Assembly (NCBI RefSeq): GCF_027924665.1
Contig: NZ_AP027043.1
Coordinates: 1,860,001 to 1,924,000 of the forward strand
Reading direction: 5' to 3'
DNA: 64,000 nt
From: Flavobacterium sp. GSB-24
GTDB taxonomy: Bacteria; Bacteroidota; Bacteroidia; Flavobacteriales; Flavobacteriaceae
In this document: one piece after another, positions 1-64,000 of the stretch
Numbering within the stretch: the first letter of the stretch is position 1
Layout: every line of letters begins with the position of its first letter
Notes under the pieces: model-generated
Database searches by the model: none
What the model was told of the DNA's origin: nothing
The model's input: the letters and a program-made list of their open reading frames with translations, nothing else
Position numbers and translations under genes: made by a program

Positions 1-1
1 A

Positions 2-721
2 GTTACACCAATGCAGACTTTGGCATTATACAATTCAGTTGCAAATGATGGTGTGATGGTAAAACCGCAGTTTGTGTCTGAAATTAAAGAGTGGAATAAA
101 ACTATCAAGAAATTTGATGTTGAAGTTATAAATCCAAAAGTTTGTTCTCCAGAAACATTAAAGAAAGTGAAAGCAGTACTGCTGAATGTAGTGAAGAAAG
201 GGACAGGTTCTAAATTGTATTCGAAAGATTTTTCGATGGCAGGAAAAACAGGAACAGCTCAAATGAATTATGGAGGAAAAGAAGGAAAATCAGCGTTGTA
301 TTATGCTTCTTCTTTTGTGGGTTATTTTCCAGCAGATCATCCTAAATATTCTTGTATTGTAGTGGTTCATAAGCCAAATACGGCTAAGAATAACTATTAC
401 GGAGCAGATGTTGCAGGGCCAGTCTTTAAAAGAATCGCTCAAAAGATTTTTACTGATGCGCCTTCAACAAATAAGATTAAAAAATTAGATACTAGAATTC
501 CAAAACAGGATGCTAGTTATGATAAATATATTGTAGAAGCCAATAAAAAGGTTAATCAGATTCCGAATTTAAAAGGAATGCCGGGAATGGATGCAATTGC
601 TTTACTGGAGAATTTAGGTTTAAAAGTAAAAGTAAATGGAATGGGGAAAGTAAAGAATCAATCGATTCAAGCGGGAACCAATATTAGCAAAAACACAACA
701 ATTGTATTAGAATTATCGTGA
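2..721 (+). CDS. ftsI: Penicillin-binding protein FtsI/PBP3, C-terminal part
   Basis: Septal peptidoglycan transpeptidase; the window opens inside the gene and the frame is open from base 2, so the N-terminus and the SxxK nucleophile lie outside. The transpeptidase KTG triad is visible as AGKTGTAQ near base 242. The last ~55 residues (NQIPNLKGMPGMDAIALL onward) form a PASTA domain, as in Bacteroidota FtsI proteins, which usually bind muropeptides or beta-lactam-like ligands. The stop overlaps the GTG start of murE (GTGA), which implies translational coupling in the dcw operon. Family assignment is firm from motifs and context. The first ATG at base 11 is internal and is not a start. Confidence 0.95.
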   Translation, partial: VTPMQTLALYNSVANDGVMVKPQFVSEIKEWNKTIKKFDVEVINPKVCSPETLKKVKAVLLNVVKKGTGSKLYSKDFSMAGKTGTAQMNYGGKEGKSALYYASSFVGYFPADHPKYSCIVVVHKPNTAKNNYYGADVAGPVFKRIAQKIFTDAPSTNKIKKLDTRIPKQDASYDKYIVEANKKVNQIPNLKGMPGMDAIALLENLGLKVKVNGMGKVKNQSIQAGTNISKNTTIVLELS

Positions 722-2181
722 AAATATTAAAAGACATATTATATAAAGTAGCTATTGAATCTGTAAAAGGTTCAACAGAAACTGCTATTCAGAAAATTGA
801 ATTTGATTCACGTAAAGTCGAAGCAAATGATGTTTTCGTGGCAATTCGTGGTTCACTTTCAAATGGACATGATTATATTGAAAAAGCAATTCAATTAGGA
901 GCAAAAGCAATCATTTGCGATACGCTTCCAGAAAATATTACCAAAGATGTTACGTACATTCAGGTAAAAGATACCAATACAGCTTTGGCTTTTATGGCTG
1001 CTAATTATTTTGAAGATCCATCTGCAAAATTAAAATTAGTTGGTGTAACTGGAACAAACGGAAAAACAACAATTGCATCCTTATTATTTCAATTGTTTCA
1101 AAAAGCAGGTTTTAAAGTTGGTTTATTATCAACTGTAAAAATCATGGTTGATGAAAAAGAATATCCAGCAACGCATACAACGCCAGATTCGCTAACAATT
1201 AATCATTATTTAAATGAAATGGTCGAAGCTGGAGTTACACATTGTTTTATGGAAGTGAGTTCGCATGGAATTCATCAAAAACGTACTGAAGCATTGCATT
1301 TTGTAGGTGGAATATTTACGAATCTATCACACGATCATTTAGATTATCATCCAACTTTTGCAGAATACAGAGATGTTAAAAAGTCGTTTTTTGATTCACT
1401 TCCAAAATCAGCTTTCGTTTTATCTAACATAGATGATAAAAACGGAACTGTAATGCTGCAAAATACAGCTGCTAAAAAACAGACGTACGCCTTAAAATCT
1501 TATGCCGATTACAGAGCTCAGATTTTAGAAAGCCAATTATCAGGATTATTATTAAAAGTTAATGATAATGAGGTTTGGGTAAAGCTAATTGGAACTTTTA
1601 ATGCATACAATGTTTTAGCTATTTATGGAACAGCTGTAGAGCTTGGAATTGATAGTCTTGAAGCGTTGCGCTTACTATCTGATTTAGAAAGTGTTTCGGG
1701 TCGTTTTCAGTATATTGTATCAGACGGAGGAATTACGGCTGTTGTAGATTACGCACATACGCCAGACGCTTTAGAAAATGTTTTGAAGACGATAAATGAT
1801 ATTCGTACCAAAAATGAACAGTTAATCACTGTTGTGGGTTGTGGCGGAAATAGAGATAAAACGAAACGTCCTATTATGGCGAAAATTGCTTCAGATTTGA
1901 GTGATAAAGCTATTCTGACTTCTGATAATCCAAGAAATGAAGATCCAGAAGTCATTTTGGATGAAATGGAGCAGGGAGTGGAGCCTCACAACTATAAAAA
2001 AATGCTGCGAATTACAGATAGAAAACAAGCTATTAAAACCGCTTGTCAATTGGCTCAGCCAAAAGATATTATTCTGATTGCCGGTAAAGGACATGAAACG
2101 TATCAGGAAATAAATGGTGTTCGTCATCATTTTGATGATATGGAAACAGTAAAGGAAATTTTAGAACAATTGAACAAATAA
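718..2181 (+). CDS. murE: UDP-MurNAc-L-Ala-D-Glu: meso-DAP ligase
   Basis: Cytoplasmic Mur ligase that adds the third amino acid of the peptidoglycan stem peptide, using ATP. The ATP loop GTNGKTT is at residues 112-118, and the DNPR motif (residues 403-406, within TSDNPRNEDP) is the signature of enzymes that take meso-diaminopimelate rather than lysine. 487 aa is a normal length. The start is GTG at 718, overlapping the ftsI stop; this leaves no gap and fits a normal MurE N-terminus. A 110-bp repeat-bearing spacer separates it from mraY. DAP specificity is inferred from the motif. Confidence 0.96.
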   Translation: MKILKDILYKVAIESVKGSTETAIQKIEFDSRKVEANDVFVAIRGSLSNGHDYIEKAIQLGAKAIICDTLPENITKDVTYIQVKDTNTALAFMAANYFEDPSAKLKLVGVTGTNGKTTIASLLFQLFQKAGFKVGLLSTVKIMVDEKEYPATHTTPDSLTINHYLNEMVEAGVTHCFMEVSSHGIHQKRTEALHFVGGIFTNLSHDHLDYHPTFAEYRDVKKSFFDSLPKSAFVLSNIDDKNGTVMLQNTAAKKQTYALKSYADYRAQILESQLSGLLLKVNDNEVWVKLIGTFNAYNVLAIYGTAVELGIDSLEALRLLSDLESVSGRFQYIVSDGGITAVVDYAHTPDALENVLKTINDIRTKNEQLITVVGCGGNRDKTKRPIMAKIASDLSDKAILTSDNPRNEDPEVILDEMEQGVEPHNYKKMLRITDRKQAIKTACQLAQPKDIILIAGKGHETYQEINGVRHHFDDMETVKEILEQLNK

Positions 2182-2184
2182 CAA

Positions 2185-2275
2185 AATCAAAATTCCAAAT
2201 TCCAAAATCCAATGCAACATTGGAATTGGTCTCGAAGTTTCGGGATAAAAATTGGAATTTTAATTCAAAATTGGA
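2185..2275. repeat. Dispersed intergenic repeat (AATTCCAA / TTCGGGATA type)
   Basis: The murE-mraY spacer holds short direct and inverted copies of AATTCCAA around a core CTCGAAGTTTCGGGATAAAA. A closely related sequence with the same order of blocks lies at 13776-13858, and an inverted partial core at 36797-36830. It lies between two co-directional dcw genes; the inverted AATTCCAA/TTGGAATT blocks could fold in the transcript. Confidence 0.7.
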
Positions 2276-2293
2276 ATTTAAAATAAAAGATAT

Positions 2294-3529
2294 ATGCTAT
2301 ACTATTTATTTGAATATTTTGACAAGACATTAGATTTACCTGGAACAGGAGTGTTTCAGTACATCACATTTAGATCGGCTTTGGCATTTATGCTTTCATT
2401 GCTTTTATCAACAATTTATGGTAAAAGGGTAATTAATTTTCTTCGACGCCAGCAAGTTGGAGAAACTGTTCGTGAACTAGGTCTTGCAGGTCAAAATGAA
2501 AAAGCTGGTACACCAACAATGGGCGGATTGATTATCATTTTTGCCACATTAGTTCCAGTTTTGTTATTTGCTCGATTACATAACATTTATATAGTATTGC
2601 TTATTGTAACTACATTATGGATGGGAACAATTGGTTTTGTTGACGATTACATCAAAATATTTAAAAAAGATAAACAAGGACTTAAAGGTATTTTTAAAGT
2701 TATTGGTCAGGTTGGATTAGGAATTATCGTTGGAGCTGTTCTTTATTTTAACCCTGCTGTTACAGTAAGAACAGATACAGGACGTACGGATGTTTTTAAA
2801 ACAAGCACTGCAAATACAACTGTTGTGTTATCTGCACCTGTAGAAGAGAAATCAACAGCAACAACAATTCCATTTGTAAAAAACAATGAATTTGACTATG
2901 CTGAAATCTTGTCGTTTATGGGAGATGGATATGAAAAATGGGCTTGGTTAATATTTATTCCAGTTGTAATTTTTATCATCACAGCGGTTTCAAACGGAGC
3001 CAATTTAACAGATGGAATCGATGGACTCGCCGCAGGAACTTCGGCAATTTCTGTCCTTGCCCTCGGTATATTCACGTTTGTTTCTGGAAATATTATTTTC
3101 TCGAATTATCTAAATATTATGTATATCCCCAATTCGGGAGAAATGACGGTTTTTATTTCAGCTTTTGTTGGAGCGCTGATTGGTTTTCTTTGGTACAATT
3201 CATATCCGGCATCTGTCTTTATGGGTGATACAGGTAGTTTAACAATTGGAGGAATTATCGCTGTTTTGGCAATTGCAGTTCGTAAAGAAATATTGATTGT
3301 TTTGTTCTGTGGTATTTTCTTAGCAGAAAGTGCTTCAGTAATTATTCAAGTATCTTATTTTAAATATACAAAAAAGAGGTTTGGTGAAGGTCGAAGAATT
3401 TTCTTGATGTCGCCGCTTCATCATCATTATCAGAAAAAAGGATATCATGAAAGTAAAATAGTGACCCGTTTCTGGATTGTTGCAGTGATGTTAGCCATAT
3501 TGTCAATTATTACTTTAAAATTAAGATAA
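2294..3529 (+). CDS. mraY: Phospho-MurNAc-pentapeptide transferase
   Basis: Integral membrane enzyme that moves phospho-MurNAc-pentapeptide onto undecaprenyl phosphate, giving lipid I. Hallmarks seen are the catalytic Asp pair in GFVDDYIK (D117, D118), [10 protein letters not shown] at 237-246, and the His cluster HHHYQKKG near residue 376. About ten hydrophobic segments are present. At 411 aa it is longer than the ~360 aa of E. coli because of a hydrophilic insert near residues 155-215, which I know as a common Bacteroidota feature. Its stop is directly followed by the murD start. Confidence 0.97.
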
Positions 3530-4861
3530 ATGAGGCTAGTAGTACTTGGGGGAGGAGAAAGTGGAGTTGGAACCGCAATCCTCGGGAAAAAACAAGGATA
3601 CGATGTTTTCGTGTCAGATTTTGGAAAGATAAAAGAGAGTTACAAAGAAGTTCTTATCATTAATAAAATTGCCTGGGAAGAAGAGCAGCATACAGAAGAT
3701 TTGATTTTGAATGCCGATGTCGTAATGAAAAGCCCAGGAATTCCAGATAAATCACCAATAGTAAAAAAGCTGGTTGCAGCAGGGATTAAGGTGATTTCTG
3801 AAATTGAATTTGCAGCACCTTTTACAGAAGCAATGACAATAGGAATTACTGGAAGTAACGGTAAGACAACAACAACAATGCTGACTTATCATTTGCTGAA
3901 ATCGGCAGGATTAAATGTCGGTTTAGGCGGTAATATCGGAAAGAGCTTTGCTTGGCAGGTAGCCGAAAATAAATTTGATGCATACGTTCTTGAATTAAGC
4001 AGTTTTCAGTTAGACGGAATAATAGATTACAGACCAGATATTGCCATAATAACCAATATTAGTCCAGACCATTTAGATCGATACGAATATAAATATCAAA
4101 ATTATATTAATTCGAAATTCCGGATAACGATGAACCAGACCGAAAGCGACTATCTCATTTACGATGCAGACGATGAGGCAAGCACAGAATGGTTAAAGAG
4201 TAACAAAACAAAAGCAAAATTAATTCCTTTTTCATTAACGAAAACATTCGATGAAGGGGCTTCTATAAATAACAACAAAATGGAAATAAAGATCAACCAA
4301 GAAGAGTTTACAATGGAAACAGAATACATTGCGTTAGAAGGAAAACATAATATGAAAAATGCAATGGCAGCAAGCTCTGTGGCGAAATTGATGCAGATTA
4401 GAAATGCAACTATTCGTGAAAGTTTATCTAATTTTCAAGGTGTTGAGCACCGTTTAGAAAAAGTATTAAAAATACAAAACGTTCAATATATCAATGACTC
4501 AAAAGCGACCAATGTAAATGCTACATTCTTTGCTTTAGATAGTATGAATGTTCCAACCGTGTGGATCGTGGGTGGTGTTGACAAAGGAAACGATTATAAC
4601 GAATTAATGTCATTAGTCCGCGAAAAAGTAAAAGCGATTATTTGTTTAGGAGTAGACAACCGTAAAATTATAGATGCTTTTGGAAACGTTGTTGATATTA
4701 TGGTTGAAGTGAACAATATGAACGATGCAGTAAAAACGGCTCAAAGATTAACAGAAAAAGGTGATGCAGTATTGTTGTCTCCAGCCTGCGCAAGTTTTGA
4801 TTTATTTGAAAACTACGAAGACAGAGGAAAACAATTTAAGCAAGCGGTACACAACTTGTAG
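3530..4861 (+). CDS. murD: UDP-MurNAc-L-alanine: D-glutamate ligase
   Basis: Cytoplasmic Mur ligase adding D-glutamate to UDP-MurNAc-L-Ala. The ATP loop GSNGKTT is at residues 108-114, followed by the family's NISPDHLDR motif, and YINDSKATN marks the C-terminal ligase domain. 443 aa is normal. The ATG abuts the mraY stop with no spacer, so the two are surely co-transcribed. A 78-bp spacer rich in GAAACTTGAAAC-like units follows before ftsW. Confidence 0.97.
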   Translation: MRLVVLGGGESGVGTAILGKKQGYDVFVSDFGKIKESYKEVLIINKIAWEEEQHTEDLILNADVVMKSPGIPDKSPIVKKLVAAGIKVISEIEFAAPFTEAMTIGITGSNGKTTTTMLTYHLLKSAGLNVGLGGNIGKSFAWQVAENKFDAYVLELSSFQLDGIIDYRPDIAIITNISPDHLDRYEYKYQNYINSKFRITMNQTESDYLIYDADDEASTEWLKSNKTKAKLIPFSLTKTFDEGASINNNKMEIKINQEEFTMETEYIALEGKHNMKNAMAASSVAKLMQIRNATIRESLSNFQGVEHRLEKVLKIQNVQYINDSKATNVNATFFALDSMNVPTVWIVGGVDKGNDYNELMSLVREKVKAIICLGVDNRKIIDAFGNVVDIMVEVNNMNDAVKTAQRLTEKGDAVLLSPACASFDLFENYEDRGKQFKQAVHNL

Positions 4862-4864
4862 AAT

Positions 4865-4938
4865 AAAAGTTTCAAGTTTCAAGTTTCATGTTATGAGGAA
4901 CTTGAAACCTGAAACAAAAGAAACCTGAAACTAAAAAC
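4865..4938. repeat. Short interspersed TTTCAAGTTTC / GAAACTTGAAAC repeats
   Basis: The murD-ftsW spacer consists almost wholly of TTTCAAG-type units on one side and their complements (ACTTGAAACC, GAAACCTGAAAC) on the other, so it can fold back on itself. Similar TTTCAGG units recur near 50495-50545. It is an AT-rich dispersed repeat without coding potential. Confidence 0.65.
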
Positions 4939-4939
4939 A

Positions 4940-6250
4940 ATGAAGCAATTAGTAAACAAACTAAAAGGAGATAGGGTAATATGGTCATTTGTGGCTTTAT
5001 TGGCGTTATTTTCGTTTATGCCTGTTTTTAGTGCGAGTAGTAATCTGGCTTATATTGGTCATGGAACCGGTAATACATTGGGTTATTTGGTAAAACATTT
5101 GGCTCACGTTTGTATAGGTTTTCTAATTATATACTGGGTTCACAAAGTGCCGTATCATTATTTTAGAGCGATTTCTAAAATAGCGCTTCCAGTAGTTTGG
5201 ATTCTATTATTGTACACATTATTAAAAGGAACCGTAATTGCGGGCGCAAATGCAAGTCGATGGATTCAGGTTCCGTTTATTGGAATCACGTTTCAGACTT
5301 CGACTCTAGCAGCAAGCGTATTGTTTATTTATGTTGCGCGTTATTTGTCAAAAAAGAAAGAAGAAAATGAGCCGTTTCAAACCTCATTTATTCAACTTTG
5401 GATTCCGGTATTTATCACTTTGGCACTTATATTACCAGCCAACTTTTCGACCACAGCGTTGATTTTTTCGATGGTTATGATGCTAACGTTCATTGGTAAA
5501 TATCCATTAAAATATATAGGATTTATTATAGGTTCAGGAATTGCAATGCTGGCATTTTTCCTTTTGGTAGCCAAAGCTTTTCCAGACTCTAGGTTTTTCA
5601 GCAGGGTTTCAACATGGGAAAGCCGTATCATGAACTTTACGACAGATAAACCAGACGAAGACGATTATCAAATTGAAAAAGCAAAAATTGCGATTGCTTC
5701 AGGTAGATTAGGCGGATTAGGACCTGGAAAAAGTGTTCAAAAGAACTTTCTTCCACAATCATCTTCCGATTTTATTTACGCAATTGTAGTTGAAGAATAT
5801 GGCTTAGTTGGAGGAGTTTCGATATTACTTCTGTATTTATTGCTGTTGTTCAGATTTGTGATTGCCTCTCATAAAGCAAACACCTTATTTGGAAAATTAG
5901 TCGTCGTCGGTCTCGGATTTCCGATGATATTCCAAGCGATGATTAATATGGCGGTAGCGGTTGAACTGTTACCCGTAACTGGACAGACACTGCCATTGAT
6001 AAGTAGTGGAGGAAGTTCGATCTGGATGACTTGTTTCTCGCTGGGAATAATAATCAGTGTTACGAAAAAAGAGGAAGAAATTGCCGAAGAAAAAAAGGAA
6101 AAAGAAAAAAGAAAAGAAGCATTACAGCGATTGATCGATAAAGAACTGGCAGAAGAAGATTTAGTTCCTCAAGAAATATATGAAGAAGAGCAAATGTATT
6201 CTATAGAAGATAATTCGAGGAATCCGATGAATGCAGTTTTAAACAAATAA
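4940..6250 (+). CDS. ftsW: SEDS-family septal glycan polymerase FtsW
   Basis: Multi-pass membrane peptidoglycan glycosyltransferase that works with FtsI at the septum. Roughly ten hydrophobic segments are seen, and the C-terminal half shows the SEDS block with VEEYGLVGG and PLISSGGSS. It lies between murD and murG, the usual dcw place for ftsW rather than rodA. The C-terminal ~55 residues are a charged, Lys/Glu-rich cytoplasmic tail (EEEIAEEKKEKEKRKEAL) longer than in E. coli, possibly coiled coil. Confidence 0.93.
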   Translation: MKQLVNKLKGDRVIWSFVALLALFSFMPVFSASSNLAYIGHGTGNTLGYLVKHLAHVCIGFLIIYWVHKVPYHYFRAISKIALPVVWILLLYTLLKGTVIAGANASRWIQVPFIGITFQTSTLAASVLFIYVARYLSKKKEENEPFQTSFIQLWIPVFITLALILPANFSTTALIFSMVMMLTFIGKYPLKYIGFIIGSGIAMLAFFLLVAKAFPDSRFFSRVSTWESRIMNFTTDKPDEDDYQIEKAKIAIASGRLGGLGPGKSVQKNFLPQSSSDFIYAIVVEEYGLVGGVSILLLYLLLLFRFVIASHKANTLFGKLVVVGLGFPMIFQAMINMAVAVELLPVTGQTLPLISSGGSSIWMTCFSLGIIISVTKKEEEIAEEKKEKEKRKEALQRLIDKELAEEDLVPQEIYEEEQMYSIEDNSRNPMNAVLNK

Positions 6251-6289
6251 AATAAAAAAAATAGTTTTTAAAACGTTGTAATTTTTTAA

Positions 6290-7378
6290 ATGATGACAAA
6301 GTATAAATTCATACTTAGCGGAGGAGGAACAGGAGGACATATTTATCCTGCGATTGCGATTGCAAATGAATTAAAATTACAATTTCCTGATGCAGAATTT
6401 CTTTTTGTTGGTGCCAGAGATAAAATGGAAATGCAGAAAGTGCCTCAGGCAGGTTACGAGATAAAAGGTCTTTGGATAGCTGGTTTACAAAGAAAATTGA
6501 CTTTACAAAATATGATGTTTCCTCTTAAACTAGCAAGCAGTTTATTGGAATCAAGAAGAATTATTAAAAAATTCAAACCAAATGTAGTAATAGGCACGGG
6601 TGGTTTTGCCAGCGGACCTTTACTGCAGGCGGCTGGTTCGGCAGGAATTCCGACAGTGGTTCAAGAGCAGAATTCATTTCCGGGAATCACTAATAAATTA
6701 TTGAGTAAAAAAGCGAATAAAATTTGTGTAGCCTATCAAAATTTGGAACGTTTTTTTCCGAAAGAAAAAATTGTTTTAACTGGAAATCCAGTACGTCAGG
6801 ATTTAATTGATATCGACAGTAAACGTGATGAAGCAATTTCGTTTTATGGTTTAGATCCAAATAAAAAAACTTTGTTGGTTTTAGGGGGAAGTTTAGGAGC
6901 GAGAAGAATCAATCAGTTAATTGAAAAAGAATTGCAAAATTTTCTTTCGCAAGATGTTCAGGTAATCTGGCAATGTGGAAAATTATATTTTGAAGATTAT
7001 AAAAAATACAATCAGCCAAATGTAAAAGTGGTTGATTTTATTGAAAGAATGGATTTTGTATATGCAGCATCAGATGTAATAATTTCACGAGCAGGAGCTT
7101 CGTCAGTATCAGAATTATGTATTGTTGGAAAACCAGTGATTTTTATTCCGTCTCCGAATGTTGCTGAGGATCACCAGACTAAAAATGCGCAGGCAATTGT
7201 AGATTCAAAAGGTGCAATTTTATTGAAAGAATCTGAATTGGAAAGTCAATTTAGCATCGTTTTTGAAGCGCTGCTGAAAGATCAGGGAAAACAGAAACAA
7301 TTAAGTGATAATATCAAAAAATTAGCAATGCCAAATGCTACGAAAGTAATTGTAGAAGAAATAAAAAAGTTGTTATAA
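6290..7378 (+). CDS. murG: UDP-GlcNAc: lipid I GlcNAc transferase
   Basis: Peripheral membrane GT-B glycosyltransferase that converts lipid I to lipid II. The glycine-rich N-terminal loop [10 protein letters not shown] is at residues 11-20, and the second nucleotide-binding half has [12 protein letters not shown] and [12 protein letters not shown]. 362 aa is normal. Two ATGs are adjacent at 6290 and 6293; either could be used. A spacer of about 200 bp without an ORF separates it from murC. Confidence 0.96.
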
Positions 7379-7580
7379 TATAAATTTTGGCGAAAATTAT
7401 ACAACATCAAGAGAAAAGAAGAACGCTATTTTAGGGGACTTTCGATTCTTATAAGTATAAAAACATAATGGCTTAGTTTTTAGTTTTTTAGGAAAAACCA
7501 AGATGAAAGCTTAACACAATTATAAAGCATAAAGTTTATGGTTTAGCGCCTGAAACTTAATACTTAAAGAAGAAATTAAG

Positions 7581-8930
7581 ATGAATTTAAATCAAATACA
7601 GAACGTTTATTTTATTGGTATCGGAGGAATCGGAATGAGTGCCTTGGCTCGTTATTTCAAATATATTGGAAAACAAGTTTCAGGTTATGATAAAACCCCT
7701 TCTATGCTGACAAGTGAATTGATTGAAAGTGGTATTGATATTCATTTTGAAGATAATATTAGTTTAATTCCAACCGATTATTATGTTGAGAATACACTGG
7801 TAATTTTTACACCAGCGGTTCCAAAAACACATTCAGAATGGAATTATTTTATAGAAAGACATTACGAGGTTAAAAAACGTGCAGAAGTTCTTGGAATTAT
7901 AAGTAAAGATACATTTTGTTTTGCAGTTGCTGGAACACACGGAAAAACAACAACATCTAGTATTCTGGGGCATATTTTATTTCAAAGCGGAGCTGATGTT
8001 ACAGCTTTTATTGGAGGAATTGTTGAAAATTATAATTCAAATCTAATTGGAAGCGGAAAAACAGTAACTGTTGTTGAAGCCGATGAATTTGACAGATCAT
8101 TTTTGCATTTACGTCCGGATATCGCGTGTGTAACGTCTATGGATGCAGATCATTTGGATATTTATGGAACTAGTGAGGCAATTGAGGATTCTTTTAGAGA
8201 ATTTGCGGCAAAAGTAGAAGATAAAAACAATCTCTTCATAACAAAAGAATTACCTCTTGAGGGCGTTCAATGTGCTATAAATGAAGATGCTGTATATAAG
8301 GCTTTTAATGTTCGAATAGAAGATGGCGCTTATGTTTTTGATGTGCAGACACCGTCAGAAATTATGAAAGACCTACGTTTTGGGCTGCCTGGGAAACACA
8401 ATTTAATGAATGGATTGATGGCTATTGCGATGGCTAACACTTTTGGCACCCCGACCGAGTCTATTGCAAAAGCCATTGCTTCATTCAACGGAATCAGAAG
8501 ACGTTTTTCGTATCAAATTAAGAGTGAAAAATTAGTATATATTGATGATTATGCACATCATCCGACAGAAATAAATGCTGTTCATCAGGCAGTTAGGGAA
8601 TTGTATCCAGGTCGTAAAGTGCTGGCCATTTTTCAGCCTCATTTATTTAGCAGAACAAAAGATTTTGCTGATGGATTTGCCGAAAGCTTATCAAAATTTG
8701 ATGAAGTGTTTTTAATGGATATTTACCCAGCTAGAGAACTTCCGATGGAAGGAGTAACATCTGAATGGCTTTTGGGTAAAATGACAAATTCGAACAAAAA
8801 AATTGTTGCAAAAAACGATTTATTGCGTGAAATCAAAGCCAGCGATGCACCAATAATTGTGACAATTGGAGCTGGTGATATAGGAGAAATGGTTCCGTCA
8901 ATTAAAAAAATGCTAAATGAAAATATTTAA
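7581..8930 (+). CDS. murC: UDP-MurNAc: L-alanine ligase
   Basis: First Mur ligase of stem peptide synthesis. The UDP-binding GIGGIGMS is at residues 13-20, the ATP loop GTHGKTT at 118-124, and DDYAHHPTEI in the C-terminal half is typical of MurC. 449 aa is normal. A purine-rich stretch (AAAGAAGAAA) precedes the ATG. Its last 14 bases overlap ftsQ, which suggests coupled translation. Confidence 0.97.
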   Translation: MNLNQIQNVYFIGIGGIGMSALARYFKYIGKQVSGYDKTPSMLTSELIESGIDIHFEDNISLIPTDYYVENTLVIFTPAVPKTHSEWNYFIERHYEVKKRAEVLGIISKDTFCFAVAGTHGKTTTSSILGHILFQSGADVTAFIGGIVENYNSNLIGSGKTVTVVEADEFDRSFLHLRPDIACVTSMDADHLDIYGTSEAIEDSFREFAAKVEDKNNLFITKELPLEGVQCAINEDAVYKAFNVRIEDGAYVFDVQTPSEIMKDLRFGLPGKHNLMNGLMAIAMANTFGTPTESIAKAIASFNGIRRRFSYQIKSEKLVYIDDYAHHPTEINAVHQAVRELYPGRKVLAIFQPHLFSRTKDFADGFAESLSKFDEVFLMDIYPARELPMEGVTSEWLLGKMTNSNKKIVAKNDLLREIKASDAPIIVTIGAGDIGEMVPSIKKMLNENI

Positions 8931-9639
8931 TTGGACAAATATTCGATTAGTACTTATTTTAGGTCTTGTAGTTTTTTTATTTTCATTCGCACAACATCGA
9001 AATGGCGATCGAAAATTGAAAAAATCGATGGTCGTTTTTGTAGGAGAAAATACGCTTTTTGTGAAGCCTGAAACGGTTAATAAATTGTTGATAGAAAATA
9101 AAAGAGACGCTTCAAGTATTAGAAAAGATGAAGTAGATTTGAATAAGATAGAGAAAACCCTCGATACACAAGAGATGATTGAGAAGTCAAATGTTTTTGT
9201 AAGTATCGATGGAGTTCTAAAAGCAGTAGTAAAACAGAAGACGCCCATAGCAAGAGTTTATGACGGCGACGCTTCTTTTTATATTGATTACGAGGGTAAT
9301 AAAATGCCTTTGTCTGACAATTTTACTGCAAGAGTTCCGCTTGTTTCAGGGGCAATTAATAAAAAAAATAACGAAGATTTAGCAGCTTTATTTCGCACAA
9401 TTTATGACGATGCGTTTTTGAAAAAAAACATCATTGCAATAGAGATTATGCCGAATGGAAGCCTAAAAATGTTTAATCGTAACTATGATTACTTCATAGA
9501 TTTCGGCAGAACAATGAATGTTGATAAGAAATTTAGAAACTATAAAGCCTTTTTTCAAAAAGCAGTTTTAGATAGTTCGTTATATAAATACAGTAAAATT
9601 GACCTTAGGTTTACGGAACAAGTAGTTTGCACTAAATAA
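8917..9639 (+). CDS. ftsQ: Cell division protein FtsQ/DivIB
   Basis: Bitopic divisome protein. One membrane segment lies at residues ~8-26 (LVLILGLVVFLFSFA), followed by a periplasmic part whose first section looks like a POTRA domain; sequence conservation in this family is low, so position between murC and ftsA carries much of the weight. 240 aa fits Bacteroidota FtsQ. The start ATG is inside murC (14-base overlap) and the stop is 6 bases before ftsA. Confidence 0.88.
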   Translation: MKIFNWTNIRLVLILGLVVFLFSFAQHRNGDRKLKKSMVVFVGENTLFVKPETVNKLLIENKRDASSIRKDEVDLNKIEKTLDTQEMIEKSNVFVSIDGVLKAVVKQKTPIARVYDGDASFYIDYEGNKMPLSDNFTARVPLVSGAINKKNNEDLAALFRTIYDDAFLKKNIIAIEIMPNGSLKMFNRNYDYFIDFGRTMNVDKKFRNYKAFFQKAVLDSSLYKYSKIDLRFTEQVVCTK

Positions 9640-9645
9640 TAGAAA

Positions 9646-11055
9646 ATGGAAAAAGATAACATTGCAGTAGGTCTAGATATTGGAACAACCAAAATCGTTG
9701 CCATGATTGGCAAGAAAAATGAATATGGTAAGTTGGAGATTTTGGGCATTGGTAAATCCAAAAGTTTGGGTGTTGCCAGAGGAGTAGTAAACAACATTAC
9801 GCAGACGATTCAATCGATTCAACAAGCGATAATCGAAGCAGAAAATAATTCAGGTTACAAAATAAAAGATGTTGTTGTAGGGATCGCCGGGCAGCACATC
9901 AGAAGTATACAGCATACTGATTACATCAGCAGAAATAATCCAGAAGAGGTTATTGGTGAAAATGATATTCAGCTCCTAATCGATCAGGTAAATAAACTGG
10001 CGATGTTACCAGGAGAAGAAATTATTCATGTTTTACCGCAGGAATTTAAAATCGACGGGCAGTCTGAAATTAAAGAGCCAATCGGAATGTACGGCGGAAG
10101 ATTAGAATCTAGTTTTCACGTTGTAGTTGGGCAGGCTTCTTCAATCAGAAATGTTGGAAGATGTATTCAGAGTTCAGGAATTGAATTATCTGGTTTAACA
10201 CTAGAGCCATTAGCTTCTGCCGATGCGGTTTTAAGTCAAGAAGAAAAAGAAGCTGGTGTTGCGCTTATCGATATTGGTGGCGGAACAACAGATTTGGCTA
10301 TTTTCAAAGATGGTATCATTCGTCATACAGCGGTGATTCCTTTCGGTGGAAATGTAATTACAGATGATATTAAAGAAGGCTGTTCGATTATCGAAAAACA
10401 AGCAGAACTTTTAAAGATCAAATTCGGATCAGCATGGCCGGGAGAAAATAAAGATAATGAGATCGTTTCGATTCCTGGTTTAAGAGGAAGAGAACCAAAA
10501 GAAATTTCATTAAAAAACTTATCTAAAATTATTCACGCAAGAGTTGTGGAAATTGTAGAACAGGTTTTTGCAGAAATAAAAGCATACGGTCACGAGGATC
10601 CTCGTAAAAAACTAATTGCTGGTATTGTATTAACAGGCGGCGGTGCGCAATTAAAGCACATCAAACAATTGGTAGAATACATTACAGGAATGGATACTAG
10701 AATTGGTTATCCAAATGAGCATTTAGCAGGGAATTCTGGAGAAGAAATCTCTAGTCCATTATTCGCGACTGCGGTTGGATTAGTAATGAACAGCATTGAA
10801 AACAGTTCTCAAAGTGCTGTTAGAATGGAACTGGTTAATGAACAGCCAAAAGTGGTTTATAGAAATGCACCAACTCCAGTACAGCGATACGAAGTAGAAG
10901 AAAACTACGTTGAGAGAGTAGAAGCTATTGAAGAGACAAGAGAAGTTGTGAGTCATAAAGCAGCTAAAGACGAGTCTACTGAAAATAAAATAAGAAGATC
11001 ATTTTTTGATCGATACGTTGATAAAATCAAAGAATTTTTAGACAACGCAGAATAA
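9646..11055 (+). CDS. ftsA: Cell division protein FtsA
   Basis: Actin-like ATPase that tethers FtsZ to the membrane. Actin-fold phosphate loops are seen as GLDIGTTKIVAMIG at residues 8-21 and IDIGGGTTDLAIF near 207, and the adenosine motif as LTGGGAQL near 325. The C-terminal end (KIRRSFFDRYVDKIKEFL) is a plausible amphipathic membrane-targeting helix, reached through a long variable linker. 469 aa is slightly longer than the E. coli protein. It sits directly between ftsQ and ftsZ. Confidence 0.97.
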   Translation: MEKDNIAVGLDIGTTKIVAMIGKKNEYGKLEILGIGKSKSLGVARGVVNNITQTIQSIQQAIIEAENNSGYKIKDVVVGIAGQHIRSIQHTDYISRNNPEEVIGENDIQLLIDQVNKLAMLPGEEIIHVLPQEFKIDGQSEIKEPIGMYGGRLESSFHVVVGQASSIRNVGRCIQSSGIELSGLTLEPLASADAVLSQEEKEAGVALIDIGGGTTDLAIFKDGIIRHTAVIPFGGNVITDDIKEGCSIIEKQAELLKIKFGSAWPGENKDNEIVSIPGLRGREPKEISLKNLSKIIHARVVEIVEQVFAEIKAYGHEDPRKKLIAGIVLTGGGAQLKHIKQLVEYITGMDTRIGYPNEHLAGNSGEEISSPLFATAVGLVMNSIENSSQSAVRMELVNEQPKVVYRNAPTPVQRYEVEENYVERVEAIEETREVVSHKAAKDESTENKIRRSFFDRYVDKIKEFLDNAE

Positions 11056-11141
11056 TTAGAATAACAAGAGAAGGAAATTACTTTTTGCCCCAAGTCAAGA
11101 AGTAAAAAATGTACTAAATAAGAATTTCAAAAACCAAAAAG

Positions 11142-13118
11142 ATGATGAGCAACTCAGAATTTGGAAGTATTTCATTTGATTTACCAAAAAATCAATCAAA
11201 TGTAATCAAAGTAATAGGTGTAGGCGGAGGCGGAAGTAACGCAATCAACCACATGTTCAAGCAAGGTATTAAGGGCGTAGATTTTATCGTTTGTAATACC
11301 GATTCACAAGCGCTGCAAAATAGTTCAGTACCAAATAAAATTCAATTAGGAGTTAATTTAACTGAAGGATTAGGAGCAGGAGCAAACCCAGATGTTGGAC
11401 AGCAGTCTGCTATCGAAAGTATTTCTGATATTGAAAAAATGTTAGATAGAAATACTAAGATGGTATTTATTACTGCTGGTATGGGTGGAGGAACAGGAAC
11501 AGGTGCTGCTCCGGTAATCGCTCAATTAGCAAAAGAAAGAGAAATACTAACAGTTGGTATCGTGACCATTCCGTTTCAATTTGAAGGGAAAGTACGTCAG
11601 GAGCAAGCAATTATTGGAATCGAAAAACTACGCAAGCAAGTCGATTCATTAATTGTAATCAACAACAACAAATTAAGAGAAGTATACGGAAATCTTGGTT
11701 TTAAAGCTGGATTCTCTAAAGCGGATGAAGTTTTGGCAACTGCCTCTAGAGGTATTGCCGAAGTAATTACGCACCACTATACTCAAAATATCGATTTACG
11801 TGATGCAAAAACTGTTTTGGCTAACAGTGGAACAGCTATCATGGGATCTTCTGTGGCAACAGGTGAAAACAGAGCAAAAGACGCTATTGTTTCGGCTTTG
11901 GATTCTCCTTTGTTAAACGACAATAAAATTACAGGTGCCAAAAACGTATTGTTGCTTATCGTTTCTGGAACTAATGAGATTACTCTTGATGAAATTGGAG
12001 AAATCAACGATCACATTCAAGCTGAGGCTGGTTACAATGCAAATATTATCATGGGAGTTGGTGAAGACGAAACTCTAGGTGAAGCAATTGCAGTAACTAT
12101 TATTGCTACAGGTTTTGATGTAGAACAACAAAATGAAATTGTTAATACAGAACCTAAAAAAATCATTCATACGTTAGAAGATGAGCAGAGAAGTGTTCAT
12201 AATTTAACTAGTAGACCACTTACTTCTTTCGACTTAACAGTTGATACACCTACAGCAAAAACTGAAGATAAAGTTGTTTTTGATTTAATGGATGATGACG
12301 AAACATTTACGCCAACTCCACAAGCTGTTGCTCCAGCAATCAATCAGGAAGAGTTAGTGGTAATGTCTGAATTTATTAAAAATTTGGATGTGACTTTCGA
12401 AATTGTTTCGCCAATTACAGATATCGATTTTACAATTTCTGCACCAGAAACTCCAGTTGTACAACAAGTACAACAACAGCCTGTGCAGCAACAAAGAGTT
12501 TTTGAAAGAGAAGAGCAGACTACTTTTTCTTTTGATCTACCTTTGTTTAAATCAGAGCCTGTAAAAAGAGAACCAGTTATTGAAGATAATAAAGTTTTGT
12601 TTGAATTAACAAACGAAACACGTGAGATAAAAGTAAATGATCCAGTGCAGTTTGTGCCGGTAACAGAAGTTTCTGATAACGGAATCATCAAATATTCTTT
12701 AGAAGAATATATGGAAGTTGAAAACGACTTGATTACTTCTAAACCAGTTGAAAAAGTGGTTGAAGATGTTGTTCCAGAGGAATTAAACATTACTTTGAAA
12801 CCAAGAACTGATTTTGCAAGTCAAGCCGATTTTACAACGACTTCTGAAGTTTCTCCAATGGAATTAACAATTGAAGAAACACTTCGTTTAAGAGCAGAAG
12901 AAAGAAGAAAGAAACTAAAAGAGTTTAACTATAAATTCCATAATAATGTTTCTAGAATTGACGAGTTGGAAAAAGAACCAGCTTACAAAAGATTAGGAAT
13001 TGATTTATCGAATTCACAGTCAAATAATACAAATTCTAGAATTTCTGTTGGGACAGATAGTAACAACGATTTACAATTGCGTTCAAACAATTCATTTTTG
13101 CACGACAACGTAGATTAA
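11142..13118 (+). CDS. ftsZ: Cell division GTPase FtsZ with long C-terminal tail
   Basis: Tubulin-like GTPase that forms the Z ring. The glycine loop VGGGGSNA is near residue 27, and the tubulin signature GGGTGTGA is at 115-122. The conserved core ends near residue 330; the remaining ~330 residues are a low-complexity, Glu/Pro/Gln/Val-rich linker plus a short charged end ([13 protein letters not shown]). This makes the protein 658 aa against ~380 in E. coli; long tails are known in Bacteroidota FtsZ. Two starts (11142 and 11145) are adjacent. A strong terminator follows, ending the dcw cluster. Confidence 0.97.
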
Positions 13119-13142
13119 TTTTAGCATCATAATATTAGGATG

Positions 13143-13180
13143 ACCCGAAAATTGGATTTAATTTTCGGGTTATTTTTTTT
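13143..13180 (+). terminator. Intrinsic terminator after ftsZ
   Basis: An 11-bp perfect stem (ACCCGAAAATT / AATTTTCGGGT) with a 6-base loop is followed by TATTTTTTTT, 25 bases after the ftsZ stop. It marks the end of the dcw transcript. The sequence just past it (TATCTTCG at 13180-13187) resembles a Bacteroidota -7 element and may serve yqeY. Confidence 0.9.
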
Positions 13181-13323
13181 ATCTTCGCACAGAATTTAAA
13201 AATTTGACTTCTCAAGTTGATTTTTAAAGTTAATTTTATTGTCATTTCGAGCGAAGTCGAGAACAAACTTTCAATATAAAATATCAATTTATAAGCACTG
13301 CTTATTCAAATAAAAAGACAAAG

Positions 13324-13773
13324 ATGAGTTTACAAGCAAAGATCATGGACGAGATCAAAACGGCCATGAAAGCAAAAGATACTGTTGCATTAGAAGCATT
13401 GAGAGCTATTAAATCTGAATTGTTACTAGCAGCAACTTCTTCTGGATCAAAAGAAGAATTATCAGAAGATGAAGAAATTAAATTACTTCAAAAATTGGTA
13501 AAAACACGTAAAGAAAGCGCAAGAATCTTTACAGAACAAAATCGTCCTGACTTAGCTGAACCAGAATTGGCTCAGGTTGCAGTAATCGAGAAGTTTTTAC
13601 CAGCTCAATTAAGCGAAGAAGAAGTAGAAGCTGTTATTGCTAAAATTATTGCAGAAACAGGTGCTTCTGGAATTGCATCAATGGGAAAAGTTATGGGATT
13701 AGCTTCTGCACAATTAGGCGGAACTGCTGAAGGAAAAACTATTTCTACAATTGTGAAAAAATTACTTTCTTAG
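13324..13773 (+). CDS. GatB/YqeY domain protein
   Basis: Small soluble protein of the YqeY family, which is related to the tRNA-binding tail domain of the GatB amidotransferase subunit; its cellular role is not settled. The 149-aa length and pattern fit: helical N-terminus (MDEIKTAMKAKDTVALEAL), then EKFLPAQLSEEE, then a C-terminal GKVMGLASAQLGG segment. It has its own upstream region after the ftsZ terminator. The 5' spacer also holds a repeat-like GTCATTTCGAGCGAAGTCG at 13239. It is commonly found next to ftsZ in Flavobacteria. Confidence 0.92.
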   Translation: MSLQAKIMDEIKTAMKAKDTVALEALRAIKSELLLAATSSGSKEELSEDEEIKLLQKLVKTRKESARIFTEQNRPDLAEPELAQVAVIEKFLPAQLSEEEVEAVIAKIIAETGASGIASMGKVMGLASAQLGGTAEGKTISTIVKKLLS

Positions 13774-13775
13774 AA

Positions 13776-13858
13776 AATTCCAATAGTAAAAATTCCAAAT
13801 TCCAATGCTAAACTTGGAATTTGGTCCCGAAACTTCGGGATAAAAAATTGACAATTTT
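13776..13858. repeat. Second copy of the AATTCCAA / TTCGGGATA dispersed repeat
   Basis: Directly after yqeY, AATTCCAA units lead into TTGGAATTTGG and CCCGAAACTTCGGGATAAAA, matching the block order of the murE-mraY spacer at 2185-2275. Within it CCCGAAACTTCGGG forms a short hairpin. It ends 10 bp before the tRNA-Arg. Confidence 0.7.
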
Positions 13859-13867
13859 AAATATTTT

Positions 13868-13941
13868 GACCGCGTAGTTCAACTGGATAGAATATCAGAT
13901 TTCGGCTCTGAGGGTTGGGGGTTCGAACCCCTCCGCGGTCA
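13868..13941 (+). tRNA. tRNA-Arg (anticodon TCG)
   Basis: A full cloverleaf can be drawn: acceptor GACCGCG with CGCGGTC, anticodon stem TCAGA/TCTGA around loop TTTCGGC (anticodon TCG, reading CGA and related Arg codons), 5-base variable loop, and T arm GGGGG-TTCGAAC-CCCTC. The discriminator is A, and CCA is not encoded. 74 bases long. Confidence 0.95.
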
Positions 13942-13954
13942 CTTTAAAATAATG

Positions 13955-13988
13955 AAAGCCTGAGAATGTATATTCTCAGGCTTTTTTT
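13955..13988 (+). terminator. Intrinsic terminator after tRNA-Arg
   Basis: A 13-bp stem (AAAGCCTGAGAAT / ATTCTCAGGCTTT) with loop GTAT is followed by a T tract. It lies 13 bases past the tRNA. Confidence 0.9.
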
Positions 13989-14015
13989 ATGGTTCGAAAA
14001 TTATTCTAATAATTT

Positions 14016-14108
14016 TTATTCTTTTATCACATCAGTATTTACGCTAAATTTTGGTTCGAACACCGTCATGCTTTTTTGATCAATTTTGTAGTTAACATCA
14101 TTCTTAAA
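14016..14108 (-). pseudogene. Possible 3' remnant of a gene (about 30 codons)
   Basis: On the minus strand a short frame ends in a normal-looking C-terminus (SMTVFEPKFSVNTDVIKE, then stop), but a TAA stops the frame 30 codons upstream. It may be the tail of a decayed gene, or chance in AT-rich DNA. Nothing else is seen in the 266 bp between the tRNA-Arg and the next gene except the terminator. Confidence 0.3.
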
Positions 14109-14207
14109 TTAGACCCATTCTTTGGATCTAAATCATCCTAAATACAAGAACATTTTTTAAATTCAGTTAAAACTCTAATTTTGTCAAATGGCTTTTGATG
14201 GGAATGT

Positions 14208-14741
14208 CTAATCTTCCATTTTTTGATATTCCAATATGTCTTTTCCTTCGTAAACTGTTAAAAATATTCGAGTTGGTATATTTTCAATTTCTTTATATAG
14301 TTCTCGTGAATAATATTTAGGGTATTTAATATTTTGTATTTGTCCTTCAAAAGTGACATGCAAAGAAACATTATTGCTGTAATGTTTAAAATTTTGAGAA
14401 TTTTTTATCTCGTTTATTATTCTTTCAACTTCAGATTTTGATATTCCAATTACTGTTTTTTGATATCTTTCTGGAACACCGGAAACAGTGTTTTCCTTAA
14501 TTATAAAATTAGTATTAAGTTCAATGTTGATTTGATTTAAGTCTTTTCTAACATCATTTTTGGAGATATTTAGCTCGTCTATTTTATTCATAAAAAAAAA
14601 TGATAAAAGACAAATTAATAAACATAAAGAAAGTATGATGCCAATTGTAGATTTTCTTTTTTTGTGATATATAAGTATACAAGTAAAAAAAAGAATTAAA
14701 GCAATTAGAAGAAGAGATCCAATTAATGTTCCTACACCCAT
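14208..14741 (-). CDS. Membrane protein of unknown function (177 aa)
   Basis: I do not recognise the family. Two hydrophobic segments lie at residues ~5-24 and ~33-50, and then a hydrophilic domain of ~125 residues rich in Ile, Asn and Lys that should be outside the membrane. A similar layout (two N-terminal membrane segments plus a ~120-aa soluble part, same length) is seen in the 15200-15733 protein, though clear sequence identity is not evident. The DNA is more AT-rich than the surrounding housekeeping genes. It forms a likely unit with the 63-aa gene just upstream (13 bp away). Confidence 0.6.
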   Translation of the reverse strand: MGVGTLIGSLLLIALILFFTCILIYHKKRKSTIGIILSLCLLICLLSFFFMNKIDELNISKNDVRKDLNQINIELNTNFIIKENTVSGVPERYQKTVIGISKSEVERIINEIKNSQNFKHYSNNVSLHVTFEGQIQNIKYPKYYSRELYKEIENIPTRIFLTVYEGKDILEYQKMED

Positions 14742-14754
14742 TTATCTTATTTTT

Positions 14755-14946
14755 TTATTTTCGAGAATGCTTTTTATAGTTTTTAATTAAAACAAAAACA
14801 GAAAACACAAAAACAATTATATACACAACTGCTAGTCCGGGTTTCTCAAATTTTAAATTTTGAAAGTCAAATTGCTTGTATAAGGTTACACCTAAAATGA
14901 TAGCGATAACCCAAAAAATAAATGTAATTGGTTTTTTATTTTCCAT
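14755..14946 (-). CDS. Small two-helix membrane protein (63 aa)
   Basis: Unknown function. It has two hydrophobic segments (ITFIFWVIAIILGVTLY and LAVVYIIVFVFSVFVLI) separated by a short charged loop, and a basic C-terminus (KNYKKHSRK). The ATG and its position 13 bp before the next co-oriented gene support a real gene, but its size keeps confidence moderate. Confidence 0.5.
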   Translation of the reverse strand: MENKKPITFIFWVIAIILGVTLYKQFDFQNLKFEKPGLAVVYIIVFVFSVFVLIKNYKKHSRK

Positions 14947-15199
14947 GTTTTAAATGTTTATAGTTTTAGTTGTTAAAAGATTTTTTACGCCAAATTTTAA
15001 TTTAGAATTTATCTTTTTCTGCACGCATTAGGTGTAATTTTTAAAATTCCGCAAGCAATCGATAGGAAGATTTTTCTCTGTCTAAAATGGGATTATCTGG
15101 CTAGTATAAAAATATTTAAATTATATTTTTGGTTTAAAAACGATAAAATATTGTACGCCTTTTTAGTATAAGTTTGTTTTTTATTATTAACCTGTGATT

Positions 15200-15733
15200 T
15201 TACTTTGGTATATAAAAGTCATTTTTTAACTCTGTTATGCCTTCGTAATTTTTAGATTGTGAGTATAAAAGAAAACCAGCCAGCCTCCATTCGTTAACAC
15301 CATAAATAATATATTTACATTTATTTTTGTTGTCTATTTTTTGAACATCGATAAAAGATGGTTTCCAAGTTGTACCACCTGTAAATCCAGTTTTGTTTAC
15401 ATTCGCTGAAAGTACTTTTTTTGCATCATACATTACAGTTAGATTAATAGTTGATATTAAATCTTCGTCAATTGTTGTTTTGGACAAATAAGTGTTGAGA
15501 AATGGTTGAATTAGCTCTTTATTTTTTTGTTCTTTAGAGTCAAATCTTAAACTTTGACTCTCAGTATCTTTATCTTTTTTTGGATTTGTAATAAAAGATA
15601 ATAAAACAAATGAAAATACTACGGCAGCAAATATACCGATATTATCACGGATCAGTTTAACAGCTTTAAAACATAGAATAATAAAGTAAAGTATGATGGC
15701 AATGTTTAGTATTACCCAGATTAATTGTATCAT
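15200..15733 (-). CDS. Membrane protein of unknown function (177 aa)
   Basis: No family recognised. Residues ~3-25 and ~33-48 are hydrophobic; the remaining ~125 residues are a polar domain with a Gly-Thr-rich stretch (KTGFTGGTTWKPSF). The arrangement parallels the protein at 14208-14741. The 250-bp spacer between 14947 and 15199 has no ORF that I would call. It is isolated between unknown genes and the Mpo1-like gene. Confidence 0.55.
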   Translation of the reverse strand: MIQLIWVILNIAIILYFIILCFKAVKLIRDNIGIFAAVVFSFVLLSFITNPKKDKDTESQSLRFDSKEQKNKELIQPFLNTYLSKTTIDEDLISTINLTVMYDAKKVLSANVNKTGFTGGTTWKPSFIDVQKIDNKNKCKYIIYGVNEWRLAGFLLYSQSKNYEGITELKNDFYIPK

Positions 15734-15813
15734 AAGATTAGTTTTTGGTAAATCAAAAATATAAATAATATTTTTAAAATAAGATAATACTTATTTTTTA
15801 CTAATCATATAAG

Positions 15814-16278
15814 TTACTTTCTAGAAAACAAGTTTTCTACCACCCAAGCCGGACCAATCAATAGAAACTGAAGATCTTTTAAGAAAGAAGGTTTTTTGCC
15901 TTCAATATTGTGTCCGTAAAATTGTCCGATCCAGGCAATAACAAAAACGCCAATTGAGAATGCCCACAGCGGAACAATTTGCCCGATGTAATAATTAATA
16001 ACCAAACAAATTGCAGAAAAAATAGCAATTTTAATCGCCATTGTAACTGATAATCTGATGTAAAAAATAAGAACGAAAAGTAAAACTACAAATGCCCAAT
16101 TTTCAATAATTGGCAAATTTAATTTTAAGGTATCAGCGATAATTCCACTCGGAATACTCTTTAATAAACCTACAATAGAAAAGAAAATTGCAGGAACACA
16201 AATATAGTGTATCGCTTTGTTTGTTGGGTTTTGGTGGCTTACGGCATATTCTGCAAACCATTGCTCTAATGTTCTCAT
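15814..16278 (-). CDS. Mpo1-like / DUF962 membrane protein
   Basis: The family includes yeast Mpo1, an Fe(II)-dependent dioxygenase in 2-hydroxy fatty acid breakdown; bacterial members are mostly uncharacterised. Seen are the N-terminal MRTLEQWFAEYAVSHQNPTN with the conserved His followed by NKAIHY, then four hydrophobic segments, and a late His-containing motif WIGQFYGHNIEGKKP that matches the family's second His region. 154 aa is a typical bacterial length. Family call is good; enzymatic activity is only inferred. Confidence 0.85.
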   Translation of the reverse strand: MRTLEQWFAEYAVSHQNPTNKAIHYICVPAIFFSIVGLLKSIPSGIIADTLKLNLPIIENWAFVVLLFVLIFYIRLSVTMAIKIAIFSAICLVINYYIGQIVPLWAFSIGVFVIAWIGQFYGHNIEGKKPSFLKDLQFLLIGPAWVVENLFSRK

Positions 16279-16367
16279 TTTTTGTTGGTTTATAGTTAGT
16301 TGAAGTAAATCTAATAAAATTTTTCATTAGTAATTACAACATAAACAATAAACTAAAATCAATAAAC

Positions 16368-17597
16368 CTACTTCTGATTATATTCAAAAACACTATCCCA
16401 CAACTCATCGATTTTGATTAGTGCTTCGTTTAGAGGAATCACCTGCCATTTCCCGTTAGTTTCTATTCCTATTCCAATACTTTTTAATTTTAGTAATGCA
16501 TCGTTTACATCAAAATCCAACTCGGTTTTTAAATGAGAAGAAAACCAAGATTCAATTTGTGAATCTAGCTCTTCGGCTGTTAATGGGGTTTGGCTTCTAT
16601 TTAGAAATGCGTATGCCAAGATTGTTTCTTTTAAGGCTTCTTCTTCTGATGAATTTAGTAATGAATAAAAAGCACCGCTGTTGTTTCCGACATTCTTAAA
16701 ATACAAACTATCCGAAAGTGTTTTAGAATACCTAATTTTCTTATTTATAAAGTTATTGTACTGGCGGAAACAATAAGCTGCTAAAATCCCTAAAGCAATT
16801 AATCCTTGGTTTAAGGAAGTTTTACTGTTCAATAAATCAATGGTTTCGCCTGTTTGATAAGCATCGTACATATTGATAAGCGCGGGAATTACTTTGGCAC
16901 TTAAAAGCGAAATTCCACCAAAAACTCCAGGAACCCAAAGTAGCATTTTGTCTTTCAATGACATTTTCGGAATTGCATTCGGAAATATCGTTTCAAGATC
17001 GTTTTTAGGAACGCGTTTAAATATTTTCAAGGCAATTGAACCTGGATCAATGGGCATCTTTCCTAATTTGACTTTTTTTGCCGTTAGATAATCTGCGTCG
17101 CTGTAATTGAGGTAGATAAGAACACGATCGTAATATTCGATTTCCACTTCTTTTTTCCAGAAAAAATATTTCTTGACTTTTTCTTTTGCCTTATGATGGC
17201 CACGTGCGTATAGTTCGTAATCTTTGAAAGCATTAAAATCTATTGCGAGATTTAAACCAATTAAATCAGATTCTTGAAAGGCTTCTTTTAAAATTTCTTC
17301 GTTAATTCTGTAATAGTTGCCGCGTTCTAAAACTTTAAGTAAGGTTTTTTTAAAAACTCCAAAATCACTTTTACCAATAAAACCTTCACGTTCTTTTTCG
17401 CTCAAATCTGGATCGTAAAGCGCGTAATGCTGCTTTAAGTTTCGGTTAAGATTAAAAGATTCGTAATGATAATAATGCTCTATAATATCAAAAAACTTTT
17501 TAAAATCTGCAGCCTTTTGTTGATCTTCCGCGAAAGCTGCAATCTGCTGCTCGAGTAAAAATTCTTTATTAAACGGAATATAATGTTCTCGTGTCAT
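16368..17597 (-). CDS. DUF3754 (TMEM143-like) protein
   Basis: The mid-region (DRVLIYLNYSDADYL, PGSIALKIFKRVPKNDLETI, then MSLKDKMLLWVPGVFGG) fits DUF3754, shared with the mitochondrial membrane protein TMEM143; the function is unknown. Two hydrophobic segments are seen (around VFGGISLLSAKVIPALI and LIALGILAAYCF). The frame is open upstream to 17702, but I take MTREHYIPFNKEF at 17597 as the start because the extra 35 residues are low-complexity and unlike the family. 409 aa. Confidence 0.75.
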   Translation of the reverse strand: MTREHYIPFNKEFLLEQQIAAFAEDQQKAADFKKFFDIIEHYYHYESFNLNRNLKQHYALYDPDLSEKEREGFIGKSDFGVFKKTLLKVLERGNYYRINEEILKEAFQESDLIGLNLAIDFNAFKDYELYARGHHKAKEKVKKYFFWKKEVEIEYYDRVLIYLNYSDADYLTAKKVKLGKMPIDPGSIALKIFKRVPKNDLETIFPNAIPKMSLKDKMLLWVPGVFGGISLLSAKVIPALINMYDAYQTGETIDLLNSKTSLNQGLIALGILAAYCFRQYNNFINKKIRYSKTLSDSLYFKNVGNNSGAFYSLLNSSEEEALKETILAYAFLNRSQTPLTAEELDSQIESWFSSHLKTELDFDVNDALLKLKSIGIGIETNGKWQVIPLNEALIKIDELWDSVFEYNQK

Positions 17598-17976
17598 TTG
17601 ATTTTGGGCTTTAATTTCGTGGCGTTTACTAAACGCAAAAATACTTCTTTTTTTTGAGGGGCAAAGAGAAGAGAGGGGCAAAATGGCAGAGTGTAAAGGC
17701 ACAAGGTTTTAATTGGAAAAACATTATCAAAACAAAAAAAGTGGGATTTCTAATCGTTACCAGCGATTTGAAATCCCACTTTGTGTTCCAAAAAAAAAGT
17801 GACAAAAAATTTAAAAAGCCTTCTCGAAGAAAACTTATATTCTAACTAAAAATTATTCTTAGCAATATTAGTACATAATAAAATTGTGACTATAGGTATT
17901 TATACGTGTTTTTTTTAAGTGCTAGTTACTAGGATGCTAAGGTTTTGATTGTTTGTTTTTTATGAATCAAATTGGT
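17598..17976. other. Intergenic region with one long hairpin
   Basis: 379 bp between the start of the DUF3754 gene and the stop of the zinc-ribbon gene. Apart from the hairpin at 17732-17782, only AT-rich sequence is seen; small frames here lack start signals and family resemblance. Confidence 0.6.
17732..17782 (-). terminator. Long hairpin, probable terminator of the zinc-ribbon gene
   Basis: AAAGTGGGATTTC pairs with GAAATCCCACTTT, and inside them AATCG pairs with CGATT, giving an ~18-bp stem broken by one T-T mismatch. Read on the minus strand it ends in TTTTTTTG. It lies ~195 bp after the co-oriented gene at 17977-18441, so the link is tentative. Confidence 0.6.
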
Positions 17977-18441
17977 TTAATTTTGTCCGGATTTTTTTAA
18001 TTCGATTACGCCTTGAATGTACTTGATTAATTCGTCTTTATTTACAGAAAAAAGAGCAGATTCTTCTTCTGTGTTTAAATACAAATTGGCGATGCTTTCT
18101 GCGTCCATATTTTGTGTTAAATAGTGGTGTTCTGCAAATTGTATAAGATGATCAACAAAAAGTTCGCGTTGTTTTCCTTTCTCTATTGTTTCTTGATCAC
18201 CTTCTTTTATTTTTTCGATTACAGATTCTGGGAGATCTATAGTGAGATACATGCAGTCTACAGTAACTTTAGACAGCATTTCTTTAGGCACCCTTCCAAC
18301 TGCATTGCAATAAGCGCAGGGTGCAGGAACCCATTTTAATTGTCTATTTAAACGAACAATGTCTTCCCATTCAACAAATCCTTTGCCGAGACACCTCGGG
18401 CATTCTATATCTGATCGTTTAAATAAATTGAATATGCTCAT
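17977..18441 (-). CDS. Zinc-ribbon (DnaJ-like CxxCxGxG) protein of unknown function
   Basis: Residues ~14-21 read CPRCLGKG, and ~42-49 CAYCNAVG, a pair of CxxCxGxG-like motifs like half of the DnaJ zinc domain, which suggests one bound zinc ion. No J domain is present. The rest is a helical, acidic domain. 154 aa, no signal peptide, so cytoplasmic. I know related short proteins from Flavobacteria but no function for them. Confidence 0.65.
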   Translation of the reverse strand: MSIFNLFKRSDIECPRCLGKGFVEWEDIVRLNRQLKWVPAPCAYCNAVGRVPKEMLSKVTVDCMYLTIDLPESVIEKIKEGDQETIEKGKQRELFVDHLIQFAEHHYLTQNMDAESIANLYLNTEEESALFSVNKDELIKYIQGVIELKKSGQN

Positions 18442-18716
18442 TGGTTATAAAATATTCTTAGTGGTTTTGTAGCATGCGAATTTAACCAATTAAGTAAGAA
18501 AAGTTATTCAGATAAAATGTTTTTTTAAAGAAAAGAATAAACAACGAATGCTGAATTGCTTTATAATGTCTAAAACATCGGTTATGCAAAAGGTTTTTAA
18601 CATGTTTCACAAGGTTTAAGACATAGATATTATGTAACAAAAAGATAAATTGCATGAAATGGAGTTTGTCATTTAACGTCTTAAATTTGATAGATAATTC
18701 TTTCAAATTTTAATTA

Positions 18717-19145
18717 ATGATCTTTACTATGGAAAATATACACACAACTAAAACACAAAATTTCTTTAGAATTTTGCTGGGACTTTTTATGATAACCGCT
18801 GCTTTTGGGCATCTTACTTTTCAAAGAATAGATTTTCAGGCGCAGGTTCCTAACTGGGTTCCTATGGATAAAGATTTAGTAGTGATTCTTTCTGGAATCG
18901 TAGAGTTAATACTTGGGCTTGCTCTTATTTTTTTGACGAAATATAAAGTTCACATGGGAATTTTCCTTGCCGTATTTTATGTAATGGTTTTTCCGGGCAA
19001 TATTGCCCAATATTTAAATAGAATTGATGCGCTGGGCATGAACACAGATCAAGCGCGTTTGATACGATTGTTTTTTCAGCCTGTTTTGATTTTTCTGGCT
19101 TTATGGTCTACTGGGGCGATTGAGTATCTAAGGAAAAAGAAGTAA
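18717..19145 (+). CDS. DoxX-like membrane protein
   Basis: Four hydrophobic segments with the DoxX/DoxD-like pattern (FFRILLGLFMITAAFGHLTF at the start, LSGIVELILGLALIFL in the middle, then FLAVFYVMVFPGNIAQYL). These small proteins are quinone-linked or of unknown role. 142 aa from the first ATG; a second ATG at 18729 (MENIHTTK) gives a more usual N-terminus. It is alone on the plus strand, after a 275-bp spacer in which I see no credible gene. Confidence 0.75.
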   Translation: MIFTMENIHTTKTQNFFRILLGLFMITAAFGHLTFQRIDFQAQVPNWVPMDKDLVVILSGIVELILGLALIFLTKYKVHMGIFLAVFYVMVFPGNIAQYLNRIDALGMNTDQARLIRLFFQPVLIFLALWSTGAIEYLRKKK

Positions 19146-19219
19146 ATCCAAAATGGGTTTAAAATTAAAGCATGAAGTTCAACTTTTCCAAAAGTTATCT
19201 AATTATCAAAATTGACAAA

Positions 19220-19933
19220 TTATCTAATTGAAATATTATCTAGCAAAATTTGATACTTCCTTCCCACAGGAATAATTTCGCCATTAGACATAGTGAGATT
19301 TTTAAAAGTAACAGCGGTAATTTTAGCAGTATTGACGATATAAGAACGATGTACTTGAAGGAAATTTGAACAGTCAATCTCTGTACTTATGCTAGCGAGT
19401 GAACCGTAAATAATAATTGGCGATTTTAGTTTGCAGTTGTGCAGTTTCATGTAATTGCCCAGACTTTCTATATATAAAATATCAGCAAGCGGAGTTTCTA
19501 GTAATTGCCCATTAGAACGGTACGAAAGTACTTTTTCGTTACTATTTGTTTCTTTTTTAAGAGTATTTCCAGAATAATAAGTTTTGGCTTTTTCTATGGC
19601 TTTTGAAAATTTTTCTAACGAAATGGGTTTCATTAAATAATCAATTGCATCGTTTTGGTAAGCCGAAAGCGCAAAATCAGAATAAGCTGTTGTGACAATT
19701 GTAAGCGGTCGGTTGGGCTGCAATTCCATTAATTCGACACCCGAAATTACGGGCATATTAATGTCTAGAAAAATAATGTCATATTGGTTTTCGTTAAGTA
19801 GTTTTATGGCTTCCATACCATTAAAAGCGCTTCCGGAATGTTCCAGTTCGTCAAATTTCGAGATGTGCGAAATCAGTGCTTTGTGCGCCGGCGATTCGTC
19901 ATCGATTATGAGACAGCGGTAGGTAAATGCCAT
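19220..19933 (-). CDS. LytTR-family response regulator
   Basis: Two domains: an N-terminal receiver with Asp pair DDE (residues 11-13), phospho-acceptor D57 in FLDINMP and the Lys of YLMKPIS, and a C-terminal LytTR DNA-binding domain (residues ~130-237; ILYIESLGNYMKLH, FLQVHRSYIVNTAKI). It pairs with the kinase gene immediately upstream, whose 3' end overlaps it by 28 bp. Targets are unknown; LytTR regulators usually bind direct repeats. Confidence 0.93.
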   Translation of the reverse strand: MAFTYRCLIIDDESPAHKALISHISKFDELEHSGSAFNGMEAIKLLNENQYDIIFLDINMPVISGVELMELQPNRPLTIVTTAYSDFALSAYQNDAIDYLMKPISLEKFSKAIEKAKTYYSGNTLKKETNSNEKVLSYRSNGQLLETPLADILYIESLGNYMKLHNCKLKSPIIIYGSLASISTEIDCSNFLQVHRSYIVNTAKITAVTFKNLTMSNGEIIPVGRKYQILLDNISIR

Positions 19934-20991
19934 ATACTTAATTTTACTACAAACATGTTTTTTTCTTTTTTACAGCTTAAATCGTGTTTTAAGCCGTAAA
20001 CTTCTAAACGTCTTTTTAGGTTTTCAATTCCGATTCCTGTGCTCGAAAGACGCGAACCCGAATCAAGATAATTGTTTTTTAAAGTAAAGGACAAATTTCG
20101 ACATTTTACTTTTAAATCCAGATTAATAAAAGGTTCTGCAGTTTCGGCAGAAAACTTCACGGCATTTTCTACCAATGGTAAAAAAAATAAAGGCGGAATC
20201 TCGATTTGGTCAAATGCACCTTCTAGATTTTGTGTTACATTCAAACGTTCGTTTCTAAAGGTATAATATTCAATATATTTTTTTACGAAAGCAATTTCTT
20301 CTTCCACCAAAACAAAATCTTTTTTAGAAGCTTCAATCTGATAACGGAGCATATCCGAAAGATTCAGGATTCGGTCTGGAACTTTATCGGGTTCGGCCAA
20401 GGCTTCGCCGTAAAGATTATTCATCGCATTGAGTAGAAAATGCGGATTTAACTGTTGTTTTAAAAACGAAAGTTCCGATTTGAAATTCATAATATCTTTA
20501 TCGGCATCCATGATTTTTTTGGTGATAACGACATGAATGAAATAAAAAAATGTTCCGTTGATTATTAAAGATAATATTTGAAGTGTCTTAAAATTCCCTA
20601 ATCCCACCAGAGGAAAAAACCAATTCATAAAAAAGTAAAAACAAGTCCAATACCCAACAAGAAGCGTGAAAAAGAGTTTGACTTTCTTTTTGAATAAAAT
20701 AGGTTTGATGATGAAAACATTAAAAAATGTTATCCAGACAATGCAAGGGAAATATCCGACGGCAATTTTGCTCAAAATATATGCCCAGCTGTGTCCGTCG
20801 AGTCTTATTTCGTCGTAAACACAAGCAAGAATAACCAAATAAACAAGTGTATTTACAAAGAGATTTCGTAAAAAAAAGTTCTGATAAATTTTAGCGATTG
20901 TCATAACGGCAAAAATAATATAATCGTATAGTTTTAAGCCAATTGTAAGAGGGAAATTATACAAACGCCATTCGTATAAATCATACGCCAC
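19906..20991 (-). CDS. LytS/YehU-type sensor histidine kinase
   Basis: N-terminal half with four or five hydrophobic segments (to residue ~157), then the His_kinase block with QQLNPHFLLNAMNNL carrying the phospho-acceptor H184, and an ATPase domain with LPLVENAVKFS and GIGIENLKRRLEVYG. 361 aa. An internal ATG at 20901 (MTIAKIYQN) is an alternative start. It overlaps its response regulator by 28 bp. It is divergent from the outer-membrane protein gene at 21079, a possible target. Confidence 0.9.
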   Translation of the reverse strand: MAYDLYEWRLYNFPLTIGLKLYDYIIFAVMTIAKIYQNFFLRNLFVNTLVYLVILACVYDEIRLDGHSWAYILSKIAVGYFPCIVWITFFNVFIIKPILFKKKVKLFFTLLVGYWTCFYFFMNWFFPLVGLGNFKTLQILSLIINGTFFYFIHVVITKKIMDADKDIMNFKSELSFLKQQLNPHFLLNAMNNLYGEALAEPDKVPDRILNLSDMLRYQIEASKKDFVLVEEEIAFVKKYIEYYTFRNERLNVTQNLEGAFDQIEIPPLFFLPLVENAVKFSAETAEPFINLDLKVKCRNLSFTLKNNYLDSGSRLSSTGIGIENLKRRLEVYGLKHDLSCKKEKNMFVVKLSIWHLPTAVS

Positions 20992-21078
20992 TGGTATAAA
21001 ATTACTATTAGAATATGAGCTTGTAAATTACTTTTGAGCCGAATTTATAATTTATTCCAAAAACAATTTATACCAATT

Positions 21079-22068
21079 ATGAAGTCTAAAATCATTTCAG
21101 TTTTCGTTGTGTTTATTTCCGTGCACGCTATTGCTCAGGAAAAAGAGCCAGGTATAAAAACATTAGGAAAAGCAATAGTAGACAAATTCCCTACAACTAG
21201 AACTTTTGATTTGCAATATGAACAGTTAGGACCTTCTAATTACGATTCTGAATTATTTGGGAATAAATTGGAAAGAGGAAGAGTTGAAAATCACAGTCGT
21301 TTTAAAGCAGCTTTTAATCTGCCATTTTATGCTTCAAAATCAAAGCGTTTTGTTTTGACGACTTCGCTTCGTTATAAATATGAAAGTTATCAGTTTGGAG
21401 ACATTTATAGTTATGCCACAACCCAAACTTATAGAAGAGAAAATGAAGACATTCATTACTGGGCAGGTGCTGTGACGGCAACCTATATGGCATCTCTTTT
21501 TAATAAACCTGTTATTTACAGTGCTACAGCATCAGTTGATGGAAATGAAGAGAATTTACAGCGTATAAAAGGATTTGCATCGTCAGTTTTGGTGCTTACG
21601 AGAACTCCTTCTACGACAATTACTGCTGGAGTTTTGGTATTGCTGGATCCGTCTTCTATTGTACCGCTAACGCCGCTTTTCTCGATGAATCATAAATTTA
21701 AAAACTCAAAATGGGATATGGATTTTATTCTCCCACAGCGATTATTATTTAGAAGAGAATTGTTAGAAAACGGAAGAATTTCCTTAGGAACGGAATTAAA
21801 TACTGAAAGTTTTTATCTAAATTTAAACTCCTCAAATTTACATGGAGTTTACGAACTCAATCAATTAGAATTAAAATCGGGCATTACTTATGAATACAGC
21901 TTTACCCCAAAGCTGATTGCATTTGTAAAAGGCGGTTTTAATAATGTTGTCAGCGCTCGAATTACCGAGAAGGGAGAACGCACCAATCGCTATGTTTATG
22001 ATCAAAAAGAAGATACACAGGGTTATTTTAGATTCGGAGTATCTTATAATCTTTTTAATAGAAAGTAA
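21079..22068 (+). CDS. Outer-membrane beta-barrel protein (DUF6268-like)
   Basis: Starts with a clear signal peptide (MKSKIISVFVVFISVHAIAQ, cleavage after AQ). The rest alternates short strands and turns with many aromatic strand ends (LRYKYESYQF, YFRFGVSYNLF at the C-terminus), typical of an outer-membrane barrel of ~330 aa. The start at 21079 is chosen because the longer frame from 21034 lacks a signal peptide at its N-terminus. The function is unknown. It is divergent from a two-component system and two bases before the next small gene. Confidence 0.75.
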   Translation: MKSKIISVFVVFISVHAIAQEKEPGIKTLGKAIVDKFPTTRTFDLQYEQLGPSNYDSELFGNKLERGRVENHSRFKAAFNLPFYASKSKRFVLTTSLRYKYESYQFGDIYSYATTQTYRRENEDIHYWAGAVTATYMASLFNKPVIYSATASVDGNEENLQRIKGFASSVLVLTRTPSTTITAGVLVLLDPSSIVPLTPLFSMNHKFKNSKWDMDFILPQRLLFRRELLENGRISLGTELNTESFYLNLNSSNLHGVYELNQLELKSGITYEYSFTPKLIAFVKGGFNNVVSARITEKGERTNRYVYDQKEDTQGYFRFGVSYNLFNRK

Positions 22069-22070
22069 GA

Positions 22071-22316
22071 ATGTATATGTTTAAAGAATTAAAAGAGTCA
22101 CCCATGGTTGTGGAAATTTTTAAAACGAATGTTCAGAAAGAATCTGATAAAAATTATGTCATCGCCGTTATTCAAACTCAATTTCCAGATTATAAAATAA
22201 ATTTTGATCTGGAAGACTGCGATAAAATTTTAAGGGTAGAAGGTATAGATCTGGAGTGCGATAATATAGTGGATTATATGCATTGCCTAGGTTATACCTG
22301 TGTAAGACTTGATTAA
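22071..22316 (+). CDS. Small conserved-looking protein of unknown function (81 aa)
   Basis: Compact alpha/beta-looking protein with an acidic middle (NFDLEDCDKILRVEGIDLEC) and three Cys. It has the look of the ferredoxin-like small proteins of Flavobacteria, but I recognise no motif. It begins 2 bp after the outer-membrane protein gene and is probably co-transcribed. ATGs at 22071 and 22077 are both possible. Confidence 0.6.
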   Translation: MYMFKELKESPMVVEIFKTNVQKESDKNYVIAVIQTQFPDYKINFDLEDCDKILRVEGIDLECDNIVDYMHCLGYTCVRLD

Positions 22317-22559
22317 TTTATATTGAAAAACAGGTGTAAGTACGCAGCTGTATTTGTTTCTTTTGTAAGTATTTTTGCTTAATAATTTTAATTTAATATA
22401 AATTATCAAGATGACAGGTTTTATTCTTTACATTTTAATTTTTCTCTTAGAACAATTACGTTAATATAGCTGTTCTGCTTATCGCATTAATTTCTTGCCG
22501 CTTTTTCACCACGAAAAGGTTTGTTCTTTTTTTGCATATTATTTTTCTAATTTTGTGCC

Positions 22560-24089
22560 ATGAAAAAAGCGTTCCAACTCTTCGATTTTACCCAAGAAGT
22601 CAATTATAAAAATGAAATTTTAGCTGGTTTAACAGTGGCAATGACCATGATTCCAGAATCTTTGTCGTTTGCTATTCTTGCAGGATTTCCGCCTTTGGTT
22701 GGGTTATATGCGGCCTTTATAGCGGGTTTAGTAACAGCTATTTTTGGAGGAAGACCCGGAATGATTTCTGGTGGAGCAGGGGCAACGGTAATTGTTTTGA
22801 TCGCTTTAATGAAATCGCACGGAATAGAATATGTTTTTGCAGCCGTCGCACTTGGCGGAGTAGTCCAGATTTGTGTCGGACTTTTTAAACTTGGAAAATT
22901 TATTCGGCTCGTTCCGCAGCCTGTTATGTTTGGTTTCGTAAACGGACTCGCGGTTGTAATTTTCATGTCGCAGCTGGAGCAGTTTAAAACCGTTGTAAAT
23001 GGTCAGGTTTCTTGGCTTCAGGGAACTCCACTGTATATTATGCTGGGTTTGGTCGCACTTACAGTTGCTATTGTTTTAATTTTTCCAAAAATCACAAAAG
23101 CAGTTCCCGCATCTCTGGTAGCAATTATGATTGTCTTTGCGTTGGTAATTGTATTTAATATCGAAACCAAAACGGTAGAAGATATTGCTTCTGTTCAAGG
23201 CGGATTTCCTCCGTTTCATATACCAAATATTCCGATTTCTTTTGACACTTTAAAAGTGATATTTCCATATTCTGTAATTGTCGCGGCCGTTGGTTTGACT
23301 GAAGGTTTGCTTACGCTGAATTTAGTCGACGAAATTACTGGAACTCGCGGAAACAGTAATCGCGAATGTATTGCGCAGGGAAGTTCAAACATATTAAACG
23401 GATTTTTCTACGGAATGGGAGGCTGCCCAATGATCGCACAGACTTTGGTAAATCTTGGTGCTGGTTCTAGAGCGCGACTTTCTGGAATTATTGCAGCTTT
23501 GACTATTTTGCTGATTATACTTTTTGGCGCGCCTGTAATTGGTAAATTGCCTATGGCAGCTTTAGTCGGCGTCATGATGATGGTTGCGATTACTACTTTT
23601 GAATGGGCAAGTTTCCGGATTATAAACAAAATGCCGAGACACGACATTTTTGTCGGAATATTGGTTGCTGTAATTACGATTGTATTGCACAACTTAGCCT
23701 TGGCGGTTTTAATTGGTGTGATTATTTCTGCTCTAGTTTTTGCTTGGGAAAGTGCTAAAAGAATTCGTGCGAGACATTATATTGATGAAAATGGAGTAAA
23801 ACATTATGAGATTTATGGTCCCTTATTTTTCGGATCCATAACTGCTTTTATGGAAAAGTTTGATGTAAAAAACGACCCCAAAAACGTTATAATTGATTTT
23901 AAAGAAAGCCGTGTTTCTGATATGTCTGCAATTGAAGCTTTAAACAATCTGACTAAAAAATACAGTCAACAAAACAAAACAATAGAATTACAGCATTTAA
24001 GTCCAGACTGCAGGCAATTACTTAAAAATGCGGATGCCGTTATTAATGTAAATGTAATTGAAGATCCAACTTATAAAGTAGTGTCTTGA
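22560..24089 (+). CDS. SulP-family anion transporter with STAS domain
   Basis: Multi-pass inner-membrane anion transporter (sulfate, bicarbonate or similar; substrate not predictable here). The N-terminal region (AGLTVAMTMIPESLSFAILAG at ~22-42) carries the SulP signature, followed by ten or more hydrophobic segments, and the C-terminal ~110 residues are a STAS domain (VIIDFKESRVSDMSAIEAL). 509 aa is on the short side, but complete. No carbonic anhydrase is adjacent. A TAATTTTG motif at 22548 lies only 4 bases before the ATG, so transcription from it would be nearly leaderless. Confidence 0.93.
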   Translation: MKKAFQLFDFTQEVNYKNEILAGLTVAMTMIPESLSFAILAGFPPLVGLYAAFIAGLVTAIFGGRPGMISGGAGATVIVLIALMKSHGIEYVFAAVALGGVVQICVGLFKLGKFIRLVPQPVMFGFVNGLAVVIFMSQLEQFKTVVNGQVSWLQGTPLYIMLGLVALTVAIVLIFPKITKAVPASLVAIMIVFALVIVFNIETKTVEDIASVQGGFPPFHIPNIPISFDTLKVIFPYSVIVAAVGLTEGLLTLNLVDEITGTRGNSNRECIAQGSSNILNGFFYGMGGCPMIAQTLVNLGAGSRARLSGIIAALTILLIILFGAPVIGKLPMAALVGVMMMVAITTFEWASFRIINKMPRHDIFVGILVAVITIVLHNLALAVLIGVIISALVFAWESAKRIRARHYIDENGVKHYEIYGPLFFGSITAFMEKFDVKNDPKNVIIDFKESRVSDMSAIEALNNLTKKYSQQNKTIELQHLSPDCRQLLKNADAVINVNVIEDPTYKVVS

Positions 24090-24142
24090 TAATTGTGAAT
24101 TGTGAATTGTTAATGGTGAATTTTAATGTTGCGATCCAATTT

Positions 24143-24298
24143 TCTGTAGAGACGCACTGCAGTGCGTCTGCTTACTGTTTGTGTATCGCTTCTTATCATA
24201 GGTTAAACCCGACAGGTTTTTAAAACCTGTCGGGTTTCTTGCGTTATATTGTTGCGTTGTTTCTGCGCATAAGACGCACTGCGGTGCGTCTCTACAGA
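24143..24298. repeat. Nested palindromic repeat element
   Basis: The outer arms at 24143-24169 and 24272-24298 are inverted copies of each other with one mismatch (core AGACGCACTGCAGTGCGTCT, itself a palindrome). Between them, at 24205-24237, lies a perfect 16-bp-arm palindrome (AAACCCGACAGGTTTT, one base, then its complement), which recurs at 26367-26399. The inner unit could act as a bidirectional terminator between sulP and the AraC gene. The rest of the 360-bp spacer is repeat-like; no gene is seen. Confidence 0.85.
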
Positions 24299-24341
24299 TG
24301 TAATTGGATTATGATTAAAATTTTTGTAATGTGTTAAGTTT

Positions 24342-24374
24342 GTCAGGCTGAGCGTGCTGAAACTTCGGGAGAAG
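24342..24374. repeat. GTCAGGCTGAGCG-type short dispersed repeat
   Basis: GTCAGGCTGAGCGTGCTGAA followed by ACTTCGGGAGAAG. The same module appears at 26416-26450 with small changes. It is a common kind of interspersed short repeat in bacterial genomes. Confidence 0.6.
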
Positions 24375-24449
24375 CCACACACCAATTATCTAATTTTCTA
24401 ATTGACAAAATTTCTAATTAAAATAATTTGATTTTTGTAACTTTACAAA

Positions 24450-25358
24450 ATGAAACTGACAGAAACACTAGAAGATTTTTATACAATTAAAATAAAAGGA
24501 ATGCCCGAGAATCTTAAAAAAGAAATGGGACATTTTAATGTTTTTAAATTGGATGATTATGTTGGAAGTACTTGTAATCCTTTGCCTTATACCCGAAAAG
24601 ACTTTTATAAAATAAGTTTGATTATTGGTAAAAACAAAGTTCATTATGCAGATAAAACAGCAGTCATTGAAGATCAGGCTTTATTTTTTGCAAATCCGCA
24701 GATTCCATACAGCTGGGAACATATAGATGAGAATCAAACTGGATTTTTCTGCATTTTTACGGATGCTTTTTTTAATCAATTTGGAAATTTAAAAGAGTAT
24801 CCATTATTTCAGCCTGGCGGAAATCCCGTGGTTCCAGTTTCAACAGAATTAGCAGAATCTCTTAAAGCCATCTATTTAAGAATGTTCGATGAAATTAATT
24901 CTGATTATGCTTTTAAATATGATATTCTTCGAAATCTAGTTTTTGAGATTATTCATTTAGCACTCAAAACGCAGGCTGTAACTACTTCATTATACAGTAA
25001 ATCGAATGCGACTATCCGAATTTCATCTTTGTTTTTAGAATTATTAGAGCGTCAGTTTCCGATTGAATCTATTACGCAGCAAATTACTTTTCGTTCACCA
25101 TCTGAATTTGCAAATCAGTTAAATGTGCATATCAATCATTTGAATAAATCTTTAAAAGAAACAACTGGAAAAACAACTTCTCAGATTATTTCAGAAAGAA
25201 TTGTTCAGGAATCAATGATTTTACTGAAACAAACCAACTGGAATATTAATGAAATTGCGTGGTGTCTGGGATTCGAGGAATCATCTCATTTTATTAATTT
25301 CTTCAAAAAAAATGTTCAGGTTTCACCAAAAAACTATCGTCAGGTAGAAATTGTTTGA
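24450..25358 (+). CDS. AraC-family transcriptional regulator
   Basis: 302 aa: an N-terminal ~180-aa sensing domain with a cupin-like strand pattern, then a C-terminal double HTH domain (VHINHLNKSLKETTGKT; second helix pair in NINEIAWCLGFEESSHFINF and SPKNYRQ). It precedes an SDR oxidoreductase gene by 91 bp in the same direction; this regulator-SDR pairing is common in Flavobacteria and suggests that it controls that gene. Just before the ATG, TAACTTTA resembles a -7 element. Confidence 0.92.
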   Translation: MKLTETLEDFYTIKIKGMPENLKKEMGHFNVFKLDDYVGSTCNPLPYTRKDFYKISLIIGKNKVHYADKTAVIEDQALFFANPQIPYSWEHIDENQTGFFCIFTDAFFNQFGNLKEYPLFQPGGNPVVPVSTELAESLKAIYLRMFDEINSDYAFKYDILRNLVFEIIHLALKTQAVTTSLYSKSNATIRISSLFLELLERQFPIESITQQITFRSPSEFANQLNVHINHLNKSLKETTGKTTSQIISERIVQESMILLKQTNWNINEIAWCLGFEESSHFINFFKKNVQVSPKNYRQVEIV

Positions 25359-25449
25359 TTTTTGCAATTTCTGGTTTGATTCTTTTAATGTTTGAGAAGC
25401 ACTTCGCTCATAACTTTGTCCTGTAATTAAAACGTAAAAAATTAAAATC

Positions 25450-26289
25450 ATGGAAAATAACAAAGTTTGGTTTATCACAGGTGCTTCAAAAGGACTTGGA
25501 TTAGAATTAGCTAAAAAATTATTAGAAGAAGGTTTTAAAGTTGCTGCAACTTCTAGAAGTGAAGAGGCTTTGATGAAAGTATTAGGAAATACATCTGAAA
25601 ACTTTCTTCCTTTAGAAATGGATTTGGTTGATGAAAAAAGCGTTAAAAATGCTATTGAAAAAACTATAAGTCATTTTAAAACAATCGATGTTTTAGTGAA
25701 TAATGCGGGTTATGGTTTATTAGGTGCTTTGGAAGAATTAACAGATGCGGAATCTAGAAAAAATTTCGAGGTAAATGTTTTCGGATTATTGAATGTAATT
25801 AGAAATACAATGCCGATTCTTCGTGCTAACAAATCAGGACATATTTTTAATATTTCTTCTGTTGGAGGTTATGTTGGGAATTTTCCAGGCTGGGGAATTT
25901 ACTGTTCTACAAAATTTGCCGTTGCAGGTTTAACAGAATCGTTATCTGCTGAGGTAAAAGAGTTCGGAGTTCATGCAACAATTGTTTATCCAGGTTATTT
26001 TAGAACAGATTTCTTAAAAGATAGTTCTCTGTTATTGCCAGAAAATCCGATTGCGGCTTACAAAGAAGTTAGACAATCTGAAAATGCTCACAAAGAGAGC
26101 ATCAACGAAAATCAGCCAGGAGATCCAGAAAAATTAGCCGATGCATTAATTAAAGTGAGCCAAGATGAAAATCCGCCGTTGCATTTATTTTTAGGAGAAG
26201 ATGCTTTTAATATGGCAAATCAGAAAATTGCAAGTGTCCAAGATGAATTGGGTAAATGGAAAGAGGTTTCAGTTGGGACTAATTTTTAA
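25450..26289 (+). CDS. Short-chain dehydrogenase/reductase (classical SDR)
   Basis: NAD(P)-dependent oxidoreductase. The cofactor loop GASKGLGLEL is at residues ~11-20, NNAGYG at ~86, the catalytic Ser in NISSVGG, and YxxxK in YCSTKFAV. Length 279 aa. RS in the second beta-strand region (AATSRSEEAL) suggests NADP preference. The substrate is unknown. It is probably regulated by the AraC protein encoded upstream. Confidence 0.93.
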   Translation: MENNKVWFITGASKGLGLELAKKLLEEGFKVAATSRSEEALMKVLGNTSENFLPLEMDLVDEKSVKNAIEKTISHFKTIDVLVNNAGYGLLGALEELTDAESRKNFEVNVFGLLNVIRNTMPILRANKSGHIFNISSVGGYVGNFPGWGIYCSTKFAVAGLTESLSAEVKEFGVHATIVYPGYFRTDFLKDSSLLLPENPIAAYKEVRQSENAHKESINENQPGDPEKLADALIKVSQDENPPLHLFLGEDAFNMANQKIASVQDELGKWKEVSVGTNF

Positions 26290-26366
26290 TTAGATGATTT
26301 GTCAATTTGGATAATTAGAAAATGATTTTACTGTTGACGCTTACGTGAGTCTTCTCTGAATATAAC

Positions 26367-26399
26367 AAACCCGACAGGTTTTTAAAACCTGTCGGGTTT
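26367..26399. repeat. Palindrome AAACCCGACAGGTTTT, second copy
   Basis: Perfect 16-bp inverted repeat with a single central base, identical to the inner part of the 24143-24298 element. It lies between the convergent SDR and phosphodiesterase genes, where it could terminate transcription from both sides. Confidence 0.85.
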
Positions 26400-26415
26400 G
26401 TTGTGTTTATAAACT

Positions 26416-26491
26416 GTCAGGCTGAGCGTTCCGAATCCTCGGGAGAAGTCCGCGTGCCAATTGGAATGCCTTTCGACTTCGCTCAGGGTGA
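26416..26491. repeat. GTCAGGCTGAGCG / TTCGACTTCGCTCAGGGTGA repeat pair
   Basis: GTCAGGCTGAGCGTTCCGAA and CTCGGGAGAAGTC are followed by the inverted module TTCGACTTCGCTCAGGGTGA, so the two halves can pair through CTGAGCG / CGCTCAG. Related to the 24342-24374 repeat. Confidence 0.6.
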
Positions 26492-26542
26492 TATTTAATT
26501 CATTTTCTAATTATCAAATTTTCTAATTGCCACATTATCTAA

Positions 26543-27742
26543 TTAACGAAGCATTGATTTTACATCACTCAATTTTCCATCAATCTCTCCAATTTGTAAA
26601 CCTAGAATATGGGCAATTAGCGGGTAAACAGAAACATTCGGGAAAGTTTTGACTGTTTTATCTCTTTTAAAAGCAGGACCTTTTGCATAAAAAATAGCAT
26701 GCATATCTTTTTCATTGTTATCATAACCATGCGTTCCGCCTTTTATATGCGTACTTTCTTTACTGACTAAGCTATATCCTTTTTCGGCTTCAATAACGAA
26801 ATCATGTACACGCGCATTAGTGCCGTAATGAAGTCTCTTTGGAACTTCGGTTGATTTCCAGAATTTAATATGTGGAACTTTCTTTAAAGCATTATAAATC
26901 GAATCCTGAAATCCAGCTTTTGCCTGCAAACTCATAATTGGGTTAATAACATCTTTGTAGCCAAGCCATTCTGGTTTTAAATAATCTAAAACAGCCACTT
27001 TTTTATCATTGCTGATATTGGCCATTCCGTGGTCTGAAACAATAATTAAATTGATTTGTTTTCCAATTGGCAGTTGATCCAATTTTCGCGATAATTCTCC
27101 CATAATAGAATCCATTTTTGTAACTGCTTTTTTTGTTTCAGGCGAATTTGGGCCAAAATTATGTCCGCTGTGGTCAGGCTCGTCAAAATACAAAGTTACA
27201 AGATGAGGACTTTGGTTTTCTGGTAGTTGCAGCCATTTCATAACCGTATCAATTCTAGCTCCATACGGAATTTTACCATTGTAATTTTTAAAATAACTCG
27301 GATTTCTATTATCTATATCAGAGCCCGGCCAGAAAAAAGAAGCCGTTTTTACGCCTTGCTGTTCAGCCAAATTCCAAATCGGATTGCCGCCATAAAATCG
27401 GGAATCATTTTTTGCATTGCTTGATAAAGAAAATGATTCGTTTAAAGAGGCATCATAAAAAACATTATTAATAATTCCGTGATGATCTGGATAAAGTCCT
27501 GTCACTATAGTATAATGATTAGGGAAAGTTTTTGTTGGATAAGAAGGTTTCATAGATTTTGCATGAACGCCTTCTTTTGAAATTTGTTTAAGATTCGGAA
27601 GATTGAATTGCTTACCATAATCCCAGCGAAAACCATCCATAGAAACTAAAACAACATAAGCATCTTTATTGGTTTGGGAATGTGAAAGAGTAGTAAGAAA
27701 TAAGAATGTGAAAGATAAAAGGTGAGTTGTAAATTTTCTCAT
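26543..27742 (-). CDS. Secreted NPP-type (alkaline phosphatase superfamily) phosphodiesterase
   Basis: Nucleotide pyrophosphatase/phosphodiesterase family. A signal peptide ends near LSHSQ (residues 1-23), so it is exported. Metal and active-site motifs are VSMDGFRWDY (D36), PTKTFPNHY with nucleophile T72, DEPDHSGHNFGP, VSDHGM and the late GTHGYDN. 399 aa is usual for bacterial members. The substrate is unknown. It is convergent with the SDR gene. Confidence 0.92.
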   Translation of the reverse strand: MRKFTTHLLSFTFLFLTTLSHSQTNKDAYVVLVSMDGFRWDYGKQFNLPNLKQISKEGVHAKSMKPSYPTKTFPNHYTIVTGLYPDHHGIINNVFYDASLNESFSLSSNAKNDSRFYGGNPIWNLAEQQGVKTASFFWPGSDIDNRNPSYFKNYNGKIPYGARIDTVMKWLQLPENQSPHLVTLYFDEPDHSGHNFGPNSPETKKAVTKMDSIMGELSRKLDQLPIGKQINLIIVSDHGMANISNDKKVAVLDYLKPEWLGYKDVINPIMSLQAKAGFQDSIYNALKKVPHIKFWKSTEVPKRLHYGTNARVHDFVIEAEKGYSLVSKESTHIKGGTHGYDNNEKDMHAIFYAKGPAFKRDKTVKTFPNVSVYPLIAHILGLQIGEIDGKLSDVKSMLR

Positions 27743-27822
27743 TTTGCAATTTTAAATAGAACTGCAAAGGTAGAAATAACAGATTTTTTAAAGAAAAAGA
27801 GAATGTTAAACTAACGGAAATG

Positions 27823-27983
27823 TTTGCCACGAATTTTCAAAAATGCTTTGTTTAGAAGAAAGTTGCCACAGATTAAAATGATTTTCACAGATTATAATCT
27901 TTTTTAATCCTTAATCTATGGCTAAAAAAAATGGCAAGATTTAGAAAAAATTATTCGTGAAAATTCGTGAAATTCGTGGCAAA
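27823..27983. repeat. Inverted TTTGCCACGAATTT termini around non-coding DNA
   Basis: TTTGCCACGAATTTTC at 27823-27838 and GAAATTCGTGGCAAA at 27969-27983 are inverted, with further GCCACAGATTAAA / CACAGATTATAATC units inside. The same termini flank the GxxExxY gene at 34.7-35.1 kb, but here no ORF is enclosed. Confidence 0.65.
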
Positions 27984-27988
27984 TAAAA

Positions 27989-28021
27989 ACAAAAAAACGC
28001 CAGATATTAATCTGGCGTTTT
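27989..28021 (-). terminator. Terminator of the groS-groL region
   Basis: Stem AAAACGCCAGA / TCTGGCGTTTT with loop TATTAA; on the minus strand it ends in TTTTTTG. It lies 21 bases past the groL stop. Confidence 0.88.
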
Positions 28022-28041
28022 AAGTTTTAAGAAAAGAATGA

Positions 28042-29718
<1,677 letters not shown>

Positions 29719-29754
29719 CTACTGCTTGGTTAATTTTTTTTTACTGCTTTTAGA

Positions 29755-29812
29755 TTTATGCAGTAGGCTTTAAGTTTTTATTGGGATTTATAGCTTACAG
29801 CCTATTGCTTTA
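29755..29812. repeat. Left flanking repeat of the four-helix gene
   Basis: TTTATGCAGTAGGCTTTAAG, then TATAGCTTACAGCC, aligned in the same orientation with 30177-30235. The repeat runs into the gene's stop codon (the TAG is part of CAATAGGC on the minus strand). Further degenerate units (GCAGTAGGCTTTAGGC) extend to 29690. Confidence 0.65.
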
Positions 29813-30158
29813 CTAATACTTGTTTTAATTTGTAAATTTTGCTTTTAATGCTATTGATTTTTTCTATTTGATCTTGAGCAATTTCATTATTAAGATATTG
29901 CAAATCTTTAGCTAAAATCACAAGATATTCTGTTTCATTGGCAGAGCCTAAAGCGATGTTGAGAAATTGATTGAATTCTTTGTCGCTATTTCTTCCGCAT
30001 CCTTCACTAATATTAGTTGGAATTGATGAAGAAGCCCTTCTGATCTGACTTGTTAATCCGTATAATTCTTCTTTTGGAAAAAGAGAAGTAATTTTATAGA
30101 TTTCTAAAGTTAAAGAATGACTTAGCTGCCAAATATCATATTTCTTAAAATCTCTCAT
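29802..30158 (-). CDS. Four-helix-bundle protein (S23 / 23S rRNA intervening-sequence family)
   Basis: 118 aa, mostly helical: KYDIWQLSHSLTLEIYKIT, then LTSQIRRASSSIPTNISEGC, the usual signature of the PF05635 family, and LVILAKDLQYL. The family was named from ORFs in 23S rRNA intervening sequences and is related to the Avd accessory protein of diversity-generating retroelements; stand-alone copies have no known function. Here it sits between groS and groL inside imperfect direct repeats, which suggests a mobile or domesticated single-gene unit. No reverse transcriptase is near. Confidence 0.9.
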   Translation of the reverse strand: MRDFKKYDIWQLSHSLTLEIYKITSLFPKEELYGLTSQIRRASSSIPTNISEGCGRNSDKEFNQFLNIALGSANETEYLVILAKDLQYLNNEIAQDQIEKINSIKSKIYKLKQVLVKQ

Positions 30159-30176
30159 TCTTTTTTGGCTTTATGC

Positions 30177-30235
30177 TTTATGCAATAGGCTTTAAGCTTT
30201 TGGTGAAGCCTATAGCTTACGGCTTAAAGCTTACA
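30177..30235. repeat. Right flanking repeat of the four-helix gene
   Basis: TTTATGCAATAGGCTTTAAG and TATAGCTTACGGC, an imperfect direct repeat of 29755-29812. It also has an internal dyad (GCTTTAAGC / GGCTTAAAGC). It ends just before the groS stop codon. Confidence 0.65.
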
Positions 30236-30239
30236 GCAA

Positions 30240-30515
30240 TTAAATTATCGCCAGAATATCATCCTCGCGCATGATTAGATAATCAGTGCCTTCTAATTTT
30301 AATTCAGTTCCGGCATATTTGCCATAAAGAACAGTATCACCAACTTTTACGGTCATTGTATGATCTTTAGATCCGTTTCCTACTGCAACCACAGTTCCTT
30401 TTTGTGGTTTCTCTTTGGCAGTATCTGGAATAAAAATACCTGAGGCAGTTTTCGTTTCGGCTGCAACAGGCTCAATAAGTACGCGGTCTGAAAGCGGTTT
30501 AATGTTTAAAGCCAT
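30240..30515 (-). CDS. groS: Co-chaperonin GroES
   Basis: 10-kDa co-chaperonin lid for GroEL. Seen are [20 protein letters not shown] with the mobile loop [18 protein letters not shown], and the C-terminal [13 protein letters not shown]. 91 aa from ATG 30515, the usual start; the longer frame to 30557 adds a non-conserved, Asn-rich extension. It is first in the groS-(insert)-groL unit. Confidence 0.98.
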
Positions 30516-30604
30516 GATTTTTATATTATTATTAGTTATACATTTTTTAATGTTCAATAAACTTTCAGAAATTGTGCCATGGTGCTAAAACTGACATTAT
30601 TTCT

Positions 30605-30637
30605 TAAAAAAAATGCCAGCTTTGACAGGCTGGCATT
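30605..30637 (-). terminator. Terminator after secG
   Basis: Stem AATGCCAGC / GCTGGCATT with an 8-base loop; on the minus strand it ends in a run of T. It separates secG from groS. Confidence 0.87.
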
Positions 30638-30658
30638 AGATTTTATATCGAGCTGAAA

Positions 30659-31000
30659 TTATTTAGCTGCTGGTGCTGCTGGAGCAGGAGTAGTTCCTTG
30701 CGCTGGTGCAGCTGGTGTATTTACAGGAGCTTCAGTTTTATCAATGATTTTAGAATCAGTATCGCTTAAAGATCCAGAGAAACTTAAGCTAGAAAGTAAA
30801 ATTAACACAATTAGAACGGTCGCTAAAGTCCAAGTACTTTTATCTAAAAAGTCAGTTGTTTTTTGTACTCCTCCTAACATCTGCGTTCCGCTGATAGTAG
30901 AAGACAATCCGCCTCCTTTAGGGTTTTGTACCATAATAACTACGATCAATAGAAAACAAACTATTGTGATTAAAACTAAAAAAATTGAAAATGTGCTCAT
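30659..31000 (-). CDS. secG: Protein translocase subunit SecG
   Basis: Small Sec translocon subunit. Two membrane segments (SIFLVLITIVCFLLIVVIMV and TWTLATVLIVLILLSSLSF) flank the conserved QNPKGGGLSSTISG and MLGGVQKTTDFLDKSTW. The 113-aa length includes a Pro/Ala-rich C-terminal tail (APAAPAQGTTPAPAAPAAK). The gene begins 4 bases after the stop of the upstream TPR-like gene. Confidence 0.95.
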   Translation of the reverse strand: MSTFSIFLVLITIVCFLLIVVIMVQNPKGGGLSSTISGTQMLGGVQKTTDFLDKSTWTLATVLIVLILLSSLSFSGSLSDTDSKIIDKTEAPVNTPAAPAQGTTPAPAAPAAK

Positions 31001-31003
31001 TAC

Positions 31004-32686
31004 TTAATTATTGTTATTGTTATTTTGTTGTAAAATCTTTATATCCGATATGCGGTCTGCAAAGAAAGTAATTTTTTCTGGATATTTCAAAATTAATATT
31101 TCATAAGCTTGAATTGCTTTTGTATATTTCTTTTGTTCCAGATAAACCCTAGCCAGAGTCTCAGTCATCAAATACGAATTATCCTCGGTATTGCTTTCAA
31201 TTTGTACCACCGGCGCGCTGTTTCCAGGTTTAATTGGAGAGATTTTCGGATTGGTTTCGATAAATTTATCGATAATTTCAGCTTTTTTTAGTCTCTCTTC
31301 ATTAATTGACGGCTCTTCTTTTTTGGTTTCAACAGTTGTGTTTTTAATTTCTTCATCTGCCGAAACTTCGTCTGAACGATCAATTGGTTCTGTTCTAGAT
31401 AGTTGAAGCCATTCTTGAAAAGAGTGTTTTTCGTTAAGCGAAAAATCTAAAGGTTTTCCAATTTCTAAATGTTCTTCTGCATTTATTACAGCTTCGGTTC
31501 TCTCTTCTTGAACTTCTTCTTCAGTCGCTGCTGGAATTTCTTCTTGAACTTGTTCTGTGATTTCCTCTTTAGTTTCTTTCAGAATTTCTTCTTTAGTTTC
31601 ATCAGGAATTACAGTTTCAGCTTCCTTAATTGAAGAAAGAATTGATCGTTCAACGGGATTAATTTTAAATTCAGGAATTATCATTTCTTCGATGACACTA
31701 TCATCTTCCTCTTCTTCAGCTGAATTTAAAACTGGCTCTTCAATAATATCAATTTTTGCTTCTTCAGTTTTCGGTTCTTGAGAAGTTGCAGCTTCAGCTT
31801 CTTTAATTGAATTTAAAATCGAACGCTCAATTGCGGGATCAATTTTAGGCTCTTCAACTTTTACAGATTCAGGTGTAGAAGCAGTTTCAGCTCCTCTTAT
31901 TGAACTTAAAATAGAATCTTCAACACGATCAAATTTAGGAACTTCAATATTTGTTGGTTCTGTTATAGTCGGAGTTTTAGTTTCTTCTGTAATATCTAAA
32001 GTTGAATCTTCAATTGTATCAATCTTATTTTCTTCTTCAATTACTGGTTTTTCATAAGTAATTGACTGCGACTCTTTGATCGCACTAAAAATAGAAGGAT
32101 CTATTTCTGGAAGAGCTTTTGGTGTTTCAATTTCTATTGGCTTTTCAAAAGTTACTGTTTGAGCTTCTTTGATTGCCGTAAAAATTGACGGATCTATTTC
32201 TGGAATATTTTTGGTTTCTTCAGATTTTATTGGTTCCTCTATTTTTAAAGGTTCTTCAACTTTTACAAATTGATCTATTGAAGGTGTTTCTGATTCTTTA
32301 ATAGAATTCAAAATAGATTGTTCAAGAGTGTCTGTTTTTACCTCAAGTGCTTTCTGAATTTGCTCTGGCGAAATTATCTCACTGTCAAAAACAGTAATTT
32401 CAAGAAGGTCTCTAAGTTTTTGTTCGTAGAAATCATTTTGAATAGAAGTAAAAGCTTCAGAAGTAATAAAATCAAACAAAACAGAACGATCGGAAGTATG
32501 AGCGGCCGTAACCTTTAATGCATAATTATACTTAAAGCTGTTTTGATTGTAAAGTCCTTTTAATCGCAATGCACGGGCACTTTGAAAATACGGAAATTCA
32601 TTCAAAACACTTCCTAATGCGTCCGCCTGCTTTTCTGTAATAGCTTCCGGTTTGTTCATTAAGTAGGTATAATCAGTAACGTTCAT
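31004..32686 (-). CDS. Acidic repeat protein with C-terminal TPR-like end
   Basis: 560 aa, no signal peptide. The N-terminal ~110 residues are a helical domain (LNEFPYFQSARALRLKGLYN). Residues ~120-360 are a Glu/Pro/Thr-rich region with about six degenerate copies of a S-I-x-x-[SA]-I-[KR]-[EG] unit (for example SILNSIKESET, SIFTAIKEAQT, SILSSIKEAET). The C-terminus has a single TPR-like helix pair (TLARVYLEQKKYTKAIQAYE, LKYPEK), then an Asn run. I do not know its function; it is the Flavobacteria-type ORF between lptE and secG. Repeats could drive length variation. Confidence 0.8.
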   Translation of the reverse strand: MNVTDYTYLMNKPEAITEKQADALGSVLNEFPYFQSARALRLKGLYNQNSFKYNYALKVTAAHTSDRSVLFDFITSEAFTSIQNDFYEQKLRDLLEITVFDSEIISPEQIQKALEVKTDTLEQSILNSIKESETPSIDQFVKVEEPLKIEEPIKSEETKNIPEIDPSIFTAIKEAQTVTFEKPIEIETPKALPEIDPSIFSAIKESQSITYEKPVIEEENKIDTIEDSTLDITEETKTPTITEPTNIEVPKFDRVEDSILSSIRGAETASTPESVKVEEPKIDPAIERSILNSIKEAEAATSQEPKTEEAKIDIIEEPVLNSAEEEEDDSVIEEMIIPEFKINPVERSILSSIKEAETVIPDETKEEILKETKEEITEQVQEEIPAATEEEVQEERTEAVINAEEHLEIGKPLDFSLNEKHSFQEWLQLSRTEPIDRSDEVSADEEIKNTTVETKKEEPSINEERLKKAEIIDKFIETNPKISPIKPGNSAPVVQIESNTEDNSYLMTETLARVYLEQKKYTKAIQAYEILILKYPEKITFFADRISDIKILQQNNNNNN

Positions 32687-32766
32687 TTTTTGTTTGTTTA
32701 ATCGTTTTTTTAGTTTAACTGTTTATTGGTTTTAAAATCAATTAAATGATTTCAACAAATAAAGAA

Positions 32767-33270
32767 TTACCATTTAGCTAATGACTCATTAAAGATATCC
32801 TGCGTAATTCTTTCAAAAATAACTCTGATTGCTTCATTTAAAACAGATCCAGTTGGAAGATCTCTTCCTGGGAAATCATAATAGAATTCAAAAGATTTTT
32901 CAAAATCATCTGTTTCTTTCTTCTTATTAGAGAATCTTACATTAATACGTATAGATAGACGGTTTTGTGCTGCCTGCTGATCTGCAGTTGCTGTCATAGG
33001 AGTTATTCGGTAATCTGTAATTTCTCCTTCGTACTTCAAATCTCCGCCATTACTTACTAAGTTTAAGTTGGTCTGATTCATAATCAAATCCTGTAGGGCC
33101 AATGTGAAAGTCCTGTCGATTCCAGGTTCAACCAAGTCTGCATTATTTTGAAAGAAATTCACCTGAAAGGTTTTTGCATCAATTTTTCCCGTTCCAGTAA
33201 AATTGTAAACAGAACAACCGCTAAAAGTTGTAGCAACTAATAATAGTAAAAGATATTTTAAGTGTTTCAT
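32767..33270 (-). CDS. lptE: LPS-assembly lipoprotein LptE-like
   Basis: Outer-membrane lipoprotein that plugs LptD during LPS insertion. A lipoprotein signal is seen (MKHLKYLLLLLVATTFSGC, lipidated C19) and the mature part fits the Bacteroidota LptE family (DRTFTLALQDLIMNQTNL, then YEGEITDYRITPM, then the C-terminal helix NEAIRVIFERITQDIFN). 167 aa. It lies just after the sigma-54 regulator and before the acidic repeat gene. The symbol rests on family resemblance. Confidence 0.85.
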   Translation of the reverse strand: MKHLKYLLLLLVATTFSGCSVYNFTGTGKIDAKTFQVNFFQNNADLVEPGIDRTFTLALQDLIMNQTNLNLVSNGGDLKYEGEITDYRITPMTATADQQAAQNRLSIRINVRFSNKKKETDDFEKSFEFYYDFPGRDLPTGSVLNEAIRVIFERITQDIFNESLAKW

Positions 33271-33366
33271 TTTATTCTATAAGTATTTCTTCGCCATTCA
33301 GCTGACGCTCGGTCAAAGATATTCATTTCGTTTAAACAATTTCAAGTCTTAACTTCTTTGCAGAAA

Positions 33367-34626
33367 TTAAAGATCAAATTGTTTGATTTTGCGGTATAAT
33401 GTTCTTTCAGAAATTCCTAATTCATCTGCCGCTGCTTTACGTTTTCCTTTGTTTTTTTCTAATGATTTTTTGATCATTTCGATTTCTTTTTGTTCCAAAC
33501 GCAGAATCTCTTCTTCTTCAATTGTCTCGGCAAATAAATAGTTATCATCAGGAATTTGGTAATTTTCTTCTCTAACTGCAGGAGCAGTCATAACAGCTGT
33601 TCTTGGTTCTTCTTCAAAATCAATTTCGCTGTCGTTTTGCTGGTTCCCGTATATTTTCTGAATTAAATTCGGATTAATATCCTGTACTTTAGAAGTACCA
33701 TTTTTCATTAATTCCAAAGTCAGTTTTTTCAAATCATTTAAATCGCTTTTCATGTCAAAAAGGACTTTGTATAAAATGTCTCGCTCGGTACTAAAGTCGC
33801 TTTCTTTTTTACTGTCATTAATAACAGAAGGTAAATTGCTTCCTTCTGCAGGCAGATACGATTTTAAAGTTGCCAGTGTAATGTCACGATTGGTTTCTAA
33901 AACAGAAATCTGTTCAGCGACATTTCGAAGCTGACGAATGTTACCGCTCCATCTGAATTTTTGTAATAACTGAACAGCATCATCGTCTAATTTTAAAGGC
34001 GGCATTTTGTATTTGTGAGCAAAATCGGCCACAAATTTTCTGAATAACAAATGAATATCGTCGTTTCTTTCACGCAAAGGAGGTAAAGTAATTTCGACAG
34101 TACTCAAACGATAGTATAAATCTTCACGGAATTTACCCTTTTCAATAGCATTGAATAAATTCACATTTGTTGCTGCAACAATACGAACATTTGTTTTTTG
34201 AACCTGAGATGAACCCACTTTTATGAATTCACCATTTTCTAAAACACGCAGCAGTCTTACCTGTGTTGTCAATGGTAATTCGCCAACTTCATCTAGAAAT
34301 ATAGTTCCGCCGTCGGCTACTTCAAAATAACCTTCGCGCGTACTTGTAGCGCCTGTAAAAGCTCCTTTTTCGTGTCCGAAAAGTTCACTGTCAATTGTTC
34401 CTTCTGGAATAGCTCCACAGTTTACCGCAATATATTTTCCATGCTTTCTATGTGAAAGCGAATGAATAATTCTTGGAATATTTTCTTTACCAACACCACT
34501 TTCCCCAGTCACCATTACCGAAATATCAGTAGGAGCAACCTGAATGGCTTTTTCGATGGCGCGATTTAATTTTGGATCATTACCAATAATCTCAAATCGT
34601 TGTTTTATTGCTTGAACTGTTTCCAT
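33367..34626 (-). CDS. Sigma-54-dependent AAA+ transcriptional activator
   Basis: 419 aa. The AAA+ domain starts almost at the N-terminus: Walker A GESGVGKE at 41-48, the sigma-54 contact loop GAFTGA at 88-93, Walker B GGTIFLDEVGEL, and LREDLYYRLS-like and RWSGNIRQLRN motifs. A ~120-aa linker leads to a Fis-type HTH (KRKAAADELGISERTLYRKI). There is no receiver or sensory domain, so activity must be controlled in some other way. It was once followed directly upstream by miaB; a GxxExxY gene now lies between. Confidence 0.95.
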   Translation of the reverse strand: METVQAIKQRFEIIGNDPKLNRAIEKAIQVAPTDISVMVTGESGVGKENIPRIIHSLSHRKHGKYIAVNCGAIPEGTIDSELFGHEKGAFTGATSTREGYFEVADGGTIFLDEVGELPLTTQVRLLRVLENGEFIKVGSSQVQKTNVRIVAATNVNLFNAIEKGKFREDLYYRLSTVEITLPPLRERNDDIHLLFRKFVADFAHKYKMPPLKLDDDAVQLLQKFRWSGNIRQLRNVAEQISVLETNRDITLATLKSYLPAEGSNLPSVINDSKKESDFSTERDILYKVLFDMKSDLNDLKKLTLELMKNGTSKVQDINPNLIQKIYGNQQNDSEIDFEEEPRTAVMTAPAVREENYQIPDDNYLFAETIEEEEILRLEQKEIEMIKKSLEKNKGKRKAAADELGISERTLYRKIKQFDL

Positions 34627-34646
34627 TTATTTTTTTTGTTTCTCTT

Positions 34647-34678
34647 TGCCACGAATTTCACTAATTCACACGAATTTT
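34647..34678. repeat. Left terminal inverted repeat of the GxxExxY cassette
   Basis: 32 bases beginning TGCCACGAATTTCACTAATT. They match the inverse complement of 35105-35137 at all but one or two positions. The two repeats enclose the GxxExxY gene tightly (10 bp and 45 bp from it). Confidence 0.85.
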
Positions 34679-34687
34679 GAAATTGGG

Positions 34688-35059
34688 TTAATGAATAACT
34701 CTTTTGTGTTGTAAAGACTTTTTATTAAAGTTAACAATAATTCCTAAATCACTATCTGCCAGCTTTAAATAATTTATTGTTTGAGCAGTATGTTCATCAA
34801 TGATATCTTTAGAAGCTTTTACTTCTAAAATAATTTCATCATACACTACAAAATCAGCATAAAATTTATGTGCTAAAACAATGTCTTTATAATGAATATC
34901 ATATTCTTTTTCACGTTGAAAAGGAATATTGTTCTTTCTAAATTCATATTCCAATGCATCTTTATAAACTATTTCAAGAAGTCCCCCAACAAGGATCCTA
35001 TGAATCTCCATGCAAATGCCTACAATTTTAAAATACTCTTCTTTTCTATATAATTCCAT
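34688..35059 (-). CDS. GxxExxY protein (PD-(D/E)xK-like)
   Basis: 123 aa. It carries the family-defining GLLEIVY (GxxExxY), the following IPFQREKEYDIHYKD, and a nuclease-like core ADFVVYDEIILEVKAS (D, then ExK), which places it in the PDDEXK_3 family; the biochemical role is unknown. It sits between miaB and the sigma-54 activator, in a 32-bp inverted repeat, as a single-gene insert. Two ATG-free bases changes aside, the gene looks intact. Confidence 0.92.
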   Translation of the reverse strand: MELYRKEEYFKIVGICMEIHRILVGGLLEIVYKDALEYEFRKNNIPFQREKEYDIHYKDIVLAHKFYADFVVYDEIILEVKASKDIIDEHTAQTINYLKLADSDLGIIVNFNKKSLQHKRVIH

Positions 35060-35104
35060 AAATTTACTTTTTCCAGCAATTTATTGATTATAAATTATTT
35101 GAAA

Positions 35105-35137
35105 GAAAATTCGTGTAAATTAGTGAAATTCGTGGCA
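35105..35137. repeat. Right terminal inverted repeat of the GxxExxY cassette
   Basis: GAAAATTCGTGTAAATTAGT onward to GGCA, the inverse complement of 34647-34678. It ends 7 bp before the miaB stop codon. Confidence 0.85.
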
Positions 35138-35143
35138 ACAACT

Positions 35144-36589
35144 TTAATTCATTTCACTCAAACCAACCGCTTCGCCTTTTAAAGTTCCTGAAGTACAGCT
35201 TGTGATTTTTACGTTTACGAAATCTCCAATTTTATAATTCTCTTTTGGGAAAACCACTGTTATGCTTTGAGAATTTCTTCCAGAGAATTCATCTTTAGAT
35301 TTTTTAGAAACTTTTTCTACTAAAACTTCAACTGTTTTGCCCACAAATTCCTCACTTCTAAACCAAGCGTGTTTTTGTTGTAAATCAACAATTTCTTGTA
35401 ATCTTCTGGCTTTTGTTTCTTCTTCAACATCATCTTTCATTTTTCTTCCAGCCAAAGTTCCTGGGCGTTCAGAATACGAATACATATAACCGAAATTATA
35501 TTTTACATATTCCATTAAACTCATGGTATCTTGGTGATCCTCTTCTGTTTCCGTTGGGAAACCGGCAATCATATCCTGCGAAATTGATGCATCTGGAACA
35601 ATCGCTCTAATTTTGTCAATCAAAGCCATGTATTCTTCACGTGTATGCAGACGATTCATTTCTTTCAGAATTCTGTTACTTCCAGACTGAACTGGTAAGT
35701 GAATATGTTTACAGATGTTTGGATATTTCGCAATAACGTGCAAAATACTTTCGTGCATATCCTGCGGATTAGAAGTCGAAAATCTAATACGCATTTTAGG
35801 AAAACCAACCGCAACCATTTCTAATAATTGGTCAAAATCGACTGCAGTAGCTTTCTGCATTTCAGATGCATTCACGAAATCTTTTTTCAAACCTCCTCCG
35901 TACCAAAGATAACTGTCCACATTTTGGCCTAAAAGCGTAATTTCTTTAAAACCTTTATTCCATAAATCCTGAATTTCAGCCATAATACTCTGCGGCTCAC
36001 GGCTGCGCTCACGACCGCGCGTAAAAGGTACAACGCAGAAGGTACACATATTATCGCATCCGCGGGTGATCGAAACCAAAGCTGTGATTCCGTTACTCAT
36101 TAAACGAACAGGCGAAATATCTCCGTAAGTTTCTTCTTTTGATAAAATTACATTAATGGCGTCACGTCCTTCTTCAACTTCAGCCAATAAATTTGGAAGA
36201 TCTTTATAAGCATCAGGGCCAACAACAAGATCAACTATTTTTTCTTCTTCCAGAAACTGACTTTTTAAACGCTCGGCCATACAGCCTAAAACACCCACTT
36301 TCATTTTCGGATTCGTGCGTTTTACGGCATTATATTTCTCTAAACGCTTGCGAATAGTCTGTTCAGCCTTATCTCGAATAGAACAGGTGTTAACCAAAAC
36401 CAAATCGGCTTCTTCTAGAACAGAAGTTGTGTTATATCCTCCGTCAGACAAAATGGAAGCTACGACTTCACTGTCCGAAAAATTCATTGCACAGCCGTAA
36501 CTTTCTATAAAAAGTTTTTTAGTATTCTCAGGTTTATTTTCTAAAACAAGACTTTCGCCCTGCTTGCTTTCTTCAATAATCTTTTCCAT
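35144..36589 (-). CDS. miaB: tRNA-2-methylthio-N6-dimethylallyladenosine synthase
   Basis: Radical-SAM methylthiotransferase modifying A37 of tRNAs that read UNN codons. The N-terminal domain has the three iron-sulfur Cys (C33, C69, C103); the radical-SAM CxxxCxxC is C178, C182, C185 in TRGCDNMCTFC; the C-terminal ~65 residues are a TRAM domain (FVGKTVEVLVEKVSKK). 481 aa. It is first in the minus-strand run and divergent from topA. Confidence 0.97.
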   Translation of the reverse strand: MEKIIEESKQGESLVLENKPENTKKLFIESYGCAMNFSDSEVVASILSDGGYNTTSVLEEADLVLVNTCSIRDKAEQTIRKRLEKYNAVKRTNPKMKVGVLGCMAERLKSQFLEEEKIVDLVVGPDAYKDLPNLLAEVEEGRDAINVILSKEETYGDISPVRLMSNGITALVSITRGCDNMCTFCVVPFTRGRERSREPQSIMAEIQDLWNKGFKEITLLGQNVDSYLWYGGGLKKDFVNASEMQKATAVDFDQLLEMVAVGFPKMRIRFSTSNPQDMHESILHVIAKYPNICKHIHLPVQSGSNRILKEMNRLHTREEYMALIDKIRAIVPDASISQDMIAGFPTETEEDHQDTMSLMEYVKYNFGYMYSYSERPGTLAGRKMKDDVEEETKARRLQEIVDLQQKHAWFRSEEFVGKTVEVLVEKVSKKSKDEFSGRNSQSITVVFPKENYKIGDFVNVKITSCTSGTLKGEAVGLSEMN

Positions 36590-36712
36590 TGTAAAATTTC
36601 AAAGTGCAAAGATAGCGTAAATACGATCATATGACAAGATGGCAGAGGAGAAATTTTAGATTTTAGATTGCAGATTGAAAGAATAAAAAAAAAGCTTTAG
36701 CTTTTTTTACGT

Positions 36713-36797
36713 AAAATCTAAAATCTAAAATCTAAAATCTAAAATCTAAAATCTAAAATCTAAAATCTAAAATCTAAAATCTAAAATCTAAAATCTA
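36713..36797. repeat. Tandem heptamer array (AAAATCT)n
   Basis: About twelve head-to-tail copies of AAAATCT without visible interruption, ending at CTATCCCGAGG. Such arrays are prone to slippage. It lies midway between the divergent miaB and topA starts, about 200 bp from topA. Confidence 0.9.
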
Positions 36798-36970
36798 TCC
36801 CGAGGCTTCGGAACTAAAATTTAAAAGCACATTTAATAGGTCATAATCGATTAAAAGTTATACCTATATATATTATCGAGATTATTACAGATAAATCTGC
36901 AATTTTAAGTTTCATAATATCAAAATACTTCAAAAATTCATTAGCAAGGTTAATATTTAAAAAAAATAGA

Positions 36971-36978
36971 TACTTTTG
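36971..36978 (+). promoter_or_regulatory. Candidate -7 element of topA
   Basis: TACTTTTG matches the Bacteroidota -7 pattern TAnnTTTG and ends 18 bases before the topA ATG. No convincing -33 TTTG was found at the proper spacing, so this is tentative. Confidence 0.35.
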
Positions 36979-36996
36979 TTGCAGAAAAATAGAGCA

Positions 36997-39513
36997 ATGG
37001 CAAAGAATTTAGTAATAGTGGAGTCACCTGCAAAGGCGAAAACGATCGAGAAATTTCTTGGGAGCGATTTTCAGGTGGAGTCAAGTTATGGTCACATAGC
37101 AGACTTACCATCCAAAGAAATAGGAGTAGATGTAGAGAATGGTTTTAAACCTAAATATGAAGTTTCTCCCGATAAAAAAGCTTTGGTAAGTAAACTTAAG
37201 ACACTATCTAAAAATGCCGAAATGGTTTGGTTAGCAAGCGATGAGGACCGCGAGGGAGAGGCTATTTCTTGGCACTTGGCGGAAGAACTGAAATTAGATA
37301 CTAAAAAAACCAAAAGAATTGTATTTCACGAGATTACAAAATCTGCGATTCTAAAAGCAATCGATAATCCAAGAGAAATTGATTATAACTTAGTAAATGC
37401 GCAGCAGGCGAGAAGAGTATTAGACCGTTTAGTAGGTTATGAATTATCTCCGGTTTTGTGGAGAAAAATTAAAGGCGGACTTTCTGCTGGTCGTGTACAA
37501 TCTGTTTCTGTTCGTTTGATTGTAGAAAGAGAACGCGAAATTCAAAACTTTACTGCAGTTGCATCTTATTCTATAGTTGCAGAGTTTGTAAATGAAGCAG
37601 GAAAAGTTTTCAAGGCAAAACTGCCAAAAAACTTCAATACAAAAAAAGAAGCCGAAGATTTCTTAAATCAAAACATCGGTTCTAAATATAAGGTAGCCGA
37701 TTTAGAAACTAAACCTACCAAAAAATCTCCAACATCTCCTTTTACAACTTCTACGCTTCAACAAGAGGCAGCAAGAAAATTGTATTTGCCAGTTGGAATC
37801 ACAATGCAGTTAGCACAGCGCCTATACGAAGCCGGACTTATTACTTATATGAGAACGGACTCGGTAAATCTTTCTAAAGAAGCAATGGATGCCGCAGAAG
37901 CTGAAATCATAAAATCGTACGGAAAAGAATATTCAAAACCTCGTGTTTTTGCTAATAAAAACAAAGGAGCTCAAGAAGCCCACGAAGCAATTCGTCCAAC
38001 TGATATGTCTCGTCACACGGTAAATATCGATCGTGATCAGGCTCGTTTATACGATTTGATCTGGAAAAGAACTTTGGCTTCTCAGATGAGCGATGCACAG
38101 TTGGAAAGAACAAATGTGAAAATTGAAGCTGATAATCACAGCGAAATTTTTACAGCTTCTGGAGAAGTTTTGCTTTTTGAAGGTTTCTTAAAAGTATACC
38201 TTGAAGGTCATGATGATGACGAAGAAGAACAAGAAGGAATGCTTCCTGCATTAAAAGTAAACGAAAAGTTAGTAAATAATTATATTACAGCTACAGAACG
38301 ATATTCAAGACCGCCGGCACGTTACACTGAGGCTTCTTTGGTAAAAAAACTTGAGGAACTTGGAATTGGCCGTCCTTCTACTTATGCGCCTACAATTTCA
38401 ACAATTATCAATAGAAATTATGTTGAAAAAGGAACACTTGAAGGTCAGGAGCGTAATTATACACAACTTACATTACAAAATAGTAAAGTAGGAGAAAAAC
38501 TACTGAAAGAAAACACAGGTTCAGATAAAGGAAAATTAGTTCCAACTGATATCGGAACTATTGTTACTGATTTCTTAGTGAAAAATTTCGGAAACATTCT
38601 AGATTATAATTTCACGGCAAAAGTAGAACAGGATTTTGACGAAATTGCTGAAGGAAATATTGACTGGGCTAAAATGATGCAGGAGTTCTACAACCAATTT
38701 CATCCAAATGTGAAAGAAGTTGAAGCAAATGCTGAACGTGAAAGCGGCGAGAGAATTTTAGGAAAAGATGCAGATGGAAGACAAGTATCTGTTCGTTTAG
38801 GAAAATTTGGACCAATGGCTCAAATTGGAGAAGCGGATGATGAGGATAAAAAGTTTGCCAGCTTAATGGCAGATCAAAATATTGGAAACATTACACTCGA
38901 AGAAGCTCTAAATTTATTTTTGCTTCCAAAGAGTTTAGGTGAATATAAAGGAGAAGAAGTAGAAGTAAGCAACGGTCGTTATGGACCTTACGTTCGTCAC
39001 GGAAGCGTTTTTATTTCGTTGCCAAGAGGAGAAGATCCGTTAAGTGTTTCTAAAGAAAGAGCAAAAGAGTTAATCGACGAAAAAGCACTTGCAGATGCGC
39101 CGATTGCAGTTTATAAAGGAGAAGCAGTTCAAAAAGGAGTGGGGCGTTTTGGTCCATTCATCAAATGGAATGGTCTTTTTATTAATGTGAATAAGAAATA
39201 CAATTTTGATAATTTATCACAATCAGATGTTGAAGAACTTATTGAAGAAAAACTTCAGAAAAACATCGATAAAGTTATTCATAATTGGGAAGATGAAGGA
39301 ATTGTAGTAGAAAAAGCCCGTTGGGGACGTTCTGTAATTCTAAAAGGAAAAATCAAAATTGAGTTGAGTAAAGATGTTGATGCATCGCAATTGACATTAG
39401 CTCAAGTTCAAGAAATGATTGCTGCTAAAACACCTGCAAAGAAAACGGCAGCTAAAAAAACAACAACTGCTAAAAAAGCACCAGCTAAAAAAACAGCTGC
39501 TAAAAAGAAATAA
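36997..39513 (+). CDS. topA: DNA topoisomerase I
   Basis: Type IA topoisomerase relaxing negative supercoils. N-terminal TOPRIM domain (KNLVIVESPAKAKTIEKFLG; acidic DEDREGEAI), catalytic Tyr284 in LITYMRTDSVNLS, and C-terminal repeat regions without the Cys-type zinc fingers of E. coli (GRFGPFIKWNGLFI, GRYGPYVRHG). The last ~35 residues are a Lys/Ala-rich, histone-like tail. 838 aa from ATG 36997; a TTG at 36976 would add seven non-conserved residues. Confidence 0.97.
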   Translation: MAKNLVIVESPAKAKTIEKFLGSDFQVESSYGHIADLPSKEIGVDVENGFKPKYEVSPDKKALVSKLKTLSKNAEMVWLASDEDREGEAISWHLAEELKLDTKKTKRIVFHEITKSAILKAIDNPREIDYNLVNAQQARRVLDRLVGYELSPVLWRKIKGGLSAGRVQSVSVRLIVEREREIQNFTAVASYSIVAEFVNEAGKVFKAKLPKNFNTKKEAEDFLNQNIGSKYKVADLETKPTKKSPTSPFTTSTLQQEAARKLYLPVGITMQLAQRLYEAGLITYMRTDSVNLSKEAMDAAEAEIIKSYGKEYSKPRVFANKNKGAQEAHEAIRPTDMSRHTVNIDRDQARLYDLIWKRTLASQMSDAQLERTNVKIEADNHSEIFTASGEVLLFEGFLKVYLEGHDDDEEEQEGMLPALKVNEKLVNNYITATERYSRPPARYTEASLVKKLEELGIGRPSTYAPTISTIINRNYVEKGTLEGQERNYTQLTLQNSKVGEKLLKENTGSDKGKLVPTDIGTIVTDFLVKNFGNILDYNFTAKVEQDFDEIAEGNIDWAKMMQEFYNQFHPNVKEVEANAERESGERILGKDADGRQVSVRLGKFGPMAQIGEADDEDKKFASLMADQNIGNITLEEALNLFLLPKSLGEYKGEEVEVSNGRYGPYVRHGSVFISLPRGEDPLSVSKERAKELIDEKALADAPIAVYKGEAVQKGVGRFGPFIKWNGLFINVNKKYNFDNLSQSDVEELIEEKLQKNIDKVIHNWEDEGIVVEKARWGRSVILKGKIKIELSKDVDASQLTLAQVQEMIAAKTPAKKTAAKKTTTAKKAPAKKTAAKKK

Positions 39514-39519
39514 GTATAG

Positions 39520-40671
39520 ATGGAATTTGATTTTCTAGAACCAGTTAATGATGCGATTGTAAAATTCGTCAGCGCACTGTCTTCACAAGAGCTTGGGAGT
39601 AAAGTTGTCTTTCACACCCAAGATCAGTTTCCTGATATTGAAAAAATTAATATAGCCATAGTTGGTGTTTTAGAAGATCGTACCAACATTAATATGGTTA
39701 ATGAAGTTAATCTTTCGGCGGTACGTAAAAAGCTATATGGAATGTTTCCAGGCAACTGGGATGCATCGATTGCCGATTTAGGAGATATACTTGCTGGAGA
39801 CTCAATAGAGGATACTTACTTTGCAGTGAAGAAAGTTACAGCTGCATTAATTAAGAATAAAGTCATTCCTATAGTCCTGGGAGGTTCTCAAGATTTAACA
39901 TATGCTTTGTATCGTGCTTATGACGATCTAGAGCAAATGGTTAACTTGGTTGCTGTTGATAATAAGTTTGATTTCGGAAAGGAAAATGAGTCAGTATCAG
40001 CTAATTCGTACCTCACTAAAATTATTATTGATGAGCCAAATAATCTTTTTAATTATTGTAATATAGGATATCAGACGTATTATAATTCTCAAGAAGAGAT
40101 TGATTTGATTGAAAAGTTGTTTTTTGATGCATATCGTCTGGGAGAAATTTCAAATAAAATAACCTTAGCAGAACCGGTTTTTAGAGATGCAGATTTAGTT
40201 AGTATTGATTTGAACTCTGTAAAGTCTTCTGCTTCAGGGAATACTGTTACTTTTGAGCCTAACGGATTCAACGGTAAAGAAATCTGTTCATTGGCAAGAT
40301 ACGCTGGAATTAGTGATAAAGTATCCTCTTTTGGAATCTTTAATCACAATAGTACAATGGCAGAATCGGTAATAATTTCACAAATTGTATGGTATTTTAT
40401 TGAAGGTTATCATTATCGCTCAAAAGAATATCCATTTGGAAGCCGAGCTAACTATTTAAAATATATCGTGCCTCTTGAAGATGAAGAATTGATTTTCTAT
40501 AAAAGTGATAAAACAGATCGCTGGTGGATAGAAATTCCTTTTGAATCAAATGGCAGCAATAAATTAAAAAGAAATACGTTATTACCCTGTTCTTATGACG
40601 AATATTTGTCAGCTTGCAATCAAGAATTGCCAGAAAGATGGTGGAAAGCACAACGAAAAAACGCTTTATAA
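39520..40671 (+). CDS. Arginase/formimidoylglutamase-fold protein, probably inactive
   Basis: 383 aa with the ureohydrolase fold pattern, but the manganese ligands are changed: the usual GGxH is GGSQD at 121-125, the DAHxD block is DNKFDF at 147-152, and SxDxDxxDP is SIDLNSVKS at 228-236. So at least three metal-binding positions are lost, and ordinary hydrolase activity is unlikely. It lies 6 bp after topA and directly upstream of gldK; I know this arginase-family/gld neighbourhood from other Flavobacteria, which suggests a conserved non-enzymatic role. That role is an inference. Confidence 0.8.
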   Translation: MEFDFLEPVNDAIVKFVSALSSQELGSKVVFHTQDQFPDIEKINIAIVGVLEDRTNINMVNEVNLSAVRKKLYGMFPGNWDASIADLGDILAGDSIEDTYFAVKKVTAALIKNKVIPIVLGGSQDLTYALYRAYDDLEQMVNLVAVDNKFDFGKENESVSANSYLTKIIIDEPNNLFNYCNIGYQTYYNSQEEIDLIEKLFFDAYRLGEISNKITLAEPVFRDADLVSIDLNSVKSSASGNTVTFEPNGFNGKEICSLARYAGISDKVSSFGIFNHNSTMAESVIISQIVWYFIEGYHYRSKEYPFGSRANYLKYIVPLEDEELIFYKSDKTDRWWIEIPFESNGSNKLKRNTLLPCSYDEYLSACNQELPERWWKAQRKNAL

Positions 40672-40934
40672 CGAGAAAATTTAAGCGAAATCTTAAATTT
40701 TAAAAATTAATTAAAAAAAGTTAAAATAAATTAGTAAGAAAATTGTTATATACCATAAAAATTAACGTTTTACATCGATTTTTTGACACAGTTTATCGAT
40801 AAAATATTTTTTTTTTATTTTATTTAACATTATTTTTGAACGGTAAAATAAATTTCGCAAGTAGTATTGTTTTTTAGATAAATAATAAATACGTTTACGG
40901 ACTTTTAATAATGAATAGATAATCCCAAATTTAT

Positions 40935-42335
40935 ATGAAGAAGTTTATTGCATTTGCAGCAATGTTAACACTAGTAATCGGCTGTGGTAAGTCAGGTGAC
41001 AAAGGTGAATTAGTTGGTGTTACAGGAGGGAAATGGCATCCCGAGAAGCCTTATGGAATGACATTAGTTCCGGGTGGATCTTTTATAATGGGTAAATCAG
41101 ATGCTGATTTAGCTAACGTAGAAGATGCTCCAACTAAAACTGTAACTGTTCGTTCATTTTATATGGATGAAACTGAGATTACAAATAGTGAGTACCGTCA
41201 ATTCGTAGAGTGGGTAAAAGATTCTACAATGAGAGTTCGTTTAGCAATCTTGGCTGATGAGACAGGACAGAAAGCTACTGACGGAAAAGGAAAAAAAGGC
41301 GGAAGTATTTCTGACTATGCTTTCAACGATTCTGATCCAGAAAAAATGACAGCTTATGATAAATATATGTACGATAACTATTATAGTGTTGGTACAAAAG
41401 ATGATCCATATGCTGGAAGAAAATTAAACAGAAAAGTTAAACTAATTAAAGATACAAAAGCGTATCCAGATGAGTATTATGCTGAAGTAATGGACTCTAT
41501 GTATTTACCAATTGAAGAATCATACAATGGTTTAAGAACAATTGATGTAAATAAATTGAAATTCCGTTATTCTTGGATGGATATTCAAGCTGCTGCAAAA
41601 GCTAAAGTTGGAAAAAGAAGTGATTTCGTAAAAACAGAACAGGTAAATGTTTATCCTGATACTGCAGTTTGGATTAAAGATTTTGCTTACTCATATAATG
41701 AGCCAATGCATAATGATTATTTCTGGCACAAAGCTTATGGAGAATATCCTGTAGTAGGTGTGACTTGGAAACAAGCAAAAGCATTTTGTGCTTGGAGAAC
41801 TTTAAATAAAAATAGTTATATCAAATCTAAGAAAAAAGGGCGTGACTTAGTTAATGCTTTCAGATTACCAACTGAAGCAGAATGGGAGTATGCTGCAAGA
41901 GGTGGTCTAGAATCTGCTACTTATCCTTGGGGAGGTCCTTATACTAAAAGCGATAGAGGTTGTTTCTTAGCAAACTTTAAGCCAAGCAGAGGAGATTATG
42001 CTGCTGATGAAGCTTTGTATACTGTTGAAGCGAAATCATACGACGTAAATGGTTACGGATTATATAACATGGCAGGAAACGTTTCAGAATGGACTGATTC
42101 AGCTTATAATCCAAATGCTTACGAATATGTTTCAACAATGAATCCAAACGTAATTGATGGTAAAAATCAAAGAAAAGTGGTTCGTGGAGGTTCTTGGAAA
42201 GATGTTGCTTACTTCTTACAAGTTAGTACTCGTGACCACGAATATGCTGATTCAGCTAGAAGTTATATCGGATTTAGAACTGTACAAGATTACATGGGAA
42301 CTCAAGTAACTGGAAGCTCTAACAAAAGAAAGTAA
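40935..42335 (+). CDS. gldK: Gliding motility / T9SS lipoprotein GldK
   Basis: Outer-membrane lipoprotein forming the periplasmic GldK-GldN ring of the type IX secretion system. A lipoprotein signal is seen (MKKFIAFAAMLTLVIGC), followed by an FGE-sulfatase-type fold: GMTLVPGGSFIMGKS, then DETEITNSEYRQF, FRLPTEAEWEYAARGG and VVRGGSWKD. 466 aa. First gene of gldKLMNO; a 263-bp upstream region with no ORF holds its likely promoter. Confidence 0.97.
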   Translation: MKKFIAFAAMLTLVIGCGKSGDKGELVGVTGGKWHPEKPYGMTLVPGGSFIMGKSDADLANVEDAPTKTVTVRSFYMDETEITNSEYRQFVEWVKDSTMRVRLAILADETGQKATDGKGKKGGSISDYAFNDSDPEKMTAYDKYMYDNYYSVGTKDDPYAGRKLNRKVKLIKDTKAYPDEYYAEVMDSMYLPIEESYNGLRTIDVNKLKFRYSWMDIQAAAKAKVGKRSDFVKTEQVNVYPDTAVWIKDFAYSYNEPMHNDYFWHKAYGEYPVVGVTWKQAKAFCAWRTLNKNSYIKSKKKGRDLVNAFRLPTEAEWEYAARGGLESATYPWGGPYTKSDRGCFLANFKPSRGDYAADEALYTVEAKSYDVNGYGLYNMAGNVSEWTDSAYNPNAYEYVSTMNPNVIDGKNQRKVVRGGSWKDVAYFLQVSTRDHEYADSARSYIGFRTVQDYMGTQVTGSSNKRK

Positions 42336-42394
42336 TTTATAATTTTATCAATATCCAACAAATCTATTTAAATTAAAACCTAAAAAAAAGTATT

Positions 42395-43042
42395 ATGGCA
42401 TTATTAAGTAAAAAAGCAATGAATTTCGCTTATGGTATGGGAGCGGCAGTGGTAATCGTTGGAGCTTTATTCAAAATTACTCACTTTGAAATTGGACCAT
42501 TAACAGGAACAGTTATGCTTTCAGTAGGATTGGTTACTGAGGCGTTAATCTTTGCACTTTCTGCTTTCGAACCTGTTGAAGACGAGTTAGATTGGACTCT
42601 TGTTTACCCTGAATTAGCTAACGGACAAGCTAGAAAAAAAGAGGTTAAAGTTGAAGCTCCAACTGAAGCTCAAGGATTATTATCTCAAAAATTAGACACA
42701 TTATTAAAAGAAGCTAAAATTGACGGTGAATTAATGTCAAGTTTAGGAAACAGCATCAAAAACTTCGAATCTGCTGCTAAAGGAATTGCTCCAACTGTAG
42801 ATTCAATCGCAGGTCAAAAGAAATATTCTGAAGAATTATCTGTTGCTGCTGCTCAAATGGAATCATTAAACAGTCTATATAAAGTACAGTTAGAAAGCGC
42901 TTCTAGAAACGCTGAAGCTAACAAAGAAATCGCTGAAAACGCTTCTAAATTAAAAGAGCAAATGCAATCTATGACTGCAAACATTGCTTCTTTAAACAGT
43001 GTTTACGGTGGTATGCTTTCTGCAATGAGTAACAAAGGATAA
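42395..43042 (+). CDS. gldL: Gliding motility / T9SS motor protein GldL
   Basis: Inner-membrane motor component that with GldM converts proton-motive force to motion. Two membrane segments near the N-terminus (AMNFAYGMGAAVVIVGALFK and TGTVMLSVGLVTEALIFALS), the second with the Glu known to matter in GldL, then a cytoplasmic helical, coiled-coil-like domain (MESLNSLYKVQLESASRNAE). 215 aa. 59 bp after gldK. Confidence 0.97.
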   Translation: MALLSKKAMNFAYGMGAAVVIVGALFKITHFEIGPLTGTVMLSVGLVTEALIFALSAFEPVEDELDWTLVYPELANGQARKKEVKVEAPTEAQGLLSQKLDTLLKEAKIDGELMSSLGNSIKNFESAAKGIAPTVDSIAGQKKYSEELSVAAAQMESLNSLYKVQLESASRNAEANKEIAENASKLKEQMQSMTANIASLNSVYGGMLSAMSNKG

Positions 43043-43093
43043 TTAGTTTTTAACTAATATTAAATTTATTAATAAAGAACTAATTAGAAAAAA

Positions 43094-44635
43094 ATGGCAG
43101 GAGGAAAATTAACCCCTAGACAGAAGATGATTAACCTGATGTATCTGGTTTTCATCGCAATGTTAGCAATGAACGTATCAAAAGAAGTTATTTCTGCTTT
43201 TGGTTTGATGAATGAAAAATTTGAAAGTGCAAATACAAGTTCAACAGAAACAAATGCAGGTTTATTAACATCTTTAGATCAAAAAGCTGCTGAAGCAAAA
43301 GGAGAATTCGCTATTGCTGCAGTTACAGCTCATAAAGTTGAAGCAATTACAAAAGATTTTTATGATTATATAGCTACTCTAAAAGCTCAGGCAGTTAAAG
43401 GTTTCGAAGTTGATAAAGAAACTGGAAAAATGCCTTATGAGTCAATGGATAGAGGAGATAATATCGACGACTGGTTTACAGGAGACGGTTACACTAAAAA
43501 AGGTAACGAAATTATTTCTAAAATCGAAAAATACAAAGCAGATATTAAAGGTGCTTTAGGAACAGACAAAAAATACGCAGCAATTATTGCTGAGGTTGAA
43601 AAGAAATTTGATGTTTCTGATGTAAAAAACAAAGAAGGAATTAAAGAAAAGTATTTAGCTTATCACTTCAAAGGTTTTCCTGCAATCGCATCTGCTGCAA
43701 AACTTTCAACTTGGCAGAATGATGTTAAAAAAGTTGAAACTGATGTTTATAACAGCGCATTAGGAAAAGCTGCAGTTGCTGCTGCTTCTTACAGTAATTA
43801 TCAAGCAATTGTTGTTTTAGACAAAAATGCATATTTCCAAGGTGAAAAAGTTACAGGTAAAGTTGTTTTAGGTCGTTATGACGAAAACACTAAACCTACT
43901 TCATTCCAAGGTCCAGGACAAATCGTAAACGGACAAGCTGTTATCTCTTTAACTGCTGGTGGAGTTGGAGAACAAGATATCAATGGGCAATTTACTTTCT
44001 TAGAAGATGGAAAAAATATTCCATTAAAATTCTCTGGAAAATATGTTGTAGTTCCAAGACCAAACTCTGCTACAATTTCTGCAGATAAAATGAATGTTGT
44101 ATATAGAGGAGTTGTTAACCCAATCTCCGTATCATTCGCTGGTGTTGACGCTAACAAAATCGTTGCTAGTGCTCCAGGATTATCTTCAGCTGGAAAACCA
44201 GGAAAATATAACATGAGCCCAGGTCAAGGTACTGAAGCTACAATTTCTGTCACTGGTACATTACCAAACGGTGATAAAGTAACAGACAAGAAAACATTCA
44301 GAATTAAAGGTATTCCTGGTCCAACAGGAACAATTAGAGGAGAAATGGGTGTTGTAAAAGGACCTAAATCTAACCTTGAGATTGCTACTATTGGAGCTAA
44401 ACTTCTTGATTTTGATTTTGAGGTTGGTTTAGATGTTGTTGGATTCAATATGAAAATTGCTGGACAACCTACAGTTGTTGTTTCAGGAAACAAAATGAAT
44501 GCACAATGTAAACAAGTACTTTCAAGAGCAGGTAAAGGAGACCAAGTTACTATTTCTGAAATTAAAACTAAACTGGTAGGTGCAGGTAGTTATTTATTGC
44601 CAAGAACTGCTCCAGTAATTTACGAAATACAATAA
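43094..44635 (+). CDS. gldM: Gliding motility / T9SS motor protein GldM
   Basis: Partner of GldL. N-terminal cytoplasmic tip with KLTPRQKMINLMYLVFIAML and a single membrane helix (MYLVFIAMLAMNVS), followed by a long periplasmic part of four domains, ending with the Ig-like C-terminal domain that contacts the GldKN ring. 513 aa is normal. 51 bp after gldL. Confidence 0.97.
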   Translation: MAGGKLTPRQKMINLMYLVFIAMLAMNVSKEVISAFGLMNEKFESANTSSTETNAGLLTSLDQKAAEAKGEFAIAAVTAHKVEAITKDFYDYIATLKAQAVKGFEVDKETGKMPYESMDRGDNIDDWFTGDGYTKKGNEIISKIEKYKADIKGALGTDKKYAAIIAEVEKKFDVSDVKNKEGIKEKYLAYHFKGFPAIASAAKLSTWQNDVKKVETDVYNSALGKAAVAAASYSNYQAIVVLDKNAYFQGEKVTGKVVLGRYDENTKPTSFQGPGQIVNGQAVISLTAGGVGEQDINGQFTFLEDGKNIPLKFSGKYVVVPRPNSATISADKMNVVYRGVVNPISVSFAGVDANKIVASAPGLSSAGKPGKYNMSPGQGTEATISVTGTLPNGDKVTDKKTFRIKGIPGPTGTIRGEMGVVKGPKSNLEIATIGAKLLDFDFEVGLDVVGFNMKIAGQPTVVVSGNKMNAQCKQVLSRAGKGDQVTISEIKTKLVGAGSYLLPRTAPVIYEIQ

Positions 44636-44679
44636 TAAAGTAGTGTAAGCTACGTTCAATATCTTATAATGATACCACG

Positions 44680-45669
44680 ATGAAAGTAAGAAATTTTTTA
44701 ATAGCCGTTGTTTCTATCGCTGGAGGTTTTGCTTCTAATGCGCAATCTAATTTGCTTAACGCAAAAACGCCTGATCAGATTGGACTTAAAACTCCTGCTC
44801 AACTTATATCTGATAATGATAAGCCTTTGGCTTATGGTTATGTAGATGATAGAGATATTTTGATGGGAAAAACTACTTGGGAAATCATTGATTTAAATGA
44901 AAAAATCAACTTTCCATTATACTTTCCTGTAGATACAGCTAATATTGGTGCTAATAGACGTTCTCTTTATGACGTTTTGACTAAAGCTATTAAAGGTGGA
45001 AAAGTAACAGAAGTGTATACTGATAGTTATTTTAATACCAAAAAATCTATGAAAGATATCGAAGGATCATTATCTCGTATTGATACAACAGATGCAGGTA
45101 GAGAGTTAATTAACCAATATCCAGATGACTACAAATCACGTGTTGTGAAGAAAAAAGTAGTAACGGGTAAAGGTAAAAATAAAAGTGTTTCTTATGTTGA
45201 AGAAACAGTTGGACCAACAAGAACGGTTCCTGCTGAATACATTTTGAAACAAGATCTTACGGCTGCAGATGTTACTCAGTATAAAATTAAAGGATACTGG
45301 TATTTTGATAAACGTCAAAGTGAATTGAAATATCGTTTACTTGGAATTTGTCCAGTAACTCCAGACGTTTATACAATGAATAGTGATGAAAAGGATTATA
45401 TTGAATTATTTTGGGTATTCTTCCCAAATGCCAGAGAAGCTCTGCATGAAGCAAAAGCTTTCAATGATAACAATTCAGCTCTTCCAATCTCATTTGATCA
45501 GATTTTAAATTCAAGACGTTTTAATGCTGTTGTTTACAAAGAAGAGAATCTTTATGGAGACAGAGCTATTAGCGATTACATGAAAGACAATGCTCAAAAT
45601 CAATTGTTAGAATCTGAAAGAGTGAAAGAGAAAATTCGCAATTTCGAACAAGATATGTGGAACTACTAA
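44680..45669 (+). CDS. gldN: Gliding motility / T9SS protein GldN
   Basis: Periplasmic ring partner of GldK. Signal peptide MKVRNFLIAVVSIAGGFASN, then the family blocks AYGYVDDRDILMGKTTWEII and YWYFDKRQSELKYRLLGICP. 329 aa. Strongly alike (roughly 85 percent by eye) to the gene immediately downstream. It is followed by its own terminator at 45693-45730. Confidence 0.96.
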   Translation: MKVRNFLIAVVSIAGGFASNAQSNLLNAKTPDQIGLKTPAQLISDNDKPLAYGYVDDRDILMGKTTWEIIDLNEKINFPLYFPVDTANIGANRRSLYDVLTKAIKGGKVTEVYTDSYFNTKKSMKDIEGSLSRIDTTDAGRELINQYPDDYKSRVVKKKVVTGKGKNKSVSYVEETVGPTRTVPAEYILKQDLTAADVTQYKIKGYWYFDKRQSELKYRLLGICPVTPDVYTMNSDEKDYIELFWVFFPNAREALHEAKAFNDNNSALPISFDQILNSRRFNAVVYKEENLYGDRAISDYMKDNAQNQLLESERVKEKIRNFEQDMWNY

Positions 45670-45692
45670 GTTGATACATAGCATAATAATTA

Positions 45693-45730
45693 AAAAACTC
45701 TTATTACATTTGTAGTAAGAGTTTTTTTTT
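45693..45730 (+). terminator. Terminator after gldN
   Basis: Stem AAAAACTCTTATTACA / TGTAGTAAGAGTTTTT (one G-T pair) with a 2-base loop and a T tail. It is a near copy of the terminator after gldO. It contains TACATTTG, which matches TAnnTTTG, so initiation from inside the hairpin is conceivable. Confidence 0.85.
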
Positions 45731-45854
45731 ATGTAATAAATCAAAAAAGCTTTTAAGCTGAATTAAAAGCTCTCAAAATTATAATAATTTATTTATGTAA
45801 GAAAAATAACAATATTTATAATGAATTTTCGTTTAATGTCTTGTAATAAATATT

Positions 45855-46847
45855 ATGATGAAAATAAGAAATTTTTTAATAGCTATTGTTTCCATCGCTG
45901 GAGGCTTAGCTTCTAATGCGCAGTCTAATTTACTTAATGCAAAAACTGCAGATCAGATAGGAATTAAAACACCTGCACAGATGGTATCTGATAACGATAA
46001 GCCCCTTGCTTATGGTTATGTAGATGATAGAGATATTTTGATGGGGAAAACTACTTGGGAAATCATTGACTTAAATGAAAAAATCAACTTTCCATTATAT
46101 TTTCCTGTTGATACTGCTAACATTGGCCCTGATAGACGCTCACTTTACGATGTTTTGACGAAAGCTATAAAGAATGGTAGAATAACGGAAGTTTATGCAG
46201 ACAGTTATTTTAATACAAAGAAATCTTTAAAAGACATTGAAGGGGCATTATCTCGTGTAGATACAACAGATGCAGGTAGAGAATTAATCAATCAATATCC
46301 AGATGACTACAAAACACGTGTGGTTAAGAAAAAGATTGTTACTGGTACGGGAAAGAACAAAAAAGTAACGTATGAAGATCGAACAGTTGGACCAACTAGA
46401 ACTGTTCCTGCTGAATATATATTGAAGCAAGATCTTACTGCAGCAGATGTTAGTCAATATAAAATTAAAGGATTTTGGTATTTTGATAAACGTCAGAGTG
46501 AATTGAAATATCGTTTACTTGGCATTTGTCCGGTAACCCCAGATGTTTATACCATGAATAGTGACGAGAAGGATTACATTGAATTGTTTTGGGTATTTTT
46601 CCCGAATGCGAGGGAAGTTTTACACGAGGCTAAAGCCTTTAATGATCAAAATTCAGCACTTCCAATTTCATTTGATCAAATATTGAATTCGAGAAGATTT
46701 AATGCGGTTATTTATAAAGAAGAGAATATGTACGGAGATCGTGAGATCAAAGATTATATTCGTGACGATGCACAGAGTCAGTTATTAGAATCAGAAAGAT
46801 TAAAAGAAAAGATACGTAATTTCGAGCAAGATATGTGGAATTACTAA
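45855..46847 (+). CDS. gldO: GldN paralogue GldO
   Basis: 330 aa, nearly the same as GldN through the whole length, including the signal peptide (MKIRNFLIAIVSIAGGLASN) and the C-terminal EKIRNFEQDMWNY. In F. johnsoniae the tandem paralogue GldO is partly redundant with GldN; the symbol follows that order. A spacer of 185 bp with a terminator separates the two, so gldO may be less expressed or have its own promoter. The start ATG could be 45855 or 45858. Confidence 0.93.
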   Translation: MMKIRNFLIAIVSIAGGLASNAQSNLLNAKTADQIGIKTPAQMVSDNDKPLAYGYVDDRDILMGKTTWEIIDLNEKINFPLYFPVDTANIGPDRRSLYDVLTKAIKNGRITEVYADSYFNTKKSLKDIEGALSRVDTTDAGRELINQYPDDYKTRVVKKKIVTGTGKNKKVTYEDRTVGPTRTVPAEYILKQDLTAADVSQYKIKGFWYFDKRQSELKYRLLGICPVTPDVYTMNSDEKDYIELFWVFFPNAREVLHEAKAFNDQNSALPISFDQILNSRRFNAVIYKEENMYGDREIKDYIRDDAQSQLLESERLKEKIRNFEQDMWNY

Positions 46848-46867
46848 GTACTCAAATCAAATTATAG

Positions 46868-46902
46868 AAAAACTCTTGCTACCTTTGTAGTAAGAGTTTT
46901 TT
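46868..46902 (+). terminator. Terminator after gldO
   Basis: Stem AAAAACTCTTGCTAC / GTAGTAAGAGTTTTT with loop CTTT. Its 3' arm is the same as in the post-gldN terminator, which suggests that gene and terminator were duplicated together. It also contains TACCTTTG (TAnnTTTG). Confidence 0.85.
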
Positions 46903-46918
46903 ATTTATACACTTCGCA

Positions 46919-47992
46919 ATGCTTGATTATTTAATCGTCGGATCTGGATTGGCTGGAATTTCTTTTGCCGAAACTGCACTTAAAAACAATAAAACTATTT
47001 TGGTTTTGGATAACAAATCGCAAAACTCATCTAGAGTAGCAGGAGGTTTGTACAATCCTGTTATTCTAAAGCGTTTTAGTGAAGTGTGGAAGGCACAAGA
47101 ACAATTAGTTCTCATGAATGAATTCTATGACCAGGTAGAAGATAAATTAAGAGAGAAATTCAATTTTAAAATGCCGGTTTTAAGAAAGTTCTTTTCAATT
47201 GAAGAGCAGAACAACTGGTTTGCAGCTTCTGATAAAATTAATTTGGCACCTTTCCTATCTACCAAATTAATTACTAAGAAATATAATAGTATCGATTCTC
47301 CTTTTGATTATGGAGAGGTTTTGCATACTGGTTATGTTAAGACTGCTTTATTATTAGATAGTTATAGAGAATATTTGCTTGAAAATAATTTATTACTTGA
47401 GGATTCTTTTCACAGCAGTTTCCTAGAGATTTTAGATTCTGGAATTCAATATAAAAATATAAAAGCGCGTCATATTATTTTTGCAGAAGGTTTCGGAATG
47501 CATAAAAATCCTTATTTCAGTTACCTGCCTCTGGATGGTACAAAAGGAGAATTATTTATTATAAAAGCACCAAAATTAAATATTGATGTAATTGTAAATA
47601 CCAGTGTTTTCATTTTACCGCTGGGTGGAAATTTGTTCAAAGTAGGTGCGACGTACAATTGGCAGGATAAAACAGATACACCCACAGAAGAAGGTAAACA
47701 AGAACTTCTAGAGCGTATAAAAGAAATTATTACGTGTGATTTTGAAATTGTAAAGCACTTTGGAGGAGTACGACCTACCGTTTCGGATAGAAGACCTCTT
47801 TTGGGAACACATGAAGTTTATAAATCACTACACATCCTCAACGGACTTGGTACTCGCGGCGTAATGCTGGGCCCGGCAATGGCTAAAGCTTTATACGATC
47901 ATATCGAAAACAATATTCCTATAGATCGCGAAGCAGATATTAAGCGATTTCATAAAAGATATTTAAAAAGTATTATTTCTGACCGGCCTTAG
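46919..47992 (+). CDS. FAD-dependent oxidoreductase (DAO family)
   Basis: The N-terminal dinucleotide fold has the GSGLAG motif at residues 8-13 and an acidic second strand end (LVLDNKS). RVAGGLYNPV follows, and near the C-terminus GGVRPTVSDRRPLLG and LNGLGTRGVMLGP match glycine/D-amino-acid oxidase-type enzymes. 357 aa, soluble. The substrate is unknown. Its last 20 bases overlap the convergent DUF983 gene. Confidence 0.88.
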   Translation: MLDYLIVGSGLAGISFAETALKNNKTILVLDNKSQNSSRVAGGLYNPVILKRFSEVWKAQEQLVLMNEFYDQVEDKLREKFNFKMPVLRKFFSIEEQNNWFAASDKINLAPFLSTKLITKKYNSIDSPFDYGEVLHTGYVKTALLLDSYREYLLENNLLLEDSFHSSFLEILDSGIQYKNIKARHIIFAEGFGMHKNPYFSYLPLDGTKGELFIIKAPKLNIDVIVNTSVFILPLGGNLFKVGATYNWQDKTDTPTEEGKQELLERIKEIITCDFEIVKHFGGVRPTVSDRRPLLGTHEVYKSLHILNGLGTRGVMLGPAMAKALYDHIENNIPIDREADIKRFHKRYLKSIISDRP

Positions 47993-48356
47993 GATCATAA
48001 GAAACAAACATATTTATATATAAGTTTCTAGAGAGGCGCAGCACAAAAGGAAATAAAACCACTAAAGTCAGAATAATTGATACAAACGATTGTTCGATAG
48101 TAGCTCCAAAAAAGACAAAAGAAACAATAAATGCGGCAATTCCAACAGCTACATTTAGTCCGTAGCTTACATACATTGCGCCATAAAAAAACGAAGGTTC
48201 AATTTGATATTTAAATCCACAATGACTGCATTTTTCGTTCATTTTTAGAACTTTAGTCAAATGAAGCGGATTTTTGTCTTCATACATGCTTTCTTTTTGG
48301 CATTTTGGACAACTTCCTGTTAAAATACTATTTAGTTTGGATCCTTTTTTTAACAT
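47973..48356 (-). CDS. DUF983 membrane protein with zinc-ribbon start
   Basis: Two CxxC pairs near the N-terminus (GSCPKCQKES, KCSHCGFKY) then two or three membrane segments (SYGLNVAVGIAAFIVSFVFF, SIILTLVVLFPFVLRL). This matches DUF983, of unknown function. I take ATG 48356 as start; the frame runs two codons further to a TTG at 48362. The tail-to-tail overlap with the oxidoreductase is real in both frames. Confidence 0.85.
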   Translation of the reverse strand: MLKKGSKLNSILTGSCPKCQKESMYEDKNPLHLTKVLKMNEKCSHCGFKYQIEPSFFYGAMYVSYGLNVAVGIAAFIVSFVFFGATIEQSFVSIILTLVVLFPFVLRLSRNLYINMFVSYDPKAGQK

Positions 48357-48372
48357 TTGCAAAAATTTTGAT

Positions 48373-48380
48373 CAAAGGTA
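48373..48380 (-). promoter_or_regulatory. Candidate -7 element of the DUF983 gene
   Basis: On the minus strand TACCTTTG matches TAnnTTTG and ends 16 bases before ATG 48356. No -33 element at normal spacing was found. Confidence 0.35.
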
Positions 48381-48421
48381 CATTTTTACGCCTTTATTTC
48401 TTGTAACAACAGTCACAAATT

Positions 48422-50335
48422 ATGCTTAACATACACAATCTTTCGGTTTCTTTTGGAGGAACATATTTATTTGAAGAAGTTACTTTTCGTTTAGGTGCAG
48501 GAGACCGAGTTGGTCTTGTGGGTAAAAACGGAGCAGGTAAATCTACAATGCTTAAAATGCTGGCAGGAGATTTTAAACCAGACTCAGGAGTTATTTCGCA
48601 AGAGAAAGATATCAGAATGGGTTTTCTACGTCAGGATATTGATTTTGAGCAGGGAAGAACTGTGCTGGAAGAAGCATATGAGGCTTTTACAGAGATCAAA
48701 ATTGTAGAAAAGAAATTAGAAGAAATCAATCATCAATTGGTTACAAGAACCGATTATGAGAGTGAAGAATACAGCCAGATTATCGAAGACTTATCTGATT
48801 ATACACATCGCTTTGAGCTTTTAGGCGGTTATAATTATGTTGGAGATACAGAGAAAATCCTTTTAGGTTTAGGTTTTAAAAGAGAAGTCTTTAATAATCA
48901 AACCGAAACATTTTCTGGAGGTTGGAGAATGCGTATCGAATTGGCAAAATTACTTTTGCAGTCAAATGACGTATTGCTTCTAGATGAGCCAACCAACCAC
49001 TTAGATATCGAAAGTATTATTTGGTTAGAGAGTTTTCTTCGTAATTATCCTGGCGTTGTGGTGATTGTATCACACGATAAAATGTTTTTGGATAATGTTA
49101 CCAACCGAACAATCGAAATTTCTTTAGGAAAAGCATACGACTTTAATAAACCCTATTCTCAATATTTAGAATTACGCCATGAAATTCGCGAAAAGCAATT
49201 AGCAACTCAAAAAAATCAGGCGAAAAAAATTGAAGAAACAGAAAAATTAATCGAGAAATTCCGTGCCAAAGCTTCAAAAGCTTCGATGGCTCAGTCGTTG
49301 ATTAAAAAATTAGATAAAGTAGAAAGAATCGAAGTTGATGAAGATGATAACTCTGTAATGAACATCTCTTTCCCAGTTTCAAAAGAGCCGGGGAAAGTTG
49401 TAATCGAAGCAGAAAATGTTACCAAAAGCTACGGAGACAAAACGATTCTAAAAGATATTAGTTTATTGGTAGAAAGAGGCAGTAAAATTGCATTTGTTGG
49501 ACAAAACGGACAAGGGAAATCTACTTTCATCAAAGCATTGGTAAACGAATTTGAGTACGAAGGAAACATCAAATTAGGGCATAATGTTCAATTGGGTTAC
49601 TTCGCACAAAATCAGGCCGAATACTTAGATGGCGAAATCACTTTGCTGCAAACTATGGAAAATGCTGCGACTGATACAAATCGTATGAAAGTTCGTGACA
49701 TGTTAGGTTCATTTTTATTCCGTGGAGATGATGTGGAGAAAAAAGTGAAAGTACTTTCTGGAGGAGAACGTAACCGTTTGGCACTTTGTAAATTACTATT
49801 ACAACCAATTAACGTATTGCTGATGGATGAGCCGACAAACCACTTAGATATCAAATCTAAAAATGTTTTAAAAGCCGCACTTCAAAAATTTGGAGGAACA
49901 CTATTATTGGTTTCTCACGACAGGGATTTCCTTCAAGGAATGTCAAACATTGTTTACGAATTCAAAGATCAAAAAATCAGAGAATATTTGGGAGACATCA
50001 ACTTTTTCTTAGAACAGCGTAATCTAGAAAACATGCGCGAGGTTGAGAAAAAAGATGTTGTAAAAACAACAGCTCCAAAAGAAAATAACAAAATATCGTA
50101 CGAAGACCAGAAAAAAGGAAAAGCACTTCAAAACAGATTAAGTAAAATTGAAAGTCAGATTCAGCAATTAGAAAAAGACATTCAGCACGACGATAAACTG
50201 CTGGCTTCTAATTATGATAAACATATAGAAGACGCCTCATTTTTTACAGCTTACAACAAAAAGAAAAAAGATTTAGATCAGTTACTTTTAGATTGGGAAG
50301 TCGTTCAAGAAGAAATTGATAATTTTAGTGCATAA
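48422..50335 (+). CDS. ABC-F family ATPase (Uup/YheS-like)
   Basis: Two ABC cassettes in one chain without membrane segments: Walker A GLVGKNGAGKST near residue 33 and AFVGQNGQGKST near 360; signature motifs FSGGWRMRIEL and LSGGERNRLAL; Walker B LLLDEPTNHLD and LLMDEPTNHLD. The linker between them is charged and helical, and a C-terminal coiled coil is present (LSKIESQIQQLEKDI). ABC-F proteins act on ribosomes; Uup-like members with this C-terminal domain also bind DNA. 637 aa. Which subtype is uncertain. Confidence 0.94.
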   Translation: MLNIHNLSVSFGGTYLFEEVTFRLGAGDRVGLVGKNGAGKSTMLKMLAGDFKPDSGVISQEKDIRMGFLRQDIDFEQGRTVLEEAYEAFTEIKIVEKKLEEINHQLVTRTDYESEEYSQIIEDLSDYTHRFELLGGYNYVGDTEKILLGLGFKREVFNNQTETFSGGWRMRIELAKLLLQSNDVLLLDEPTNHLDIESIIWLESFLRNYPGVVVIVSHDKMFLDNVTNRTIEISLGKAYDFNKPYSQYLELRHEIREKQLATQKNQAKKIEETEKLIEKFRAKASKASMAQSLIKKLDKVERIEVDEDDNSVMNISFPVSKEPGKVVIEAENVTKSYGDKTILKDISLLVERGSKIAFVGQNGQGKSTFIKALVNEFEYEGNIKLGHNVQLGYFAQNQAEYLDGEITLLQTMENAATDTNRMKVRDMLGSFLFRGDDVEKKVKVLSGGERNRLALCKLLLQPINVLLMDEPTNHLDIKSKNVLKAALQKFGGTLLLVSHDRDFLQGMSNIVYEFKDQKIREYLGDINFFLEQRNLENMREVEKKDVVKTTAPKENNKISYEDQKKGKALQNRLSKIESQIQQLEKDIQHDDKLLASNYDKHIEDASFFTAYNKKKKDLDQLLLDWEVVQEEIDNFSA

Positions 50336-50339
50336 TATA

Positions 50340-50545
50340 ATTTTTCGGGAGCTGATCCAGCTTTCCGTTTCAAGTCCTCATAAAAAAAGCAAAGTTTCTA
50401 ATGTTCTAAAAAGAGCTTCCGTTGGTCGCTTTTTTAGAACAAGAAACTTTTGCTTTTTTTATTCCGGGCTTTCCACTGCAATCTGGGCTAGAAAAAGTTT
50501 CAGGTTTCAGGTTTCAAGGTGGTCAAAAACCTAAAACCTAAAACA
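50340..50545. repeat. Composite ~200-bp dispersed repeat with long inner hairpin
   Basis: Begins TTTTTCGGGAGCTGATCCAG and CTTTCCGTTTCAAGTCCTC, and ends CGGGCTTTCCACTGCAATCT, GGGCTAG; these end modules are ones I know from Flavobacterium intergenic repeats. Inside, an arm at ~50384-50415 (AAAGCAAAGTTTCTAATGTT) is matched by an inverse arm at ~50432-50460. TTTCAGG units follow. A small frame crossing it from 50316 is not a gene. Confidence 0.7.
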
Positions 50546-50547
50546 AA

Positions 50548-51510
50548 CTACTTAATGATCCCAATAGACCTCGAATGCTCAATCGCTTTACTGCTGTCTT
50601 TAAAATAGCAAACTGAGACATTTAGGCTTTCAAGGTTTTTAAGAATTTTTTGAACTTCTTTTTTCTGATATTTACCAGTCTGCCTAATGTAAACAGCGAT
50701 CACGGTAACGGGAAATATTTTGCAGATTCGTTCATACAATACAGGATCATGCTGGGAATCATCGCCCATTAAAATATATTTGAGAGTAGGGTAGAATTCT
50801 ACAACGTGTTTTATTTTTTCAAATTTATGATCGTGATTCCCTCTTCCGCTCATAAAAAAATCCGTAATTCCTCTTTTGATATCTTTAAGCAGCACAACCG
50901 CCTTTGGCAGTTTATTAATTCGGGTAAATTTTGCAATAAATCGATATAAATTCCATTCACTGCTCGAAACATAGAAAAAAGCATTTGCCTCTTCTGGATT
51001 CTCTCTTCCTGACTGGCTCAACGCCTGATAATGCGAAACAACATCTTTAAAGACCTTTCTGTCGTTTACATTTCTAAAAAGTAAAATATAGATTTTTCTA
51101 AAGAAATTATTGGTGTGCGAGATCAAAAAAGTATCATCGATATCTGATATAATTCCGAGTTTGCCTTTATGGGGTCTTATAAAACTGCCTTTGCAGCTCG
51201 TTTTTATGTCATTGTATTTCAGGCTTACTTCATAAGGCATCCAGCCAAAATGCGTTTCCTTTTCAAGCGGAATACAAAATTTAAAATAACCATCATCTAA
51301 AGTTTTGGTGTGAATTATTTCCTCATTATAATGAAGATAAACATCAAAATTTTTAATGGTTTTTATTCGGAATAATTTGAGAATCGAGGTGGCATTTTTT
51401 AACTTCTTTTTTTCAAAATCGTAATTGTGTTCTCTTCTTAAAACATGCCCCATCACAATTAATTCTTGCTCATTTGCATAACCTCGATATAATTGTAGAA
51501 TTGGTTTCAT
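50548..51510 (-). CDS. App1-type phosphatase domain protein (DUF2183)
   Basis: 320 aa. The phosphatase motif SDIDDTFLISH (D-x-D-x-T at ~123-127) and the downstream SGRGNHDHKFEKI, LMGDDSQHDP fit the APP1/DUF2183 family, HAD-like phosphatidate phosphatase relatives named after yeast App1. The N-terminal ~110 residues look like a beta domain (FDVYLHYNEEIIHTK). No signal peptide. The substrate is a guess. It is divergent from a lipid kinase gene, which hints at phospholipid turnover. Confidence 0.85.
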   Translation of the reverse strand: MKPILQLYRGYANEQELIVMGHVLRREHNYDFEKKKLKNATSILKLFRIKTIKNFDVYLHYNEEIIHTKTLDDGYFKFCIPLEKETHFGWMPYEVSLKYNDIKTSCKGSFIRPHKGKLGIISDIDDTFLISHTNNFFRKIYILLFRNVNDRKVFKDVVSHYQALSQSGRENPEEANAFFYVSSSEWNLYRFIAKFTRINKLPKAVVLLKDIKRGITDFFMSGRGNHDHKFEKIKHVVEFYPTLKYILMGDDSQHDPVLYERICKIFPVTVIAVYIRQTGKYQKKEVQKILKNLESLNVSVCYFKDSSKAIEHSRSIGIIK

Positions 51511-51571
51511 TAATTACGTATATTTAGGTAACTGTAAATTACTTAAATTAATTGGTTTTAAAAATAAAATT

Positions 51572-52441
51572 TTGAAAAAGAATATACTATTTATTGTAAA
51601 TCCGATATCTGGAGATCTAGACAAATCGGATTTAATTGAATCTGTTGAAGAATTTGCGTCGACACATCATTTTAATCTGGAGGTTTATGAAACCACAGGA
51701 AAAAACGATTTAAAAGCAATACAAACTATATATAAGCAGCATAATCCTGAACGAATTGTTGTAGCAGGAGGCGATGGAACTATAAAAATGGTTGCAGAAG
51801 CAATGGAAGATCACGACGTCATAATCGGTATTCTGCCAGCTGGCTCTGCAAACGGACTTTCGGTAGATCTAGATCTTCCGGCTGGAATCGAAGAGAACCT
51901 TAAAATAGCCTTTTTAAACAACTATATCGAAATGGACATGATTTGCATCAATGGCAAAAAAAGTATTCATTTAAGCGATCTTGGTTTAAACGCAAACTTG
52001 GTAAAAAACTACGAAGAAAGTGATGTGAGGGGTTTTTGGGGATATGCATTACAAGCTTTTACAACTCTTAAAGAGGCAGAAGAACCATTTGTAGCAACTA
52101 TTACGGCAAACAACAAAACAGTTCAGCACGTTGCAAGAATGATTGTAGTTGCCAACTCGCAGAAATATGGAACAGGAGTAATCATAAATCCTAATGGTTC
52201 TATGAATGACGGAAAGTTTGAATTGGTAATTTTAAAAAGCCTGGATTTACTTTTAATTGGAAAAATTATTACGGGAAATATGCCAATCGATTCTGATGAT
52301 ATTGTCATTATTTCAACAGACAAAGCCACTATAGAAACAGATTATCCAGTAAATTTTCAGATTGACGGAGAATATTGCGGGGCACAGAAATCTTTAGAAA
52401 TTCATATTTTGCACAAGCAAATGAAATTGGCTGTTCCTTAG
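51572..52441 (+). CDS. Diacylglycerol/lipid kinase family protein (YegS/BmrU-like)
   Basis: 289 aa. Nucleotide-binding VVAGGDGTIKMVAEAM near residue 66, GILPAGSANGLSVDLDLP next, and a C-terminal beta-rich domain ending NFQIDGEYCG. These define the DAGK catalytic family; the exact lipid is unknown. The start is TTG at 51572 (MKKNILFIVNPISGD), with no better ATG upstream. It is divergent from the App1-like gene (61 bp). Confidence 0.9.
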   Translation: MKKNILFIVNPISGDLDKSDLIESVEEFASTHHFNLEVYETTGKNDLKAIQTIYKQHNPERIVVAGGDGTIKMVAEAMEDHDVIIGILPAGSANGLSVDLDLPAGIEENLKIAFLNNYIEMDMICINGKKSIHLSDLGLNANLVKNYEESDVRGFWGYALQAFTTLKEAEEPFVATITANNKTVQHVARMIVVANSQKYGTGVIINPNGSMNDGKFELVILKSLDLLLIGKIITGNMPIDSDDIVIISTDKATIETDYPVNFQIDGEYCGAQKSLEIHILHKQMKLAVP

Positions 52442-52453
52442 CGGTAAAGTGTA

Positions 52454-53599
52454 TTATTTAAAAGGATTTCTTTCCTGCCATTCTGTTTTTGGTTCCAGAT
52501 AATTAAAAAACCTAGAAATGTTATGGTTAATCAATGCATTGCTATGTGTAATTAAACCATACATTTTTACAGGTTTTGCTCCAACAGAACTTTTAATTTC
52601 AAGTGCCGTTCTAGCAAAAACAATTTCTCTGAAACCTTTTTTAATAGAATAGGCAATCATGTCGTACAGCATATTTAAGTACAGCATTTTTTCGCGCTGT
52701 ACACTTTCATCATAGCCTAAAAAGTAGGTGTCCATTACATCGCCGTTTTTAATCAAAGTGTTGAAACCAATTAATTTTTCGTCTAAAAAATAACCATATA
52801 GCAAAAAGTTCTCACCCATTATTTCTTTAAAAAAGCTAAAATGATTTCGAGCTAGAAAAAAAGTATTGAAAGGAGCGTTTTTGGCAACGTGAAAATACAA
52901 GTCATAAATAACATCTTCATATTTTTTAATGTCATCTAAAAACATTTTTTGTTTCAAGATACCGTCAGATTTTTTTCGGGCGCGTTTGTATTGGTCACGG
53001 TATTTTTTAGATAAAGCATCAATATAATCTTGTTCTGTTTCCCAATTTTTAGGAATTTCAAAAATCATATTCGGCTGTGTCGAAAACGTATAGTTATTTT
53101 TGAATTCAGCTTGTAAAGGTTCTATTTCTTTCGCAGTAAAATCTTTTATACTCGTTATATGAACTTTTTTTCCGCTTTCCTTTAAATCTTTTTTAAGCTG
53201 ATTGATAGCTTTATGAAGTGTTTTAATAGCTTTTGACTGCTTGATATTTTTATCAAAAACAAAAGCATTCTGACCAGTAAGCATATTATTGCCAATGAAT
53301 AAAACATGCGATGCAAAATTCTTTAAAGCAAAATTTCGAACAGATGTTTTTAAGCATTTATCACGCTCCCCAAACGATTCTAGTTTTTCGGCAAATAAAA
53401 ACTGCGTTAAAACAATTCCAATCAGTTTTTCTTCTTCAAAAATTCCGATAAAATGACAAGTCATATTAACTGGAGAAGAGTTTTCCAGAACTTCGAGATA
53501 TTCTCGCGTTAAAAAAATATTATCAGCAGCAAGCAAATTCCATTCTACAGGCAGTAATGAAGCGCTTTTGTAAATCTGGAAAGAATAGGTTGTATTCAA
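52454..53599 (-). CDS. FemAB/GNAT-like acyltransferase protein
   Basis: 381 aa. The GNAT_acetyltransf_6 or FemAB-like pattern is seen in the C-terminal half (KYRDQYKRARKKS, LLYGYFLDEKLIGFNTLIKN, YLNMLYDMIAYSIKKGF, FARTALEIKSSVG). No signal peptide. These proteins transfer acyl or aminoacyl groups, but this subgroup has no known substrate. Its 3' end is 12 bp from the convergent lipid kinase gene. Confidence 0.75.
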   Translation of the reverse strand: MNTTYSFQIYKSASLLPVEWNLLAADNIFLTREYLEVLENSSPVNMTCHFIGIFEEEKLIGIVLTQFLFAEKLESFGERDKCLKTSVRNFALKNFASHVLFIGNNMLTGQNAFVFDKNIKQSKAIKTLHKAINQLKKDLKESGKKVHITSIKDFTAKEIEPLQAEFKNNYTFSTQPNMIFEIPKNWETEQDYIDALSKKYRDQYKRARKKSDGILKQKMFLDDIKKYEDVIYDLYFHVAKNAPFNTFFLARNHFSFFKEIMGENFLLYGYFLDEKLIGFNTLIKNGDVMDTYFLGYDESVQREKMLYLNMLYDMIAYSIKKGFREIVFARTALEIKSSVGAKPVKMYGLITHSNALINHNISRFFNYLEPKTEWQERNPFK

Positions 53600-53664
53600 G
53601 AGAGTGAACTAATTTCGTCAAAATTAGATAATATTTGCAATAACTCATTTTCTTTAAGTTATTA

Positions 53665-53703
53665 TTAAGAAAAACCCGTTTGACTTTAGGTTTCAAACGG
53701 GTT
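53665..53703 (-). terminator. Terminator of the DUF1761 gene
   Basis: AACCCGTTTGA pairs with TCAAACGGGTT; on the minus strand it is followed by TTTTTCTT. 15 bases after the DUF1761 stop. Confidence 0.88.
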
Positions 53704-53717
53704 ATATATTTTTTTAT

Positions 53718-54206
53718 TTATGCGAAACCGCAGATAATTCCGCCCATTAAAGTCAGCGTAACTATCCAATAACCAGCGTGAATAAATATGTATTTCCAAG
53801 ATTTTCTTTCAAACAAACCATTAATTCCAATTAGGGGAAACGCAAAAAACAACCCAGACATAAATCCGTGAAGCGCGCCGTGTTTGAAAGTTCTGTACGC
53901 CATTCCGTAATCTGCCATAAAAGCAGCGAATGATGGTTTTGCACTGTCAATTAACGGTGGTCCGCCAACCATACCCACCGCGCCAGACTGATGAATTGTC
54001 AACGACATTAAAGTCATCGTAATCATTAAAGAAAAAATGTACGTTAATCCAAAGATTTTAATCATACTGCCTTTTCTTAATTCTTCTTGAGTAAGATTAT
54101 TTTCTTTCATCCAGATCGTTCCGAATACTTTCGGATTATACCAAATAAATCCAACAACAAGAGTGACAATTGCTGCTAAAAGAAGTGCAACGAAGTTAAT
54201 TTCCAT
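53718..54206 (-). CDS. DUF1761 membrane protein
   Basis: 162 aa, four membrane segments. The N-terminal FVALLLAAIVTLVVGFIWYN with PKVFGTIWMKE is the DUF1761 signature; later HGALHGFMSGLFFAFPLIGI and WIVTLTLMGGIICGFA. The function is unknown. It is alone with its own terminator. Confidence 0.88.
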   Translation of the reverse strand: MEINFVALLLAAIVTLVVGFIWYNPKVFGTIWMKENNLTQEELRKGSMIKIFGLTYIFSLMITMTLMSLTIHQSGAVGMVGGPPLIDSAKPSFAAFMADYGMAYRTFKHGALHGFMSGLFFAFPLIGINGLFERKSWKYIFIHAGYWIVTLTLMGGIICGFA

Positions 54207-54729
54207 AATATGAGGTTTTTAGAATTAGTTAGTCAAATGTAATCAAAAAAATAATTCACATCTATTATTTAATAAAGGAAGAATAAATCGTATTAATTAT
54301 TTACTTATTAACAGTTTGTCGACATTATGTGCATTATATCTATGAAATGCATAATTTAGTCGAAGAATTAAAAACTAAAATCTATCATTAAACTTTAGCG
54401 TTTTTTACCAATACGCTAGTTTTTGTTTTATTCAGTCGAAATCCATAAATCTTGAAAATAAATTACAATAGTTACCCAAAATTAATCGTGCTTATGAATG
54501 AATTTTACACTCGTTAAAAAAGTTGATTAAATATATTTAGTTAATTGCTGAAACCGTAATTCGTTACGGTTTTTTGTTTTTAGAATTTAAAGGGTATTAA
54601 AAAAATAACATTTAATTTAGAAAGGATTTTTTATGTTTGTCCAAATTTTTTATAACTTTAATATAACTATTCCAAGAAGCAAAAACCGATTGATGGTCGG
54701 TATTATTAATCACTTAATAAACAGAAATT
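54207..54729 (+). other. 523-bp intergenic region with orphan hairpins
   Basis: No credible coding frame. It holds a weak hairpin near 54398-54420 (TAGCGT / ACGCTA) and a good terminator at 54551-54578 that does not follow any known gene. The last part carries TTTATAACTTTAATATAAC and ACCGATTGATGGTCGGT, likely belonging to the promoter region of the 101-aa gene. Confidence 0.5.
54551..54578 (+). terminator. Orphan terminator with TTCG tetraloop
   Basis: Stem AAACCGTAA / TTACGGTTT with loop TTCG, followed by TTTGTTTTT. The nearest plus-strand gene upstream ends 2 kb away, and the gene between is on the minus strand, so it may end an unannotated small RNA. Confidence 0.75.
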
Positions 54730-55035
54730 ATGACACTACAATACCAAGGTGAACAATACGGAAAGTCAACAACTTTTACAATAAGAATTATTGGTAATAA
54801 CTTATCAAAAAGCAGTTCAAATTATCAAATTGACCTTTTGGTTGGAGATAAAAAACTGCCAACTTTTACAAGTGAAATTCACCAAAGTCTTTCTAATTGT
54901 TTAAAAGAGATTTATTTGTTCAGAAAACATAACGGAATCAAATTTGATGAATCAACAGAAAAGATTGTTTCGCTTTATGTTCCGTATGATAAGGTTTTGT
55001 ATAACTACAATAAATATGCTTTGTTTAGAGCATAA
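54730..55035 (+). CDS. Small unknown protein (101 aa)
   Basis: Soluble, Ser/Lys/Tyr-rich, with no recognised motif; strand-rich at the start (TTFTIRIIGNNLSK) and ending YNYNKYALFRA. It is supported as a gene by an ATG after AATAAACAGAA, a clean terminator 20 bases after the stop and lack of a competing frame. No function can be offered. Confidence 0.6.
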   Translation: MTLQYQGEQYGKSTTFTIRIIGNNLSKSSSNYQIDLLVGDKKLPTFTSEIHQSLSNCLKEIYLFRKHNGIKFDESTEKIVSLYVPYDKVLYNYNKYALFRA

Positions 55036-55057
55036 TTTTTCTCAAAATATTAATATG

Positions 55058-55087
55058 AAAAAGGCCTTTTGAAAAAGGTCTTTTTTT
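55058..55087 (+). terminator. Terminator of the 101-aa gene
   Basis: AAAAAGGCCTT pairs with AAGGTCTTTTT (one G-T pair) around TTGAAA, with a T run. Confidence 0.85.
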
Positions 55088-55103
55088 GTTTTAAATAGAA
55101 ACA

Positions 55104-55133
55104 AAAAAGCTCCAGATTTCTCTGAAGCTTTTA
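55104..55133 (-). terminator. Terminator of tRNA-Glu
   Basis: On the minus strand AAAAGCTTCAGAG and CTGGAGCTTTTTT form a hairpin with one or two mismatched pairs and a T tail, 12 bases after the tRNA. Confidence 0.75.
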
Positions 55134-55144
55134 TTATGACTAAG

Positions 55145-55216
55145 TAGTCCGTGGGGGAATCGAACCCCCCTTACCAGGATGAAAACCTGGCGTCCTAACC
55201 GATAGACGAACGGACC
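55145..55216 (-). tRNA. tRNA-Glu (anticodon TTC)
   Basis: Cloverleaf: acceptor GGTCCGT with ACGGACT (G1-U72), then TC, the D arm GTC-GGTTA-GGAC, anticodon stem CCAGG/CCTGG around TTTTCAT (anticodon TTC), and T arm GGGGG-TTCGATT-CCCCC. The discriminator is A; CCA is not encoded. 72 bases. Confidence 0.95.
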
Positions 55217-55609
55217 TGCTTTTGTAATGCGGGTGCAAAACTATAACTAATTTTCAAATATACAAGTGTCTTTTAGAAAAAAAATGTTTTGTCATTTTGA
55301 TAACTTCAAATTTTGCAGTTGTAAATGGTAAATAAATGAGATTGATTTAAATGTATTTGTTTGATTAGTAGTTGATTGTTTTTTATCAAAAAAATGATAT
55401 TTATTATATGACAATTTTTGTGAATATTAAAAAAATATTGGTTTAAATATGTTTTGAAAGAATATTCCTTTAAAAATTTAGGATTGTTTTTTTTAAGTCC
55501 TAATGAAAGAGTTCAACTAGGTCTAAAGGCAACAACAATATCCATAAAAAAAAGATCAAACATTTTTAAAGTTTGATCTTTTGTAATTTAATTTTATGTA
55601 GTCGCAGTA
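55217..55609. other. AT-rich intergenic region, no gene seen
   Basis: 393 bp between the tRNA-Glu and the PRC-barrel gene. Only the terminator at 55546-55581 and, nearest the tRNA, its probable promoter area are visible. Confidence 0.6.
55546..55581 (-). terminator. Terminator of the PRC-barrel gene
   Basis: AAAGATCAAAC pairs with GTTTGATCTTT around a 9-base loop; on the minus strand a T run follows. 29 bases after the PRC-barrel stop. Confidence 0.87.
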
Positions 55610-56116
55610 CTATTTGCTGTCAAATTCCCTGCGGTTATAAAAAGTATCATCATCTGATAGAAAGCTGGAATCATTTTCAGGATAATAAGATTTCATTACA
55701 CTTCTTTCGTAATTTCTGTCAAAATTATGCTGTCTGCTATATCTGCTTGTATGTCTAAATGTATCATATCCTATGGTATTGGCCATTACAGTTTTCGTGT
55801 CTTTATTAATGCTAACAGATCCAATAGGTACAATAATGTGACTGTCTCCATCTTGATAGATAAATTCCTTTCCATTGTCGTTTGCTATTGCATCGTGTAC
55901 TTCATTTCGGCTATCGTCTATTAATGTTTTATCGATTTTTACGTCTAAGTAGACAACGCGCTGCATATCTTTATTAACCCACAGATTATCAATTGTACCT
56001 ATAGTGCGGTTATCAGCATCTACAATTTTCCATCCTCTTACGTCTGAATAATTGGAAGCAATCTTATAATCAGAAAGTTCGTCGAGTCTGTATAAATTTC
56101 TATGTTTATTTTCCAT
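55610..56116 (-). CDS. PRC-barrel domain protein
   Basis: 168 aa from ATG 56116 (MENKHRNLYRLDELSDYKI), with an AAAAAAAGAAT purine stretch ahead; the frame extends further upstream to 56230, but that part is Cys/Tyr-rich and unlike the family. Two PRC-barrel-like halves are seen: VRGWKIVDADNRTIGTIDNL and HIIVPIGSVSINKDTKTV. Bacterial stand-alone PRC-barrel proteins are often stress-linked; the role here is unknown. The C-terminus is Arg/Tyr/Ser/Asp-rich and probably disordered. Confidence 0.85.
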   Translation of the reverse strand: MENKHRNLYRLDELSDYKIASNYSDVRGWKIVDADNRTIGTIDNLWVNKDMQRVVYLDVKIDKTLIDDSRNEVHDAIANDNGKEFIYQDGDSHIIVPIGSVSINKDTKTVMANTIGYDTFRHTSRYSRQHNFDRNYERSVMKSYYPENDSSFLSDDDTFYNRREFDSK

Positions 56117-56257
56117 AAATTCTTTTTTTAATATTATATATTCATATGTATGCTGCATATAACTGCAACAAACTTTTAGCAGATATGTAAAAAATGTCTT
56201 GTACAAAGCTTTAATAGATGTACAAAGCAATTAATTCCTGCTTTTTCTTAATAATGT

Positions 56258-56413
56258 TTATTGTCCACTTGTAGTGTTTTCAACTTCTACATTGTTTTCA
56301 GTTGTAGTTTCATGATCTTGTACAAATATGTAGTAAACAAGCGCTGCTATGATTAGCACTACTGCAATCCATGGCCATATCGGCTTCTTTTTCTCAATTT
56401 TAATCTCTGCCAT
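56258..56413 (-). CDS. Small single-span membrane protein (51 aa)
   Basis: A short gene: MAEIKIEKKKPIWPWIAVVL, then IIAALVYYIFV and a Thr/Glu/Asn-rich outer tail. One membrane helix with a basic inner end. It lies 141 bp before the PRC-barrel gene, same strand, and TACCTTTA at 56455-56462 on the minus strand resembles a -7 element 41 bases ahead. I know similar mini-proteins next to PRC-barrel genes in Flavobacteria, but no function. Confidence 0.65.
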   Translation of the reverse strand: MAEIKIEKKKPIWPWIAVVLIIAALVYYIFVQDHETTTENNVEVENTTSGQ

Positions 56414-56553
56414 AACGTATTTTTTTTGATTATAGAATAGTTTTTAATTACTATTAAAGGTACAAATGAGAAAAGATTCGAAAGTATTTAATTTCAGCAG
56501 GATGTTACACAATTCCCAGTAGAGTAATTGATTATCAGAAAGCAAGTTTTATT

Positions 56554-57429
56554 TTAAGTAGTATTAGCTTTGAGGGAATGTTTTTTTTCGTAATTTAAAG
56601 TTTTATAATATCTGTAGAGATGATCATAAATAATAAGCTCATACATTCTTTGATTAGAGGTATATTGGCGGTTAATCATCATATGTATATGACTTGCTAA
56701 AAAGTCATAAAGATCGATTTGAATTGCATTTTTTATTTCTAAGATTTTCTCTGCGGTTTGATTTTGTTTTTCTTCAATTAATTCGTAAAAATCAGGGATA
56801 TTAGATCTATTTTGTCCTTTTATATAATACTTTACTTCGTTAGATAATTCTCTGTATTTTTTATCAAGTTCTTTTTTTAATATTTTATCTGCCTCAAATT
56901 CTTCCTTAAACAAGTGCTGTAAAGTTTGCATTAGACTGAACTTCTCTGACGCAGATAAATAAAAAGAATTTAAAAGAGAGTCGATCGAGCAAAAACTAAA
57001 TAAAAGTGCCATTTCTTTTTTTTGAAATGTTTTCTTTAGCGAAATATATTTAATCATCATTTCACTATCCTTCCAAAATAAAAATTCGGAATCTTCAACA
57101 GTGGTTTCGCCGTATCTTTCTATTTCTCTTTTATAAGTATCCGTTTGAATTTTCCACGCTAAATTTTTCTGAAGCAGATCATTCAGAATTGGATAAAGCA
57201 TATTAATTAATTTTGATAGATCTTTTTTGTTTTCCAATAAAAATCGGATTCTAAAATGTGTGTCATTATCTTGGTATCGAATGAAGAACCATTTTTGAAT
57301 GATTTTTTTCTTTTTTAATTGTAAAATAGCAGGATATAATTTTTCAAGTAAAATAAGATCTGTTGTTTTCGCTCCTGTGTAAATTTTATAGTAAAGCCAT
57401 TCACTCCCTAAACAAAAATTTCTCTGCAT
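56554..57429 (-). CDS. Lanthipeptide dehydratase, C-terminal (SpaB_C / elimination) part
   Basis: 291 aa of the thiopeptide-type/SpaB_C family: WLYYKIYTGAKTTDLILLEK, then KWFFIRYQDNDTHFRIRF (the family's YxDxxxHxRxRF motif), and ERYGETTVEDSEFLFWKDS later. In class I lanthipeptide synthesis this domain removes glutamate from glutamylated Ser/Thr to give dehydroalanine/dehydrobutyrine. It abuts the LanB N-terminal gene (stop then ATG, no gap). Split LanB is known in Bacteroidota (pinensin locus). Last gene of the unit. Confidence 0.92.
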   Translation of the reverse strand: MQRNFCLGSEWLYYKIYTGAKTTDLILLEKLYPAILQLKKKKIIQKWFFIRYQDNDTHFRIRFLLENKKDLSKLINMLYPILNDLLQKNLAWKIQTDTYKREIERYGETTVEDSEFLFWKDSEMMIKYISLKKTFQKKEMALLFSFCSIDSLLNSFYLSASEKFSLMQTLQHLFKEEFEADKILKKELDKKYRELSNEVKYYIKGQNRSNIPDFYELIEEKQNQTAEKILEIKNAIQIDLYDFLASHIHMMINRQYTSNQRMYELIIYDHLYRYYKTLNYEKKHSLKANTT

Positions 57430-59631
57430 TTATAATTGTTCTTTAAAAAATGATAATATAAATTGGTTGCTAAATCCTTCTTCCTTATTATTTTTTACAA
57501 TAGGTTCTTCCGTAAATAGAAATTCTTCCAGAATAATTTTGTCTCTCTTTCCAGCTGACTTTAAAAACAATTGAATTCCAATTTCTGTTTGAAAATTTAA
57601 AAGAAGTGTATTGTCTGAATTGATCCAGTTTACGAGATATGGAATACCTCTGTTGCTTCTCCAAAGCGAGAATGCTTCCAATAGATCTTTACCAATTAAT
57701 TTAAAAAATGGAGCCATTTCTTCTTTAGCAATATGCCATTTCGCTTTCGAAAGTATAATTTCTTTGTATTCTACTCTCGGAAAATAATTATAATGAGACT
57801 CTAAAATTCCCCAGCTAAAGCTAAATATTGGTCTTGTATTCTGCCCCTGCAAATCGCATAAAAAATGATAAACGGGGAGTGAATTATTACTAAAGTTATG
57901 AGCGTTTGAAAGACAAGGAATAACTTCTTTATTGAGTTTTTTAGAATAGAGTTTAATTTCATCGTTTCTCACAGAGACAAATAAATCATTTAACTCAATA
58001 GTGTTTTCTTTTTCAGTACCTGAATTCGCCAGATAGGCAATTTCATAATTTCTTAAAACAGGTCTTCGTAAAATGTTTCCAGTTCTGGATTGAGGGATAT
58101 GAACAATTTCAGCTAGAATTTTATCATTATGGTATTCTTGTTCTTTTTTTATAATTTTTTTAGTAAGTTTTTGAATATCAGTGTTTCCGTTGCAAAATCT
58201 GCCCAAGAGTTTTGCTGCGCTAATATCTCCTGAAGATTCAATTGCCAGCTTTTGATTACTGTATATCTCAATCATTGCAGAGAATGTAGCAGGAATCTGA
58301 TCCAGATTAGTATCAAAATAAGGAAAATCACTTTCATGTAATTCTATTTTGTTCTTTTTTTTTGAAAGACACTCTTGAAGTTTTTTTTCTAGAATAGAAT
58401 CATATGAAGTCCAGCTCTGAGTCTCATTTTTGCTCTTTTTACGTTTAAAAGTAAAAGCTTCAAGGATCTCGTGCGAATCATTCATTTCATGATTTACAGG
58501 ATAGCCTAATCCGCAATCTGTATCTAAAACAGCCATAAGAGGCATTTGCTGTGTTTCATATCTTTCAGAAAATGCTTTGATAAACATCTTGAGATTATGA
58601 GGTTTTTTTGCAGGATGTATACCGTTAAAAAAATAAAGGCCCTTGATAACCTTTTCTGAAATAGCAGTATTTAAACTATTTGTTATAGAAGTTATGTTTA
58701 AATCAGTTTGTAAAAGATATTTTTCATCATATTCAAACTTTTTTTTGAAAATATTTTCTTTGATTTCTTTGTACTGATTTTCTGCCGGAATCAGAGAAAG
58801 ATCCAAATCTAAAACTTGTTTATTCAGTCCCTTTAAAAATTGATATTCCTCTTCCAGATCTGGGATATTTTTTAAAATGGACACAACGCGATCAAAATCG
58901 TTACAGCCAGTTACAGCGGCTTCTATTTCGCTTACTAAAAACTGGAAATCTATAAGATGTATAATGAAATCTAGAGCCTCTTCTTTTTGAGAATCATCAT
59001 CTGCTAAAATAGAAACCATTTCGTCTACAGTTAATCCTGATTTTATTTGATTTATTATCTCATTTAAAGCTTCAGTTTTTCGTAAGGATGTAATAGTATG
59101 TTCGCGCTTTGTCTTTATGTATTTGTATTCTATATATCTATAAAAATCACCAAATTCATAAATAGAAGAATTTGGAAAATATTTTAAATTATAAATTGCT
59201 TTTTCTCGTTTGGTGATATTTTGCAGCAATGCTACCCAGAACTGCATGTCTAATTGAGTGAATCTTTTGTGTTTTTCAGGTAAATCTAATATTATATTGG
59301 TATCAGCATTCATTTCCCCTACAGAACATCCAGCAAAAAGGCCAAAAGGCGTACATCTTGAAGACATTCTTGCAATATATTTGAGTAATGTAAATTCTAA
59401 AGCTGATTTTTCATTAGAAGAATCAGCTTTAGAATTTTCCCATTTGTTAAGCTCATTTACCAGTTCTGGAGATGCTAGATTTAACGCTTCTTTTACTAGT
59501 GTATTTTTGTAAATAGAAATTGCCTTTTCACAATTATAATTTTTGAGAAGATGCAAATAAAAAGGAATGGGGAATAAAGGGGTTCTCAGTATATATTGTG
59601 AAAAAGAAGAAATTTTAAACTTTGGTTTCAT
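57430..59631 (-). CDS. Lanthipeptide dehydratase LanB, N-terminal (glutamylation) part
   Basis: 733 aa, the Lant_dehydr_N family. Near the start MSSRCTPFGLFAG (residues 89-101) is the conserved RxTPFGLFAG block; later LLGRFCNGN and HIPQSRTGNILRRPVLRNYE (the RxxNIxxRP-like block) are typical. It uses glutamyl-tRNA to activate Ser/Thr of the precursor. The elimination domain is the separate next gene, together ~1020 aa, equal to a full-length LanB. The ATG overlaps the upstream protease stop by 4 bases (ATGA), so translation is coupled. Confidence 0.93.
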   Translation of the reverse strand: MKPKFKISSFSQYILRTPLFPIPFYLHLLKNYNCEKAISIYKNTLVKEALNLASPELVNELNKWENSKADSSNEKSALEFTLLKYIARMSSRCTPFGLFAGCSVGEMNADTNIILDLPEKHKRFTQLDMQFWVALLQNITKREKAIYNLKYFPNSSIYEFGDFYRYIEYKYIKTKREHTITSLRKTEALNEIINQIKSGLTVDEMVSILADDDSQKEEALDFIIHLIDFQFLVSEIEAAVTGCNDFDRVVSILKNIPDLEEEYQFLKGLNKQVLDLDLSLIPAENQYKEIKENIFKKKFEYDEKYLLQTDLNITSITNSLNTAISEKVIKGLYFFNGIHPAKKPHNLKMFIKAFSERYETQQMPLMAVLDTDCGLGYPVNHEMNDSHEILEAFTFKRKKSKNETQSWTSYDSILEKKLQECLSKKKNKIELHESDFPYFDTNLDQIPATFSAMIEIYSNQKLAIESSGDISAAKLLGRFCNGNTDIQKLTKKIIKKEQEYHNDKILAEIVHIPQSRTGNILRRPVLRNYEIAYLANSGTEKENTIELNDLFVSVRNDEIKLYSKKLNKEVIPCLSNAHNFSNNSLPVYHFLCDLQGQNTRPIFSFSWGILESHYNYFPRVEYKEIILSKAKWHIAKEEMAPFFKLIGKDLLEAFSLWRSNRGIPYLVNWINSDNTLLLNFQTEIGIQLFLKSAGKRDKIILEEFLFTEEPIVKNNKEEGFSNQFILSFFKEQL

Positions 59632-61328
59632 TTCTTCTTTTTGCTAACTTTTTCGGCTAATAGCATAGCATTATAAACATTTAGAACTTTTCCTGATTTT
59701 GATAATTCTGAAAACGGGACTTTTTTGTCTTTTGTTCCTGGTAAAATAACCTCTATGTCATATGGAGTTCCAGAATCTATAATGATTTGTTTGACTTCTT
59801 TTGCGGTAAGTTTAGGATTATATAGCCATATTAATGCTGCCGTTCCTGACACCATTGGTCCAGCAAATGATGTACCGGAATCAAATATGTAACGATTATT
59901 GGTAATTGTAGAATATATTTCATCTCCGGGAGCAAATAGGTCTACATTATGTTTTCCGTAATTAGAAAAGTCAGAAACAAAAGTAATATCAAGTTTATGT
60001 GTAATAGATCCTACATTAAGAAAATTAGGATTCATTTCATTGAAATTTTCAAAATCAGTATCATTTGGGTAGAAAGGGTTTTTGTCGATGTCAAATCCAT
60101 CGTTTCCTGCACAATGAATAAGAAGAACATTATGTTCTTCGGCATATTTAAATGCCTCTTCGACCCATTCTTTATGTAAAGAAAACTCTTTACCAAAAGA
60201 CATATTAATTATTTTAGCACCATTATCGACAGCATAATGTATTGCCATAGCAACATCCTTGTCTTGTTCATCCCCTACAGGAATAATACTTAAGGGCATA
60301 ATCTTTACATTTTGTGCAATTCCTTTAATTCCAATATTATTTTCTCTGTTGGCAGCAATTACTCCTGAGACTTTGGTAGAATGTTCCTGTACAGATTGAT
60401 ATTCTGTTTTATTATTTACATTATTATTACCATAACCTTTTTCCAAAACATTAGGATTATCGGCTATTAATAAACGATCGTTGTAATTTTTATTTATGTT
60501 TCTCTTTACAACAGAATCGAGATAAGCTTGCTGATCTTTCACATCTTTGAAAGTTTTTTGATCAACTTCCAGATTAACCATAATATAGCAAATTAATGCT
60601 CCTAGATCCTTATCATTATCATCGCGTCTCTGTCTATATGTTTTATCGTTTATCTTGTATTTTTTATATAAACTATCTAATTGATTGTATGTATAATCTT
60701 CTTTAGGGAAAAAATATTTTAAAGTATCTTTTACCAAAGGATAAATAGCAACGTCATGATCCAGAGATTTTAACCAGTTTTTATAATATTTATTTTCTTC
60801 TTCTAACTTTTTTAAAGCTCTATTATATTCTTTATATTTAGATAAATCTTTAGCCTCAATTTGAGCCTCTGTTTTATCTTTAAATGATGGTTCCCAATCT
60901 CTTACCAGACGTGTATACTCATAATTACCCCATACAAGATAACCTTCTTTTTTGGTTCCTTTAAAATTCCATCCGTTTATATCATCTATATAACCATTGT
61001 GGTCATCATCAACGCCATTGTTTGGGATTTCCTTATCGTTGATCCAAAGTTGTCCTTGTAAATCTTCATGATTTATATCAATTTGAGTGTCAAGTACAGC
61101 TACAATAATGTTTTTACTTTTTGGTTTCTTTTTATTAGATGCATACCATTTATCTAATGAAATACCAAGTATACCATCTAAAACCAGATCTTTCTGATAC
61201 CAAGTTTGCATTTCTTTATTAGAGAGTTCTTTTTTAACAGAATTCCTTGTCGTTGAATTTAAATCTTTTTTGCTTTTGCATCCGACAAATAACAAAAGAA
61301 GCAAAATAAAAAATAGTATATGTTTCAT
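59628..61328 (-). CDS. Lipoprotein subtilase (S8 peptidase), copy nearer LanB
   Basis: 566 aa. Lipoprotein signal MKHILFFILLLLLFVGC (C17). Catalytic triad of subtilisins: D80 in VAVLDTQID, H316 in EHSTKVSGVIAAN, S487 in DSGTSFAGPMVSG; oxyanion Asn in CAGND (N409). Between D and H lies an unusual ~200-residue, charged insert (NRALKKLEEENKYYKNWLKS). It is a close paralogue of the next gene upstream. It is coupled to lanB by a 4-base overlap, so a role in leader removal, immunity or other processing is likely but not shown. Confidence 0.93.
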   Translation of the reverse strand: MKHILFFILLLLLFVGCKSKKDLNSTTRNSVKKELSNKEMQTWYQKDLVLDGILGISLDKWYASNKKKPKSKNIIVAVLDTQIDINHEDLQGQLWINDKEIPNNGVDDDHNGYIDDINGWNFKGTKKEGYLVWGNYEYTRLVRDWEPSFKDKTEAQIEAKDLSKYKEYNRALKKLEEENKYYKNWLKSLDHDVAIYPLVKDTLKYFFPKEDYTYNQLDSLYKKYKINDKTYRQRRDDNDKDLGALICYIMVNLEVDQKTFKDVKDQQAYLDSVVKRNINKNYNDRLLIADNPNVLEKGYGNNNVNNKTEYQSVQEHSTKVSGVIAANRENNIGIKGIAQNVKIMPLSIIPVGDEQDKDVAMAIHYAVDNGAKIINMSFGKEFSLHKEWVEEAFKYAEEHNVLLIHCAGNDGFDIDKNPFYPNDTDFENFNEMNPNFLNVGSITHKLDITFVSDFSNYGKHNVDLFAPGDEIYSTITNNRYIFDSGTSFAGPMVSGTAALIWLYNPKLTAKEVKQIIIDSGTPYDIEVILPGTKDKKVPFSELSKSGKVLNVYNAMLLAEKVSKKKK

Positions 61329-61374
61329 TGCTGGCTTTGATTTTTTAAATGTGATGTATATCTATCTTTTATTT

Positions 61375-63066
61375 TTATCGGATTTTTTTGGCAAGTTGCA
61401 TCGCATTATAGACATTTAGAACTTTTCCTGATTTAGATAATTCAGAAAAGGGAACTTTTTTATCTTTTGTTCCTGGTAATATAACTTCGAAATTATATGC
61501 AGTTCCAGAATCCATAATAATCTGTTTAACCTGAGCTGCTGTAAGATTCGGATAATAAGACCAAATTATTGCCGCAGTTCCAGATACCATAGGTGCTGAA
61601 AATGAAGTTCCAGAATCGGTTTTATAAATGTTCCCAGCTCCAGTAGTATAAATATCTTCTCCAGGAGCAAATAAATCCACATTTTCTTTGCCGTAATTAG
61701 AGTAATCAGAAACTAATTTTTCCCCTAGATTCTTAGTAGTCGAGCCAACACTAATAAAATTATTGCAGATTCCTCGAATGCCTTCATAATTTTGATCATT
61801 AGGATAGTGAAATACTTTGTCTAAATTTTCACTGTCGTTTCCTGCACTGTGTACTAAAAGAACATTATGCTCTTCTGCATATTTAAAAGCCTCTGATACC
61901 CAATCTTTATGCATGGAAAACTCTTTTCCAAATGACATATTAATTATTTTGGCTCCATTATCGACGGCATAACGAACTGCCATTGCAATATCTTTATCAT
62001 GCTCATCTCCTGAAGGAGATATATTTAAAGGCATAATTTTTATATCTGCTATGCCTTTTATTCCAATATCATTATTTCTGTTGGCTGCGAGAATTCCCGA
62101 AACCATTGTGTTATGATCTTGAATTGGCCTATGTCCGACCTTATTATTACTGACATTGTTATTGCCATATCCTTTTTCTAAAATATTTGGATTATCACCT
62201 ATTGAAAGACGCTCATTATAATTTATATTCAAGTTTTTGTTTACTATAGAATCAAGTTGAGTTTGTTGGTCCAATATGTCTTGTAAAGAATTTTGATCAA
62301 CATCTAAACTAACCATCATATAAGAAATTAGCGCTCCTAAATCTGTATCGCCGTCATCTCTTCTTTGTCGATATCTTTTATCATTTATTTTATATTTTTT
62401 ATAGAGACTATCCAATTGTCTGTAGGTATAATCTTCCTTAGGGAAAAAATGTTTTAACGTATCTTTGACTAAAGGATAAATAGCGACATTATGATCTAAT
62501 GATTTTAACCAATTTTTGTAAAACTTGTCTTTTTCTTCAAATTTTTTTAAAGCTCTTTGATATTCATTGTATTTGTATAAATCTTTAGAATCAATTTGAG
62601 ATTCTGTTTTATCTTTAAATAGAGGTGTCCATTCTTGTAGAATGCGAACATATTCATATCTATTCCAGACTACATAACCACCACTTTTAGTACCTGTAAA
62701 ACTCCATCCATTAATATCATCTATGTAACCATTCTGATCATCATCAATTCCATTATTTGGAATTTCCTTGTTGTTTATCCAAAGCTGTCCTTTTAAATCT
62801 TCATGATTTATATCAATTTGAGTATCTATTACAGCTACAATAATATTTTTAATTTTTGGTTTCTTTTTATTTAGGCGATACCATTTATCTAGTGAAATAC
62901 CGGAAATAGTATCTTCTTGGTAATCTTTTTGATACCAATTATTTAATGATATTGTTTTTGGGTTGTTTTCAGAATTTAGAATTCTGTTAGAATTCTTATA
63001 TTCTTTGGCAGATTTGCAACTTACAAAAATGAAGAAAAAAATCAAGAAACTATTAATTAATTTCAT
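61375..63066 (-). CDS. Lipoprotein subtilase (S8 peptidase), copy nearer precursor
   Basis: 563 aa, most of it closely similar to the downstream copy. Lipoprotein signal MKLINSFLIFFFIFVSC (C17). Triad D81 (VAVIDTQID), H318 (DHNTMVSGILAAN), S487 (DSGTSFSAPMVSG), with the same ~200-residue insert. Both copies end in GTKDKKVPFSELSKSGKVLN. No type IX sorting domain. The signal suggests the protein is anchored in a membrane facing the periplasm or outside. It begins 42 bp after the precursor stop. All catalytic residues are present in both copies. Confidence 0.93.
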   Translation of the reverse strand: MKLINSFLIFFFIFVSCKSAKEYKNSNRILNSENNPKTISLNNWYQKDYQEDTISGISLDKWYRLNKKKPKIKNIIVAVIDTQIDINHEDLKGQLWINNKEIPNNGIDDDQNGYIDDINGWSFTGTKSGGYVVWNRYEYVRILQEWTPLFKDKTESQIDSKDLYKYNEYQRALKKFEEKDKFYKNWLKSLDHNVAIYPLVKDTLKHFFPKEDYTYRQLDSLYKKYKINDKRYRQRRDDGDTDLGALISYMMVSLDVDQNSLQDILDQQTQLDSIVNKNLNINYNERLSIGDNPNILEKGYGNNNVSNNKVGHRPIQDHNTMVSGILAANRNNDIGIKGIADIKIMPLNISPSGDEHDKDIAMAVRYAVDNGAKIINMSFGKEFSMHKDWVSEAFKYAEEHNVLLVHSAGNDSENLDKVFHYPNDQNYEGIRGICNNFISVGSTTKNLGEKLVSDYSNYGKENVDLFAPGEDIYTTGAGNIYKTDSGTSFSAPMVSGTAAIIWSYYPNLTAAQVKQIIMDSGTAYNFEVILPGTKDKKVPFSELSKSGKVLNVYNAMQLAKKIR

Positions 63067-63108
63067 GTCTGAATAAATGCTTTTTTTAGTGAAATTAGAT
63101 AATTAGTT

Positions 63109-63285
63109 TTATGGTTTATTACAAACTTCAGAAGAACCTTTTTTTCCTTTAAGATCATTTGTATCGATTGGATCATCGATATCATTTCCCCCACCAACAA
63201 TTAAATGTAAGTTTTTTAGTTTTGCGACTTCGAATTTCTCAAGACTGAATTTCTGTATTTCTTTTTTTTGTTTTTTCATTTTCAT
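63109..63285 (-). CDS. Lanthipeptide-type precursor peptide (58 aa)
   Basis: Short gene seen by reading the minus strand. Leader: Lys-rich start, then EIQKFSLEKFEVAKLKNLHL (the KF-L-K---AKL-style block of Bacteroidota precursors), then IVGGG, a double-Gly-type leader end. The core (after GG) is about 25 residues: acidic, Asp/Asn-rich, with one Thr (T42), two Ser (S51, S52) and a single Cys (C55) in SSEVC, enough for one lanthionine ring. It is followed by two proteases and split LanB in the same direction. Starts at 63285 or 63279. Assignment rests on context and leader, not on a search. Confidence 0.8.
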   Translation of the reverse strand: MKMKKQKKEIQKFSLEKFEVAKLKNLHLIVGGGNDIDDPIDTNDLKGKKGSSEVCNKP

Positions 63286-63317
63286 CTTTAATAAGTTTTT
63301 AAATTACGCTACTGTTG

Positions 63318-63325
63318 CAAATGTA
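63318..63325 (-). promoter_or_regulatory. Candidate -7 element of the lanthipeptide operon
   Basis: On the minus strand TACATTTG matches TAnnTTTG, ending 32 bases before the precursor ATG. A clear -33 TTTG was not found, which would suit a promoter needing an activator. Confidence 0.4.
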
Positions 63326-63368
63326 ATCAGTCTACTTTGTATAATAGAAAAGTAAGTTAGTATACTTG

Positions 63369-63388
63369 TCGAAATTCCTGAATTTCGA
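63369..63388. promoter_or_regulatory. 20-bp palindrome, candidate operator
   Basis: TCGAAATTCCTGAATTTCGA: two 9-base arms and a 2-base centre. It sits ~45 bp upstream of the -7 candidate and between the AraC-type gene and the precursor. It has no T tail, so it does not look like a terminator; a regulator binding site fits better. Confidence 0.45.
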
Positions 63389-63430
63389 GTCGACTTCTGA
63401 GTTTAATAAGTTGTTAATTAGTGGTTTGTT

Positions 63431-64000
63431 CTATATTGCAGAATCCAGTTCTTTAATGAAGTAGGTTGGTTTTAAACCTGTTTTTTTGTAAAATGCAGTC
63501 GAAAAAGATTCTGAATTGTTAAAACCAAACTCTAATGCAAGTGCTTGAATAGTATATTTTCTAAGCTTGTTGTTTTCCTGTAATTGTTTAATGGCAAACT
63601 CAATTCGTAGATCATTTATGTATTGAGTAAATGATTTTTCTTTGTATACATTAACTATTTTTGACACGTATTTACTGTTGGTTTCAAATGTGGTGGATAA
63701 AATTTGGACTGTTATATTTGATTGCAGATATCCTTTATTATCTTCAAAAAAACTAAGTTTTTCCAAAATTAGATTTACTAACTCTTGTGCGATACCTATT
63801 TCTTCACTTTTAGTTGGATCAATTTTAGGATTAGTTTCAATCTCAGATTCGTTAATGTTATTTACGGGATTTTGATTTATTATTTTTTCAAATCTAGATC
63901 GATATTGTTTCTTTGTACGATACTCATAGAAAGCAAAACCGCCTAAACTGATGGTCGTTAAAAATAAAACACCTAATCCCCAATGTGTTTTTATTTCATC
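63431..64000 (-). CDS. Membrane-anchored AraC-type regulator, C-terminal part
   Basis: The frame is open to the window edge, so the gene is cut at its 5' end (a TTG at 63766 is internal). Visible: a membrane helix (WGLGVLFLTTISLGGFAFYE), a linker of ~60 residues, then an AraC HTH pair (QYINDLRIEFAIKQLQENNK, then YTIQALALEFGFNNSESFST and TGLKPTYFIKEL). Bacteroidota regulators of this sort usually carry periplasmic or TPR sensor repeats before the helix. It is co-directional with and just ahead of the precursor, so it is a likely controller of the locus. Confidence 0.85.
   Translation of the reverse strand, partial: DEIKTHWGLGVLFLTTISLGGFAFYEYRTKKQYRSRFEKIINQNPVNNINESEIETNPKIDPTKSEEIGIAQELVNLILEKLSFFEDNKGYLQSNITVQILSTTFETNSKYVSKIVNVYKEKSFTQYINDLRIEFAIKQLQENNKLRKYTIQALALEFGFNNSESFSTAFYKKTGLKPTYFIKELDSAI

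Follow-up and report, generated by a model that had tools for sequence, protein, structure and literature searches.

A locus of Flavobacterium sp. GSB-24 poses the question of what a split LanB makes in a genome in which no LanC cyclase is recognised. The window, i.e., the whole stretch of 64,000 nt of Flavobacterium sp. GSB-24 that was analysed, carries five genes on the minus strand, which the earlier note had described as a class I lanthipeptide locus. The reading that we favour on balance from the sequences is that of a LanC-less split-LanB RiPP locus, whose product is most likely a dehydrated (Dha/Dhb) peptide signal belonging to an autoinduction circuit. The interesting parts of the locus are the missing cyclase, a membrane TPR–AraC sensor, and a palindrome, all three of which were absent from the earlier note. 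The features are as follows.

56554 to 57429, minus strand: LanB elimination half (LanB_C), 291 aa; PF14028 209.5 bits, TIGR03891 185.7 bits
57430 to 59631, minus strand: LanB glutamylation half (LanB_N), 733 aa; PF04738 441.9 bits over 2–648 of 649
59628 to 61328, minus strand: S8 subtilase lipoprotein b (S8b), 566 aa; PF00082 163 bits
61375 to 63066, minus strand: S8 subtilase lipoprotein a (S8a), 563 aa; PF00082 166.8 bits
63109 to 63285, minus strand: precursor peptide, 58 aa; leader KFSLEKFEVAKLKN...GG and short core with SSxxC
63318 to 63325, minus strand: TACATTTG, match to TAnnTTTG read in the sequence, 44 nt after the palindrome
63370 to 63387, strand not assigned: palindrome CGAAATTC-NN-GAATTTCG, proposed operator, 18 bp with 0 mismatches
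63431 to 64000, minus strand: sensor, C-terminal part with a TM segment (by eye) and AraC-type HTH_18 (L003:7431-9182)

Gene order and secreted proteases

The five co-directional genes of the earlier note were recovered with the same ends, as was their tight packing (4-base overlap between S8b and LanB_N, zero gap between LanB_N and LanB_C). Neither an immunity gene nor a transporter was recognised inside the window operon in the ORF list and profile search, and a scan for sigma-70 promoters and terminators gave no more matches than shuffled sequences. The order sensor–precursor–S8–LanB_N–LanB_C was present in all nine loci that a search by LanB similarity returned from public Flavobacterium(-ceae) genomes, with departures: L006 is without S8, L005 and L010 have two, and in L013, which begins within the sensor, LanB_N is spread over two frames. 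In total, the sensor–precursor pairing defines 42 order-I loci and 18 LanC-less order-II loci; a called precursor is absent in L101 and L105, and a protease in L006. The census comprised 106 loci, with L013 and L103 (duplicates of L193 and L010) as well as L056 and L191 (no LanB_N row) left out. This recurrence of the gene order is more than chance, and what recurs is the set of sensor, precursor, secreted protease, and LanB halves, nearly exclusive of LanC. Sensor, precursor, and protease occur together at 55 of 100 split-LanB loci, 54 of them without LanC within 9 kb and one with it (L012); the remaining loci divide into 17 without and 28 with LanC (Fisher 5e-12).

Proteases and LanB are conserved together across these neighbourhoods, so that the association proposed in the earlier note stands. 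Its further suggestion, that tandem lipoprotein proteases belong to the locus type, holds for one secreted protease, which almost every locus has, but only 8/42 loci have two S8 copies, and the twin S8 was rejected as a hallmark. A recent local duplication was rejected as well, since each of the two S8 copies of the window has its closest counterparts in the loci of other species; L101 is the only locus in which two S8 copies are nearest to each other. S8 copy number ranges from 0 to 3 per locus, protease types are exchangeable (an S9A prolyl oligopeptidase can fill the slot in relatives), and the N-termini resemble lipoprotein (lipobox) or secretion signals. In L110, the start of the S8 ORF overlaps the precursor. 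Across 12 aligned sequences, including S8a and S8b, D81, H318, and S488 as well as the lipobox C17 are invariant (S8a numbering). In S8b, an insert of ~190 residues separates the Asp region from the His region, and the best PDB match of S8b, Deseasin MCP-01, covers only 70–121 and 314–521; the predicted S8 structure (mean pLDDT 44.8) was too poor for use.

Whether such a protease matures the peptide or degrades it, for signal turnover or self-protection, concerns one step, and degradation would be compatible with the favoured reading. We consider degradation rather unlikely: the lipoprotein or secretion signals, the variable S8 number, and the exchangeable types are as for tuning or resistance, but the protease is nearly always kept directly behind the precursor, and the known lanthipeptide proteases LanPA and LanPB are subtilisin-like and prolyl oligopeptidase enzymes, respectively (as described in part of PMC7268733).

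Precursor, sensor, and palindrome

A LanA-like leader ending in GG was confirmed for the precursor, and profile searches with the window precursor and its homologues gave no Pfam or NCBIfam match. Precursor homologues sit between the sensor and protease/LanB_N genes in the 42 order-I loci, with a conserved leader and a hypervariable core. The window core has one Cys, in an SSxxC arrangement that resembles a lanthionine pair, and cores of the LanC-less locus kind mostly have 0–1 Cys. Ser or Thr lies 1–3 residues away from Cys in 38/44 order-I cores, while Cys is absent in 6/44 order-I and 10/15 parsed order-II cores.

Directly upstream of the precursor lies a TPR-TM-AraC gene, which gives the precursor a sensor-regulator gene of the kind expected for peptide autoinduction. 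The full sensor has 583 aa, extends 1182 bases past the window, and matches PF13424 TPR_12 (32.5 bits) and PF12833 HTH_18 (42.6 bits), both above cut-off. Its predicted model consists of TPR-like helices, a long helix, and the HTH (mean pLDDT only 64; built from 8 sequences), and its fold matches in the PDB comprise TPR proteins, some of which were solved with peptides, and RapI at rank 35.

No second perfect copy of the palindrome exists in the 5.35-Mb genome; besides the site at the sensor, nine sites with 1–2 mismatches were found there, and the neighbourhoods of four of these placed three inside ORFs and one between unrelated genes. Counted with ≤2 mismatches and a spacer of 2 or 3 within 350 nt, the palindrome stands before 44/44 order-I precursors, 39/46 scored HTH (sensor) genes, 9/11 bacteriocin-like genes adjoining the sensor, and 6/9 apart from it (5/8 without L109), compared with 0/19 HlyD/C39 genes and 3/315 other genes. 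Where the palindrome lies between the sensor gene and an adjacent bacteriocin gene, its distance to the former is constant, and such sites may serve the sensor gene alone. In order I, precursor, regulator, and putative target genes are preceded by one shared regulatory site; this is weak in order II, where the palindrome occurs with 2–3 mismatches before 8/18 precursors, is missing at 10, and precedes 0/18 HTH genes. TAnnTTTG follows the palindrome core in 38/42 upstream regions, 34 of these 38 at 43–45 nt; the window copy we take to be a match to the Bacteroidota -7 motif.

Variation of the core sequence follows the periplasmic part of the sensor more closely than the DNA-binding part. Core distance correlated with the periplasmic part at a Mantel r of 0.58 (partial given LanB_N 0.50, p 0.0005), compared with 0.18 (p 0.07) for the cytoplasmic part, although the latter is encoded nearer the precursor. 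These correlations, without species-tree control, cover 33/42 loci; left out were L059 and L104 (two precursors), L109 (split sensor), L096 (unclear leader end), and L006, L061, L065, L100, and L110 (no full S8 picked up). In a dereplicated set (n = 22), the periplasmic part gave 0.40 (p 0.001), and the cytoplasmic part was weakly significant too (0.26, p 0.04). The N-terminal third of LanB_N gave 0.21 (p 0.02) given the rest. Co-variation with the core given LanB_N was also found for S8 (0.44) and the leader (0.31, p 0.004), a pattern expected from linkage; conditioned on the periplasmic part, S8 gave 0.08 (p 0.18). When core distance was taken more crudely, from shared 2-mers, the correlation with the sensor fell to 0.24 (p 0.006 given LanB_N) and the sensor was not separable from S8 (periplasmic part given S8 0.02, p 0.41).

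These results bear on whether the LanB product might itself be the antimicrobial effector, as a dehydropeptide or with one spontaneous lanthionine, co-regulated with class II-like bacteriocins while the sensor reads another cue. Many known LanB products are antibiotics, most order-I cores place Ser or Thr close to Cys, and the palindrome is shared with bacteriocin-like genes. We nevertheless regard an effector as unlikely, slightly more so than degradation by the proteases, given the Cys-free cores, the short and hypervariable cores whose variation follows the periplasmic part of the sensor, and the operon without a recognised immunity gene or transporter. The occurrence of one palindrome before the peptide gene, the gene of its likely sensor, and some neighbouring bacteriocin-like genes points to a signalling peptide more than to a plain antibiotic.

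LanB halves without LanC

The split LanB of the earlier note holds: glutamylation and elimination halves are separate proteins with PF04738 and PF14028 scores far over the cut-offs, so that 57430–59631 is a LanB-family protein, and both domains of a LanB dehydratase of class I lanthipeptides are present. Each half is the sole match to its profile in the genome. In LanB_C, R51, H58, R60, R62, R101, E102, H249, N253, and R254 are invariant among 35 aligned homologues and align with the NisB stretches RYTDPKPHIRLR, DQEVERYG, and IIHVHNNR. Alignment of 34 LanB_N homologues gave R16, R88, R92, T94, D128, and R478 as invariant, the LanB_N profile matches MadB and NisB, and conserved positions of this half, too, align with NisB. 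In the LanB_N tree (102/106 rows; L188, L189, L193, and L194 left out), a single change accounts for all 65 rows with a LanC-less label (SH-aLRT 92, quick method).

The class assignment of the earlier note did not hold with respect to LanC. Profile searches for LanC gave no match in the window genome (PF05147; 100% estimated completeness) nor in 26/42 class-A genomes, i.e., Flavobacterium with close LanB relatives, and no LanC lies within 9 kb at 41/42 order-I loci; the two LanC genes at the exception, L012, belong to a neighbouring cluster. An ordinary class I lanthipeptide was rejected on these grounds. That such a lanthipeptide is made after all, with LanC acting in trans or with an unrecognised cyclase, is very improbable in our view. 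LanC-bearing Bacteroidota clusters also have split LanB and GG leaders, and 16/42 class-A genomes have a LanC match somewhere, but there the nearest LanC is at least 11 kb off or on another contig (some contigs being short), and LanC stands beside another LanB at L071, L081, L083, L088, L180, and L182. Moreover, the LanC-less LanB_N rows group together, and a lanthionine is impossible in the homologous cores that have no Cys. Least probable of all is a pearlin- or pyritide-like product, in which LanB would join an amino acid onto the C-terminal end of the peptide or a pyridine ring would be built by the SpaB_C protein: either family has LanB but no LanC, and precursors without Cys (as described in part of PMC11002830), but the former was rejected because pearlin LanBs have only a glutamylation-like domain while a conserved PF14028 elimination protein is adjacent here, and the latter, together with thiopeptides, because the single PF14028 match in the genome leaves none over for an additional SpaB_C-like [4+2] cyclase.

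Proposed circuit and known systems

In the favoured autoinduction circuit, LanB_N would bind the precursor via the FxLE-type leader and glutamylate core Ser/Thr with glutamyl-tRNA, and LanB_C would eliminate glutamate to give dehydroamino acids. Without LanC, any ring in Cys-bearing cores would have to arise spontaneously or through an unknown enzyme. Cleavage of the GG leader and export of the peptide would fall to a C39-peptidase ABC transporter with HlyD, a pair encoded next door to the window locus. C39 was found in 25/26 LanC-less class-A genomes compared with 41/106 other sampled Flavobacterium genomes (Fisher 6e-8; genome size uncontrolled), the one without it (L105) also being without a called precursor in the operon, and within 13 kb of 17/33 class-A LanB_N genes. 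Outside the cytoplasm, the serine protease (S8 lipoprotein, or S9A in some relatives) may trim or otherwise process the peptide, and the protease insert may read the core. The putatively periplasmic TPR domain of the one-pass membrane sensor would then bind the peptide, and its cytoplasmic AraC-type domain would bind the palindrome and presumably activate, rather than repress, the operon of the precursor, the sensor gene itself, and class II-like GG bacteriocin genes in the vicinity.

More tentatively, we propose a Gram-negative signalling type in which a LanB-dehydrated, uncyclised pheromone would be processed by a periplasmic or surface protease, be read outside the cytoplasm by a co-evolving one-component TPR-AraC receptor, and switch on class II-like bacteriocins; hypervariable cores, receptor domains that match them, and the exchange of protease cassettes would diversify specificity. 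No description of a LanC-less Flavobacterium LanB system or of such a signalling type was found in the open-licence papers searched. If true, Bacteroidota would gain a circuit for peptide signalling in which the pheromone is modified, the operator is defined, and the receptor can be tested; the existence of some LanB enzymes without LanC would be explained; and bacteriocin-like genes in Flavobacterium would have a testable control switch.

Ribosomal peptides are known to induce their own operon or bacteriocin genes via a membrane sensor in nisin-type autoinduction and class II bacteriocin pheromones. The proposed circuit resembles these in peptide induction through a membrane sensor, but nisin-type systems use a histidine kinase pair, whereas the window has a one-component TPR-TM-AraC sensor, in Bacteroidota, and a peptide that is probably LanB-modified but not LanC-cyclised. 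The RRNPP proteins (Rap/Rgg/PlcR) are peptide receptors as well; as proposed for the window sensor, a TPR domain binds a short peptide and steers transcription, and RapI is among the fold matches. The window sensor differs in its C-terminal AraC-type DNA-binding domain, and since its TPR part comes after a signal-like stretch and before the TM helix, it would read the peptide outside the cytoplasm.

Pinensins and LanC-bearing Bacteroidota class I lanthipeptides share with the window separate LanB proteins for glutamylation and elimination, leaders of the GG type, and C39 proteases (described in part of PMC7268733). In the LanC-bearing loci mapped here, LanC lies near LanB_N and, except for L012, the sensor–precursor–protease triplet is missing, whereas the window kind has no LanC, a TPR-AraC sensor, a secreted protease in fixed position, and a LanB_N that groups apart. 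The survey of >100,000 genomes used LanC as bait, as stated in part of PMC7268733, so that LanC-less loci of such a kind would have been missed in genomes without a nearby LanC. The protease types of the window kind are those of LanPA and LanPB, but here they alternate in one slot of a single LanC-less locus type and have lipobox or signal-like N-termini. Pearlins and pyritides likewise combine LanB without LanC with Cys-free precursors, as far as described in part of PMC11002830; the window differs from them by an elimination half with conserved positions and by having no second SpaB_C enzyme.

The window locus and its flank

The five open reading frames of the earlier note were found at exactly the positions it gave, including the 4-base overlap between the second protease gene and LanB_N and the abutting LanB halves (gap 0). 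The features are listed below, in window coordinates unless a contig is named.

56554–57429, minus strand: LanB_C
57430–59631, minus strand: LanB_N
59628–61328, minus strand: second S8 protease (S8b)
61375–63066, minus strand: first S8 protease (S8a)
63109–63285, minus strand: precursor
63370–63387: palindrome, putative operator
C1:1925281: palindrome with one mismatch, between sensor and bacteriocin-like genes
C1:1373365: palindrome with one mismatch, inside an ORF
C1:1925469–1929780 (L003:9469–13780 in the extended locus), divergent: bacteriocin-like cluster outside the window, with a palindrome between cluster and sensor

Pfam matches to Lant_dehydr_N, Lant_dehydr_C and two Peptidase_S8 domains were each well above cut-off, and the 58-aa precursor had no match in profile searches. 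Positions 63431–64000 are the end of a 583-aa protein extending past the window, here called the sensor, with PF13424 TPR and HTH_18 domains (both above cut-off), a signal-like N-terminus and one transmembrane stretch by eye. Divergent from it are encoded two short GG-leader peptides, a CPBP/Rce1-like protease, HlyD and a C39-peptidase ABC transporter; the first peptide had no profile match, and the second matched the class IIb model TIGR03949 and PF10439, both under cut-off. The genome (5.35 Mb, 2 contigs, estimated completeness 100%) contains a single PF04738 and a single PF14028 match. G154, classed as the same genus, has its LanB_N match where the public locus L005 of Flavobacterium sp. 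LC2016-12 lies, which points to Flavobacterium as the genus. G230, another genome of the same species as the window, has no LanB_N match, so that the locus seems accessory and strain-variable. The locus is real and conserved, and more interesting than the earlier note reported, for other reasons.

LanB without LanC

The LanC expected of a class I lanthipeptide, as which the locus had been read, is missing: PF05147 had no match in the genome. Among 398 Flavobacterium genomes, 77 had a LanB_N match and 51 a LanC match. Close relatives of the window LanB_N (class A; at least 45% identity over the best segment, G294 and G149 counted from fragments) occurred in 42 genomes, 26 of them without any LanC match; in the other 16 the closest LanC was at least 11 kb off or on a different contig, some contigs being short. 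Five of nine loci found by LanB similarity were likewise in genomes without LanC. Neighbourhoods were annotated with profiles built in this analysis, and the census, sampled by similarity to the window LanB_N rather than from all LanBs, comprised 106 loci (100 split, 6 fused; LanC sought within 9 kb). Split loci with a sensor-precursor-protease triplet lacked LanC in 54 cases and had it in 1, versus 17 and 28 for split loci without the triplet (Fisher 5e-12); LanC was present in three fused loci and absent in three. The sole triplet locus with LanC, L012, has two LanC genes on the opposite strand, adjoining a different GG precursor; these LanC-like genes and precursor (L012:653–3453) lie beside an order-I locus. 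Among the 17 non-triplet LanC-less loci, a sensor and a precursor without a called protease were seen in L006, L078, L181 and L190 (L190 lies at a contig end), and L110 has an S8 overlooked by the filter. In L077, L101, L105, L159 and L176 the sensor and the protease are there, but a precursor was not called at the expected position; L086, L087, L165, L188, L189, L193 and L194 are others or fragments. In a LanB_N tree of 102 rows, the 65 rows labelled LanC-less (triplet loci plus L006, L012, L077, L078, L101, L105, L110, L159, L176, L181 and L190) can be explained by a single change (SH-aLRT 92 by a quick method; root unknown); one row, L176, comes from another family of the order.

A LanB_C profile (35 homologues) matched MadB-type (9g04), NisB and another lantibiotic dehydratase chain (5ehk), and its invariant Arg, His and Glu align with the NisB stretches RYTDPKPHIRLR, DQEVERYG and IIHVHNNR, which we take to be the elimination site. 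Invariant in LanB_N are R16, R88, R92, T94, D128 and R478, presumably corresponding to NisB residues needed for glutamylation, with R16 preceding the aligned part. On these grounds both halves are probably active. An alignment of 12 S8 sequences shows no variation in the catalytic triad or the lipobox Cys. Among the 53 S8 proteins from LanC-less loci, 50 fit a lipobox pattern and the remaining three have a similar Cys by eye; the 12 prolyl oligopeptidases (S9A) have signal-like N-terminal stretches by eye. The S8 structure model was too poor for use. Twin proteases had been proposed as part of the locus type; the protease slot is conserved, but twins are not typical. The 42 loci of gene order sensor-precursor-protease-LanB_N-LanB_C (order I) have no S8 copy in 4, one in 29, two in 8 and three in 1, and the two copies of the window are not sisters. 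Among the four loci counted as zero, an S9A protein occupies the slot in L065 and L100, the S8 of L061 is spread over two frames, and L006 has none. Eight loci of the second LanC-less arrangement (order II, 18 loci; L070, L079, L084, L085, L175, L177, L178, L187) combine an S9A protein in the protease slot with cores that lack Cys; in four of them the core ends in P-[IV]-T-x-x-T-[VI]-R-G-like sequence.

C39 (PF03412) was found in 25/26 LanC-less class-A genomes and in 56/121 sampled Flavobacterium genomes (class A 15/15, others 41/106; 25/26 versus 41/106, Fisher 6e-8, uncorrected for genome size). Of the 33 class-A LanB_N genes examined, 17 had a C39 gene no more than 13 kb away, some misses being on short contigs; in one of the 17, G042, the C39 gene sits with a neighbouring LanC cluster. 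The one LanC-less class-A genome without C39, G237, carries an order-I-like operon without a called precursor (L105), in which a palindrome (spacer 3) directly precedes S8 and whose genome has no C39 match; this is possibly a decayed or listener version of the locus.

Putative operator, sensor and core

Precursor leaders are of the type KF[DNSG]LEKFEVAKLKN...GG, followed by hypervariable cores (mean length 26 residues). Order-I cores (n = 44) have no Cys in 6, one in 33 and at least two in 5, and order-II cores (15 parsed of 18) none in 10, one in 4 and at least two in 1. Inspection of the intergenic sequence upstream of the precursor at 42 loci revealed the palindrome CGRAATTC-NN-GAATTYCG, scored at up to 2 mismatches, spacer 2 or 3, within 350 nt. 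It precedes 44/46 profile-called precursors, and since both misses are weak opposite-strand matches in L060, 44/44 order-I precursors. It precedes 39/46 scored HTH genes (two more unscored, flanks short); among the seven misses are the second sensor inside the L104 operon, a fragment of the L109 sensor and two distant HTH proteins. In L104 (G004), two sensor-precursor pairs with differing sensors and cores share one operon, a natural test of receptor specificity. Bacteriocin-like genes had the site in 9/11 cases when adjoining the sensor and in 6/9 when apart from it. Leaving out L109, which falls into the second group solely through its split sensor, the latter count is 5/8 (L009, L059 twice, L100, L107; absent in L097 and twice in L098). 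Most sites between the sensor and an adjoining bacteriocin gene are some 145 nt away from the sensor ORF, even without such a gene present, and because of this fixed distance the case for bacteriocin control comes from the separate sites only. The site preceded 0/19 HlyD/C39 genes and 3/315 other genes; 820 kb outside the scored regions held a single site at up to 2 mismatches (spacer 2). At L098:14864 (LanB_N oriented +), a perfect palindrome lies 242 nt upstream of a gene (547 aa) that does not belong to the known set. The window's genome has one perfect site, 63370–63387, two with one mismatch and eight with two, 11 versus 5 for the reversed control. The palindrome core followed by TAnnTTTG is present in 38/42 upstream regions, at 43–45 nt in 34/38, a fixed spacing consistent with an activator. 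In order II, the palindrome preceded 8/18 precursors at 2–3 mismatches (none in 10) and 0/18 HTH genes.

Co-variation was assessed by rank Mantel tests on 33 order-I loci. Core distance correlated with the putatively periplasmic, TPR side of the sensor (r 0.58; given LanB_N 0.50, p 0.0005; given the cytoplasmic, DNA-binding part 0.50, p 0.002). Given LanB_N, values were 0.18 (p 0.07) for the cytoplasmic part, 0.44 (p 0.0005) for S8, 0.31 (p 0.004) for the leader and 0.05 for LanB_C; as a control, the N-third of LanB_N given the rest reached 0.21 (p 0.02), other thirds not being significant. Linkage alone predicts the opposite order, because the stretch coding for the cytoplasmic part lies closer to the precursor, although co-variation of leader and S8 with the core may reflect linkage. 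The periplasmic part retained 0.26 (p 0.004) given S8, versus 0.08 (p 0.18) for S8 given the periplasmic part, and stayed at 0.40–0.57 when subsampled to cytoplasmic size. After dereplication (n = 22), values were 0.40 (p 0.001) for the periplasmic part, 0.26 (p 0.04) for the cytoplasmic part, 0.34 (p 0.001) for S8 and 0.25 (p 0.01) for periplasmic given S8. Window scans peaked at sensor residues 73–255 (0.46–0.50) and in an S8 insert at residues 129–308 (0.38–0.49; S8 end 0.07–0.11). With a 2-mer core distance, the periplasmic part gave 0.24 (p 0.006), the cytoplasmic part 0.05 and S8 0.28, and periplasmic given S8 was not significant (0.02). A model of the L005 sensor (8 sequences; mean pLDDT 64) was confident mainly at residues 31–190 and the HTH; PDB fold matches were TPR proteins, LGN and KLC1 among them, several of the entries bearing titles of peptide or partner complexes, with RapI at rank 35.

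Proposed peptide signalling and known systems

On sequence grounds, sensor and palindrome would connect the peptide with itself and, at some loci, with bacteriocin-like genes. Peptide signalling is the best-supported reading, short of demonstration, and confidence in it is slightly reduced by the leader result, the 2-mer result and the 5/8 count. The open-licence literature searched, as far as accessible, yielded no description of a LanC-less LanB system like this one. PMC11002830 describes pearlins and pyritides, and PMC10301443, PMC9576775 and PMC9993889 concern other systems. PMC10352776 places TPR genes in two Bacteroidales RiPP clusters, with signalling roles possible, and finds no LanB in Bacteroidales. 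The survey in PMC7268733 took PF05147 as its bait, left LanM precursors without Cys aside, reported split LanB and named proteases LanPA and LanPB. The leader studied here combines an FxLD motif as in class I leaders with the GG ending that this survey describes for Bacteroidetes (PMC7268733).
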